A stretch of DNA of 64,000 nt from Nymphaea colorata. Its lineage: Eukaryota; Streptophyta; Magnoliopsida; Nymphaeales; Nymphaeaceae. The position numbers and the translations under genes were made by a program. A model generated the notes under the pieces. It made no database searches. It was not told the origin of the DNA and worked only from the letters and a program-made list of their open reading frames with translations. Shown piece by piece: positions 1 through 64,000 of this stretch; the first letter of the stretch is position 1; each line of letters starts with the position of its first letter. The stretch covers positions 33,515,706 through 33,579,705 of the forward strand of contig NC_045139.1 in the NCBI RefSeq assembly GCF_008831285.2, given 5' to 3'.

Positions 1-1481
1 TTTTTATAAAAAAATCTAAAGTACCTCAACCCTTTTTCTGTTTTTTTTGAGTGTATATTTGTTGCATGCAGAGGGATGTGGTGCACGCAACTCGATCTGG
101 GCACATTATTGAGTGGTTTTGGTTTGGCTGCAAGGTACTTGAAATGACAAAATTGACCCTGTTTATGAAGGGAGGGAGCAGTCCTCCTTTATGGACAAAA
201 ATGGAAGAGCAGACTTTTTCCTTTCTTAAAATGACTGAAATGCCCATCTCGTCCAAGGAGTTCAATATGCAGGTGAAGGAGGCAGTCAAACACGTTACTT
301 CCAGGATGGACACCATTTCCAGGACCCAACTGGGTGCAGTATTTCGATTGGGTCCGTGTATGGTTGCAGCGCAGCGGAAGTGCTGGCATGGGTCAATCTT
401 CTTTGAGTGTCGATGTTTATGTTAACATCTTAATCTTATCAGGTACTTGCGTCCAAATGTTCATGAAATTAATTCAAAAAAGCAAAAGTATGTTGTGCAT
501 GAACCGAACTGGAGATTCCGGTGGTGAAAAAAGAAGGATTATAATCATAAGATATCTAATGAAGCAGTAGCTGGAACATGATCACAGTCGAAGAAAAGAA
601 TGTCATATACTCAGAGGGGGGGAGAGAGAGAGAGAGAGAGAGAGACATTGGTATATTGAAGAACAATTTATTTTCCCAACAAATGAAAACACCTTTTATG
701 TAGCTTTGCATTGTTAACAAACTTTGCATTTTTATTAAACCAAACCTTGCAAATATGAACCTTATAACCCATTTTGTGAAGACAATGTTTTAAAATTTGG
801 CAGTTTCATGGTTGTATATATTCTTTAAGCAACATAGACTCAATGGCTTATATGATATCGAAAACATGATGGTCAGAAGACAAGTATATCAGTAATATTT
901 GGTCAAATAATTCGGAGGAGGTAAACAATAATGAATCCGCCTATCTATTTCGATTAATTGAAAAGCATCTTCGAGAATGCCTTTTCAATGTTTGGGACCA
1001 GTGTGAGGCACAAATTCTAGCGATTACAAGTCAACAAGAAACTCTGAAACCTTTCTTGGTCCATCAATGCTTTTCTTAATTCCCTAAAAATTTGTGCAGT
1101 TACAGAATTTTTACAAGCCCTAACTGGAAACACTGCTCTCTCTCTCTCTCAAATTCTCACCAAATTCTTCATCTCAATTAACCATCGCATACATGAAGCA
1201 GGGAATTTATTGTGAGAATACTTGTGAAACTTATTATAGAACCATAAAATTAAAAGAGGAAACATTTGTCCTCATGGTTCGGAACAAGGACTTCAACCAT
1301 GACTCTTTCCAGGGCCAACCAGCGAGAGAATCTCATTTGTCATATCAGGCATGAATCTGCATTAGTTAACTAATTACCAATGACAGGGGTGGCAAACTGG
1401 AATCCAGCTTTTCTGTTGTTGCTTTCATCTTAGGGCTTAAACTAGTCCATAAAACCAATGATCTGCCATGCATGTTAATAT
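1..1481. other. Gene-poor left edge
   Basis: I recognise no gene here. The longest reading frame (about 51-425, plus) reads as low-information translation with no known domain, and it overlaps similar-sized frames on the other strand. There is a (GA)n run at 622-644 and a short CT run near 1135-1150. The segment closest to 1482 should hold the 3' UTR of the minus-strand bHLH gene. Confidence 0.5.
622..644. repeat. (GA)n microsatellite
   Basis: About 11 uninterrupted GA units follow a short G run. Confidence 0.9.
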
Positions 1482-4400
1482 CTACCCGTTAGCAATTGAT
1501 CCATCTCCGACACTGTTGGAGGAACTATCTTGTCGAGAACGTGACGAAGAACACTTGCTTGAACAGCTCTCTGCAACGCCTACTCCTTTCCTCGGTGACA
1601 AGCATCTTTTTCCTTTTCTTGCTTCAGCTAACTTGCCCTGTAAAACAATTACCATCTTTCATGGAGCGGGGTTGAAGAATCAAACAAAGGGCACAAAGAA
1701 TCGTCCATGACATGGTAGAAACCAATAATCAAAACAAGCTTAAAACTATGACTGGCACAAACTTGGATGATGATCACAAGCCTCTTCCTACTAGAAGTAG
1801 CAAATTTCACCTGCTCAGGACCGGGGTCACAAGAAGACGAAGGTAGTGCAGATCCTGGAGTCTTCAGCTCCAGATCAGTCGCCACATCATTAGAGGCGCA
1901 ACTTCTCTCAGCAAGACTTTCAACATGTCGTTCTGATGACTTGTTTCTGGACTCCTGCTTGCTCGGTGTTTGGTTTCTGTTAGTCGATTGTGGATGTACA
2001 CTAGGAGCATATGGTGCTAGTGAATGATCAACGCTTGAACTCACAGGTGGGGAATACTGTGGGAAAACGGGGAATGGATTGGAAACAGAGCCTGGATTCT
2101 GGTTCCTGAAGAACGGAAATGGCTGAAGAGAGGGATGCAGGGGTATGGGCCCTGAAGGGACAGGAACAGGCACTGGATAGGAATATGGAGGAGCTCCCAT
2201 CATCATCGAAGGATCCATGGTGGCCCATGGATAGACAACCCTGACCCTTTGCTGGTACTGAACTAGGAGATTATCGATATCACTTTTCAAAGCAGACTTC
2301 TCTTCTCTAAGCTCGTTTTTTTCCTGTGTCAACTACTTGTGAACAAAAGAGATCATCACAATGGGGTGTGAGAGAAGAAAGGAAAGAAGCAGATAAAACT
2401 ATGAAATGAAAACAAAACGTACTTCACGTGATTCTTCTGAAAGAGAAGCATACTCGGCTTTTAGCCTGTTTACATGAGCCGTCAAGTCCTTAACCATTTG
2501 GATTGCATCGTTCAGTATGGTTGCCTTGTCATTTTTAGGCCTATCTGGATCTGCGAGTTAAATGAAATACTCCCACGGTGACATTGATACATCAAAATTC
2601 CAGAATTCTAACAGACAAAACAATGCTTTGCAATAACAGATATTTCAAGGTGCAAAGTGAGCTACAAGCTAGATAGTAGACGCCAGATTAACAACAATTT
2701 TCTGACACTTTTCAAATAGTCAAAAACTTAAGACGAAAAGTCAGTGAGTGTAACTAAAGAGAAGAAACAGAAGCTCTCAAAATGGAAAATATGATAAAAA
2801 AGTTCTCTTTTTTGCTTGCTCATTTTCCAGATTGCAAATGGCTCTCATGGGCAGCACATATTATTTTGAGCTGTTCAGAAGTTTCACCTTTTTTATGCCA
2901 ACCCTTTATGGACATCCTCCAAGTGAAAAATAAATAAATCACAAGACAAATAAGTGACTAACTCAAGTTTCTTGAAACTTTTACCAATCACTCAGAAAAT
3001 AATGAACTCTGATGAGAAACTGCATGCAACCATAAAGAGAGAAAAAGCCTAAGAAGCCAGCCAACACCACAAAACCAAGAAAAGTAAACAATGTAAACCT
3101 ATATAAGAATAGCCTAGAACCTATAGACAGGACATTTTGAAGATTTCACAACATGCTTCATTTTCTTTAGGAATAACAAAAACAGAATCATGCTTGAGTA
3201 TTTCATATTTAACCACATTGAAGTAGACATAGAGGGTGATAATTGAAACATTTTTAAACTTGAGTGATGCTTTTGTCATATCAATCAAAATTAGGCACCT
3301 TTCTGTAGAATTTTTAAAGCATTTCTCTTTGCATGAAACGTTATGATTCTGCAACCAGCACAGTGTATTTAATATTTATGCAGCAAAATTTAGTTTTTAA
3401 TCCACTTTAAAACCATGTACCTAGCGCTTTTCCCAGTTCCACAAACTGCTCATTGAGCCGGTCCCTCCTGAGTTTCTCACGATCTGCTTTCTGAACTTTC
3501 CTTGCTGCAACTGCATCTTGTACTTCTGCTTCTGACCTGTCATTACACCAAAAAATTGAAAGTGAAAATTTTCTGAAAGATCATGACAGTACAGATGGCA
3601 CGTTAGCAGACCCTATAGTAACCAGTCAAAGCCAATGTTAAGGACACGCAAAACTAAACCTTTTTAAGGGGAAAAATTTATAAAAAAACTATTATTTTCA
3701 ACTTTCAAGTATTATGGTTGGTAAACTCAGAAAAAAGTCCGCAGATGATGAATTTAAGTGGTGACAAGAACTCAATAATGAACAAGTAAGATGAAATTAC
3801 AAAATTATGTTCCCCAAGGGTGATCTGACCCTACCCTGCAGGAGGCAAAGCTCATCAGCCAGCTAAGAAGCAAGCTACCAAAGCTCCTGGAAAAACATTT
3901 CTCTGTTTGGGCCACAGCCTATAGTTGGAATCGGTAAGTAGGAATGTAAATGGTGAAGATATGGCTTAAAGCATTTTGGCTTTTATTTTTTTCACCAAGT
4001 TCGTATGAAGCTGATCCAATATATTGATTTGAACCCAAACCATTTACATCCCTAGCCAGAACGCTCCCAGCGTCAGTCAGTCAGAATACAAAAGTAGAGT
4101 GTCATGTTTGAGAATATAATACAGTGAAATAAAAAACTCTAAACCAGAAGAACGAGATAACACATGTAGGCAGGTCAATAAACATTTGGAAGGAAACAAC
4201 AGTTGTTTTTTCATTTCTAACAAGAGTGCACTTTGGACATAAGACTTGCTCACAGTTCCAGCAGTACAAACCCTATGGTTAGTACCCCACTCCCATAGCC
4301 TATACCTGCTTAGGCTTGTGAATAAGGTGGTGCTCATGGGATATGAAAAGTTGACAGCCAAATCCCAATCCATTGCACCAGAAACAACAGTCACTAATTG

Positions 4401-6969
4401 GTAATCAGGCTACGACAATAAAAAAAAAGAAAAGAGGCAAACAGCAAAAGAAAATAACTGATAATGGGCACTATGAAAGCCATTTCTGCTGTTGCTACTT
4501 TAGATCTATAGAGACGAGTACTAGATATGGATTAGGAATAAGAATGCACAAATCTCAAGGGAAGTTTAATAAAAGAGCTGAAGGAAGAGAAGTCTTATGC
4601 TCAGGATGCAAGGCCTTGAAGCGAAGGAGCTTATGATACAACTTGAGGGTAGCAAAAAAGGAAAGATGAATACTGAATAGAGATTTAAAAAGCATAGTAA
4701 CTAAATATGAATGAATATGCAATCATTAAAAGTTTAATGAATAAAAGAAATTACAATCACAAACATGTAGATTAAGAATTGATAACTTTCTTCCTGACAT
4801 CAGGATGCATAAAATATCCAGGGACTTAAGAGGGAAAAAAAATTAAAGGCTTGGTGCATGAAAAATGCATCCATTATCAAAGGCTGAGATTTATACAGCC
4901 TTACTGACTTAAACAAAGCAAAAGCTCAATGGCAAGACTGATATTGACAAGAAGCCGAAATCACTGAAGAATGATCCAAGATTGGCCATTTGTAGAACTT
5001 CCTCTCTTTTTTTTTTACGTAAAGCAGCATTTGCATCAAGCTAAATAACACGGACGCTTTGTTTAAGAGAAGGGTACCAGTGACATGGGTGCAAACATGA
5101 GTGTGGCCCTGCGCACAGCTGAGACATGGTGTTGGCTGTGTCTGGTGCGGTTGATGCACCCGAGGCTGAGTCCATCATTTTGTGAACTCGGTCATCTTTG
5201 ACCATGTTCAAGACTGTTCGGTTTGTAGGATTTCTTTCCAATCTGCACACATATGCAGGGCACAAAAGGGACCCTTCAATGCTTATCTGCATGTCATCTT
5301 TTTATATTCATTTAAATTTTGTTTCTTGTTGCTATGTATTTGCTTTTGTTATATATATATATACCTATGTGTATGTGTGTGCGTGTATGGCCGTGTCCCC
5401 ACACCCACATTTTTTGAAATTGCTCCATCCCCGTGTCCACACCAGCACCTATACCTGCACTTGTACTCATACTCATTAGATTCTTGTTGAACTAAGAAGC
5501 CATTATAGTGTGTCAAATCACTCCATTTTCTAATTAAAATTTGTCTATCCTTGTTTGTCTATAAGCACATTACTGAACCATACATATCTTGTGCCATGCA
5601 ACATTCATTTCACTCAACACATGTTTGTTTTGTTTAGCCAAGTCTGGGCTCTCAATCTATCTATCTCTCTTGTGATAAGCATGGGGCCTGTGGACACTTA
5701 CATTGTGATTATGATAATCCTCAGGATGCCAGATCGGTGGATCCAACTTAGCTTCATAAAGCTTAGCAGCTTAGCAACTTATCAAATTAGCAACCTGAAA
5801 CTGTAGTATCCCTGCATCCTCAATATTAGGTTCTCTAGAACCAAACAGAATGTGCCATAAGTTCAAAACAAAACATTGATATGCTTAGCTAGTTCTGCAG
5901 CAGTCAAGTTGCACTATCAGAGGTATTTCAGCTTCCTGATAGAAAAGCACTTCTAAACAGGAACAGCCAATATTCCCATATCACTACTCAAACTACCTTC
6001 AGAACAAGCCAATCTCAACTGACTACCATTATCTTCCAAGTAATAAGCATAGTTAAAAGGGGGACATAGGAAGTTTCAAGAAGTTCTACTGCAAACTATT
6101 TTCCAAAAGCTTCAACTACCACGAACTTCCTAGTACAACACGTAGCTAAAAGGTAGACACACCACGCGCGTGGCCTGCTAACATAGGTTATCTTAATACG
6201 TGGGATGCGCTGTGAAATTTCAACTATGGAAGGAACGGTATCCCAATTTTCCAACTTTTCTACATAAGCAAGTGAACATAATCACTGCATAAAGTATAAG
6301 TTTTCTGTTTAAGTGTAAGATAACAAACTTTATTTTGATTCGAGTGATCTCCCCACACCTGAACACGCATATACTATGACAACGAAAATGAATTTTATCA
6401 CCTCAAGCACCTCGATTTCTTCATAACCTTCCAACTAAAAGCAACAAATACATCTGAATTGAAGCTTATCTTCACCGCCAGATACCTAAAGAGAACCGAA
6501 ATTTGAAAGCGCATACTGCCGTCCATCCGTCAACCACTGGTACGATTAGCGATCTGTATAATCAAGACTACCAATTCAAGGTAACACTCATACACCACAA
6601 AGTATCTATCCAACCACTGCAGGCCTTCATCTTCCGGCCGCTAGAATAGTTGTACATTTGCTACTTCGGAGAAACAGGAAAAAAAAGGGGGGGAAGGCAA
6701 CTAGGAATAAACTAACAGGAATTCACCGATGAGGGACAGGAATTCAGCTTAATCAGACCCAAAGTAGTAAAGGTACAAGCAAGAATAACAAATAGATCCC
6801 AAAATCAACAATTGGAAACGGAAAAGATTCAAATTCCGGCAAGAAACCCGTCGAACTATTCGCATTAGCCAGCCTAATTCTCCATATGAACCCCGAGAAA
6901 ATTAATAAGAGGCTCCCGATTTGGCATCAAACAACCACATGGAAAAAAAACACACACACGCACAGAGAC

Positions 6970-7023
<54 letters not shown>

Positions 7024-7158
7024 CCTTGACTCAGAGGGACCAGAACTCGCTTGCTGCAGATAGCTCGCCGGGAAGCGGGAGCCGGCAGATTGCTGGAATT
7101 CCGGCAGCCTGTCTGCCTGAACTGATCGGCAGAAGCTGTCCGGCTTCCCTGGCTCCAT
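1482..7158 (-). CDS. bHLH121-like: bHLH transcription factor, bHLH121/URI-like
   Basis: Five exons on the minus strand: 7158-7025, 3536-3421, 2550-2423, 2332-1811 and 1637-1482. All junctions are GT-AG with consistent phase, giving 351 aa, close to the length I recall for Arabidopsis bHLH121. The basic region and helix-loop-helix (about residues 57-115) span exons 2 and 3; it contains REKLRRDRLNEQF and the loop DPDRPKNDKATIL. E and the RR pair of the basic region are present, but the usual His is Lys. A leucine-zipper-like helix follows (about 108-150), then a Pro/Met-rich stretch with a PWATMDPSMMM-type motif, and a Ser-rich C-terminus carrying LELKTPGS and QDSSSNSVG. In Arabidopsis this family (bHLH121/URI) acts in the nucleus upstream of the iron-deficiency response with group IVc bHLH partners. 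The start is the first ATG; an upstream TTG in the same frame is not used. Intron 1 is long, about 3.5 kb. Family assignment is from remembered motifs. Confidence 0.9.
5338..5400. repeat. TA/TG-rich simple sequence within a degenerate repeat
   Basis: A short (TA)n and TG-rich stretch lies within bHLH intron 1. Its flanks (about 5090-5480) are rich in degenerate TGGGTGC/CACCC units, resembling the GC-rich ends of dispersed plant elements. Boundaries were not resolved. Confidence 0.35.
6974..7016. repeat. (GA)n microsatellite just inside bHLH intron 1
   Basis: On the gene strand this is a (CT)n tract starting only about 8 nt after the exon 1 donor (GT at 7024-7023). Confidence 0.9.
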
Positions 7159-7430
7159 CAAACACCACGACCACCAACGACGCCAGCACCAGTCAGTAAC
7201 AACCTCAGCCCTTGCCTTAAAGTCCTAACCCCTACCCACTTTTCTGCATGTACCCCCGGTGCCCACCAATGGGAGCGCCATCGTCTTCCCCTCTCCGATA
7301 CGGAAAACCTCAGAGCAGGGGAAAAGTACGCACAAAAGAGGCGAACGCAGGCGCTCCTTTTATCCCGTTCCCTTCTGGCTCGTGCTATCCACGCGGGGAG
7401 CACATGGACCCTCCCTCCTCTCTCTCCCTC

Positions 7431-7437
7431 TATTTAA
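7431..7437 (-). promoter_or_regulatory. Possible TATA-like box of the bHLH gene
   Basis: On the minus strand this reads TTAAATA, about 275 bp upstream of the ATG at 7158. It would imply a 5' leader of roughly 240 nt. It is an imperfect TATA match and the assignment is tentative. Confidence 0.3.
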
Positions 7438-8117
7438 CCCTGGCTTAGGCCTTTTCGGAAGTTTTTGGCGATTTAAACTATTCTTTCTTTCCTCAGTTCA
7501 TCTTTCTCCCAAACTTTTAGCCATAAACTATGTTAAATTATTTTCTCTTCTCATCTTTGATCTGGGTAATTTGAGTTGAAGATGTACGTTGAAAGAATTT
7601 CACAGAAGAAAATCTTCTTCCTCAAAAAATCAAGACTTCCATTTGGTACTAAGCTGGATGTTAGATGCTCTGGAGAAAGTTATATTTCTACCACACTCTC
7701 CGGAGAATTCAACTCCCCTTCAAATTCAAGTTGAAAAGTGAAAAAGCAGAACTTTGATAGGTTGTGCTGCTTCTTACATCAGATTGATCCAATTGGGTTT
7801 AAAAATCCTCAACAGCGTGACATCTTCATCATATGTAATCGTTCAGTGCGTGTCAAGCATTTGCTGCCAACGATCGTTAGTTTTATAAGTCAATCGGACA
7901 CACGAGATGATGACTTGAGTAGTCAATATGTGGAATTAAGAGTCACAGCCCAACACCGTTTTTGTTCTCATTGAACTTTCAAGTTTGTTTTTAAAACTTT
8001 TTTTTAACGATAACTATGAGTTATAAACGTCGCACATCTGGTTGAGCAAGTGTTTTGTAGGTGACCGGTCTCTATTTCAAATCTCAGAAGTACTCCTCTG
8101 TATGAAAGCCGAGGGTT

Positions 8118-8533
8118 GGGGCATGTTTGATAGCCTCGGACCTAAGATTTAAGGCCGATTTAAAATTCACTGCAGAAGCAAAAGTAGATTAACTCATAGT
8201 TGCGGATTTAAGGTCTGCATTACATTATAGAAACCATGGATCTATAGTCATGAAAAAACCAAGAACAAAAAAGATGGGAAGAAGTTGTCGGACTATAAAT
8301 TCATAAGATCCCTTTGAATCTTTTGCAGTATTGTCTAAGGTGGAGCCAAATTTTTTCATAGGACACTAAATATATAGTTAACAAATTTTTAATTGGACAT
8401 GAGTCAGTAAGCCGGGTCTTGTGGGGCTTAAACTTACGTAAATACAATATTGAATTAAGGTTTCATGAAGTGGGCTCCGTGGAGAACATGCCCCAAGAAA
8501 ACCCTATGTATCTCCGAGCTATCAAACATATCT
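8118..8533. mobile_element. MITE-like element, Tourist-type ends
   Basis: The left end reads GGGGCATGTTTGATAGC. The right end, read in reverse complement, contains ATGTTTGATAGC, so about 13 of 17 positions match as terminal inverted repeats. The right flank is TTA and the left flank TTG, so a 3-bp target duplication is only approximate. The interior has no coding capacity. Confidence 0.5.
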
Positions 8534-8751
8534 TTAAGGGTTTTTAATGACAAGAATGATTTCCTCCTAGCAAAATTTAATTAAAAAAAAAGACTTGCAA
8601 GAACAATACCATGAAAAAATCCAGATAAAATATAACCGTATTGATCGAACTTTGAATATGTAATGAAAGGTCAATATATTATCAAGAAATTGTGGGATCG
8701 TGTAGGCAATTGCCCCTAATAGCCAACAATGAGTTGGCAGAGACCAGCGTG

Positions 8752-9087
8752 CAAGGTTGGGCACCGGTTCGGGCCACCGCTGGGTACTCGATACTTGGCC
8801 CAACTCGGGTTGAGGCCTGGGCTTGGAAAAAAGGTACCCGGGCTGGCCCAACTTGTTATCAGGCCGGCCCAGGTGAACCCGATTCGGGCCCGATACTTTA
8901 ATTTTTAAATTTGTTTATATATATATATATAAAATTAATTATATATATTATTTTATATTAAAATATAAAATTTAATCATGTTGGGCCCAGGTCGGGCTCG
9001 AGCTCAGGTTTTTCAAGTCAAGTTGGGTCGGGCTCGAGTCCGGGCCCAACTCGTTATCGGGGCCGGGCCGGCCCGATGCCCAGGCTT
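8752..9087. mobile_element. Non-autonomous Mutator-like element (MULE-MITE)
   Basis: A 336-bp element is flanked by a perfect 9-bp direct repeat, ACCAGCGTG, at 8743-8751 and 9088-9096. A 9-bp target duplication is typical of Mutator-like elements. The ends form an imperfect inverted repeat: CAAGGTTGGGCACCGG on the left, and AAGCCTGGGCATCGG on the right in reverse complement. The ends are rich in GGGCCCG-type units and the middle (about 8900-8975) is AT-rich. No transposase is encoded. Confidence 0.75.
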
Positions 9088-9698
9088 ACCAGCGTGTGCT
9101 CCTGTAGAGAGTGGGGAGAATTAGTATATCCATGTCACCTAAATTACTTACTTTTAGGGACCAAGGAACAAACTACTTAAATTCTTCTTAAAAATATTTA
9201 AAAAATTATAAATATGACAGCAAGTTTATGAATAACATTATTTTGTATAAATCATGTTTTTAATTTAATACATTTATTATTGATTTTACTATATCCAACA
9301 TTCGACATTATAAGAGCCATTATTCTTTTCTTATTAGAGAAACTCGGTTAAACTAGAAAAATAATTGATTTGACGTATGTTTCTAATTATCAAATCATTG
9401 TTAACATTAAATCCATTAGCTTAGATTACATAAAAAGTACTTTGATAGGCTATTTCAAGGGATGTAGCTTTTTCTTAGTTACTAACAATGTGAAATCTGA
9501 CCTTTTAAGCTATTTATTTTCTCTTACCTGTTCTCATTAGTTATAATTTTAATAAAAGAAAAACTAGATAATCACGGTAGTGAGGATCGTTAAGATTGAG
9601 AGATCTACCCAAAAAGTATTGGGGCATCTGCAGGGCCAAGATGTATTTTTTTAATATCTTCCACTCTCTTGTTCCGAACTTAAAATTAGCTTCATTTA

Positions 9699-9982
9699 GG
9701 AGGCATTTGATAGCTTCGGATTTGAGATCGTCGGGATTTGAGAGCCTCAGAATTTGAGAATCATGAATTTAAGACCCGATCCTCCTTCCTCGTGTTTTAA
9801 CTCCGACATTTTCTCAATGCAAAGAAGTAAAGTAAGGATCTTGAGTGTCCATCTTAATTCTGACATAAGATCCTTAGTTTGTGAACTATGGATTTTACTG
9901 TTGATCTTTTGCCATATCAGAAAAGCACGTCAGATTCACATCAGATCTATGGTTTTTAAATCCAGAGTAATCAAACACCCCC
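9699..9982. mobile_element. Tourist-like MITE
   Basis: The terminal inverted repeats are GGAGGCATTTGATAGC on the left and GGGGGTGTTTGATTAC on the right (reverse complement). They are flanked by TTA on both sides (9696-9698 and 9983-9985). TTA duplication plus G-rich, GTTTGAT-type ends fits PIF/Harbinger-derived Tourist elements. The 284-bp interior has no recognisable coding sequence. Confidence 0.65.
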
Positions 9983-11919
9983 TTAATGTTCATAAGAAAT
10001 TCCTTTTATGGGAGTTTTAATAACCACTGGTTGAGACTTTTGAACTCAAGATGATAATTAATTGTAGTCTTATTTGAGAGGTGTTCCATTAATTTATTCT
10101 GTTGATTCATAAATCCAATATGACTTGCTTTTATTGATATGGTAGAAGATCCACATCAGAATTCATGATTCATCAAACTAAGGATCTTAAACTTAGATTC
10201 TCAACCTACTTTTCCCATCGAGAAAAGTTATGAAATATTGTTGGATGGAGTAGGGGAGAGTCTGGTCTCTTAGATCTGCAGGTAGGTTTTGGGGATCTTA
10301 GTTTATTGTAAATCAACGACAATCAAATGCATCCTTTAATCCTCGAGAGTGTTGATGCAATGGTTAGTACGAAAGCTAAAAAGAGATTGGTTATTGTGTC
10401 TGGAATCCTGTAGCATCAACCCTTTGTGCTGCAAAAGAAGTCACTGACATGCAAGTTGAAGAATAGCGGGAGTGGCACCTCGAAGCACTAAAAGCAGACT
10501 TTGTACTTTAGAGGGATAAAAGGTTGGGTGAAAGCTTCGGCTTTCTTCTATTCATTGGAACAATTTTAACCACTTGCCTTGCATTGACTAAAAAATCTTT
10601 TAAAATTCGTTCAGAAAACTAAATGAGAAGATGTATAAAAGTTAATTAAAATAAATTTATATATATGTGTGTGTGTGAAAAAATAGCGAAAAAATAGTAA
10701 TTGGAGCTCAAGAAACCGCCATAGAATCGAATCAATTCAAATTGGCCATATTTAGGGTGATTTGTGCTTATTCTGACATAACACTGCATTTAAGTGATCA
10801 CAAGTTGCCCATTTTGGTATCCAAACATATGAGAATCTTTCCTTCAGCTTTGATCGAACGGCTGGAGGCTTTTGTTGTCCCAAAGATCGGGCGGTTTGAC
10901 AACAACAATATAGTGTTACTGTGTCAAAAATTTACCTAAAAAAATAGGGTAAATTCATATATCACTTGTCATGGTGTTTTATGAATATGCCTTATTTTAA
11001 TAAGAAATTCAAATTGCAAAAAATTGCATAAAACATGTTTCATACACATCTATGGATCTATGGTGGCAAATTACATTTACAAGGAGTAGCCATATGTCAT
11101 GGGTAGATCTCGAAAATCTACAGTTGTTGACCAACTCTAGCTTCCCATTATGAAAAACAAAGAAATGAATATGGTTTACAACAACTCTTAAAAATAGCAT
11201 GTCAAAAGCATATTTAATTAATAATATCGATCTCTCTCACCTTGGTATTAAAGAAAAATAATACAAAATTTTGTATGTAAATGCAAATTTATTTAAAATT
11301 TGCATTATATTACACATTTCATCTCCCCTTGCACCTTGAGAATTTATACTACTTGATCAAGCTTTGCATTATATTATATGTTTCATCTTCCCAAGTCATG
11401 CGCCTTGATAACAGCAAAAGTCGCATGTGAATTCGTGAACTTGTTCACGTCTTTTATTTTATTATAGGTGCATCTTACTATGCCTTGTAGCTTAAGAGCA
11501 TAATAGTTACATATAAGAATGTGTCGACTTCATTAATTATTGCATTATATTATGCACTATCCCTCTAAGTCTTCTTTGGTAGTGTAATATAAAAATTGAC
11601 ATTCATCTATTTTCTCATTAGCATATCATTTTCTTTCTTTATTTTGTAAGTAAGGCAATGGGATGTCAATGGATCAAATCCACCTCAGATATTCAACTGA
11701 ATTGCTTTAAATAAGTCGGAAATTGAAAAAAAAATGTAGTTAAGAAATCATGTCAATCTCAGATTTAAGAATTAACATGCATACGAATTTGGATTCAGAT
11801 CCGTATTTGGCTTTAAATATGCATGATTAGATAAATATGCATCAATGTGGCTAGTTAAGTTTCTTATATTTGATATCTATACATTTTGAAAGTTCATATT
11901 CAGATTGTAAATTTAAAAG

Positions 11920-12019
<100 letters not shown>

Positions 12020-12116
12020 TTGACTTTTGAAGCCAAATTCAAATCCAAAGTAAACATTTGATAATTCAAATATGGCAAATGACACATTTTATTCAAGTGT
12101 CATCCATTGGCATATC

Positions 12117-12311
12117 CGGGGCAGAGTCTGGATGTTTTTTAAGGGTGGGTCAAACGGTTCAACAAACTTATCGGAGTAGGACCAAACTAAATCAGAATTC
12201 AAAAAATACATTAGACAACTACAAAATTTAAATTTTTTTAATATAACCTTTTTTTCAGTTAGCTAGAATGAAGTCACGGCCTAAGTGGGCCCCCCTCTCC
12301 CTCCGCCCCTG
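12117..12311. mobile_element. hAT-like MITE, copy 1
   Basis: A 195-bp element with ends CGGGGCAGAG on the left and CAGGGGCGGAG on the right (reverse complement). It is flanked by near-identical 8-mers, GGCATATC at 12109-12116 and GGCATCTC at 12312-12319 (7 of 8). An 8-bp target duplication and CAGGG-type ends are characteristic of hAT elements. The interior is similar to the copy at 45699-45890. Confidence 0.65.
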
Positions 12312-12768
12312 GGCATCTCTAAGCAAGGCGTCATGGCATGGCATTTACAATTTCCTGGCCCCATTGGCAAATCTTGTTCATGTTTGACATGGATAAAAAG
12401 GTGTCTCAATGTGCTACCATTTGGAAATGTTTGATATTAAAACTAAAAAAAGACGTGACGCAAGAGAAAACGTACAAATGTATATTTCCTCCTAAATTCA
12501 GCTTCCCCACATTGTCAAGCAAAAAAAGAGTTCACGACATAACTTTTCATTTAAAACCTTTTTTTTTATTTTATTAGATTAAGTACAGACTTTTGAACAT
12601 TCTCATAAGGTTGGTGCAATGCTTGGAGTGAAGGCAATCGGTCTTTCATTTTGAGTTTATGGAGCATCAACATGTTGTGCTGCAAAAGAATGGTCATCGT
12701 TGCGCAATTTAAAGCGCAGCAGAGACAACACTTCACTTCAAGATACCAAAAGCAACCTCTGTGCCTTA

Positions 12769-12920
12769 AGCTCCGTTTGATGCACAGGAAAAATATTGTG
12801 CATTAAAGAAATTTTCCCTACCGTTTTCCCTTTTTCATTGATTTTGAGAAAAATTCTCATACAAAAGAGGTCAGACTTTTTTCCACAATAATTTTATGTT
12901 TCTGTGCATCAAACTTTGCC
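12769..12920. mobile_element. Tourist-type MITE nested in a dispersed repeat
   Basis: A 152-bp element with inverted ends that share GTTTGATGCACAG, flanked by TTA at 12766-12768 and 12921-12923. It interrupts a repeat whose other two copies (near 10505 and 13412) run uninterrupted across the same position, so the insertion site and the TTA duplication can be read directly. Confidence 0.8.
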
Positions 12921-13425
12921 TTAAGGATGAAAAAGGTTAGTGAAAGTTTCAGCCCTCTCTCAAGCAATAAGTATAAACACATTTGAAACTGCCTTTTTTT
13001 TTTATCGAAAAACATAAATCCTTCAAGACCCTTCTTTACAATACATACAAATTTGTTTGAATTTCAAGTTGGTTTTGTTCCATAACACTCATACAAGCCT
13101 TAATAACTCAATTTTTTTGTACAAAGATGCATCGATTATCCAAAAACCAATGACCAACTAGATGCCAAGTATGGTAAAATCTCCAATTTATGATATTTAA
13201 TTTCCAATTTTAGTATATTATGCTTCTTCAATAACTTACTTCCAAAAATTGGGTTCGCAGAAAAATCAAAACCAATTTAATAACTCAATTTTTTGTTAAG
13301 ACGATGCACTCAGTGATAAAAATCAATGGACCAATGGTCACCAAGCTGCAAGTTAAATAAAACATAGCAGGAACAACACTTCAAGACACCGAAAGCAAGC
13401 CTTGTGCTTTAAGGAGGGACAATGT

Positions 13426-13680
13426 GGGGTAAAAAAAAACACGTTTTTTTTTTAAAAAACGTGATAAATAAAAATGCAATTTAACGGTTTTATTAATTTT
13501 TTTCATTTTTTTAATGTCAAATAGTTATCTTTATTTTTTATTTGTTGTAAATCTATTTGATGTTTGTGTTATTATTTTCTCATTTATTTTATTTTTTCTT
13601 TATTTTTTATTTTTTTAATTTTTAAAATTTTATCATATTTTTTATAAGCTCACCATATTATATAAAAAAAAAAAAACCTC
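13426..13680 (+). repeat. AT-rich dispersed repeat, copy 1
   Basis: Contains the ordered blocks TTTTTAATGTCAAATA, TTTTTATTTGTTGTAAATC and TTCTCATTTATTTTATTT. The same blocks recur in order at about 54768-55040 and 61885-62150, with a weaker copy at 60290-60650. It begins with a short hairpin around CACGTTTT/AAAACGTG. Confidence 0.6.
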
Positions 13681-14476
13681 TGTGTTTAAAAACTCTGAAA
13701 CGTTATTTGTGACTATATTTTATAAAAAACATCAACGTGTAAATAACAAGTTCTCAACCTTTTTGTAACCACTAGGTGAACTAATTCATTAGGTCTAAAT
13801 TAGACTCAGATCAATCATAAGATCAAAGTTACTCCAAATTCATATAATATGAAAGAGAGAAAGAAAAAAAAGGGGCCTACGATGCAGCCTATTAACATCC
13901 AAAACGACAATCATCAACACAAATCAAAGAGCCAATACCTTGAATTGATACCTCCTAGATTCGAAGTCAAGTACTCTTTAATACACGCCATACAACCCCA
14001 CCGATTGCACCACCCATCACTTTCTTAAAAAAAAAAAAAATTAATTAAACAAAAGGAGAGAGAATTAACAACAAACTCCTATGCATTATACTGGTTGACA
14101 AAATAATCCTCAAGTTTGAGGCTTTAACATATAGTTGGTAACTTGGCAACTGAGTTTTCTCTCTCTCTCTCTCTCTTCTTACTGCTTTTCTCTCTCTCTC
14201 TCTCTTCTTAGTAGTTCTTAATACCCTTTACTCAAATCCAGTTATTTATGTTAATATAGTGGTTTCACCCGAAGCAACGGGCACTTCATTTTAAAAATTT
14301 GGTAGTTTTGTTTCCCAAAAGTTTCTTTAATAATTAAGTTGAAATACTTAAGAAGGAATATTCTGACAAAGTTTCCTATAATATGTGCATCTATTAACAT
14401 CTTTTTGAACTTGCTATTTGATTATTGCATATATTGCAATTTGATGATGATATCAGGCGCCGAAAGTGAAAAATTC

Positions 14477-14752
14477 TTTTCCTCTCTCTGTTTCTCTCTG
14501 TGTTTCGTAACTTGGACTCATTTCTCTCTCTCCTCTCGCCTCTTCCCTCTTGCCGTCCTTCGTCCACCGCTTCTTCCACCACCGACCGTTCGTTCTGCTA
14601 GCATCCTCACATCCGTCGTCCATCTCCGGCTCCTCTTCTCTCTCATTCTTCCTCTGCAGATTTGTTTCTACTTCTCTCCCCTCTGAGGGGCGATTTTTCT
14701 AACCTTGTGGGGTTTTTCGTGGCGTCAAGATATTCGGAGGTCGTGGTGGTAG
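14477..14752 (+). promoter_or_regulatory. CT-rich 5' leader region of the BBR-like gene
   Basis: A pyrimidine-rich stretch (CTCTCT runs, no in-frame stop-free extension with a recognisable domain) lies directly before the ATG at 14753. Its composition is typical of plant 5' UTRs. The transcription start cannot be fixed from sequence. Confidence 0.4.
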
Positions 14753-17700
14753 ATGGAGAACTCGAAGAACAGCAGTGCGGCCGAGAAGGGCAGCAAGGGA
14801 GAACCCGCCCCAGAAGCGGAGGATGTGTCAGACGCTTCTGCCGGCTCGAACTCGCCGGCGCCGGAGCCTCCCCAACAGCAGCCAGCCAGGAGGCCGTTCA
14901 CCAGCCTCAGCCAGATCGATTCCGATCTCGCCCTAGCTCGGACTCTGCAGGAACAGGTTTGGGTGGCAAAGCGAAGCCCTTTCTCCCTTTGAATTCTTGT
15001 TGCTTTCTCGCTTCGAAGCCCTTTCTCCCTTTGAATTCATGTTGCTTTCTCGCTTTATATTTCGATTGATTAATTTGATTGTTGGCAATTGTTGTGCATA
15101 ATGCTTAAATGAATGGTTTTGGTTCTGAGGGTCTCTTTCCGATTTTTTTTGGTTATTGGGGGAACTAGGAACGGGCGTATATGATGTTGAGGATGGCTGG
15201 AGGGGGAAGTGAATATGAGAGTTCCTTGAGTGGAAGCTACGTCTACGAGGACGACGTGGATCATCTGCATGAGATTGAGAATGGCGATGTGGGGAGCGAT
15301 GTAGAAGGAGATGGCCATGAGGATGTGAATGATGGGACTAGGGCCTTTGTGGACGAAGAAGGGGAAGAAGAAGGTGATGCTTATGATGACGAAAACAATG
15401 ATGACGTGTTTGATGTGCACGCCCGCGAGGAGATTGATCCATCTGCGTTTGAAAGTGATGAGGCATATGCAAGGGCCCTTCAGGACGCCGAGGTGGCCGT
15501 TCAGATGATGGCCTTCGCTGGTATCAACGAGTGTAAGTATTCGGTATTTCATTTTTTGCTTCAAAATTGGTGGGTTGCATTTTGGAGATATTATCTCCTA
15601 GGCATCATCTGAAATGAAAGCTGAGCATAAAATTTTGAATATTCTTTTTGGTCTCCCCAGGGGAATCTGAAGATGGCGATGAGAATGGCAGCAACTCTCA
15701 GGTATCGTTTTTCTCTTTCTAATTTTTCAGGTAGTTGTTTTATAGACTGATGCTAATGTGAGAAAAAAAAAATCTTAGGTGTAGTTTGAACATATTTAGC
15801 TTATGTGTAGGATATTTTCTTCAGCTTGTGGTCTGTATTGATCTGTTATAACTATTTCTTATGTAGTCGCTTATTCATATGTAGCCCCTTGCATGGTATA
15901 TGTATCCTATCTGTGAGAAAGTCAAACTGGTATGTCATAGAACTATGCCTTGGGAAGGAACTCTTTATGTCGTTGTTCTATTTTTTGAATGTTACCAGAT
16001 AACTTGCTTTTGTGGATCAGTTGACTGCTGCTTCAGTAATGGCAGCAACAATCTCTGCCCTAGGTTTTGTTTATTGAACACGGCATGCTTGCTTGACACA
16101 AACTAATGTGTCGAGGAATGGAGATGAATTAATCTAGGTTTTGTTTATTGAACACGGCATGCTTGCTTGACACAAACTAATGTGTCGAGGAATGGAGATG
16201 AATTAATCTAGGTTTTGTTTATTGAACACACAATTCATGCTTGATGCGAACTAGTGTGTCAAGGAATCGAGATGAATGTTTTGGTAATGCCTCCCAACTA
16301 CAGCGTGAATGATATGATGTATTGAATTGACAATTCACATATGGTAAATGATTCTACTCCTCTCGTCTGATTTGAGAATTCAAAGATGTGAATTTGCATG
16401 CAAATAATAGTTCTTACTCTATGTGTATGTCTATTGATTGACAATCTAGTTAAGTTAGTTTCACTATGTGAAGTTCCATGCTGGTTTTAGCATGTTACAA
16501 CCTTGCCTATGTGAATTCATGTTTGGTCTGTAACTATTTTCAGACCAATTTACACAAGTGTGCCCCAGTTTTATTATAGTAATGGTGTAGATGAAGCATT
16601 TGAAGAATATGTCTCCCATATTATGTTGCAATCATGTTTAACAAATAATGCACCTTCTTAGTCTATAGTCACCACTATCATCAATTCTCAAAAATTTTAA
16701 ATTACCCCCACTTATGTTGGCATTTTTGAGCCATTTACGGAGTACAATATGGCAAAGTATTAGAATACTTTCAAATATCTTAGAAAATCTTATGTCACAA
16801 TAATCTCTCAACAGTATAACAATACTTTTTATAAGTTTGTAGGAGAAAAATTACTCTATATACATTTAAGAATATGATTTGTATGTTTTTTTTTCTTCTT
16901 TTGTATCGTAAAATGTTTTATGCTTGGTTGTTTATGTTTTTCCTTGAAAAATGATTGAAAAAGCTTTCTTATTGATATTTTTCTTTTATTCCTTTTATTA
17001 TTCAACCTTTAGAACTTATAATGGTGAGTAGTGAATATGTAGCCACAATTTCACTTCTTACCCATTTTTCAGGCCTTTGTTAAAAGTTAGCTTTGTAGCC
17101 ACCCTACTCCCAGCCAATACTAGTGAGCATGGTGGAGACTTGGTTAGTCGCCAGGGCAACAGTTATCAGGTTTGGATTATTGTGAACATGCTAACATTCA
17201 GTACCTTCACTGCCAGCATCATGAGGTAGCCACTTTATTACGAAATGAACATGGCTCAATAATAACCTCAAATTTGTAAAAAATGGAATGTTGCTTTCTA
17301 CATATTAATGGAACGAAGAGCTGTGAGAGGCAAGGAGGCTGTTTGACTGGTGTTTTTAACCCATGGCCCGAAGCATAAGGTCTGAGAATGCTTCATGGCC
17401 TTGATGGTAGCTGAAATTAAGCGAGTGCTCAAAGGAAATTCAGGCCTTCAGGGCACAAATGAGAAGATGTCTATGGGATATCCATATTACCAAGATGCCA
17501 AAGGAGAGGATGCCTATGGAAGACCTGTACCGAAGAGCACAGATGAGAGTAAAGATTGAAAGAGAACTTGTTTTGGGATACTTTCCACAAATTATTAACC
17601 ATAGATCAGAATGATATCTTACCACGGTCTTTCACTTCAACAGAAGTGTTCCTTTTAACCTTGCCAAAAAATCAGTAATAATCCGCTAGATATCAGTTTG

Positions 17701-20700
17701 TGGGTTGTTTGAGAGCTTCTACAGTTTGATGTACTGATCGTGTTATGGTGACTGGTGTGATTTGTCTAGTTTCTATGCCTTGTTTGCATCATTTAGGAAA
17801 GATTTGCTTATGATTGATCTCATTTGACTTGGTTCTTCCACTTGGTTTAGTGCTTCCTTCAGATTGAACTTAGTTTGTTTTGGATGGAACTTAGAAGAGA
17901 ATTTTTATAAAGATTATTAACATTCTGCAGGTTGTGTCCATCAACCCATTGAGACTTGTTATGACAGATATGTGAGACATTGAAGAATAGGATAGTTGCT
18001 AATATTTGTCTACACAACTAGTTGAAACTATTTTTATAGGTTCCCACTGGCTACTAGTTGATACTACATCATTTGGTACTTCTTTAGAGCTATTTGTTTA
18101 ATGATGTTTCTCCATGCTCAAGATGATGCCTTGTCAAGCCAGCATGTTATGTTTTGTGATGTAATGGGATACGAGTTTTGTATACCCGTGAAGGCAAGGT
18201 GTTTACATTAAATTGTTATCATATTCTAAGACATGATATGTGTTATGAATTAGAGTGTTGAGGCATGTTTTGTAGATTTTCAAGGCAAGTCCATTGATAA
18301 TTGTGTAGCCTAGCTGCTTTTTGAAGAAGCTATGTTAATGAAAACAAATTCCTGTGCAATGGTGAACTTAGTTCCATCATCATGTTGAGACGAAACTGCA
18401 GCACCATCATTCGATGTTTGCCACGTTGGAAGTAGGATGTCATGCCAAGAGTTCTATGCATAGTGGACTGCTTTCTTGTTCCTCTCACAGTCATTAGTCT
18501 CAATTAATCTGAACCAGTTGGATGAATTGAAGTGAATGAATTTCTGCTTAAAAAGCGAATTTGTACAAGTGTGAGTTATCTACATCAAATCATACTTTAG
18601 ACAGTTATTAGTTAGCCAACTTACCATCTCTGGATTAAGGATAATGCTTCTAGTAGCAGTTGACAGGCCCAATCAGCTTTAACACCTTTTTCAGCACCAA
18701 TGTTGATCTGTGTGATGATTGTGTTAATTGAACTGGTCTGCTACCTCATAGTAGCTACTACAAACACAGACACACACACACACACACACACACACTCCAA
18801 GAGAGAGAGAGAGAGAGTTTTAATGCTTATTTGAAAAGACCTTTGTAACTATTCCATAGTTCCACCTTTTTTCACCAGCAGGTTCAGCATAATGCTTAAA
18901 TGAACTGGCCTGAGCGAAATACAGTTGCAAATCCATCTTATGATGGTTGTGTCAAATATCCAAAAGCTACGATCAGTTCTTGCATGCTTCCTTCTCTGTA
19001 TATAGCTGCTTATGCCAGATGCATCTCGTTCTTTTTTTGGCACTCCTGTGTATTAGTTATATTTGGTTTCTACAATGGGAAAATATTGAAAGGTGCTTTT
19101 TCTTCCATTTTAAATTATAATATTGGGAGAGGAAATATGTGGGAACAACCCAAAGCCGGTCCAGCAATGGTTTGTAGAATTAATTCTGGTAAATTCCTAT
19201 TGTTCGTACTAATGAAATGAGGAAACACATTTAATAAATGTCTATTGCCTGCTGCAAGCTTTTTATGTTTGGACCATGCTAAATTTTCAGATAAATTTTA
19301 GTAACACTGCATGCTTGATAAATGTGGGATGATATTCCAACCTGGTCAGGCACCTGGGGATGCTTGTGGTAGTGGAGCTCTTCCATCTTGAAATTGATTA
19401 GACAGAATATCAGGCCTTATGTACTATACTTTTTTCTGCAGGATACATGGCAAGAGGTTGATCCAGATGAACTGTCATATGAGGTGTGCAATTTATTCAT
19501 GAACTCTTGGAAATTCTGAAGCTTTTATTTTATGATATTTATTGGGAATGTTTGATAATCAAGGAGTTGATTGCGCTGGGTGAAGTAGTGGGAACTGAAA
19601 GCAGAGGCCTTTCTGCAGATGTAATTGCTTCATTGCCTTGTTCTAGTTATAAACAAACAGACTCACGTAATGGTACCTCTGAACAGTTAAGTACTGTAAC
19701 ATTTGTTGATGTGTTTATTATGGATTTCTTTTGGACTGTTGTGAATCTTGTGATTGTGTAACTCCTTATGCGGTATGCAGGTGCGTGATATGCCGTTTAG
19801 ATTATGAAGAAGGCGATGGTATCATTGTTCTTTCATGCAAGCACACATACCATTCTGAGTGTATACACAATTGGCTTCAAATAAACAAGGTATGTAGTTT
19901 GGTCATTGGTGGCAGTCAAGAAGCATCAATCTACCTGGGAGGTCATGCCTCCCTCTTATACCTTTTGCATTCTCATCCATTTCTCTTTATGCCTGCTTGT
20001 CCTTATGCATGTTACTTAGCCCTTTGACACCCCATTTTTTATGTGAAATCAGGTGGGCATACTGCTCTTGAGTGCATCCTTGGTTAAGTCCTAGTAATTT
20101 CCGTTGGTTTGCTTTGACAAGTTACTGTGCCTTCGCATGTTGACTTCCTGTATTCTTGGGTGCATTTAAATAAAGATAATTGTGTTCCCCAAAATTGTTC
20201 TTTGTTTGTGGGCCAATAGCCACATAAAGATTGTAGACATGATAAATTTTTCTCTGTTACTTTATCCAAATTGGATTATTTTCACCTGGATAAGTTTCTC
20301 TAATGTCTCCAGGAGAAACTCATCCGGCAGTACACACCTTGATAGTGGCACCTTTTTGTTCTCTTTTATGGCTCCATTATAGCAACTTATGAAGTTGTCG
20401 GTTGAGCATGAGTCACTAGAAGTCTAGGCTAAGTAGTTGAAGGTTCCAGGTGTTTGGGAACGGCAGATTAGGTCACTGGTGGGTTGCCTTCTTAATGCTT
20501 AACACACACCTGGCCTACGAGTTTTCTTGATGTGACCTGCTGATGTGACACCATCTAGGACACATTTATGGTTCTTGATAGCATCTGATGTTCGTAGTTC
20601 ACCTGATCCTTGGGGGCATCCAAAAAATCTATGCGGCTTGCAAGTTTTGAGTTTCAGTTTTGTTGATGGGACTTGTGAAGGAGGGAAAAATTTCCTGCAT

Positions 20701-20905
20701 GTCTGCCACATTGTTATTTAGTATTTCTTCATAACTCCACGCCGTTTCCCATTCAGCTCTTGCAAAAGTTCCGTTTCCCATTCAGCTCTTGCAAAAGTTC
20801 TTTTGATTATATGAAACAGACATTCATATCTGTTGAATGTTATCGCAGGTCTGTCCAGTTTGCAGCGCTGAGGTTTCAACTTCCACAACTCAGCAGGAGC
20901 AGTGA
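14753..20905 (+). CDS. BBR-like: RING-H2 E3 ubiquitin ligase, BIG BROTHER-related
   Basis: Seven exons: 14753-14956, 15169-15532, 15661-15701, 19442-19483, 19564-19685, 19781-19889 and 20849-20905, in consistent phase, giving 312 aa. The N-terminus is disordered and Pro/Gln-rich. It is followed by the FTSLSQIDSDLALARTLQEQ segment, a strongly acidic region (residues about 90-150), DPDELSYEELIALGEVVGTE, and a C-terminal RING. The eight zinc ligands are C259, C262, C277, H279, H282, C285, C296 and C299 (C3H2C3). The protein ends soon after the RING with AEVSTSTTQQEQ. This order matches Arabidopsis BBR (At3g19910), related to the organ-size regulator BIG BROTHER. It should transfer ubiquitin from an E2 to substrates; the substrates are unknown. 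Intron 3 is about 3.7 kb. The start is the first ATG after a CT-rich leader. Confidence 0.93.
16063..16283 (+). repeat. 74-bp tandem repeat, three copies, in BBR intron 3
   Basis: Copies lie at 16063-16136, 16137-16210 and about 16211-16283. The first two are essentially identical and the third is diverged. Each starts GGTTTTGTTTATTGAACAC. Confidence 0.85.
18770..18817. repeat. (CA)n and (GA)n microsatellites
   Basis: A (CA)n run to about 18795 is followed after a few bases by (GA)n to 18817, within BBR intron 3. Confidence 0.9.
20742..20799 (+). repeat. 29-bp perfect tandem duplication in BBR last intron
   Basis: Two identical 29-bp units (20742-20770 and 20771-20799) beginning CCGTTTCCCATTCAGC. 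They end 49 nt before the last exon, so they overlap the usual branch-point area. Confidence 0.9.
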
Positions 20906-21122
20906 CTTCAAAATTTTTCTTTATTTTTACATACTCGCTGTGTCCTCCTCCGGTTGGCACATGGAGCTATGCCAACTCGTTATGGCTTTTAGCTTTCCCA
21001 AAAGACCAACCTGTTCTAAATATCTGTACCGCATGCATCTGGACAAATGGTTAAAAGCTCTCTCGCTCTCTCTCTTTTTCTCTCCTCCAGCAATGTTGGT
21101 AAAATATTCATTCTGCAACAGC

Positions 21123-21128
21123 AATAAA
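21123..21128 (+). terminator. Possible polyadenylation signal of the BBR-like gene
   Basis: AATAAA lies about 220 nt after the stop codon. It is a plausible near-upstream element, with no other support. Confidence 0.35.
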
Positions 21129-21950
21129 ATGCGTTATGTCAATGGTGGAGAGTCCCCTGGCCATACAAAAATGTTTGTCCCGTGTTTCAGCCACAAACCA
21201 TATTTGCCTTATGTGGCTGAATCCATTGATTCTCTTTTCAGTTTCTTTTGCAGATTTTAGCTTTTAGACCCAAGCCTGTTTCATCTTGTGCCAGGGACGC
21301 AGAAGCCTGATTGTTGTATGTACTACGATGTTCAACCCCTGTACTGCTTCTGCTTGGCTTCGCGGCCTATTTTATGCGCTGTAACAAGCTTTGTTACGAT
21401 CAATTGGTACACTAGTGGCTATTTTTTGTTTTCAACATGGTGCAACCGTGAGTGCCCACGTTTAGTTATTGTTAAAACATTTGTTGTATATTCTCTTTCT
21501 ATTTTCAAAAGTTGAAAAGGAGATCAAGTCCTGAATCCTCCTCGCAACAGGATGAAAATTAAATTCTTTCAACTGGATGAAAATTAAATTCTTTCTTGGT
21601 TTTGGTGTGAGTGGAATTTTGTGTCTAGATGACAAATCAAAAATGGGTTTTTCGTTCCACTGATCAAAGTAGGTTTCAATACCTTAAGTCTTCCCAGCCA
21701 CCCAGGTCCCAAATCTGGCCTTGAACTCTGGGAACCCAATATGCCGCTAGAAAACGGGCATAGGTTTTGACGAACCTCATCAATTTCCAAAAATTGAAGA
21801 CGCTGAGATCTATTTATCGTTTCTCGCGTGTTTTTGGGTGAAATGCTTTTTGAATGCAAAGCTAGCTGGTTTGCCTGCTTTTTTTTCGTCAGCCATGTGG
21901 TCGGAGATCAAATTCATCATTTGATAATCAGAAATATTCTTTGTTAAATA

Positions 21951-22044
21951 GAATTTAATCAACTTTAATAAATGATCACTATGTGTTAAACTCAATGGAA
22001 TTTAATCAACTTTAATAAATGATCACTATGAGCTAAACTCAATA
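21951..22044 (+). repeat. 47-bp tandem duplication
   Basis: Two near-identical 47-bp units, 21951-21997 and 21998-22044, each starting GAATTTAATCAACTTTAATA. A short third start follows at 22045. Confidence 0.85.
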
Positions 22045-22558
22045 GAATTGAATCAAGGAATGAGCCTGGGCGGCGTCCCTAACTTCGGTTTCTCTCCTCC
22101 TCCATTCTTCATGTAAAGAACCTGAAGTTACCCACCAAATAAATAAAAAATGATAGAACTGACAAAATGTCATCTCAATTATTTGTTGCCATACTCAATA
22201 AAGAGGTGGGTGGAAAGGAATGACAAGACCTTCTCCAGTAAATCCAATTGGGTGCCATAATTGTTTTAAGTGAATAACTGAAGAAAATTAATGGATAAAA
22301 AAATTACAAATATATTTTTTAATTAAGAGGATCACTAATTACTTTTTGTTTTTAAGAGTGAATGGTTCATTTCACCGCTGGCCTCCCATGTGCTCGTCTC
22401 CTTGGGTTTTTGACATAACATGCTTCGAGATCTTTTACGGTCCAAAAGTAGAGCGCACTGAGGCGTGACAATGACCACTTCAAGACACGAACCTGACTCC
22501 TTAAAGGAGTTAGACTATTTTACTGCCCAATACGCTGCCACCACTAATATTGGTTGAC

Positions 22559-22955
22559 CTATATGGAAGAAAACAACACTTCTGCAACTAAGCTGCCAAT
22601 TTTGATAATCTTTTCTAAGTCGTCACCAAAAAGGCATTTATTCCTAATTATCCCCAAACCCCATATGACTAAGGGGAGCGTGAGCCTCCACCACCAGCCC
22701 AGCCACTCCCTTTTAATTTTTTTTCCAAACCATTTCTTCATTTCCTCTTTGATAGAGGAATGAGGTATCCGCTTGCATTTGAACATATTGCACACCATTG
22801 ACCAGATTTTCAATTCCAAAGGAAGATTCCTCGCTTTTCCTGCAGATGAAACATCTATTAGCAGAGCCAACGCCTCTCCTTTGGATTCTGTCAGTGCTTG
22901 GAAGCCTACCACGGGCCGCATTCCTTGTTCCAAATCTATGACCACCACTTCTCAT
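22559..22955 (-). pseudogene. Degenerate LINE fragment (zf-RVT region)
   Basis: Read on the minus strand, the first part contains LPSTDRIQRRG then ANRCFICRKSEESS. This is the C-x2-C start of the zf-RVT domain found after reverse transcriptase in plant LINEs. The frame then shifts. In another frame it continues through KIWSMVCNMFK, IPHSSIKEEMKKWFGKK and a WWWRLTLPLVIWG-type segment, which looks like the normal continuation. No reverse-transcriptase core or endonuclease is seen in the flanks, so this is a truncated, frameshifted remnant. The assignment is from motif recognition only. Confidence 0.6.
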
Positions 22956-23517
22956 AGTTGTTTTTCTTCCTTACGCATTCCCAGATATCAACAAAACGGA
23001 AATTGGTTACATCCCTGCCTGTCTGCATAAGTATATCATCTTGGTCATTAATATTTCGGAATCTGAGCATCATTTCCGTTAAGAAGCAGCTTGAGTTGAG
23101 AGTCCAAAGAAAAGCTAGACTCCTGCAACCGAGACTCTCATGCTACCATTGAAAATCATCAAAATCCTCTACTGTCATGGCCGAATACAAGCACACATTT
23201 GTCGATTTGTCCTGCCAACTTCTCACTTTGCCTTTACCCGGCACCCAACATGCCAGGTCATTGATCTTAACCCCTCCCCACATAAGGCCCTTAAAGAATC
23301 AGGAAGCATTATCAGAGGTCTTTATCGTCCAAAAACTGCGGAAGAACAGATAGGATTGCTCCCCATGTGTTAGTGGCTAGGCAGACTAATCGCCAAAGCA
23401 GCCATATAGATTTATGAAGGTTTTGGTATATAAGAAAATTGAAATCACCTTGACTGAGTATTCTAAACCTGTTGACCATAAGTAATAGTTAATGCTTTTG
23501 CAGCTTTTAATGATGGT

Positions 23518-23918
23518 TGTGAAATACTGCAGTCTGTTCAAGGACTTATAAAGGGATGTCATTAATGAGATGATTATCTTGGTTCTTAATCTTTTTGAGG
23601 CTGGAGCCGAAATTGCTAGGGTCGGATTAGGATCCGCTAAACTAGGGGCCCGAACCCAGGAGTGGGTCATGTTGTTATAGTGGTATCAGAGTCGGTTCAA
23701 CACTCAGACGTGGGCTCACACGCATGGACGCGTGTGTCATAAGGGGGTGGATTGTAACACCAAGATCGTGAGAGATCTTCAAGGGCTTTAAAGGAAGGCC
23801 ATTAGTGAGATGATTGTCATGTTTCTAGCTTTTTTTCGACTGGAGCCGAAATTGCTAGGGGGCAGGTTGAAATCTACCAAACCAAGGGCCTGAGCTTAGG
23901 AGTGGCCCGGATAGCTTC
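23518..23918 (+). mobile_element. TRIM: miniature LTR retrotransposon
   Basis: Two diverged direct repeats of about 163 bp (23518-23680 and 23753-23918) share TTCAAGG.CTT, GAGATGATT and TGGAGCCGAAATTGCTAGGG. They flank only about 72 bp of interior. The interior starts with TGGTATCAGAG at 23681, complementary to initiator-tRNA-Met as in plant LTR elements, and ends with a purine tract, AAGGGGGTGGA, at 23740-23750. The right repeat begins TGTAACACC. There is no coding capacity. No clean target duplication was found and the outer limits are approximate. Confidence 0.7.
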
Positions 23919-23997
23919 TCAAAAATAACATTTGATTGTGCTATACTATGTCGGGATCCAACACTGTGGTTCTCAAACACTGAATTTAAGAATATAT

Positions 23998-24120
23998 GTT
24001 TTGCTAGTCGAACAGGTGGTTGCATAGAAGGCGTGTCATCAATTCAATTTTCATAGATGTTTTGCTAGTCGAACAGGTGGTTGCATAAAAAGCATAAAAA
24101 GCGTGTCATCAGTTCAATTT
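23998..24120 (+). repeat. Tandem duplication, about 62 bp units
   Basis: Two copies of a unit containing GCTAGTCGAACAGGTGGTTG, each ending with a GTGTCATCA.TTCAATTTT stretch. The second has a small internal duplication (AAAAGCATAAAAAGC). Confidence 0.8.
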
Positions 24121-24963
24121 TTATAACTGCTTCTGCACTGACATATCCTAACTAATAATTGATAGAATGATAGGTACCCCACTCAAGTCCCCACACAACC
24201 TAAGACTCAAGGGCAGAGAGAATGGAAAGACCTTTGAACCGTTTTTAATGGAGTTGGTGAAAGACCTTTGAACGCAGTTGGATGTTAACCTCCTGCCCAT
24301 CCACTTTAAGAACATTACATTTGTGTTTTAAAAAAGATAGTGTTACTATGAATCTTTTTAAATCTAACAATCAGATATAATCACATGTATTCTGAAACAA
24401 ATATATATAATATTCTTAGAGTACATATTTTAGATGCGTCAGAAACGCAAAACTCCCGTCAATTTAGATATTATGGCTAGCTTGTATAAAATATCTCTTA
24501 TTTTGATTTAGAAATGGGGTAATAATAATGTAAAATATTATGGAAAATCATGACATTTTATGTTTCATATCAATCAACAGCATTCAGCTTGTGACTGATA
24601 AGAAGTCTGTCGCTATTACAGCATATGCCAAACGGATATGGACAACACTGATTTGACCCCAACTTCCTGCACAATTGTTTTTTTCAGCTTTTGGACATTA
24701 AAGTTTGATCCTCCAATCGTTCGAATTAGAAGGAATCAAACGGGCTATCAACAAAAAAGAAGAAGTTGAGGCTCTCCTTTGGAATTACTGTTAAAACGTT
24801 GGCCTCTAAGAAAAATTTCCAAGGCGGCGAGGGCCCGTAGTATGTATAGCGTGCGGACACACAGACCGTCCCGCCGTGCGGTCTGTCTGTACCTGCGTGT
24901 TTGTGTTCGTGTGTGGCCGCCTGCGACGGTTTTTGGGCGGAGAGACCGGGGAGAGCGTTGACA

Positions 24964-27900
24964 ATGGCGTCCGATCGTCTCCGTCTGTTGTGTGTCCTCT
25001 TCTTCCTCTTTTCAATCCTATTCTCCTCCGCCTTTCTTCAAGGTAAAATCATCTCTCTCTGTGAAGTCCGTCGTATGTGCGTCTCTGGAAGAACTCATGT
25101 TTTAGCTTTTTTGGTGAAATTTGCTTTCTCAAGCTTTCACCGGGTCGGTTTTCTCCCTGTCTCTGCAATCTATGATGAAGTAAAATGTTGCTGAGAGAAT
25201 TCATTTTTCGATTGGAAAATATCGTGGCTGGCGTGATGTTTCGCTGAAATTCGGTGTGAGATGGTTAAGAAAAATCGCGGACTCTTTCGTGTTCCTATTG
25301 TCGTTGATGATTTATGTTTCTAAATATTGGGGAGGCAATATGGTTGAAATTATATGGCTCTCGGTTTCGAATGCACTTCTTGGACAAAGTTGCAGATTGA
25401 GGTATTGTTCGGTTATTCTCGTTAAGGACGTTGATTTGGACGATTTCGGTTTAGGCTGGGTCGCTGCATCTCCACGTCGTTAGGTAGATCCAAGCGAATA
25501 TCCGGAAACAGGAACTGGTTCTGTTATCGAAATTTCTGCTGTCATGTGACGATGTTGGCCTATGAATGCAGTAACCGTGTCTATCATGTCGTATCTTTCT
25601 TACCATCCATTCTGTTAGGTTTAGAAGTTAGGAATGCTTAGAGTAGCTTGAATTGTCGCTTGGACATCCTTGCATTTCCATTAAAAAAGAAGAGGTAAGC
25701 GGGAGAGTTGCGACATCTAACTACTGGTCTTCTTTCGTAAGAGTTTAAGTTGCATCTGAGCAGTAAGATTATATGTAAGGTCTTCTTGTTGTGTGCATGT
25801 ACAAGAAAATGCGCATAAGGAGAGGCAACTTGCATGCTTTTGGGCATCATTCTTGGCTTCCCTATGAGGAGGCTTATAGGAAAATCTAATGTTCACTTGT
25901 TGGAAATTTGTCTATCTGCTCGTTTACCATGTGTTGGAGCTTGTCGTATTACATTTTTTAAAGTACTTAATGTTGATATAATTTCTGTAGTTGTAAGGTG
26001 TCAAGCAGATGCCGAGACTGATGGAGCTGAAGTTCCCGAGGGAGGTGACCTTGGAATTGTTGGCGATGATATCCAGGATTTATCCGAGGTTGTTTATGGG
26101 CCTGCTCCTGGAGTGGAAACCATGTGTATTTTCCCAAAAAATGCTGCACGAAGTGAGTCCTCCTCCTTCATGGTTATTAAACTCTCTTTTTAGAGATCCC
26201 AGACTGTAAATGTATAGGTCATTGACAACTGTGCTGTAAATGCAGTTGTCCCAGCAGGAGAAAAAGCTGAATTACTTATAGGCTTGAACAATGGAGGTAA
26301 TTTTGTTCATCATTCTTTGGGAGTTGTATCCACTATTCTGCATATTTGATTTTGAGTGTTTCCAAGAGTTCCTTGGCGTGAAAATTAACAATAAAAAAAA
26401 ATACATTGATTATGTGCATCTTTATAGTGTAGTTACATGTTTATATGTATTAACATTAGAGTAGGACGATTTCTTCCAAGTCACGAGGTAATTTTCTTCA
26501 TCATTCTTTGGGAGTTCTATCCACTACTCTGCAGATTTTTGAGTGTTTCCAAAAGTTCCTTGGCGTGAAAATTAACAATAAAAAAGAAGTTGGTGACGTG
26601 CATCTTTATAGTGTAGTTACATGTTTATATATATTAACATCAGAGTAGGACAATTTCTTTCAAGTCACAAACTTTGAGAAAGCAAGAGACTGTATGGTCC
26701 ATAAGTTTTACCGGGCAATGAGAACATGTATCTCAGATTTCCTAAGCAATTGGTGATTTGCCCATTTGAAGCAAATAATGTAAATCATTGCGGTAAAATG
26801 GAACCCTAAGTTTTGTTTATATGAGAGGCTATGTGAAATATTTTCCATGTTCCACCAATACATGAAGGTGTTCTTCCTGGTCTTACAGGGATCTTTCGGC
26901 TTGCTTGTAGAATCTTGAAGTTGCAAGCATGATTGTCTTTATGTAAAAGTTCTATTGACTAGCTTTGTAGTCTTTGTGGCATCCTTTGCTTTTCTCCTTT
27001 TTGCTTTTCATCACTTGGTGATACAAGAAAACATTAAGTTAACTCTTGATTTTTTGTTGGTGTCTTTGACCTGAGTAATGCCCTTATTGTTTATTTTTGT
27101 GGTTTATGCATGTGCATATGCTTTGCTTCAGATTTTTGTTTGCAGGCTTATCATTTACTTCCCTTTTTCTTACTGTCTCAGCTGTCCAAAATTGTGACGT
27201 TTTGCAGGTGAGGTACCCTTGAAAGTTCAAGCTATATCAGCAAGTCTTCATCTTCCTTTTGATCATCGGCTGCTTGTGCAGAATTTAACATTGCAGGTAC
27301 ACTGAATTGGTTAATGAACTTTTCTTGTGGACTTCCAAATGGACTTGAAAGAACTTACTGTTGGCAGTTTGTTACATAATTCAAACTCAATATGGCATGC
27401 TATTGTCCTTCTCTTTCAACACATTAGAAGCATATGCCAATGTGTCCACTGTGATTTTCCATCCTTTAAAGTTTAAACTGATTTGTCTAATCTAATTTTT
27501 GTGCAACTATTACAGGAGTTTTACAATGCATCAGTTCCAGTGTCTGTTCAGGCTACATTTCCATATATATTTGCTGTAAACAAATATCTACAGGTACCCA
27601 TGGTTAAAATGCTTCTCCAATCTCCATCTTTTCTTTCTAGTGCATGGTAAGGTGGTTATGCAGGACAGAGACAGAAAACTTTGATCTTTTGCTGTCATGA
27701 TAAGCTTTAGTTATATGTGAAGACATCTGTTTTTGCCTGCAGCCTGGAGCATTTGATCTAGTTGGAACTATTGTGTATGAGGTAGATGAGCAGCAGTACA
27801 GTAGTGTGTTCTACAATGGCACCATTGAAGTCGTTGAAGCTGGTGGTTTTCTGAGTGTTGAATCCGTTTTCCTAGTAACACTTGGAATTGCCATTACTGG

Positions 27901-30900
27901 CCTTCTGGGTCTGTGGATTTATGGCCAAATACAGAATCTGTCCAAGGTAATGCATGTTATGTTTTTTTTTGTTTTGCCTCCTTCTCTGTACCACAATAAC
28001 ATTGTGAAAAAACCATGGGATCTGAATTAGTATAGTTAAAACTTTAAAGCACGGATCTGTTGTTTCCCTTCAGTGGTATGGTAGGTTGATGTAATGTCTG
28101 GCTTTGGTATATATAGTACACTCTGGCATAGCATAGTCACATAAAAAATAATATATAAGGATATCAATATTTCTGTATATTTTAATTTATATTGTTGAGT
28201 ATTTGATGATTTGTGTTGTTTGATGCAGCCTGAGGTGTTTCTCATGTTTGAGTCCATACTTCTTGAGTGTTCTGCTTTTGCATTGAGTTGGAACCACCTT
28301 GTTGTTCGGTTCATTTATTATGGTTTTCTTCCTGGTCAAGTTTAGTCTTTTATGACTTTAGGTTGCTTATGAATGTCAGGTAAATATTCAGCAGAAGGCC
28401 CTTGAATTGGGATTTTTTCACTTAGATTCCCCTTTAGTGACCTTTTTTGAAGTATATCTCTGGTGAACTTAAACTCCCAGGTGTCAGAAGAGCATAAGAA
28501 GTGTATTCTTGATGTTATATGATGCTATAGTTTCACATTTTTGCATCCCAAGGCCTTGTCCATTTTCTTCTTCTTTTGAATGAGAATTGGGGGAACTGTT
28601 ACGCGCTTATGTCCTTCAGGCAACTCAAGGAAAGAAACATCGTTGGTGTTCCATGTTCAGTTTACTTAAAAAGTTAAAAACTTAAAAGCGTTGTCATAAA
28701 TATTATTTATGGTTTTTATATGAGGTCTTTCTCAGGTACTAATCAGGAAGATTGCTTTTCCGGTTTTCCCCAAAAAATCTTAGGAATTTGAAAATTAAAA
28801 AATGATAGAGAACTTATGAATATTTGAGTTTCTACTAATTTTCTTACAAAAGCATTGATAAAAAATCAAAATAGTTATTTAAATATTAAAAGCAACATTA
28901 GCAATTTTAAAGCATAATATTTTTTAGTTATTTAAATATTAAAAGCGACATCAGCAAATTTAAAGCATAATATTTTTTTTCTGGGAAAGGGAAAAAAAAT
29001 CTGATAAAAGCAACTTTTTGGCCTTTTATTTAAATATCATAATTTTTCAACCTTTTTTCCATTTTTTGCTTTATTTGCATTGTTTTTAAAAGGTTATATT
29101 TTGAGAAGAAGCAAGAGGTGTACGTATCTTCCCAAGTTGGACATTAGTTGTGCCTGAAGTCTTTGCTTTTGCATTCTGCTTATGATGTCGATTGCTTACA
29201 GAATCTGAAGGTCCTATTTATGATTAAGAACAATTTTAGACTTCTCATTAGAGTAACTGGCAGATTCAGGTTGTCCATTATGTAAACAACGAGAATATCT
29301 GTACTTTCAAAATGCAGTTAAGAAGACATTGACTACCATATTAAGGAATTCTCTTATTGTGATCTGATGATGAACACACTTATCTAGGGATTGTGGTGTT
29401 ATTAGGCTGTAGTTTAGGCTACATGGCTTAATGCCTCTTATGCCCCACTAATCTATCTCTTTTCGTATCTTACTTGTAAAAGCTTCAGGTTCCACATGAG
29501 GTGTAGAATTCCCTGATAAGGCTTCGTCCTCTCCATAGAAACTTGTGGCACAATATAGTGATTTGCAATTCCTTTTCCTTTCCAGCTGACACTCGTTTCT
29601 TTAAAAGATCATGTTTATTATTTTAAGAGCACCCTTAAATTATTGCCAATTAAAATTCATATAAAATAAATTTATATGTGGTGTTTCGATTGGATGACAC
29701 CTCGAGAAATGATTTTTGTTAAAACCTGGTTTTGTAGAAGCTGATCTTTTAATGTGTTTTGAAAAAACAGTTTTATGTTTGGCTGAAAAACTGGTTTTGA
29801 GTGAATAACCTGGTTGGAGGTAGTTTTTTCGCTCACACATGAAAATACATTAAGCCAGGGTTTCTGAAAACACCTTTTCTAGTACACCCAAACATTCCAA
29901 AAACGGTGTTTTGGAGGCAAAATGACGAGGCCATTTTAGCATGCATTCAAACACACCCATTGTGTATTTGAGCATATAATTTTAGAATCGCTAATGGATC
30001 TTATTGCCCAAAAAGTTAGGCTTAACAACTTGCTGAAAATTGGGAAGCTAATTTCTTTGCTTAATTAATGTTCATCAGCTTATAGAAATGCACTTATAAC
30101 AATCAGATTACATTATATATCTTTTTTTTAAATGGGTTAGGATTATACTATTGTTGTTTGATCGTTTATATATGATGTTTGCTTGATTGTGTTTGTCTCT
30201 TAGTTTTTTATTGTTCTGTCTAGATTATCACCTGTCTGTCTACATAAATATGATGTGATTTTGTAAATGATGCTTATACTCTAAAGTTTCAATACAGAAA
30301 ACAAAGAGGGTAAAAAAGGTGGAGGTAGGAACTGGAACTACAGATAGTGACATGGATGAATGGTTAAAGGTGCTTTCCCTCTCTCTCTCACACCACACAC
30401 ACAGAGACACAAATATCTTTAAGTGGGCAGAAGCATTTAGTTACTAGTGTGTGTTTGTGCAAAATATGAGATCTTTTGGAGATGTATGAATGGGGGGTAC
30501 ACAGGCACATGCTGGTCCATAACTACACGCAAACGTGCAATGTGCATTCCATCTCATGGATGTCCAGACTAGAGCTTAACTTGACAAGTAGATAGGTTAA
30601 AGTCTAACATCCACTTTGTTCATGCCCAAGACTAGCGGCCTTCCCTGTTGACTTGTTATAGAACTGGGGCTTGTGAATGCATAAAATAAGAAAATTGATA
30701 CATGCTGTACAAAGTAATATCTAACAGCTCTACTCTCCTCACTTTCCATTCCTCTTTCCATGTATTGCTTCTGGTGGTAACTTAAGGATAGTTTATCCAA
30801 GTTGTTTTTGTGAAAGAAAAATTGATATATCGACCATCCACTTGGTTTAGAAATTCTCAGGTTTGTTTTGAAAAATAGTTTATAAATTTAAGACACCACC

Positions 30901-31917
30901 AAAGAATTATCTTTCTGGAAATCCAGTTTTCCAATTCTTATGGTTGAATTTAAGACACCACCAAAGAATTATCTTTCTGGAAATCCAGTTTTCCAATTCT
31001 TATGGTTGATTGTAGACTCTTGGATACCTGAGGAGTATACAAGTTCTCGATTAATTAGTTCAAGATCTTGGGCTTGTCAAAGTGGATAGAAGGTCCTGTG
31101 ATGCAAGTAATTTGAATTTTGAAGTACTGGAACTTATTCAAGGTTTCTTGCTAATGGTACTCAGTTTCCTGTAATGTATGAAACTGGTTTATATTCATTT
31201 CGGTTTCTTAATTATTCAACGAGGAAAATGAATCTTTAGCATTTGATATCTCACTAATATTGAAGAAATACTTTTACAAATATCAAGTTATGATGCTTTA
31301 TATATCTTTAAATTCTTAACCTTGTCTTTGTGTAAACATTAATCTATCTCAGATCAGCCCTGTTTGCTGGGATGTGTTCCATGTGTATACCTACTATAAT
31401 GAGTTGTACCATCTGAACTAGGTCAAAGCATTCACCTGTGTGGTTCCTCGTATTTCAGCCAATGCTGCCTTGCCTTTTCGGAAAGATTGTATTACTGAAC
31501 TGTCCTTAGGTGTGGTACTTGCTGAGAAAATTATTTCGTTGGGAAGGAATTTTATGCATGTTTCCTAATAGGAAGTCAAGTTGTTCCTTATCTTTAGCAA
31601 GGATGTCGCCATGTACCATGCACTTTCCAAAATCCATTTGCCAAAATAGTATCAATTTCATCATACATACACAAGGTGCTTTTTTATTAAAACCTGATGG
31701 TGATTCTTCTTTTATGCTGGAGACATATTTCAAGTTGCATAAATTTGTTGACAAATAGTTCACGTAATTATCCATTGTAACTTTAAATTGTTGTATTGGT
31801 ACACTGGCATATTTTGGTGGCTGAGGAAACATACATGTTGATAATTTCTTTTGATTATCTTTCCAGGGCACTTCCTTTTCTCAATCTTTGTCCCAAAAGT
31901 CGAAAAAAAAGAAGTAG
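24964..31917 (+). CDS. SSR1-like: Translocon-associated protein subunit alpha (TRAP-alpha/SSR1)
   Basis: Eight exons: 24964-25042, 25991-26152, 26246-26296, 27208-27296, 27516-27593, 27743-27946, 30298-30369 and 31867-31917, in phase, giving 261 aa. A hydrophobic signal peptide (residues about 6-26) is followed by an acidic segment and a lumenal domain with GVETMCIFPKNAAR and VPLKVQAISASLHLPFDH. N-glycosylation sequons lie in NLT, NAS and NGT. A single membrane helix spans about 194-215. The cytosolic tail is basic (KTKRVKKVEV) and ends in KSKKKK. This is the standard layout of the TRAP-alpha subunit, which sits next to the Sec61 channel in the ER membrane and helps translocation of some nascent chains. 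The chosen ATG gives a complete signal peptide; an upstream frame extension lacks an ATG. Introns 3, 6 and 7 carry tandem duplications. Confidence 0.95.
26294..26672 (+). repeat. 191-bp tandem duplication covering the exon 3 donor of TRAP-alpha
   Basis: Copy 1 (26294-26484) begins GAGGTAATTTT across the end of exon 3 and its splice donor. Copy 2 (26485 to about 26672) begins with the same GAGGTAATTTT. Both continue through CATCATTCTTTGGGAGTT and the CTTGGCGTGAAAATTAACAA stretch. Copy 2 therefore holds a second candidate 5' splice site. Confidence 0.9.
28872..28977 (+). repeat. About 53-bp tandem duplication in TRAP-alpha intron 6
   Basis: Two copies contain AGTTATTTAAATATTAAAAG and TTTAAAGCATAATATTTTTT. 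Confidence 0.75.
29678..29958. mobile_element. Possible MITE in TRAP-alpha intron 6
   Basis: The left end GGTGTTTCGATTGG and the right end in reverse complement (GGGTGTGTTTGAATGC) are loosely inverted. The opening block, ATTGGATGACACCTC, is nearly repeated at 53243. No clear target duplication is seen. Tentative. Confidence 0.3.
30886..31009 (+). repeat. 62-bp perfect tandem duplication in TRAP-alpha intron 7
   Basis: Two identical adjacent units, 30886-30947 and 30948-31009, each beginning ATTTAAGACACCACCAAAG. Confidence 0.92.
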
Positions 31918-33528
31918 GAGCCTTTGGCGGCTGCAGGAGAAAGAATATGCAAGCATCTTCTTTTGTCATAGGAGGGATGGTTTCATCAATCATGGGTATG
32001 AAATTTAGGTATCTGTTGCACCTGTGCTTTTTTCTCATCTAAGCTTGCCAATTGCCATTGGTGATGCTGAGTTGACTTGTACTGCTAATACAAGTATTTT
32101 TCAGGATAGGCTAGTTTAGGAATTTTCGTTGAAAACAATTTTGGGGGATGAACTTGCTTATTTCTTATTCTACGGTAAATTATAATTCTTTTAGCGTATA
32201 AAATTCTCTATATTAGTGAAATCAACTATATTTGTCTGAGATGCTAACGGTTGATATGGTAGCAAAAAGAACGGTTGGGTTCCATGTGAATTTTGGGACG
32301 TGAATGTTATGAACTTTGCAGAAGTGAACGTTCTGAGTTGAGATAGATTATATACGTTGACGCATGGTACTAGTAGGGTAACTTGGCATGTGATGCCTGC
32401 TCAAATTGATTTTTGCAGTTCACATCCAATGCACAATCTATGGCTCTTGGAATATGTAGTAGGAAAGTAATGGCTATGGCTACTTGTATGAACCAATATG
32501 TCAATATGATTGGCAGCTCGTAAATCGTAATGGCTGTGACCGCCAACATGAGCCAATATATCAATTTTGTCGACAGGCACATACTTTTATAAAAGGTAAA
32601 TGACAATTTTTAGGTTATTAGCTATTACCTTTTCAGAGAAGTACTTTGCATGTGAACCTGTGACATTATATTGGTGTTTGTAGTTCTCAAATTACTCGGT
32701 GTACATATTTAAGTAGCCTATGTAAGGTCGGTTCAACTTGAGAACCATGAAACGTTGGATGTAATAGAAAGCTACTTTGAGCTATCTGATCAAACCGATC
32801 AGGTGGGTTGAGTGGTGCTATATGACGAGTTGCAGTTTACAATCCATGTATGTGTTCACATTTTAAAAAAGTTCAAATTTTCTGCTGCAACATGTAGATG
32901 ACACAGTTATCGTCATTTTTTCTAGCTCCTGTAGATTGTGAACATGTTTGAACCCTTGGAAGTTTGGCACTGCTCTTGCCATCAGCTCGTCGTTGAGAGA
33001 TGGAAAAACTGAAATAATCATAACTGGGTTGATCGCTCTTAAAATGGCCTCCTATAACTCGTCGACTTAGCTGTGGCCGAAGTATGCAGGTTTGTTTTTG
33101 TATTCTCATCCGCCGGCTTTTTCAAATGCTTCAGAACAAAATAAACAAGAGTGTGCGTGCGTGTGGGTGTGTGTGTGTGTAGGGGGAGAGAGAGAGAGAG
33201 GGAGGTTTCAATTCTTCCCCCCTACCCTGCAACCATTTGATTGGAGGGGATCAGTCTCAACAGGCTGCTATACATTTATATATTGGAATGAGAAGGGTTC
33301 CAATGAAGGATCGTGCGGACGGAGGCTCCCACTATTTATTAGCAGAAAATATGTACAGGAAAAACCAGTGATGCAAAGCTTTATCAACAAAAAACACGCC
33401 TCAGAAAGGCTCCCAGTGGCACAACCTGCCACTTCAACGACCACCCCAAAAAGCCAAATCCAAAAACGGTCCACAGGCCAGAAACCGCCCATGTGAAGAC
33501 TACAATGTAGTTTCATTTGGTGTTCTGT

Positions 33529-33948
33529 TCAACGTAGAATTTCAGTAGAAAATCCAATATCCAGCAAGATATATGAAAAGCCTTTAGCTGTCTTGTCATT
33601 TTCCCTCGGCTGGTCACTGAACTTCTTCGTCTGGTTCACGGCAGCCACCAGGACAAGCATCTCTTCGCTGCTCGCCACCATTTCTTTGGCATCAAATTGC
33701 TTGATGATATTCGGGTCGTTAGGTTGGGTTTCTGCGAGGGCTGCGTGGTACTTTCAAAGTTTTCATATAAACTAAACATCAAAAGCAAATTGAGAACTGT
33801 CGGTGAACAAGATATGGAAGGCATAATGGAAGAACTTTGCCAACAAGGTTCTTACAAAGCCAACAAAGATGGCACTGAGCAAGATAGGGTTTATGATCAG
33901 GAAAAAGAACAAGAACTGGATCTCAGCATGCATGTGGATCTCAGACAT
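33529..33948 (-). pseudogene. Coding-like fragment, unrecognised small protein
   Basis: The best supported part is 33750-33529, an open 73-codon stretch ending in TGA. Its composition is that of a soluble helical protein, including IIKQFDAKEMVASSEEM and VNQTKKFSDQPREND. Upstream, 33948-33856 can be read as MSEIHMHAEIQ followed by a hydrophobic membrane segment, ending at a GTAAGA donor. Joining the two across a 105-nt intron keeps phase and gives 104 aa. However, the acceptor (TTTGAAAG) has a poor pyrimidine tract, and an alternative reading requires a frameshift. I do not recognise the family. It may be a small gene, a captured gene fragment or a pseudogene. Confidence 0.35.
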
Positions 33949-35479
33949 AGACCTGCTGGACACACTTTATTCTAAGTAACCCCGACTCTTCTATTTTACT
34001 GCCGCACCCGAGTTGCATCAAGTCGAGTGCGCACTGGACATGGGTGCAGTTCCTTCTCAGACCCGAGCCCAGATAAAATGTCATATTACTAAATTACTTA
34101 TATAATAAATGTTGTTCTGATATTTTCCTATGCAATACAATTATTCAAGTATGTTATATACATTAATAACTAAATTGTAATAATAATTTATACATGCTTA
34201 TTATGTTATATATATATATAATAAATTTAAAATAATAATAATAATAATAATAAAATACCATCGCTGCACCATCGCACCTAAATTTTTTGGGATGTACCGC
34301 TCCGGCACCCACACCCCGCACTCAAGTGACATAGACTTCATTTGGTGGATTTGGCCTAATAAAAAACCCATCACTTTTTTTTTTCCTTGCATTTCTTTTT
34401 AATTGACAATCATGTTGGATTGAATGACTTTGATTATATAACTGGGTGACTTTGAAAAGATGGAGTTACCATTCAATTTTTCTATGTATATACGGAGACT
34501 CACATATATATTTATAACCATAAAAGTACTGAACTGTTACCATTTTTTAGTGACATATTTTTAATTTGCAAAGAAAATTAATACTTTCATATGCTAATAT
34601 CGGGGTTTCGTTTGACTTCGACAAAGTGTCCCAATGTACTGTTGAGACACTTATTCAGCATAATACAAGTAAGTGTTAATGACACTAAAGTTCATATTTC
34701 GGTTAATTTTTTTACTTATGTACCACGGGACAAAAAAATGAGATGCCTGCCTTCTATATGATATCTTAGCTAAAGTATTATTGACACTTGACCTTAGTCT
34801 CTAAACACCCTTTAAAGAGAATATATCGACTATAGAAAGTGTATTTAAGAGATGTATTTTTCAGGAATTTATATGTGATGCTATTTCATATGGGAGAAGG
34901 AAACAATTTAACTAACTTTGAAATGGATGTACCTTTACCTATTCGACTTATAATATATTCACGTATTCGGGTTCAAATTTAAATTTAAAAGAAAAAATGT
35001 TATATCATGTCCGAATCTAACTTCCAATTCAAAATTCAAGTCCAATCATATATCAAGTTTAAAGTCGTACTAAATTCAAATTTGAATCCAAATCATAATA
35101 GTTAAAAACAAACTTTCCAAATATGTAGGTGTTGGGTCATATTGATGTTTATTATTTGTTGGTATATCTTTTTAAAATCAAACTCAAATTTTTAAATCCG
35201 ATATAGCCTACCATCATTCTACGTCTGTCGGGCATGCATTTTAATTTAGTTTAATTTAATTTAATTTAATTTAAACAAATAATTAAAAACAAAAAAAACA
35301 AAAATTGTAGTACGGGTCGGGTATGGGGCTTTTCGCTTGAATACAGAATCATTGCGCCGTAAGCCTGAGGGCTCCTGAGTCGGGCTCAGATCGGGCGTAC
35401 GGAATCCAACCCGCTGGCTCACTTATCGATAGCCCTAGAGGATATAGCGAGCGACGAAGGCAGGAACTCTCCTTTAGGC

Positions 35480-35488
35480 TTAGGGTTT
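35480..35488 (+). promoter_or_regulatory. telo-box in the RPS11 promoter/leader
   Basis: TTAGGGTTT, the reverse of AAACCCTAA, lies 68 bp before the ATG. telo-boxes are a known feature of plant ribosomal-protein gene promoters. A pyrimidine-rich leader (CTTCTCTTGCCTCCGCC) follows. Confidence 0.65.
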
Positions 35489-35555
35489 TATTTTCCTTCA
35501 CTTCTCTTGCCTCCGCCTCTTCTTCGTTGCCGCGGAACTCTCATCGTTTACCGCC

Positions 35556-38500
35556 ATGGCTGAGCAGGTTACTCTCTCTCTCTCTCTTGAGATACGTGGT
35601 AGCTTTCTGTTCTCCTGTATTACTGCCACAAAGGTTCTCATTGTCTTTTGGTAGATAATCGCAACATCCGCGGTGCATCTTCTTGGGGAATCCCTCTGGA
35701 TGGCAACCATTCGAAAGATCTATTTGGCGAAATGCCTGAGATTTTGTAGTTTTAGATTTATACAGTTCGCTCTATGCTACCAAAACAGTGGAAGTTTTTG
35801 GGTGGTCTTCCGTCTTTACGTGGCGGACATGATTTGCCGCTTGTTGTGGGAAGTGGAAAGACATGGCGTATTATCGTGCTTGTGTAGTATAGGAGAGAGG
35901 CAGTTGGTTTTTGAATTGATTCAAGTGTTCATCTCTTTCCTGTGTCTATTGTGATTTAAGTTAAATACTGCCCTTTGAAACCATTGTAAACATAATGATT
36001 TCTTGATGATTTAGTAGGGGATAAACTAGAAATGTGGTTAGTTCATTGCCTCGTCTATGCACTTTCTAGATGAAAGAAGTGTGGTAGTATAATAGCTTTC
36101 ATGTATATCATGACCTTGCAATGATAGAGAAAATTGATCAGAAGAATGTGATATGGTCAGTAACGTAATAATTTTCTTCTCACTCTGTAGTCATGTAACT
36201 AAAATCTGCGCGAGTCCTTGTTGCATATGCTTATCGGTGTTGGAGATTCATTGGACTTTACAGAGGAGATACCCCGAGTTACGACTGTGTCAACGATGTA
36301 ATATCGGGCGTTTTGTCTAATTGTTGGTTTTTTTTTTGTTTCTATCACATTAAGTATAAGTTAGTTGGGTCTCCCATCTTTCACCTTCCAAGGAAGAAAA
36401 TCAATACATTGATTTCTTGTTTCGGATGCTTGCAGACTGAGAAGGCGTTCCTTAAGCAACCCAAGGTCTTTCTAAGGTAAGGTTTGCCTAAATTTAGGCA
36501 TCCCATGCACTACGTCTGTGCACTTTTCATACATGAATCTATTGTGCAAATTCTTGCAGCTCAAAAAAATCTGGCAAGGGGAAAGGACCAGGAAAAGGTG
36601 GCAATCGATTTTGGAAGAACATAGGGCTGAAAATAAAGACTCCAAGGGAGGCTATTGAAGGTCGTGACTTTAATCACTCTTTAAATCAATTATCTGGTGT
36701 TCTTAGTATCTATTTTCTATCAACTTAATTGTTCTCTCTGTCAATAATGTCCTCATGGTATCCTGTACATAATTTGCCTTTTGTATTAGCTTTTTTAGAT
36801 TTATGTGAAGTCGTCATACAACGATGAAGAGAAATACCTTTCCTTGTAAAAGTTTTGTGCTTCTAGTTTTTTTTAATTTTAGCATCAACACTTTTTGTGA
36901 CTGCTAGGTAGTGTTGGTGTTCTAAAACATGAATGCACCTTTTTTGAGTGTGTATTTTCATTTGCAGAAATGAATTTTATTTGATGGATAGTTCTTCAGA
37001 ATAAGCTGGACTATGGATTTTTTACTTCACATGATAAAAACAAGTATTAGCACAGTTGTTCTGATTCTCGCTTGAAATAGTAATTGGCAAGGTAGTTTGG
37101 GATCTAAGATATTGTTTCTGACCATTCCATTAATATACCATCCTTTGTATCAAGAGATACACCATTTTAGATTTATGAAAGATTTGTTTTCCATGAATTT
37201 CAGTGCTTATTGGTATAATGTAATTAATACATGGTTAATTTACCTGTTAAAGATCGCCACAGAACTCTAGAAGGAACCATATAATCTTAAATTCTTCAAG
37301 AGAAAATCTTACTGTCACCGTAATTGAATTGGTGCTTACAAAGTGTGATGGGCTTTTAGTAAGCTAGCTTTTGTGCTTTACAGCGGGATCCAAATAAAGA
37401 AATATTGGCAAAAATTGCTGTATGAAGCATTGGTTAACATGTATGTCCCTTTGAGAGCTTTCGGTGTCTTCCTTGAGTTACTCTGATATCTTTATAATTC
37501 TTCTATTGATGGTTATTCTTAGAATATAATTTCCATGTGAGGAAGTTGAAAAGGGAATTCAGGTGGTATTGTGTAAAGCACCCAAGCAAAGAAAGGCATG
37601 GCATAGATTGTTTTAAGGAAATGCCTCAGCTATAGCCCATCTCTTTTTCCTGCATGATTTTGTTGAATTTGTCAGCTGCTTATTTTTTTCACGAGCAATT
37701 TGATGTTGATGTATGGCTTCTTTTTAAGAGTCAGCAGCAGGTGCCCTCTGCCCTGGCGTCCTGTCTGCCGCATGGAGCCAAGAGAAAACTTGCCAGATTG
37801 AAGATGGCTTGAATCTTTTATGTGGTTCATGCCACAAATTTTGGCAAAATCATTTTCCTATTCAGACACTCTTGGGGGTGTTGATGACAGTTCTGTGAAC
37901 AACACTATCTAATTTCAAGGGGGTATGGTGTAAACTGTAAAGCACCCCAGGCAAAGAAGGCATGACCTAAATTATTTAAGGAGATGCCCCAGCTGTGACC
38001 CATCCCTTTTTCTTGTGCCTTTTTAGTGAATTTGTCTAGCTGCTTATTTTTTCACGAACAATTTGATGTTGATATATGGCTCCTTTATAAGAGTCTTACA
38101 GCAGGTGCCCTCTGCCCTGGCCTCCTGTCTGCCGCATGGAGCCAAGAGAAAACTTGCCAGATCGAAGATGGCTTGAATCTTTTATGTGGTTCATACCACA
38201 AATTTTGGCAAAATCGTTTTTATATTCAGACGGTCTTGGGGGTGTTGATGACAGTTCTATTCTGCAACACCTACCCAATTTCAGGGGTTAGGGTGTAAAG
38301 CACCCCAAGCAAAGAAGGCATGACATAGATAAGAGGATGCCTCAGCTATTTTGCCCATCTCTTATGCCATCTTGTTGATTTTGTCTGGCATGTTGATGTA
38401 TGGCTATTGGCTCCTTTATAAGAGTCAACAGCAGGTGCCTCCTGCCTTGTCATCTTGTCTGCCGTGTGGAGCCAAAGAGAAAACTTGCCAGATTGAAAAT

Positions 38501-39628
38501 GGATTGAATCTTTCATGTGGTTCATACCACAAATTTTGGTTAAATCATTTTTCTATTCTGACACAATTGGAGCTCTCATGAACATGGGAGGGACCAGGGG
38601 AATAACATTCTGTAAAATTTTGAACTATGTGGACACCCGTATGAGGATTTTAGATGGGGTTCTTCTGCAATATGGGTGGGGTTGTTACGCATGCATGTTG
38701 GATGTCTATGCTTTCTTCTCCTAAAATATGAAGCCTTCTTATGTTAAGTGGAATTCTTAGCTAATGGTTAAGTTAACCAACCAGTGCTTTCAGTCTCTTT
38801 CAAGCATACTTGTTGATGTTATTGTAGATTGATCAGTTGTTTGATGGTCAAGTTTCCTGAACACGTGTTCCTTGTGTGCATACATAAAACTAGGGTTGGA
38901 AATGTTCCCCACTGTAGCGCACCATCCACCCCCCACCCAAAAAAAAAAAGGAAACCCCACACACGTACACATAGAGCTTATATTAGTTCAGAATCTCACA
39001 TTGTTGTATACTGTTACCTCAAAATGCGATCATTGTTGTGCAACTGTTTCATCATGCCTTGGAAGACTTGATTTGTTGATCAACAATGAAAGCTTTCTAT
39101 TTCAAGTTCTAATACTTGGTCTTCGCATTTGGCAGGAACATACATCGACAAGAAATGTCCCTTTACTGGTGGTGTCTCCATCAGGGGCCGTATATTGCAG
39201 GGAACTGTCTACAAGGCTAAGATGATGAGGACCATCATTGTCCGGCGGGATTCTCTTCATTATGTTAAGAAATACCAAAGGTGAGAAAATACATAGAGCA
39301 GCCGCTAAAGTCTTTGTCTGTTTGATTTAAAAAATATTAAAAATGCCTTCATGCTCTGATCCAGATTTGAGAAGCGTCACTCAAACACTCCTGCCCATGT
39401 ATCTCCGTGTTTCCGTGTGAAGGAGGGGGATCATGTCACCATTGGTCAGTGCAGGTGAGTCGCCAGTGGATTATTGCACCATCGGTTGAGTCTTCCTTTT
39501 ACCTTCAGCTAACCATTCTTCTTTGCCATGTTAACAGACCATTGTCAAAGACGGTTAGATTCAATGTGCTGAAAGTCACTCCTGCTGGTTCCACTGGTGG
39601 AGGCAAGAAAGCTTTCACGGGCATGTGA
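35556..39628 (+). CDS. RPS11: Cytosolic 40S ribosomal protein uS17 (S11)
   Basis: Six exons: 35556-35567, 36436-36476, 36560-36660, 39136-39280, 39365-39454 and 39538-39628, all GT-AG and in phase, giving 159 aa, the normal length for plant S11. Exon 1 codes only MAEQ. Recognisable segments are [52 protein letters not shown], the [18 protein letters not shown] segment, [18 protein letters not shown] and the C-terminal [14 protein letters not shown]. The protein is a core component of the small ribosomal subunit that binds 18S rRNA. A telo-box upstream fits coordinated ribosomal-protein expression. Intron 3 is about 2.5 kb and carries three tandem copies of a roughly 350-bp unit; the protein itself appears intact. 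Confidence 0.97.
37556..38590 (+). repeat. Three tandem copies of a ~350-bp unit in RPS11 intron 3
   Basis: Copies lie at about 37556-37910, 37911-38276 and 38277-38590. Each contains GTAAAGCACCC, CAGCAGGTGCC, GAGCCAAGAGAAAACTTGCC (slightly varied in copy 3) and CCACAAATTTTGG. Copies 1 and 2 are the closest; copy 3 is shorter and more diverged. No conserved reading frame runs through the unit. Confidence 0.9.
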
Positions 39629-39925
39629 ATTTTCAGTTCCTCGTGTGCATTTAGCACCATCTTAGCTGGTGGTTATCGCTTCCGATAGGTGGTTATCAGT
39701 TTGATGGTTTAGATGCACAGAATCTTGTAGTTCATGGGATTATTACCTTTATTGATTTTCCACCTACTGTTAGCAGCTCACACTTTCTTGGAGTATTTGT
39801 TATGCGGTGTCATGTTGAACAAGCTAGTTGGAATGAAAAATTTTGGTTGGTTCGGAGCTTTTCGTTTGGAATCTTTGGCATTTCATTTGTATTATCTTTT
39901 TTGTCTTCTTGCAAAAAGTATAACT

Positions 39926-39994
<69 letters not shown>

Positions 39995-42811
39995 TCAAAC
40001 AACTCTCTCTCTTTTGTGGAGGTCAATCACATCAACTCCCATTTTTTTAAAGAGTTTTTACACCTAATTTTCTTGTTAGAGTTGATACAATCTTCTCAAT
40101 CCTAACTAGAAAGCGATCTAATCCTGAACCTTTATCTCGTGGATCAATCACATGAACTTTCAGATTTTAGAACTGAACCTTGGATTTTCTCGCTAGAATT
40201 GATGCAGTCTCATCTCCCCTAACTTCAAAAGCAATTTTAACCCTAAACCGACCACGCCCAAGCTTCCCTTAGTCTAAAAGAAAAAAAATGGTTTCTCCAA
40301 AAACATGACGATGTGATTAGAAAAGCGACCAAAATATTTATACGGAAGAGCCACCTTTATCTTTTCTGAAGGAATTTATGGTAAGTCATTTTTCATTGGT
40401 GTGTAAAAAGTGGACAAGTTTGGTCCTAATGTTGTGGGGGTTGGGTAGCTCTTTTTACAAAGCTCGACTTGAGCATATGGGTCCCTCACGGTATCTTGTG
40501 TCAGACCCAATGTTACCGAAAGTTGTCTGGATTGGCAATTCGAACTGAATCGGCGACAAACAGATTCAATTTGGTGGTCCGTTTATTTGGTTGCCGGTTT
40601 AAAGGGATGCACAACTTTTTAAGGATTTGTATTTTGAATTTTCAAGCAAGGACTTTTCCACCGAAAGTGGTATTCTTTAAATAACTAACTCGCCCTTGAA
40701 AAATAAAAGAAAACATTAAAAAAAACTTTTTTCATATTTTAGTCAAATTTTTTATTATTATTTTCAGTTATTTTTTACAAACATTTTTTTAAACATATTC
40801 GGCCCAGTCACAGTCGATTCAGTTTAGCAAGTCAATTGACCTCTGACTTGCTTCAAGAAAACGACCTGCTGGGTAGGTTCGCCACGTGCTCTAGCCACCA
40901 TGCATATCTACCACCACCACTCTTTTTAAGTAACGCTACCAACCACCCAACTCATCCCTCAATTTCCCACAAATTACAAAGTTGTCAGCTAATTAGCAGA
41001 GGACCGTTAGGTAGAGCCGAAGGCATGCGCACGTTATTTTGCCTCTCGGTTGCCTTCTAGAAAGGGGCCTTTTAGTCTTTTTATAATTTTTTTTTCTTTT
41101 CATTTTCTTCCCCTTACACGGGAGATGACTTTTTTTTTTTTATGAAAACTTAATTTTCTGAAAGTTAAGTTCTAATGAGTTCTGAAAGCCCAGTTTTTGT
41201 ATTAGTCTAGCTAGACTCAAACTCACCCGTCAAAACTCAACTCGAACTCGACTGGTTCGTAAATGAGTCGAGGTCGAGTTCAAATATATGCTCGAAAGGT
41301 TAAACGAGTCAAGTTCAAATGGTAAGAGTTCGACTTCTTTTATACTAGACTCGACTCACGAAATATAATGAGAGAATACTTAAACAAGTAACAATTAAAT
41401 GAATTAAAAGAAACAAGACATGCTTAACATAAACAAGTTAAAGGAGTCGAGCTCGACGCTGCATTGGCAAGTCGAGTTCGAGATTGTTTTATGGAGCTCG
41501 GATCGAGTTCAAACTGAATTCGAGTTTTCTGAGTCGAGTCAAGCTGAGGCTGGCGTGCTGGGCCGGCTTGTGTGCATCCTATTTGTGTGTTATAGTTGAC
41601 ACACCGAAAACCCATTTTTTCATTAATAACATGAAGGGGCAACTTTTGACAAACTCAAGCTTTGTTAAAATTGAGTGTTTCCTAATCCCAGATTTGATGT
41701 CACCAAAACACTCTAAATACTTAAAAGCTCGTACGTGTTATCGGGTCCAGTTGTGTTGTAGATCAGAATGGAAATGAGTAGAAACATATGTACTTATATA
41801 TGATCGCTCTTCTTCAAGGACAAACCTATATATTTGTGCCCACTCACTCAAATTTCTAGCTCCGTCACTTGTTAAGCCAACATTAATGAACAGTACTGGA
41901 ATATATATACCTATATATATAGAAAAATTGAATGCTAACCTTAGTTATCTAAGGTCACCCAGCTCATTCATGAGGGCTGTTCGATACATTGTAAGGAATG
42001 GTTGAAATAAAAACAAGGAGAAAAGATTATGAACATTTTCATAGCACCTTTTTCTCTCTATTTTTCTCTCTTTATATATATATATATATACATAAAATAT
42101 ATGTGTGTGTGCATGCAATGCATTTGTATAGAAATTGCATGATTAAGTCTTTTTTTAAACTTTAGCCATGCAAGTTTGGGTTAAGTCGTTCGAAACGTAA
42201 CAATTGATTGTTGACGTATATACTTCTTTTTTATAAGCAGTTAGATTTGAAGGGGACCATTTGGATGTCATTTTTTGAAAAACTTTGTCTATGAAAACCA
42301 ACTTTTGTGAAGGGGATCATTTTTTGAAAAACTTTGTCAGGATAAAAATCTTTGGAGGGAGCCGGAAAATCAATTTTGTACCAAAAACTTGGGAGGAAGC
42401 AGGTTTTGAAGACCCTTTGGTTGAGTTTGATAGCCTAGATTTTGAATCAGGAGATCTTTTGTTTAATCAAACATAGGACGTCAACAACTACATGATCATG
42501 ATTCTAAGGTCAGACATAAAATTTGCTTTGGGCTGACCTGCAAACGGGTTTTTACAAACAAAAAGAGCCAACGATCTAAAATTTCATAAACTTTGTGCTT
42601 ACAAAATGCCAACCACATCGATCTGTCGTTTTTAATAGTAAACTTCATATGGTTTTTGTTAATATTTTGGAAGATTGCCTTTAAAAGATTATTACATAAG
42701 CAATATAATTGCACCAAATTTTATGCATTCACGTTCCACCGGATAGATTCTCATATTCTCCCCCAAGTTTAGAAATCCGTCTACTTCATCTTTTTTCTCT
42801 CCACATCCTAA
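39629..42811. other. Intergenic region between RPS11 and the F3H gene
   Basis: No gene is recognised. The region 41210-41600 is rich in GAGTCGAG/CTCGAACTCG units on both strands, the look of a GC-rich-ended non-autonomous element, but its limits and target duplication were not resolved. Short (TA)n runs occur near 41905-41925 and 42073-42095. A small direct repeat containing CATTTTTTGAAAAACTTTGTC occurs at about 42269 and 42319. Confidence 0.45.
39929..39992. repeat. (TA)n-(GA)n compound microsatellite
   Basis: A TA tract with one CA interruption runs directly into a GA tract. Confidence 0.92.
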
Positions 42812-42818
42812 ACCTACC
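42812..42818 (+). promoter_or_regulatory. AC-element (MYB site) upstream of F3H
   Basis: ACCTACC matches the AC-I/MYB recognition element common in phenylpropanoid gene promoters. It lies about 108 bp upstream of the TATA box. Confidence 0.55.
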
Positions 42819-42898
42819 ACTCAAACTTCGGCCATTACATTAAGCACAGTCAATGCAGTGGCAGTGTTAGCTATCACGTTTGCGCGGTTAGGTAAGAG

Positions 42899-42906
42899 GC
42901 CACGTC
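42899..42906 (+). promoter_or_regulatory. ACGT-containing element upstream of F3H
   Basis: GCCACGTC has the ACGT core bound by bZIP factors such as HY5. It lies about 14 bp before the TATA box, together with the AC-element upstream. Confidence 0.45.
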
Positions 42907-42919
42907 TCCTCCACCAAGC

Positions 42920-42927
42920 CTATATAG
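42920..42927 (+). promoter_or_regulatory. TATA box of F3H
   Basis: CTATATAG lies about 80 bp before the ATG at 43002. Transcription would start near 42950-42955, downstream of an in-frame ATG at 42936, which supports 43002 as the first translated ATG. Confidence 0.65.
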
Positions 42928-43001
42928 CGACCATTATGCCCATCATCGTCCCCAACACAGACCAAGACCAGACCAGTACAACAGCAGAGAGTGAGAGAGA
43001 G

Positions 43002-44844
43002 ATGGCACCAACAGTGGTGGTGGAGTCGTCGCCGGCAGCTGCTCAGCCGAGACCGTTTCTGCCGACGCTGAACGAGGAGAAGACGCTGAGGGAGTCGTTC
43101 GTGCGAGACGAGGACGAGCGGCCGAAGGTGGCCTACAACGACTTCAGCAACGACGTCCCCGTCATCTCCCTGGCCGGCCTCGACTCCGACGACTCCCGCC
43201 GTGCCGAGGTCCGCGACGCCATCGTCCGGGCGTGCGAGGAGTGGGGAGTCTTCCAGGTCGTGGACCACGGCGTGGACGCCTCCCTCGTCTCCTCCATGAC
43301 GGAGATGGCGACCGCCTTCTTCAAGCTGCCCCCCGAGGAGAAGCTCCGGTTCGACATGTCCGGCGGGAAGCGCGGGGGGTTCATCGTGAGCAGCCACCTG
43401 CAGGGGGAGACGGTGAAGGACTGGCGGGAGATCGTGACGTTCTTCTCGTACCCGTTGGCGGGGAGGGACTACTCCCGGTGGCCGGACGTCCCCGAGGGGT
43501 GGCGGGCGGTGGCGGAGAGGTACAGCGAGGAGCTGATGGCGCTGGCGTGTAAGCTGCTGGGGGTGCTGTCGGAGGCGATGGGGCTGCCGTCGGAGGCCCT
43601 CAGGGATGCGTGCCGGGACATGGACCAGAAGATGGTGGTGAACTACTACCCCCCGTGCCCGCAGCCGGACCTGACTCTGGGGCTGAAGCGGCACACCGAT
43701 CCCGGCACCATCACCCTGCTGCTGCAGGACCTGGTCGGCGGCCTGCAGGCCACCAGGGACGGCGGCAAAACCTGGATCACCGTCCAGCCCATCGCCGGCG
43801 CCTTCGTCGTCAACCTCGGCGACCACGGCCATGTGAGTTACTGCTGCTTGTGCTTTCTTTTACGAAAATTTTACAATCAAAGGCCATCATTTACTCATTA
43901 ATTATATACGGTCACCACGTTCTTGAGTTTTTTGCTTTTACTTTTTTTTTTTTGTTACGACCTTTTCCAGCTGGCTATTACCATCAATGAGATACATATT
44001 TTTTCAATATTTCGGAAATTTTTATTCCAAAATAACAGAAATGATGGTGACCTTTTACCTTTTGTTAAAGCGAAAGAAACGTTTTCAACTTGAAAGAATT
44101 TTGATGGAAAGAGTTAAAAACTCTTCCCATGATTTTACTTTTTTTTTTTTTAACTTTTGAACTTTCTTTTTACAGTTTGTCAGCATAACATGCTGTATAA
44201 AAAAAAAAAGGAAAACAAAAGGCTCTTTTTGACTGAATTCTCTTTCTAGAAATGCACATCATGCGAACACAAGTCTCAGAATTGGAGAATGTTAAAATAA
44301 ATGCCTTCCTTGGGACACTGTGTCCATGTGTTCCGCTGTCCCACGTTTGGATTCACTGACAATGGGACACCTTCTCACTGATATTCAACTAATTTTTAGC
44401 ACAACACGAGGTGATTCAAAGTTAAATTCAATTTCGATATAATAAAAAGTTTTAATACTAAGTGTTTCATAAATCTACCTCAAAGATTGGGAGAGTGTCC
44501 CTAAATTTAAGGTCTAACCGGTGCTGTGTGCATTTCTGCAGTACCTTAGCAACGGAAGGTTCATGAACGCGGATCACCAGGCGGTCGTGAACGCAAACTG
44601 CAGCCGCCTATCGATCGCCACGTTCCAGAATCCGTCGCCGGACGCAATCGTGTACCCATTGAAGATCAGAGAGGGAGAGGCGTCGATAATGGAGGAGCCC
44701 ATCACCTTTGCAGAGATGTACAAGAGGAAGATGGCCAGAGACCTGGAGCTCGCCAGGCTCAAAAAGCTTGCCAAGGAGGACAAAAGCGAGCAGCAGGTCG
44801 AGGAGATCGCCAAAGCCAAATCGATCAACGAAATTCTGGCCTAA
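43002..44844 (+). CDS. F3H: Flavanone 3-hydroxylase (naringenin 2-oxoglutarate 3-dioxygenase)
   Basis: Two exons, 43002-43832 and 44542-44844, joined in phase 0 after GDHGH, give 377 aa, slightly over the usual length of about 365. F3H hallmarks are [55 protein letters not shown] and the C-terminal [14 protein letters not shown]. Iron ligands are H231, D233 and H289; 2-oxoglutarate contacts are R299 and S301 (RLS). The enzyme converts flavanones such as naringenin to dihydroflavonols in the cytosol, early in flavonol, anthocyanin and proanthocyanidin synthesis. The start is placed at MAPTVVV because of the TATA box and the family's usual MAP start. The C-terminal extension after KLAKEDK is longer than many homologues. 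Exon 1 is very GC-rich compared with its surroundings. An intron found inside the first exon region in many dicot F3H genes is absent. Confidence 0.96.
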
Positions 44845-45066
44845 GCTGAAAGCAGTTGCTGCAAGTACTTCCTACTTAGTTCCATAAATTTGCAGCAACA
44901 CGCGATGCCACTGTATGAATTTATTTTCCACATGATGTTGTTCATCGAGGTTGTGTTGTTTTTTGCTCTGGCTGTTTTACGGGAGGTTATGTGTGGCTGA
45001 GGGGCAGTAATATAAGAAATCTTAAGCACCGATATGCAATACGAGAAGAAAGCAATGTATAAGCAA

Positions 45067-45072
45067 AATAAA
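45067..45072 (+). terminator. Possible polyadenylation signal of F3H
   Basis: AATAAA lies about 220 nt after the stop codon. Weak evidence alone. Confidence 0.35.
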
Positions 45073-45698
45073 TTACGAGGGTGGGTGTGGGCCGTGTGGT
45101 CAACTGACCACACAACCTTACACTTAGTGTTTATATTACAGCACTTTTATTAACCTAGTCAGTTCCGTGGAAGATGGAAATTGAATTGAATCCACCAAAA
45201 CTGTTTCTAATGAACGGACAGACAAAGAACACTGTGCATGACATATCTTCTTGGCCCACTGCATATAACCAGCTTCAATTACATAAATCAAATAAAAATC
45301 ATTTGCCGATGTAAATGTATTTATGTATATGTATAATTTTTCAGAATATATATAAATGGGAAGAGACATAAAATTAATTAAGATACATAACACACCTAAA
45401 AATAATAAAATCGATGATATTGCACATGTTACCCTCATAGATATATATCAGTAGTGAATCAAATCTATTTGCCACCGATTCAAATCAAATTAGCTATTTG
45501 AGCTTATTCAAACTTATTGTACTGTTCTCGTTAAAACTTGTGTTTCTTGGTTTTTCTTCTTTCTCGGAAATGTTTTATTTTTTGAACCTGCAGACATTTA
45601 CTTTTATATAAAATACAAGGAAAATAAGTTAATCTTGTTCTTTAGGACATTTGTCTTTTCATTTTCTTAGTTCATGACACACTAACGGGTCCGTAAAT

Positions 45699-45890
45699 CA
45701 GGGCCAGAGCTAGGATTTTTTCAAAAGCAGGTCAAACAGTTCAACGCTGAATCGAGTAAGACCAAACTGAACTCAAGTTTAAAAAATACATTACACAACT
45801 AAAATTTTTTCAAATTTTGTTTTCTCAGTTAGTTAGGGTGGGGCCATGGCCTAAGTGGCCCCACCCTCCCTCCACCCCTGACTAGGATCG
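45699..45890. mobile_element. hAT-like MITE, copy 2
   Basis: A 192-bp element begins CAGGGCCAGAGCTAGGATTT and ends with the inverse of CAGGGGTGGAG. The interior blocks AGTAAGACCAAACTGAA, AAAAAATACATTA and CTAAGTGG match the copy at 12117-12311. The flanking 8-mers do not match well, so the target duplication has decayed or the limits are slightly off. Confidence 0.6.
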
Positions 45891-47251
45891 ACAAACCCGG
45901 CCCAAAGGTGCGCGAACTGATTCTATTCCGATCAGCATATGAGATATTTCAATGGGATAATTAAGCAACACCGCCTTTTCACGTGGCAGTAAAATGGCCA
46001 AAGTGGCATCCTTTATTTATTTCATTATTTTATTCATGAACTTGTTTATATGAGTCATACTGACGTGCATTAATATGGTTAATGACTAAAATACCTTTAG
46101 TTCACATTGAAAAAGAAATTTTTTTGTAAAGATAAAAATTAAAATGAAAAAAATTAAAGACTATGAAAGACATTTCTTTTTAATAAATTACCAAAATGTC
46201 TTTCCCTTCTTTACAAAGGGCCTCGGCTAAAAGGGCTTCCATCTCATCCTCACAAGATATCAAACCTGCTTTTGATGCCTTGGGGGCAAAATGGAAACCA
46301 TCGTGATGATCCGAGCTTTCCGTCGTAATTATGTCGTTGATCTGTGAGGGTGCCTGAAACGTTGGCTCCAGATCCAATTAATCAATAACATCAAATTTTA
46401 TACAAGAAATGAAACATGCGATTGGATTTGCATTTCATTTTAAATAAATGACCCAATCTGGTTGAAGTGGGATTCAATTTCAAATAATTATCACACATCT
46501 AACATCCATACATTTGCAGAATTGGTTCTTAACATATCATAATTATGTATTTTGTATTCCTTTTATATATCTTAAATTTGACAAAATCTGATATAGTACA
46601 TATAAGAAGTTTTCCATTTACATTTGAATCCAAATATACGAATATCTGATAAATAATATATTTAGTTAAGTTCTTCTCAATCAAGATATGAGAGATTAGT
46701 CCGAACAAGTGAAAGAACAAGTAGTTTGTTAGTTACTCCATGCTGCGATAAACCATGTAAGAGGCAACGGTTCTGCTCAAAATTAAAATTTACACTTTTA
46801 CACATTATCAGAATCATGCTACGACTGCATTCGCTCTCTCTTTATTTTTCTCTTTTAAGATATATATATATATATATATATATTGGTATAAACCAGACCG
46901 TTAGGTCAGGGACAAAAACCAGATGCTCTAATTTTTGCTGAAATTTTATTTTCAATATAATGTAAACATCTTAATACATTTATTAAAAATATTTTGATAT
47001 AAAACATGTTTTACGTTTTGTTTCAAGTTATTTTTATGCAAAATATGGATTTTAATACTTTCAAAATTTTGATGCTATGGGAGTCATTCTTTTTTGCTTA
47101 TTTGTAAAATTTAAAAACACCAATAAAGCACCACGCAACTTAATATATGTTTTGCATCAACCTATTCTTTAGGTCATATCAGTTTAAACATCAAAATTAA
47201 TGTGAGTGTTTTTTTTTTTTCATTGCTTAGTGGTCTGGTTTCTACCAATCT

Positions 47252-47275
47252 TTCTCTCTCTCTCTCTCTCTCCCC

Positions 47276-47310
<35 letters not shown>
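47252..47310. repeat. (CT)n-(TA)n compound microsatellite
   Basis: A CT tract, a short C run and a TA tract lead directly into the left arm of the hairpin at 47311. Confidence 0.92.
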
Positions 47311-47313
<3 letters not shown>

Positions 47314-47410
47314 CATATCTACCTACCAAGCATTTATAAACAATTTTCAAGATATATATATATATATATCTTGAAAATTGATTATAAATGTTTGGTAGGT
47401 AGATATGAAT
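47311..47410. repeat. Near-perfect 100-nt inverted repeat (hairpin)
   Basis: Two 50-nt arms pair at 48 of 50 positions around a centre at 47360/47361. The outer arm reads ATTCATATCTACCTACCAA and the inner part ends in AATTTTCAAG followed by TA units. One exception would be a G-U wobble in RNA and the other an A-A mismatch. There is no unpaired loop apart from the few central TA bases that must turn. Confidence 0.95.
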
Positions 47411-48344
47411 AATAAATATAAATGCACGTATGTTTGAGGTAACATATGGATTTTGGTTTCATTTTCAGGGGCGTTGATTTTGAATTTGTCTTGTACCGAT
47501 GTTTGGGTTTTGTCTCGTACAGTTCCGATTGTCCTTATCTCTACGAGTATTATCTCCTCACGCTCTCTAAAAATAGAGAGGCTGGTTTGTCCTGTATGTT
47601 CAGAACTGCTTGCCAAGGGAGGACAGCGACATGATCTCCGGGGACACGAGGAAGGAGTAGACGCTTTCACTTGAGATGCGGTTGAACAATGCCATGTGCC
47701 GTCGCTTATACCTTTCTTGTGCACAGCAGTGAAATTATAACCTCATATTTCTTTTTTAACTCAGGAAAATTGATGAGATGTTGCTTCAGTGATGAATTTG
47801 ACAAATGATGCCTGATTGGTTCGGTGCTCGAACGTGTGAGTTGCATATTTTAAAGGTAGGTTGAATCTGATTGTTCCGTTGGATTGAACTTGATAAAGGA
47901 GTAAAGGAGCCAGCCTCTTATGAGAGCAAAATGAAAAAAAAATATGAAAGTTATTTTTTTTTTCATGAAATGCGAAACTACCAATAATAAATCAAATAAT
48001 ACTGTAAAATTTGCACTATTATCAAGTAATGAACTTTTTGTGAAAAAATGGCTAAAATAATCCTTGAGAAACTATAAATATTCCACCCTAGCTTGATTGG
48101 ACTTGTCAGTTGTGTTCGATAGGAGGCCAAAAAAGGTTTAACCCTTCAAATTGTGTCATCTTCAAACAGGACCGTAGTATAAGGAGGTTCATAAAACTCT
48201 ATGATTTTTTATCAAGATCAATTGTGCTACTTTTTTAAACAACTCAAAACTTGGTATGTGAACTCGAAAGACTACTTCATGACAGTGGGAAAATAATCAC
48301 TCACTTAAAATTAAAAAAAAAAAAAAAACAAGTATAAGCCATTT

Positions 48345-48603
48345 AGGATCCGAAACCAAGCATCTGCGTTGTTAGATCAAACATAAAATCTTCAACTATT
48401 TTATTCGAATTATAAGTTCCTTTTATTAATCTTTGCACTTAGGACTTCGGGCACCAACGTAGCTAGTGAGGTAAAACTAAGGCATGTCGATTGTTGGCTG
48501 AAAATGGCTTTGAAACTCCATGCACCCTGAAGCAGTTGCTTATACCAACCTCACAAACCTTACTTATTTTTATTTTTATGTTAATAATTTCATATATTTA
48601 GTT

Positions 48604-48678
<75 letters not shown>

Positions 48679-48990
48679 TAGGTGCCCCTTAAAACATTAA
48701 GTGTTATTGAACTAGTGCTCCCGCCAGCCAAAATTTCTAGATCCGCTAGTGCCCTCAAGCGTCGACTCCACTCCCTTTTTTGTCTTGAGGGAATCAGAAG
48801 CGATCTCGGACCCTGAACTGTGCATTTGTGTCCATAGGTTAAACATGCAATCTTCAACTTTTTTTAGTTGAATTATAAGCTGCTTTTACTAATCTTTGCG
48901 CATAGGACAACAAGAAAGCTAGTGAAGTAAAGGTGTGTTAATTGTTAGCCTGCTAGGTGAAAACTACTCCTTACTCCCAAACCCCTTCTT
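48345..48990 (+). repeat. Diverged direct repeat flanking a TA tract
   Basis: About 48345-48530 and 48800-48990 share AATCTTCAACT, GAATTATAAG, AATCTTTGC and a GCTAGTGA.GTAAA segment in the same order. Between them lie the TA tract and a CCCGCCAGCCAAAATTTCTA segment resembling one end of a GGGGCGGAGC-type element. Confidence 0.6.
48607..48677. repeat. Long (TA)n microsatellite
   Basis: A pure TA tract of about 35 units, flanked by the two copies of a diverged direct repeat. Confidence 0.95.
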
Positions 48991-49661
48991 AAGCTTGGTT
49001 TGGGCCCAGGCCTTGGAAAATTTTTGGAAAGATCCTTTTTAAAGGTAAAGCCTTAAAAAAAAAAAGGTTGCTTTTATTACTTGTTTTTCATAAGGAATAA
49101 GGAATCGAATAGCTTAATCCGCCAGGTTATCCAAAAAAAAAAAAAGAGCTTTAAAATGTGTTGTGAAAGAAAATAAACCAACTTTTAAAACAATAATTAA
49201 AAACCATTTTTTCATATAATCAACTTAACACACCCTCAAAGAATGGCCATGAAAAATATAAAAGGATAGAGCTGCCCAAGATCAGGAAAGAAGACAATAA
49301 TATTTGAACAGTGTAGCGTGTTTGTTAGACCAAACAGACAAATTCAATTTCTATGGGTGCTATTCTTTCAAACTACAATGAAAAATGTGCCATACTACCA
49401 CCCATATTTAAAGGTCTGCCGAGGGAAGAGATAGCTTCGCCTCCCCTTGTGCCTCAGTTCTTATGTGCTTTGATTAATTTCCATTTCCGTTCTTAAAAAT
49501 AAAAAGGAGGAAGATGAAGAAATATATTCAGAGAGCCAGAGTATGTACAAAGCCACAAATTACAGACCATAAAAAAAAAAAAAGAAACACTACAAGAAGT
49601 CGATCGTCTTCTTCAAAGCAAAAGAGAAAGAGAAAGAGTAAGATCATGGGTTTCTTCCTAA

Positions 49662-50084
49662 TCAGTAATCTCGTCTCCAAAGAGGTCTGTACCACTTTGA
49701 GTGGAAGGACGATTGGTAGGAAACCATGAGCAGAAGCAGCAGCAGCAGCAGCGCCACCCCCCACGGCGAGCTCCCGGCCCTGTGTATGGACTCCCTCTCC
49801 CACCGCGGCCCCCGGAAGGCGAGCCTCCCGTTCACCGACACGCTCCGCACCAGGAGCACCAGCAGTACGGGGAGGACGAAGAAGAGGAGGTTCAGCTGGT
49901 TCATGGCGGAGTGGACCTGGCTGCTGTAGGCAGAGTAGCTGGACAGCGAGAGGAAGAGGACGGCGATGACGAAGATGAAGACGAAGGGCAAGGGAGGAGG
50001 GGAGAGGGAGTCGACGAACTGGCTCTTCCACCCCCTCCGCCACTCTGACCCCTTCCTTTCCTTCGATAACCACCACGACGCCAT
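49662..50084 (-). CDS. Small multi-pass membrane protein, unknown function
   Basis: A single-exon, 140-aa frame starting ATG at 50084 and ending TGA at 49664-49662. The N-terminus MASWWLSKERKGSEWRRGW is basic and Trp-rich. Three hydrophobic segments follow at about residues 31-53, 65-82 and 107-123. The middle of the protein, SAYSSQVHSAMNQLNLLFF, joins the first two. The layout (short Trp/Arg N-terminus, PPLP before helix 1, QVH between helices, MNQLNLLFFVLPVLL) resembles an uncharacterised plant family of small transmembrane proteins, from memory only. A TATA box lies about 52 bp upstream. Longer overlapping frames (to 50226 and 50233 on the same strand) are GC-driven shadows with Arg/Pro-rich low-complexity translation. 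No function can be assigned. Confidence 0.8.
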   Translation of the reverse strand: MASWWLSKERKGSEWRRGWKSQFVDSLSPPPLPFVFIFVIAVLFLSLSSYSAYSSQVHSAMNQLNLLFFVLPVLLVLLVRSVSVNGRLAFRGPRWERESIHRAGSSPWGVALLLLLLLLMVSYQSSFHSKWYRPLWRRDY

Positions 50085-50135
50085 CTCCCCTGCGCTCTCC
50101 TTCCCTTGTTTCGATGGCGTCTGCTTCGTCTCTGG

Positions 50136-50143
50136 TTTTTATA
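50136..50143 (-). promoter_or_regulatory. TATA box of the small membrane protein gene
   Basis: TATAAAAA on the minus strand lies about 52 bp upstream of the ATG at 50084. It implies a leader of only about 20-25 nt and helps choose this frame over the longer overlapping ones, which begin upstream of the TATA box. Confidence 0.65.
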
Positions 50144-51177
50144 AGTGAATGTTGGCAGGAAAAGGCGATGGTGGAGATGGTGCAGGAAGGCACTTGAAAA
50201 AGGAAAGTGATGAGAGATTCCCACACAAGGCATAAATTCGAAGAACTTGTTCTTGGGCTTGCTTTAACCTCCTTTTTCCTTAGCTGAGTTCAATTGTTTA
50301 TTTTCTCTGATTCTTTTCTCAAATGAGTTGGATTGATCTCATTAATAAGGAATTAAGGATTTTATATATGATATCATTTAGGCTGGGTTGTACAATTTTT
50401 TAATTTCGTTATACAGTTCAATTCATATCTGACCTTTAGATACACAACCGGATCAGAACCAACTTCCAAAATCATGAATATTAAACATAAATATGAATAA
50501 GAATAAGAATCCATATGCTATTTCAACAAGATATTTATTTTATTTTTCTTACTTAATTTCTTGGTGAACAGAACAAACAGTAGGGTCATGACCGCAGGCT
50601 CTCTTCATTCTCCTAACGAGCTAAATATCAAACATTCATGATTCTCCTGTCACAACTCTCTGCAATTCTGCGTTAAATTGGTCTGATTCCACTGATTTCG
50701 ATTGAATTAGACCCTTGCTTTCGTATTAGGTCAAATTCAATCGACATGCATGATATATTTTCTACTAACTTCTTTTGGATGAGCCGAAGGTTAACAATCC
50801 ACTATCCAGAATTGAGGTTCAAACGTCTTTCATTCCTCCTACTTCTGGTGAGTGTTAGCGATGACTGATGGTAGCTGTGCACTCGTCAACTCAGATGTCA
50901 TGCTCCGTTGCTTAAGACTTAAAAGTGTAGCGCCTGTTGGAGTCGAACTATACATATGCTTTTACCCAACCAGCTATGTTGTGCCTTTTTATGGCCTTTT
51001 AGTTAACTTTGAATCAGTTCTTCTTGACAAATTTATAAGTTTCTACTTTTCTTTTGATTTTTTGCTCAACGATACAAATTTTAATTTGACCCAATTGACA
51101 GATGATTTTAGTTCAAATTGGATTCCGTTTTTCTTTATCATTTTTACTGAACGATTCTATTTAAAAAATAATGCAAC

Positions 51178-51300
51178 CAAGGGCGAAGCCAGGATTTTTT
51201 TCAGGAAAGGGCCAAACGGTCTACGGGTCAGGTCAAAAAGAGCGACAGAGTCGAGCCAAAGTAAAAAAAAATTGATTTTTTCCATTTTTAGGAACCTTTG
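51178..51300. mobile_element. hAT-like MITE, truncated copy
   Basis: Begins CAAGGGCGAAGCCAGGATTT and shares GGCCAAACGGT with the other copies, but no matching right end was found. Confidence 0.45.
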
Positions 51301-52257
51301 CTTTGTTTTCAAGATTTTAGTGATATGAACTTGATTTATAAGAGTACATTGGATAAACACCTAAAATTATAAACTCTGTAGTAGTTTGCTTTGATGGTAA
51401 GATTTTCTAGCTTTCAAAAGTTTATAAAATTCTAGACAGTTGATTTTTTTGTTTTCCTAACGTTCTCTTATTATTTGCTTGCCTAAATAAACTGATTTGA
51501 TTGTTTTGATGCATGAAACATATGCATCCTATCCAATGTCGTAAATATCGGTTGATACCGATACGAAAACTTAAATTATACAGCTTATCAACCGATACGC
51601 ACCAGCTCGCCTAGCTGTATCGGCCTTTTTCTTTAGGATAAGAGAGAATATGTTTATTCTTATTAATTTATGGGGTAACTTAGAATTGATATAATAAATT
51701 CACCAAGGTCCTGAGGCAGGTCGAGTCTTCAGGGATAAAAGGAAAGAGAAAAAGAAAAGAATTAATAGTAGAAATGGAAGCGTATATACAATTAGGAAGA
51801 GCTGAAGAGTATATATGAGCTCAAACAGATCGGATCTTAACTAGATCTGGGATCCGGACACCTCATGAGCTTACTCCTTTTTATTCATCAATTCCTCTTT
51901 TGACTCTTATTTCCTTGTATTCAGAGCTTTCAAGTGGGCCGCCCACGTTAATTACCATATAAGAGTGTGAGCGGGTCAGATCTTCACTGTATCTGGATAC
52001 ATCTAGATCTGGATCCAACCTGATCAAGGTTATGGTACTGGCTCTGGATCCAACCTCATCAATACTGGGACCCATAAAATCTACATATAATTAAACAATA
52101 TTAGGCATGCAAGATCTGAGTCTGCATATAATTAAACAATGTTAAGCATGCCAATGCACTGGCTGAGGAGTTTGATTTACTAACGTTGGGTACTCTAATG
52201 ATATCGCATGACTTGCAATTTTAATTGTAGTTGGTGCTTCTTTCAGGTGAGCAGGAG

Positions 52258-52455
52258 TAGGGGCGAAGCTAGAAATTTTTCATAAGAGAGACCAAATTAA
52301 AGTTTCTAAATTTTGACTAGAACCGAAATATCATTTTTAAAATTTTTTATATAGAACAAGTGAAATTTTTTAAAATTTGCATATAAATTTAAAAAGTAAA
52401 ATTGAGGTGGGGATAAGGCCCATACGGGCCGGGCCTTACCTTGGCTCCACTCCTG
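52258..52455. mobile_element. hAT-like MITE, copy 3
   Basis: Begins TAGGGGCGAAGCTAG and ends with the inverse of CAGGAGTGGAGCCAAGG. Total 198 bp. The flanking 8-mers match only 5 of 8, so the insertion is probably old. Confidence 0.55.
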
Positions 52456-52668
52456 AAAAAGAGGTTAGCAACCCACTGCCAAGAAAAGAGACTTGAAAGC
52501 CTTCTGATTCCCTCTATCCCTAGGGCCTTGGGCTGCTTACAATACAAGATTCGGTCGGTGCATGGTATTAATCGTCAACTATAATATTGCAATTTCATAG
52601 TTTATAATCAAGAGAGTAGCATCCATAGAAATTGAACTGATGGCAGTTGTCGACACAACCACTGTGGG

Positions 52669-52870
52669 CAGGGGCGGAGGGAAGGGGGGCCGCCTAGGCC
52701 ATGGCCCCACCTCAGCCAATGAAATTTCTTTTTTTTTTTTATATATTGAAAAAAATAATATTTTTTAATTATGTAAGGTATTTTTTGTATTATAATTCGG
52801 TTTGGCCCTACCCGGATCCAGAAGTCGAACTGCCGGCCCGCCCCTGAAGAAAATCCTGGCTCCACCCCTG
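52669..52870. mobile_element. hAT-like MITE, copy 4, opposite orientation
   Basis: A 202-bp element with ends CAGGGGCGGAGG and, in reverse complement, CAGGGGTGGAGCCAGGATTT. It is flanked by ACTGTGGG (52661-52668) and CCTGTGGG (52871-52878), 7 of 8 identical, as expected for a hAT 8-bp target duplication. It lies inverted relative to copies 1-3 as judged by the longer conserved end. Confidence 0.7.
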
Positions 52871-54767
52871 CCTGTGGGAATGGCGGATCTTTAACATCAT
52901 GAGAAGTTATATGCAGGGTTATATATAACGTCGTGTGTTGTATGACAGTTACGTAACATAACTTTTTATAGAACTGAGATGTTAGACCCCCAAAACTAGT
53001 TTCAGGAGTGTCAATATACTGTATTTGATGTCATTTATATTATGATAGAAGGTAAAATACTAGATAGATCTTATGTTATAACTTCAAACTACAAAAAAAA
53101 AAAGTGCCAAAAAGAAAAAAATAAATAAAGGGAACTTAGAGGTGCATAGATTCTGCAATCGTGGAGATTAGGTTTGTCATAAAAGGCATTTATATTAAAA
53201 ACGAAACTAGTTAAAATTGATTTCACATAAATAATAGGGGGCATTTGGATGACACCTCAAAACCAAGTTTTGGAAGTAAAACCTGATTTTGCTTCTTTGA
53301 CTAAATTTTTTAGAGTGTTTAACTGCTATTAAAACTGAATTTATGGAAACCTCAGTGTTGCAAAACAAGTGAAAAACCTAAACCATTCAAGACATCGCTT
53401 TGCAGCACATAAGATTAATGTCTCTAACACTCGGAATAGACACTGGCTGCCTACTAACTCTCACTCTAACCATTGCGCCAATTTCTTTGAGGACATGAGC
53501 TACCTTTTTCTGCAACGTAAAGTTTAAAAAGTTACATATCGTTGAACTTTTTTTGTTCTTATAAAATCCTAAATGCAGATTCAAATCAATTTATGCTTGG
53601 ACTTCTTGCCCTCGTGATCCATAGGTACAACTTCTTGCACAAGGGGTTGTCGCCCATAAAAATTGAACCAATGACTTATCTTCTACTAGTTGCGGCCCCC
53701 AACCAACCTTACCAAATCCCTGGGGTTATCACATTTTTATAATTAAAAATGTTGAGAAAACCTTACAATTTTAAGATATAAATACTATTTTAATACGATC
53801 AGGTTGCACCTTCTAAATTTGTCCAATTGAAAGTGGAGTTAGTGCAGGTGAGAAAGTGGGACGATGGTTACTAAGTAAATGTACCTTACAACGACAGCCC
53901 ACCTTTTTCTTATTCTTAGAAAGGGTCATTAAAACCACTCATTTTTCATTTTTCATAGAACAAGCTCACTTTTTCATTTGTTTTCTGATTTTCTTTCTTA
54001 GTTTTATATCCAGGTCTGGTTTCATTAACCTAATAAGTACTTGAGGATTAGGTAAAGAGTCAATTTTTATTTTTTTTGGGGTCCCCAAATGAGTTAGGGC
54101 ATAGGTTTAGGTATAGGTGTGCATTTGAAATATTTCCCGTTCTTTTAAAAAGTTTATTTAAGCCCATATATTTCTCAAAGAAAAGTCTTGACTTTATTAA
54201 TTTTATGGGATAAGATTAGGTTTTGCTAAAAACATCTCATGTTTTCTAGTCTCCTTGGTTAGGTTTGTCATAGGGTTTTGCATTGCTATATAACTTATAA
54301 AAACAGAGAATTTTCAAATACCCACCCAACTTTGTACTCTTTAACTTATTTGCACCCTAAAAGGCTTTCAAATACCCGGATTTCAAATCTTAGGATACGA
54401 GATCTAAAGCTATCAAACGCACCCTGAAGTCATGTTGCGTAGCCTGCTTGGGCCATGCAAGCTTCCCGATTTAAATAAGGTGGGAGGAGGGAAAGGTCCG
54501 ACCTTAAATCTATGGACTATGGATATAAGATCATCGATTCTCATATTATTACAGATGATCTCATATAAATAAGCACAAACTAATATAATAATAATAACAA
54601 TAATTTGGAGGCTAAGCCCCTGGCTGGAGAGAGAGAGAGTGTGTGTGATAGATTTATTTCCAATTTTCGTAAGTACATCCAAATAAAAGGAAAAGAAAAT
54701 CCATGTCTGAATCCAAACAAGCCCTAAAAGGTCTGAATCCAACTCTTAAATCCAAAAATTAAGTATA

Positions 54768-55040
54768 TCATGTTTTTTTCGAAAAAAATGAAAAAAAACG
54801 TGATAAATTAAATGGTTGTTTAAAACTTTAAAAAACATGTTTTTTGAAAAAAAAATGTTAAAAAATTTTCACATTTTTTTAATGCCAAATAATTTTTTTT
54901 CGTTTTTTATTTTTTTATTTGTTGCAAATCTTAGTGTTTTTATTAATAGTTTCTCACTTATTTTATTTCTATCTATTTTAGTCCTTTTAAATTTTTAAAA
55001 ATTTCTCATATTTTTCTGTTTTTTTCCTTAAAAGCCAAGG
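54768..55040 (+). repeat. AT-rich dispersed repeat, copy 2
   Basis: Carries TTTTAATGCCAAATAA, TTTTATTTGTTGCAAATC, AATAGTTTCTCACTTATTTT and TTTTTAAAAATTTC in the same order as the copies at 13426 and 61885. Confidence 0.65.
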
Positions 55041-55795
55041 AAACATAAAAACTTGTTGAACATTGGTAGCCTCTAAGTAGGGGAAATTAACACCAGAAAT
55101 TTCTTTGCTATTCACAAGTTGACCATATAATTTCATTTCATGGCAACCACGTCATAAAAGTCTAACATTGATGGATTTCTCTCTCTCTCTCTCTTAACTA
55201 GAGTTTAGTTTCCTCTGTCGTCTGCCCTGATTTTCTAGTATGTCAACCTTTCTCCTTCTCCAGCCAGGCCGATCCGTCAAGCTCTCTCAAACCTTCTATC
55301 AAATCCACAAGAACCAGTCTTAAATGGGCCCATTGGGCTAAAAAAACCTCTATTAACTGAGCGCTAGGCTGTCGGCAAGAAGTGGTCATGTTGTATAGTT
55401 TTGTCTGGTTAGCTCAGTTTGAGTTAGCTCGATGTCTAGCGATAGCCTCAAGCATGAGTGGGGCACCCAAAATAAAAATTATATGTAAATTTTAAAAAAT
55501 TTTACTTGTTTTATATACAAATTTTGAAAAACAATATTTGAGTTATATTCGAAATTTATTTAAAAACTCTAATTCGGTCTTTGGCTCTGCGCCTTCCTCA
55601 AGGTTTTAAGCCATAAGAGGAAAAAAAATTCAGGAAAAAATATTTTGGCTTCAAAGTTTGTAGTTTGTAGGTTGTTGGATTTTCATGTTTTTTTTATTTT
55701 TTTCATAGTAGCAATCCATATACTTCCAAATAAAACCCAAACGCAGAGGGATATATTCGTAATTAACGAGCAGAGTCAACTTTTGGCGCCAGTGC

Positions 55796-55803
55796 TATAT
55801 AAA
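55796..55803 (+). promoter_or_regulatory. TATA box of the 3beta-HSD/D-reticulon gene
   Basis: TATATAAA lies 50 bp before the ATG at 55846. It sets a short leader and excludes the longer in-frame extension that begins upstream of it. Confidence 0.7.
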
Positions 55804-55845
55804 CCGAACCATCAACCATCCCGGCCGGACGGCGAGACGGGAATA

Positions 55846-58800
55846 ATGGCAGAGACCGGAAGCTGCCAAGAGATGGCGGCGTCCGACGAGGGATCGGCTG
55901 GGAGCCGAGCGGAGTTACGGACGTGCGTTGTTTTGGGCGGTCGCAGCTTCGTAGGGAGGCCCCTCGTTGCCATGCTCCTGCGATCCCGCGAATGGAAAGT
56001 CAGGATAGCAGATGCCGGCTCGTCCTTGGTCCTCGATCCCGACGAGGAGGACTCCGACCTCTCCCGCGCGCTCCTCTCCGGCAGTGCTTCGTATATCGCG
56101 GTCGACATTGGCGACAAATCGCAGCTCATCAGAGGTGATAGTTTCAATATTCGATCCTTTTTTTTTTCCTTCATTTTCTTTTACCTTCCCAATTGTGGAA
56201 GCACGGCTGATCTTGAGGATAGGTCTGATGAGCGCAGTCAAATAAGGGCGAAAATGATGACCTATCTCGTTTGCTTGGAAATGGTGACGAACCTAAGTTT
56301 CAGGGAATGAATTTTTCGTTTCACTGTTTCCTGGAATGACTGTTTTAACAGTGCTTTCTGGAAGTCTAGAGGATCGTGAGATTGATCTTGGTAAATTCCG
56401 TGAGATTTTATCGAGACTTGAGCATGGTTATCTGGCCAAGTTGCTAAAATCTTTTGAGTAGCTATTTTGTCTTCCTGAGTTATGTCGAATTCTTGAGTTA
56501 CATGAAATTTCTGGGGTGGGATTCCTTTGGTTCTCTATGAGTAAATGGTTTTGGAGTTGCCACAGCAACTTGGTCTTTCCATCTACCGCGTGGTGACTTT
56601 ATCTTCTAGTTATTTGTCTTTAAGATGTTTGTTGTAATTATGAATTTGAAAGTGCTGAGAAATCTACGGACTGAAGGTAGATAGCGTCTTTAAGGATATG
56701 ATTTTGCTAGGCTAGTCTTGATTGAGGTTTCTGGGTATAAGAGCAACTCAACATTGAACCTATCTACTGGAAATCTGTGTTTATCCTGAAATGTAAAAAT
56801 TTTCTCTGTGATCTTTTCGTAGTAGACAAATCCCAAGAGAAAAGCAATAGCATAAGGATAATTTCTGTTCGGAATTGTCACTTTATTATTATGCATATTT
56901 TCTTATAATGGAAGTCCTTATATTCGAAAAACTCTTGTATGTGCTGTCACGTCTCCTAGATTTTCCCAAGAAAGAAGGTAATGTGAAATTTTCTCATGCT
57001 AAATGAGATTTCTGAGAAAAAAAGTTAAGTGCAAAAGTTTTGGAGCTTTAACATCTTCACACGTAACATACTTTTTTTATTTCAGACATGCAAATATGAC
57101 AATTGTTTTAATGAGTGTTCTTCTTAATGAAGTTACTAATAGTAATCCGAAACTGTCTCCAAAAAAATGCACGTGGAGCTTGGATTGTTGGACTTGTACA
57201 TGGCATCACATAATTCCTGATAAGCCTGCTTGCATATCTCCCAATTCCAATGACTTCAATCAAATAACAAGGCCGACATATGTAGTCATGAAACGCAGAG
57301 ACAGGAAGGAATGCTTGACATGGTCGAACGTAGTCCTTCCTATGTTAAAATTTCTGTTGTTCGCTTGCATAAACTTGTAGTCCTTAAAAAATAAAAGTTG
57401 CATAATGAAGTGAACTATCTCTATTCAACGCATGTGTAGTGTGGTTACTCCCTTTTGAACCATCTGTAGGGCCCGCTGCTTATTCCTTCTAAAAAAGGAA
57501 GCAGGCGTGACTCTCTTTCTCCATACAATACACAACATAAGTAACTGGTGGATGGATGTGATCTTAAAAAAACCTGAAGTTAAGCTTCAAAATAATGTTT
57601 TCTTGGTGTAAAGTTCAATTTTTAGGAGTACAAGCTCAAATGTCAGAACTTTTTCCTCTTTTAATATACGATCTGTCCAAGAAAAAAATAAGATCTTTCA
57701 GCTGGTGAACTAGTGAATTTGCCTGTAATTTCATATCCTTTTTATGTTTTGAATTTTGAGGCACAAAGATGAAAAGCACATCCTTTCTCCTTGCAATTTC
57801 AGTTTGGTAAATTCATGCATTTTCTTGCATCGACTTGGTTGCTTGCTATTTCAGAATCAGCTCTATGTTCACTGTACTTCATCCATAAGACATTTGGTGG
57901 AGCGTCTGAACAGTAACACCTAATTTATGCTGATGAAATTTCTGCAGCATTTGAAGGATCCATTGTTGTATTTCACATGGATGCATTATCCTTTACAAAT
58001 GATTTCCTTTCCCAGTACAAAACCATTGTTCAAGGTATGCTCAATAGGAAGCACCACATAGTGAGATTCTTGGTTCATACTTTCACTTGACATTAGCTAA
58101 TGTGGGTCATTGATATCAGGTACAAAGAATGTAATTGGTGCCTGTAGACATTGCAGAGTCAAAAGGCTTATGTACAACGGTTCAGCAGATGTGGTTTTTG
58201 ATGGCAAAAATGATGTGCATAATGTGGATGAGCGTTTGCCATATCCTTCCAGAGTATATGTCCCATCTGAAGAGTGTCTTATTAATTTCTGTTCCTATAT
58301 TTTGGTGTTTTTTGTGGATTTACAATTATGTCTCAAGGTATTGAAAGCATTTGGTATTTACAGTTTGAAGAAGTGCATAATGACTTAAAGGCTCAGGCAG
58401 AGACACTAGTCCTGTCGGCAAATTCTGTTGATGGCCTGGTTACATGTGCATTGCGTCCTGCCAATGTCTTCGGCCTTGGAGATCCATACCTTCTTCCACT
58501 TATCACCAGTCAGGCAAAAGCTGGTCGTTCTAAGGTATCTTTGTGTTTCCAAAGTTGCTAGTTTCACTTCCATCTATATGTTGCTTTTGTTTGCAAATGT
58601 GCTTGTTCTATAATCAGATGTTATTCTGATGTTTTACCAGCAATTTTATTTGGATTTTAAATAGATTTGATTATTTGATGGATTCTCATTTCTTTTTGTA
58701 CTGATGATCTATGACATGTTAAGGACATCTGCATTAATTTTATTTCTTACACCTGTGCTGGAAAATCTTTCACTTGTTTTTTTCCTTAGGTCCATTAGTG

Positions 58801-61800
58801 AATACATGTTATTGGATGGATTTTTGTTTCTTTTGATAATGATGGTTTATGACATGTTAAAGACATCTGCATTTTCTTTCTGTTTGTGCAGAAAATTTGT
58901 TCATTTATTTCTTTCTTGGTCAATTAGTGAATGCATGTTATTTGGATGGTTTTTTGTTGTTTCTGATAATGATTGTTTATGACACATTTAATACATTTGT
59001 GTTAAATCGCTTCTCTTATGCTTGTGCAGAAAATTCGTTTAACTTGTTTCTTTCATCAATTAGTGCTTGCATGTGGATATGCATGCATGAATGTGCATTG
59101 GAGGGGTGGTGTGTGCAGTTGTCCAAACATTATTCTTCTTTGTTTTGAAATATCTTTCATGGTTTCAATTTGTGAGATATCTTTCATAGTTTGAAACTTT
59201 GAATATCTTATACTTTCAGTTTAACCATATTTCAATTTCAGACTTGTCGATAGATGTCAACGTGAATTGGTTACTAGAAAGTAACTTTTAAGTTCTTTTC
59301 AGTACATCATAGGGAATGGTGAAAATATGTGGGATTTCACGTACGTTGATAATGTTGCACATGCCCATATCTGTGCTGAACAAGCTTTGAGATCAAATAC
59401 AGGTGATGTGGCTGGAAAGGTACTATGCGATTCTTGAGGTTCTTATAATGGTATTGTTAGCTATCATTTGTTAACTAAATGGCTATAATTGTTTTGGGAA
59501 ATTTGCAGGCTTTTTTCATAACCAATGGTGCGCCAATGAAACTTTGGCAATTCATTTCACTTGTGTTAGATGGCTTAGGCTATGAAAGGTACATGCCCAG
59601 GATGCGTTCATGTTAGACCATTTGTTTTTCGGCATGTGCTACTACTGAAATTGTGAATAGTAGCAAGTGTGGATAATGGCATATGCTTTCTTTGGTTGAG
59701 CATATGCTTCAAAGTGGTGCCCATGGAAGAAGCACTTGAATGAAAATTCTGAAGCACATAGATAACAAATGGGTGGGTCACCTTATGAACTATGATGTGC
59801 ACCTCAGGAACCACCTCCAAATAAGGGGTCGAAGGCCTCATTCGACTCGAGTTTTGTGTAAAAAAAATGAAAATAAGAAACTAATGGGGATGAGACACAA
59901 TGGCTTCTTCTCTCTCTATTTCTTTTATTTCTATTTCCCGAAGCCCAACTGCCATCGACACAAAACTCATTGTTGACCCCATCTCTGTCAGTGTACTCCT
60001 GCAATTTTGTCTAGCAGGTCTCTCCTTCTTTGTTTCCCTCTGTTCCTCTCTGTCTTTCTTTCTCTCTTTCTCCACTAGAAATGAGCCTATCCTTAAAAAT
60101 GGGAGAACAAGATGAATAATTAATTTTAAAAATTGATCATTTAGGAAGTAAATTAAAAATTGTCTAGGGAAAATGAAAAAATGTAATGAACCTGCACAAC
60201 ACGAATAGATAAAAGCATAACCAATAAATATGTGATTCTTCTTTTTTTCCCTTCCTGATTAGGCATGTTTTAATTAGTGTCACAGCTACCGCGATATTTT
60301 AAAAAATAGCACAATATTAATGTCAAAATTAATAAAAACGAAAAAAGGAGAAAAATCACGATATTTTGAAAAAATTGCGAAAAAAATATTTATCGAGACA
60401 TTATCGTGATTTTGTTGCAATTTTTTTATTTTTCTATTTTTAAGCATTGATATTATCATGGATTCAAACATAAACTCAAAATAAATTGTTTTCATCATTT
60501 TTATTATAATTAAAACATTCCTATTATCACTGTTATATAGTTTTATTTATGTTTTTCTATTAGTTTCTCATTTATTTCATTTATACCTAATTTTTTTATT
60601 TTTTAAAAATTTCCAAGTTTTTGTCGAGATTTCCCTTAAAAAAACAACTTTGCTGATTAAAACCTGAGAAAAATGTTTTAATGCACACAATATTTGTTGA
60701 TGTAAGTTTCCCTGAATGACTTATTTTGAACAAGTTGCCTCGTTGAACAACTAGGGCACGATTTAAAGTATATTAGGATAGGTTAGAGCAAGCTTTTAAG
60801 GGGAAAAATTTATGCTGCTAATTTAGCAGATTTAAACTGGAGATGGTCTTTTAGATGCTCCAACCACCTATTCAAGCATGAGCCTGTGTGTTCATTAGTT
60901 TCTTCTGTATTCCTTTGAAACCTGGAATAGTTGAAGGGTCTATATTTTAGTATATTTGTTTGTTTGCTTAACCTTTTTTTCCTCATTTCTAAGTGAATTA
61001 ATTTGCATTTGCTTTTCTATCTGCCCATTTCTATCATCCTCTTGCTTTTAGATATTTTTTCTTTTTGTGTTTCTTCTAATTTTTGTTGGCAACCAATCTG
61101 GAAGCTCTTGAATTAATTAATCTACAAACTTTTTGTGCTTGCAGCTTACTTGATTATGAGTACATAGAAGTTAACACTTGAATGAATACATGAAACAATA
61201 ATAGGTGGTCATTTTTTGTTTGCTTAAATTTAAGAAGAAATGAGGGGTAAGAAAATTGTGGTTGGCTTTGTTTGAGGTTTCTTTGGCATTTGCTTATGTT
61301 GTTAAATTCATTCAATTTTTGGGGTTATAAAAAATCACTTAAATAAAGAATGTAAGTGCAAGACAAAAAATATGGGCATGGGAAATTCTGCACGAAACAT
61401 CGTGCTGGGATTATTATAGCTTAATTTCAGTAATTTATAGTGGATTTATTAAATATTCCTGATTTTGAGCTAGTAATCTTAGCTGACATGGGGCTGTTCA
61501 CAACCCTAAAAAAGACTAAACAAGGATTAGTCACTCTGATTCAGTCCAAGTTGATTGACTATAAATAAATAAATACATATGTTTCTATGAAATAAATACA
61601 AAAACCTATACATGTATATGAATCACGTACAGATTTGTATTGTTGGCACAAATACATTTCTCGGATTGTGTTGGCAAGGTTTTACTTGGATAGTAAACGG
61701 GAACTTAGTTTTTCTTGGAAAAACTTTTGGAATTAAAAAATTAATGAATAATAAAACATTTTTCAAATTTGAGATTTTACTAATTTTCTTACAAAAAAAA

Positions 61801-63803
61801 AATTGGTCAGAATCTAAGAAAGTTATGAAATGTTAAAGAAACATAAAATAAAATAAAATATATATAAATCATAGTCACAAAACCGTGAACAAAACACATT
61901 TTTTCACGTTTTTTTGTGTTTTCTTCATTCTTTCATTTTATTCATTTTTTTTCACGATTTTTAATGCCAAACATTTTTTTTCATTTTCAATTTTTATTTG
62001 TTGCAAATTTACCTATTTTTTTATGTCTGCGTTACTAGTTTCTCATTTATTTTATTTTTACCTCATTTTTAGTTTTTTTTTAGTTTTTTAAAAATTTACT
62101 GTATTTTTCCCTTTCTTCAAGCTCGATACCTGAGAAAAACCTCGCCATTTAAAATGTAAGAAAGTTTTTTGTGACTATGATATAAATATTTTCTTTGAAA
62201 AGCTATGAGAAAAAATAAAATACAATATACAATAGTTCACTTTTGCATTTTTTTTGCCAGTTATCTTGATTTTCCTCATTTTTTAAACCTTTTTTGGCCC
62301 ATTTTTTCATATTTTCTTGAACAAACCAGTGACATCTTTGACAGTGATATATTTGTAAAGCAAAATTAGTTGACTGACCAATGATTAGGCTGTGTAGTTT
62401 ACTAGTTTGGCCAATTAGTTACTAGCTTGAAACACAGGTTGGTCCATCACCGATTTAAGTCACTCAGCTGACCAGTTGCGCAGGTCTGTTGACTAGTCAG
62501 GTTTTTTGGTAAATGCATTTATTGAACTTTTAGCACATGCTCATTTCTCAAATCGAAATTATTTATTGTGACACACTGAAATAACATGCAATTGATATAA
62601 ATGTTAAAGTCAAAAATTTACTTGGTGTGTGATTGCCCATAATTTAAAGACTCTCCTGTGATGCCTCATGGATGCGCAAGCCAACCTGTGTGACATAGCT
62701 TTTGGTAGTGCACAATAACTTTGCTGGATATCAACTTGCCATATGTTGCTATTTATGGTACAGGATATCGTATGCAGCTGTAGTGAAACTCTTGAAGTAT
62801 TAGCTGCAATTGCACTTATAGGTATAAGCGCACACAGTGGTTCTTGAGCGTGATATACACAATTTTATGGGCATTAAGAAGTTGACGTGTAAATTTTGTT
62901 ATTCAGTGTAAATGTTTGATGTTTTTGCTGCTTTTCTCTTACTATCTTTGTATGAACTTGTCTAGGTTTAGCTGACTGATAGTTTACTGCAGGCCCACTA
63001 TACATCTTCCTGTTAAACCTGTTTTGCTGATGACCATGTTGGCTGAACATTTGGATAGAATGTCAACTACATACCGGAGGGGGTCTTCCTATCTTTCTCT
63101 TTCAGCTGCTTGTCAACTGTCCTGCACAAAAACTTATGACTGTTCTGAAGCAAAAAGGCTTTTGGGGTACTCACCAATAGTCACTGTGGAGGTACAACTA
63201 TTTTAATCATTACTAGTATTTTAAATTTTTATGATGAACTTCTAAGAAAGAGAAAAGCATATGACAATAAAGTTTCACAAATTTCTAAAAAATGCTTAGT
63301 TGGACAATAATAAAAGGATATACTGATGACTTTCGACACTTAGTCAAATGTTTCACCAAATAGAATGGCTCTCAGTTCTTTCCTTCATTCTATGATATCA
63401 TTATTTTCTTCTTTTTTCAGGAAGGGATCACATTGACCATTGATTCATGCTCCCATTTGGTATCAGTTTTTCCTCAGTTAAAACGTCGAGATTTCTCTGT
63501 TCCATCAAAATCATTCAAACTACTTGGTGGTGGTGAAGGTTGGGTGCTGTCCATGTCTTCTTTGGTTGTAATTTTCTCCCTTTTTTTATTGGCTTATTAG
63601 TCTCTTTTTCTTTTTCCTCATGTTGCAGTTGCAGACATTATATTATGGCGGGATGAGCAGAAAACCTTTGTGCACATTCTTGCATTGTTTTTCACCTTTT
63701 ACTGGTTTTTTCTTTCTGAGAGAACTCTTATATCATCTACGGCTAAGCTCTTCCAATTGGCTTTCATTGGCCTTTTTATCCATGGCTATCTTCCTTCATC
63801 GAT
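55846..63803 (+). CDS. 3BETAHSD/D3-like: 3beta-hydroxysteroid dehydrogenase/decarboxylase-like protein with reticulon domain (partial)
   Basis: Nine exons read: 55846-56134, 57948-58034, 58120-58253, 58364-58534, 59303-59419, 59509-59588, 62993-63191, 63421-63538 and 63629-63803, in phase, giving about 456 aa; the gene continues past the window. An NAD-binding Rossmann start (CVVLGGRSFVGRPLVAMLL, with GGRSFVG at 31-37) is followed by an extended-SDR fold with GTKNVIGACR, LRPANVFGLGD, DFTYVDNVAHAHICAE and SEAKRLLGYSP. From about residue 400, VADIILWRDEQKTF and hydrophobic hairpins mark the reticulon domain that anchors such proteins in the ER. The layout matches plant 3BETAHSD/D proteins, which remove C4 carboxyls in sterol synthesis (Arabidopsis At2g43420 is the closest type by memory). 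The active-site Lys is K179, but the Tyr expected four residues before it is His175. The last donor (AT/GTAGGT) is tentative, since an in-frame TAG lies across it. Confidence 0.9.
58700..59075 (+). repeat. ~130-bp tandem triplication in intron 4 of the 3beta-HSD/D gene
   Basis: Copies lie at about 58700-58838, 58839-58967 and 58968-59075. They share TTATGACA, GACATCTGCATT (copies 1-2), TTAGTGAAT.CATGTTATT and GATGG.TTTTTG. Copies 2 and 3 contain TGTGCAGAAAATT.GT, a cryptic acceptor-like sequence. Confidence 0.85.
60290..60650 (+). repeat. AT-rich dispersed repeat, diverged copy
   Basis: Contains the later blocks TATTAGTTTCTCATTTATTTC and TTTTTAAAAATTTCC of the family seen at 13426, 54768 and 61885. 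The earlier blocks are replaced by other AT-rich sequence with ATTATCGTGATTTT/CGATATTTTTTAA units. Lies within intron 6 of the 3beta-HSD/D gene. Confidence 0.45.
61885..62150 (+). repeat. AT-rich dispersed repeat, copy 3
   Basis: Carries TTTTTAATGCCAAACA, TTTTTATTTGTTGCAAAT, ACTAGTTTCTCATTTATTTT and TTTTTTAAAAATTTAC in family order, within intron 6 of the 3beta-HSD/D gene. Confidence 0.65.
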
Positions 63804-63857
63804 GTAGGTACTCTTATAGCCATCCACTGCCCATGCTTTAGTTTTCTCCATGTTTTT

Positions 63858-63877
63858 GTGTCTCTCTCTCTGTGTGT

Positions 63878-63947
<70 letters not shown>
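63858..63947. repeat. (TC)n-(TG)n-(GA)n compound microsatellite
   Basis: A long TG tract with small interruptions runs into a GA tract of about 20 units, inside the last intron visible in the 3beta-HSD/D gene. Confidence 0.92.
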
Positions 63948-63950
<3 letters not shown>

Positions 63951-64000
63951 GTATTTCAAACAGGTAAAAGATAAGTTGAATCAGAGTCCCATATCTGCTG

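Follow-up and report, generated by a model that had tools for sequence, protein, structure and literature searches.

Position 47311 of a 64,000-nt stretch of Nymphaea colorata DNA marks the beginning of a 100-nt, almost perfect hairpin with no spacer between its arms, and this locus raises the question of how such a structure came about. An earlier note on this DNA had offered three readings, namely a young small-RNA precursor, a remnant of a fold-back transposon, and a cruciform-forming site that arose at the adjacent TA tract. We examined the pairing of the arms, the sequences around them and the possible relatives of the hairpin in the whole 64,000-nt stretch (hereafter the window, to which all positions refer). 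Results indicate that the palindrome is real and lies in non-coding DNA, and that it is most likely either an ordinary fold-back repeat or a copying accident.

Structure of the palindrome and its level above chance

The features of the locus are collected in Table 1. The hairpin had been described as two 50-nt arms pairing at 48 positions, and both the count of Watson-Crick pairs and the extent of the spacer-free structure (47311-47410) proved exact. The A-A mismatch reported at one of the two remaining positions is A47340/A47381, at arm position 30. The other one, G47330/T47391 at arm position 20, had been described as a G-U wobble in RNA; this is correct for a transcript of the + strand, whereas in a transcript of the - strand the same position is a C-A mismatch. 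The inner nine pairs belong to the (AT)9 tract, which would be self-pairing however it came about; this leaves 41 informative nt per arm, with 39 positions pairing. AT-rich sequence lies on both flanks of the palindrome, which continues in an imperfect form out to 47298-47423 (63-nt arms, 92%).

Table 1. Features of the hairpin locus, from left to right (positions in the window)
Feature	Position	Strand	Remarks
(AT)12 tract, left end of TIR element	46860..46883		One base in common with the element, 46883
TIR element, 366 bp	46883..47248		17-nt terminal inverted repeats, 16/17; longer imperfect TIR
CT-rich stretch, last six bases C (47272-47277)	47250..47277		Between TIR element and (AT)n tract
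(AT)16.5 microsatellite, 33 nt	47278..47310		Stops at last base before left arm
Possible 5-bp target-site duplication ATAAT, left copy	47308..47312		Not significant
Left arm of hairpin	47311..47360	+	Unique part 47311-47351, then first half of (AT)9 centre
(AT)9 tract, self-complementary, fold-back centre	47352..47369		
Right arm of hairpin	47361..47410	+	Reverse complement of left arm, 2 differences
Possible 5-bp target-site duplication ATAAT, right copy	47409..47413		Not significant

The pairing is indeed far beyond chance, as had been claimed: with the local base composition, 39 of 41 informative pairs correspond to P ~1e-19 per centre and to ~6e-15 over 64,000 centres. An ungapped palindrome scan of the window (+1/-3, loop up to 12) revealed three non-overlapping palindromes with a score of at least 18, located at 11922-12017 (score 48), 47311-47410 (44) and 48607-48676 (35), the first and the last of which are pure TA tracts. 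When sequences were resampled with a first-order Markov model (loop up to 10), the maximum scores were 13 for 60 resamplings of the window and 12 for 200 of the intergenic stretch. The minimum free energy of the 47311-47410 RNA is -62.6 kcal/mol (z -19.2) for the + strand vs. -58.7 kcal/mol for a transcript of the - strand, and that of the palindrome as DNA is -41.6 (z -17.4); none of the 200 shuffles was as good, either for the + strand RNA or for the DNA.

The two differences between the informative arms amount to a divergence of 2/41, or 4.9%. Such a value is compatible with the recent origin that had been proposed from the near-identity of the arms, yet its 95% interval, 0.6-16.5%, is too wide for dating. 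As DNA, the palindrome may extrude a cruciform, with its AT centre helping. Palindromic AT-rich repeats of several hundred bp occur at human translocation breakpoints and are known from rearrangements. The hairpin is like them in being an AT-rich, spacer-free palindrome capable of forming a cruciform, but it measures 100 bp and is known here from sequence, not from rearrangements.

Genomic setting and neighbouring repeats

By its gene content, the window looks like DNA of a flowering plant. The hairpin lies within a 4.8-kb gap, with a 2-oxoglutarate dioxygenase gene on one side and an opposing open reading frame on the other. The upstream gene (43002-44844, with one intron as modelled) encodes a 2-oxoglutarate/Fe(II) dioxygenase, which has relatives of solved structure and may resemble flavanone 3-hydroxylase. 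Its first exon, starting at 43002, matches the Pfam domains DIOX_N (1e-24) and 2OG-FeII_Oxy (2.6e-21), and the last exon, ending at 44844, carries the same Pfam domain on with a match below the cut-off (E 0.0098). The first exon is GC-rich, with 68% G+C. The downstream open reading frame runs on the opposite strand from an ATG at 50084 to a stop at 49662; its status as a gene is putative, and no Pfam match was found for it (49665-50084). From the hairpin it is approximately 2.5 kb back to the stop codon of the dioxygenase and approximately 2.25 kb to the stop of the opposing frame. As far as tested, the claim of a location outside genes is correct for the hairpin, with the qualification that two stop-to-stop frames of the - strand overlap it (47174-47458 and 47347-47742), neither of them with a Pfam match.

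The TA tract previously noted beside the hairpin is a 33-nt (AT)n microsatellite, and the first base of the left arm follows immediately after its end. TA repeats border the palindrome on the left side only; the right flank is AT-rich and contains no TA microsatellite. From left to right, the locus is composed of the (AT)12 tract, the TIR element, the CT-rich stretch with its C6 end, the (AT)16.5 tract and the hairpin. With up to 3 mismatches allowed, the pattern of the 17-nt ends of the TIR element occurs just twice in the window, at these ends themselves. At this threshold 2 or more matches were also obtained in 5 of 100 shuffles; in the window both match the pattern fully. Alignment of the longer TIRs inward gave a score of 50, whereas the best of 1000 mononucleotide shuffles scored 42, and the 46883-47248 segment looks like a microsatellite-associated MITE. 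In a BLAST search of the window this element found itself and 9 matches of 13-17 nt, two of which were its own ends. Kinship of the hairpin arms with the TIR element was considered and dropped: local alignments of the two scored 21-25, which is the level of shuffled sequence (means 21.5-23.6, maxima 32-34, with 300 shuffles for each alignment), and they are therefore unrelated.

No second copy of either arm was found within the 64-kb window. When the AT centre was left out, BLAST of each arm against the window retrieved, apart from the query arm, only its partner and one weak match (16 nt or 11 nt, E 0.097 and 0.38), and with as many as 3 mismatches allowed, 21-mers of the left arm did not recur elsewhere in the window. 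Exact matches to a 26-nt arm pattern numbered 0 in both the prokaryote and the virus collections, neither of which covers plants.

An ATAAT direct repeat encloses 47313-47408 and could represent a 5-bp target-site duplication. However, a duplication of at least 5 bp was matched by chance in 6.8% of random intergenic right flanks and in 16.5% of AT-rich ones, and because of this chance level it was rejected as proof of insertion. Longer direct repeats, of 9 or 10 bp and allowing one mismatch, were not found for symmetric boundaries from 47299 to 47325. Near-repeats of 8 bp with one mismatch are present in the flanks, as expected between AT-rich sequences. An insertion inside a TA tract need not leave a visible duplication of 9-10 bp.

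Further repeats were observed in the window. A tandem repeat at 37558-38564 consists of approximately 2.9 copies of a unit of about 364 bp (79% matches). A dispersed repeat is present at 12114-12311 and 45697-45880 (73% alike), and a 44-nt piece of its second copy occurs inverted at 52669-52711 (89%). A direct repeat of about 140 bp (48336-48475 and 48798-48931, 72% alike) flanks a 74-nt TA tract, 48607-48680. Finally, a 42-nt stretch composed of CT-rich and (AT)n sequence is found twice, at 42053-42094 and 46837-46878 (88% alike), and its second copy leads into the (AT)12 tract that borders the TIR element on the left.

The hairpin compared with TA-associated elements

We prefer, tentatively, to regard the palindrome as a short, non-coding, palindromic MITE-like fold-back element at a TA microsatellite, beside a second and unrelated TIR element. 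Two of the three readings proposed before, the fold-back remnant and the TA-born cruciform site, fit the geometry of the locus, that is an (AT)n centre, a 33-nt (AT)n tract at the edge of the left arm and a TIR element beyond it; by contrast, nothing that was tested specifically supports the third, a small-RNA precursor. Like a MITE, the hairpin has terminal inverted repeats (48 of 50 pairs), no coding capacity and a length of 100 bp, which is within the limit of under 500 bp used for such elements (PMC8449440). The start of the left arm at the exact end of the (AT)16.5 tract and the presence of the TIR element across the same tract both count for an element, as does the possible 5-bp duplication, although this is not significant. 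Counting against it, the 64-kb window holds no second copy of the arms, the right flank is not a TA microsatellite, the 9-10 bp duplication typical of Mutator-type elements of this sort was not detected, the size of about 96-100 bp is below that of SaTar (about 400-1700 bp) and MuTAnT elements (from about 200 bp upwards), and the arms are unlike the TIR element.

If the hairpin is a fold-back element, it would have been inserted by a transposase at a TA-rich site, and the insertion would belong to a modular array in which microsatellite-associated elements lie side by side without nesting, and in which the CT-rich, C6 and (AT)n tract joins the hairpin to the unrelated TIR element. Its action would presumably be passive, with no dedicated gene function. 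Read-through transcription could produce near-perfect double-stranded RNA, which may act as a substrate for Dicer-like enzymes and cause local silencing.

By analogy, the pair formed by the hairpin and the TIR element resembles the published arrays of TA-microsatellite MITEs, including MuTAnT, SaTar and Ac-mMITE. MuTAnTs are Mutator-like MITEs of Medicago truncatula, described as located mostly in (TA)n tracts; 218 of them were found, mostly of 200-300 bp, and their ends begin with up to four G (PMC4486113). The type element is almost spacer-free, since its 292 bp include two TIRs of 144 bp, and duplications of 9 nt are reported for the 14 copies outside perfect TA tracts (PMC4486113). The hairpin shares with MuTAnTs an almost spacer-free fold-back structure, a TA microsatellite, an AT-rich surrounding and a distance of a few kb from genes. 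It differs in its length of about 100 bp, in the single copy seen in the 64-kb window, in having TA on one side and in ends that do not start with G.

In the SaTar arrays described from guayule and rice, unrelated elements are joined by microsatellites and are not nested; the guayule SaTars measure approximately 400-1700 bp, and members with 10-bp duplications are reported in 11 of 15 families (PMC5907723). The N. colorata locus is similar in that unrelated neighbours are linked by a microsatellite and neither interrupts the other, but the hairpin has neither the size of about 400-1700 bp nor the 10-bp duplication. For the pineapple Ac-mMITEs, TA is reported on one side or on both in approximately 74%, and GA or CT tracts lie beside the ends of some (PMC8449440). 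Going by this description of their layout, the TIR element at 46883-47248 is similar, with TA beside one end and a CT tract beside the other.

Other possible origins of the hairpin and their meaning

The palindrome may instead be a one-off inverted duplication produced by template switching, which results in a single-copy, near-perfect hairpin; we see this as possible, at a somewhat lower probability than the insertion of an element. In such an event, the (AT)n end of a strand being made in replication would fold back on the strand itself, and synthesis would copy the 41-nt segment as far as the next TA tract, realign in AT-rich sequence and continue. The self-complementary (AT)9 centre is a plausible site for self-priming, and the duplicated segment (47311-47351) coincides precisely with the non-TA sequence that separates two TA tracts. 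As the segment takes in the whole stretch between these tracts, both switch points fall in TA or AT-rich sequence. The lack of a significant target-site duplication and of any other copy within the window are also in favour of template switching. The same mechanism has been published as a source of perfect hairpins in one event, on the basis of mutation patterns around human microRNAs and in rRNA genes, but that work covers mammalian microRNA loci and rRNA, and its main text does not use the word 'plant' (PMC8794818). The hairpins described there are likewise near-perfect reverse-complement repeats that arise in one event and later decay by point changes; they are known from the surroundings of human microRNAs and from rRNA genes, whereas for the present locus such an event is proposed from the layout of the arms and TA tracts.

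Template switching would be less expected if TA tracts seldom gave rise to hairpins, and results for the rest of the window point in this direction. Fold-back flanks were absent at all 10 other TA tracts of at least 12 nt, with a best flank match of 19/35 vs. 33/35 at the hairpin. This rules out a general fold-back habit of the TA tracts in the window, and such events are thus not common there. That the hairpin was newly born in a single event, with replication folding back on the TA microsatellite and copying the unique segment between the TA tracts, appears to us unlikely.

A young MIR or siRNA gene, that is a transcribed foldback from which Dicer-like processing would release 21-24-nt RNAs with a target, is improbable. 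The near-perfect 41-nt informative arms and the very stable fold would suit such a gene, and the palindrome shows the low number of duplex mismatches expected of a MIR foldback. Plant MIR genes are moreover reported to derive from inverted duplications and from MITEs (PMC3237417; PMC3086885). However, structure by itself does not distinguish a gene of this kind from inert palindromes. A search of the complete window against Rfam yielded 0 hits at the gathering score, as would likewise be the case for a new family, and with up to 3 mismatches allowed the window contains no target-like match to the left arm. A functional small-RNA gene at the palindrome is possible but unsupported. Spacer-free palindromes and TA tracts are difficult to sequence and assemble, but a fold-back artefact would more likely have identical arms and a larger inversion, whereas the arms differ here at two positions and the sequences on the two sides of the palindrome are unlike, and a sequencing or assembly artefact from a fold-back read is very improbable.

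If our preferred reading is correct and the hairpin is a TA-associated fold-back element, it would be one more example of the known pattern of microsatellite-linked MITE arrays. As a single-copy product of template switching, it would instead provide a clean test case for TA microsatellites seeding new hairpins in plants. New hairpins are raw material for young small-RNA genes, and should the birth in a single event prove true, plant TA microsatellites would be seeds of new hairpin, or proto-small-RNA, loci.
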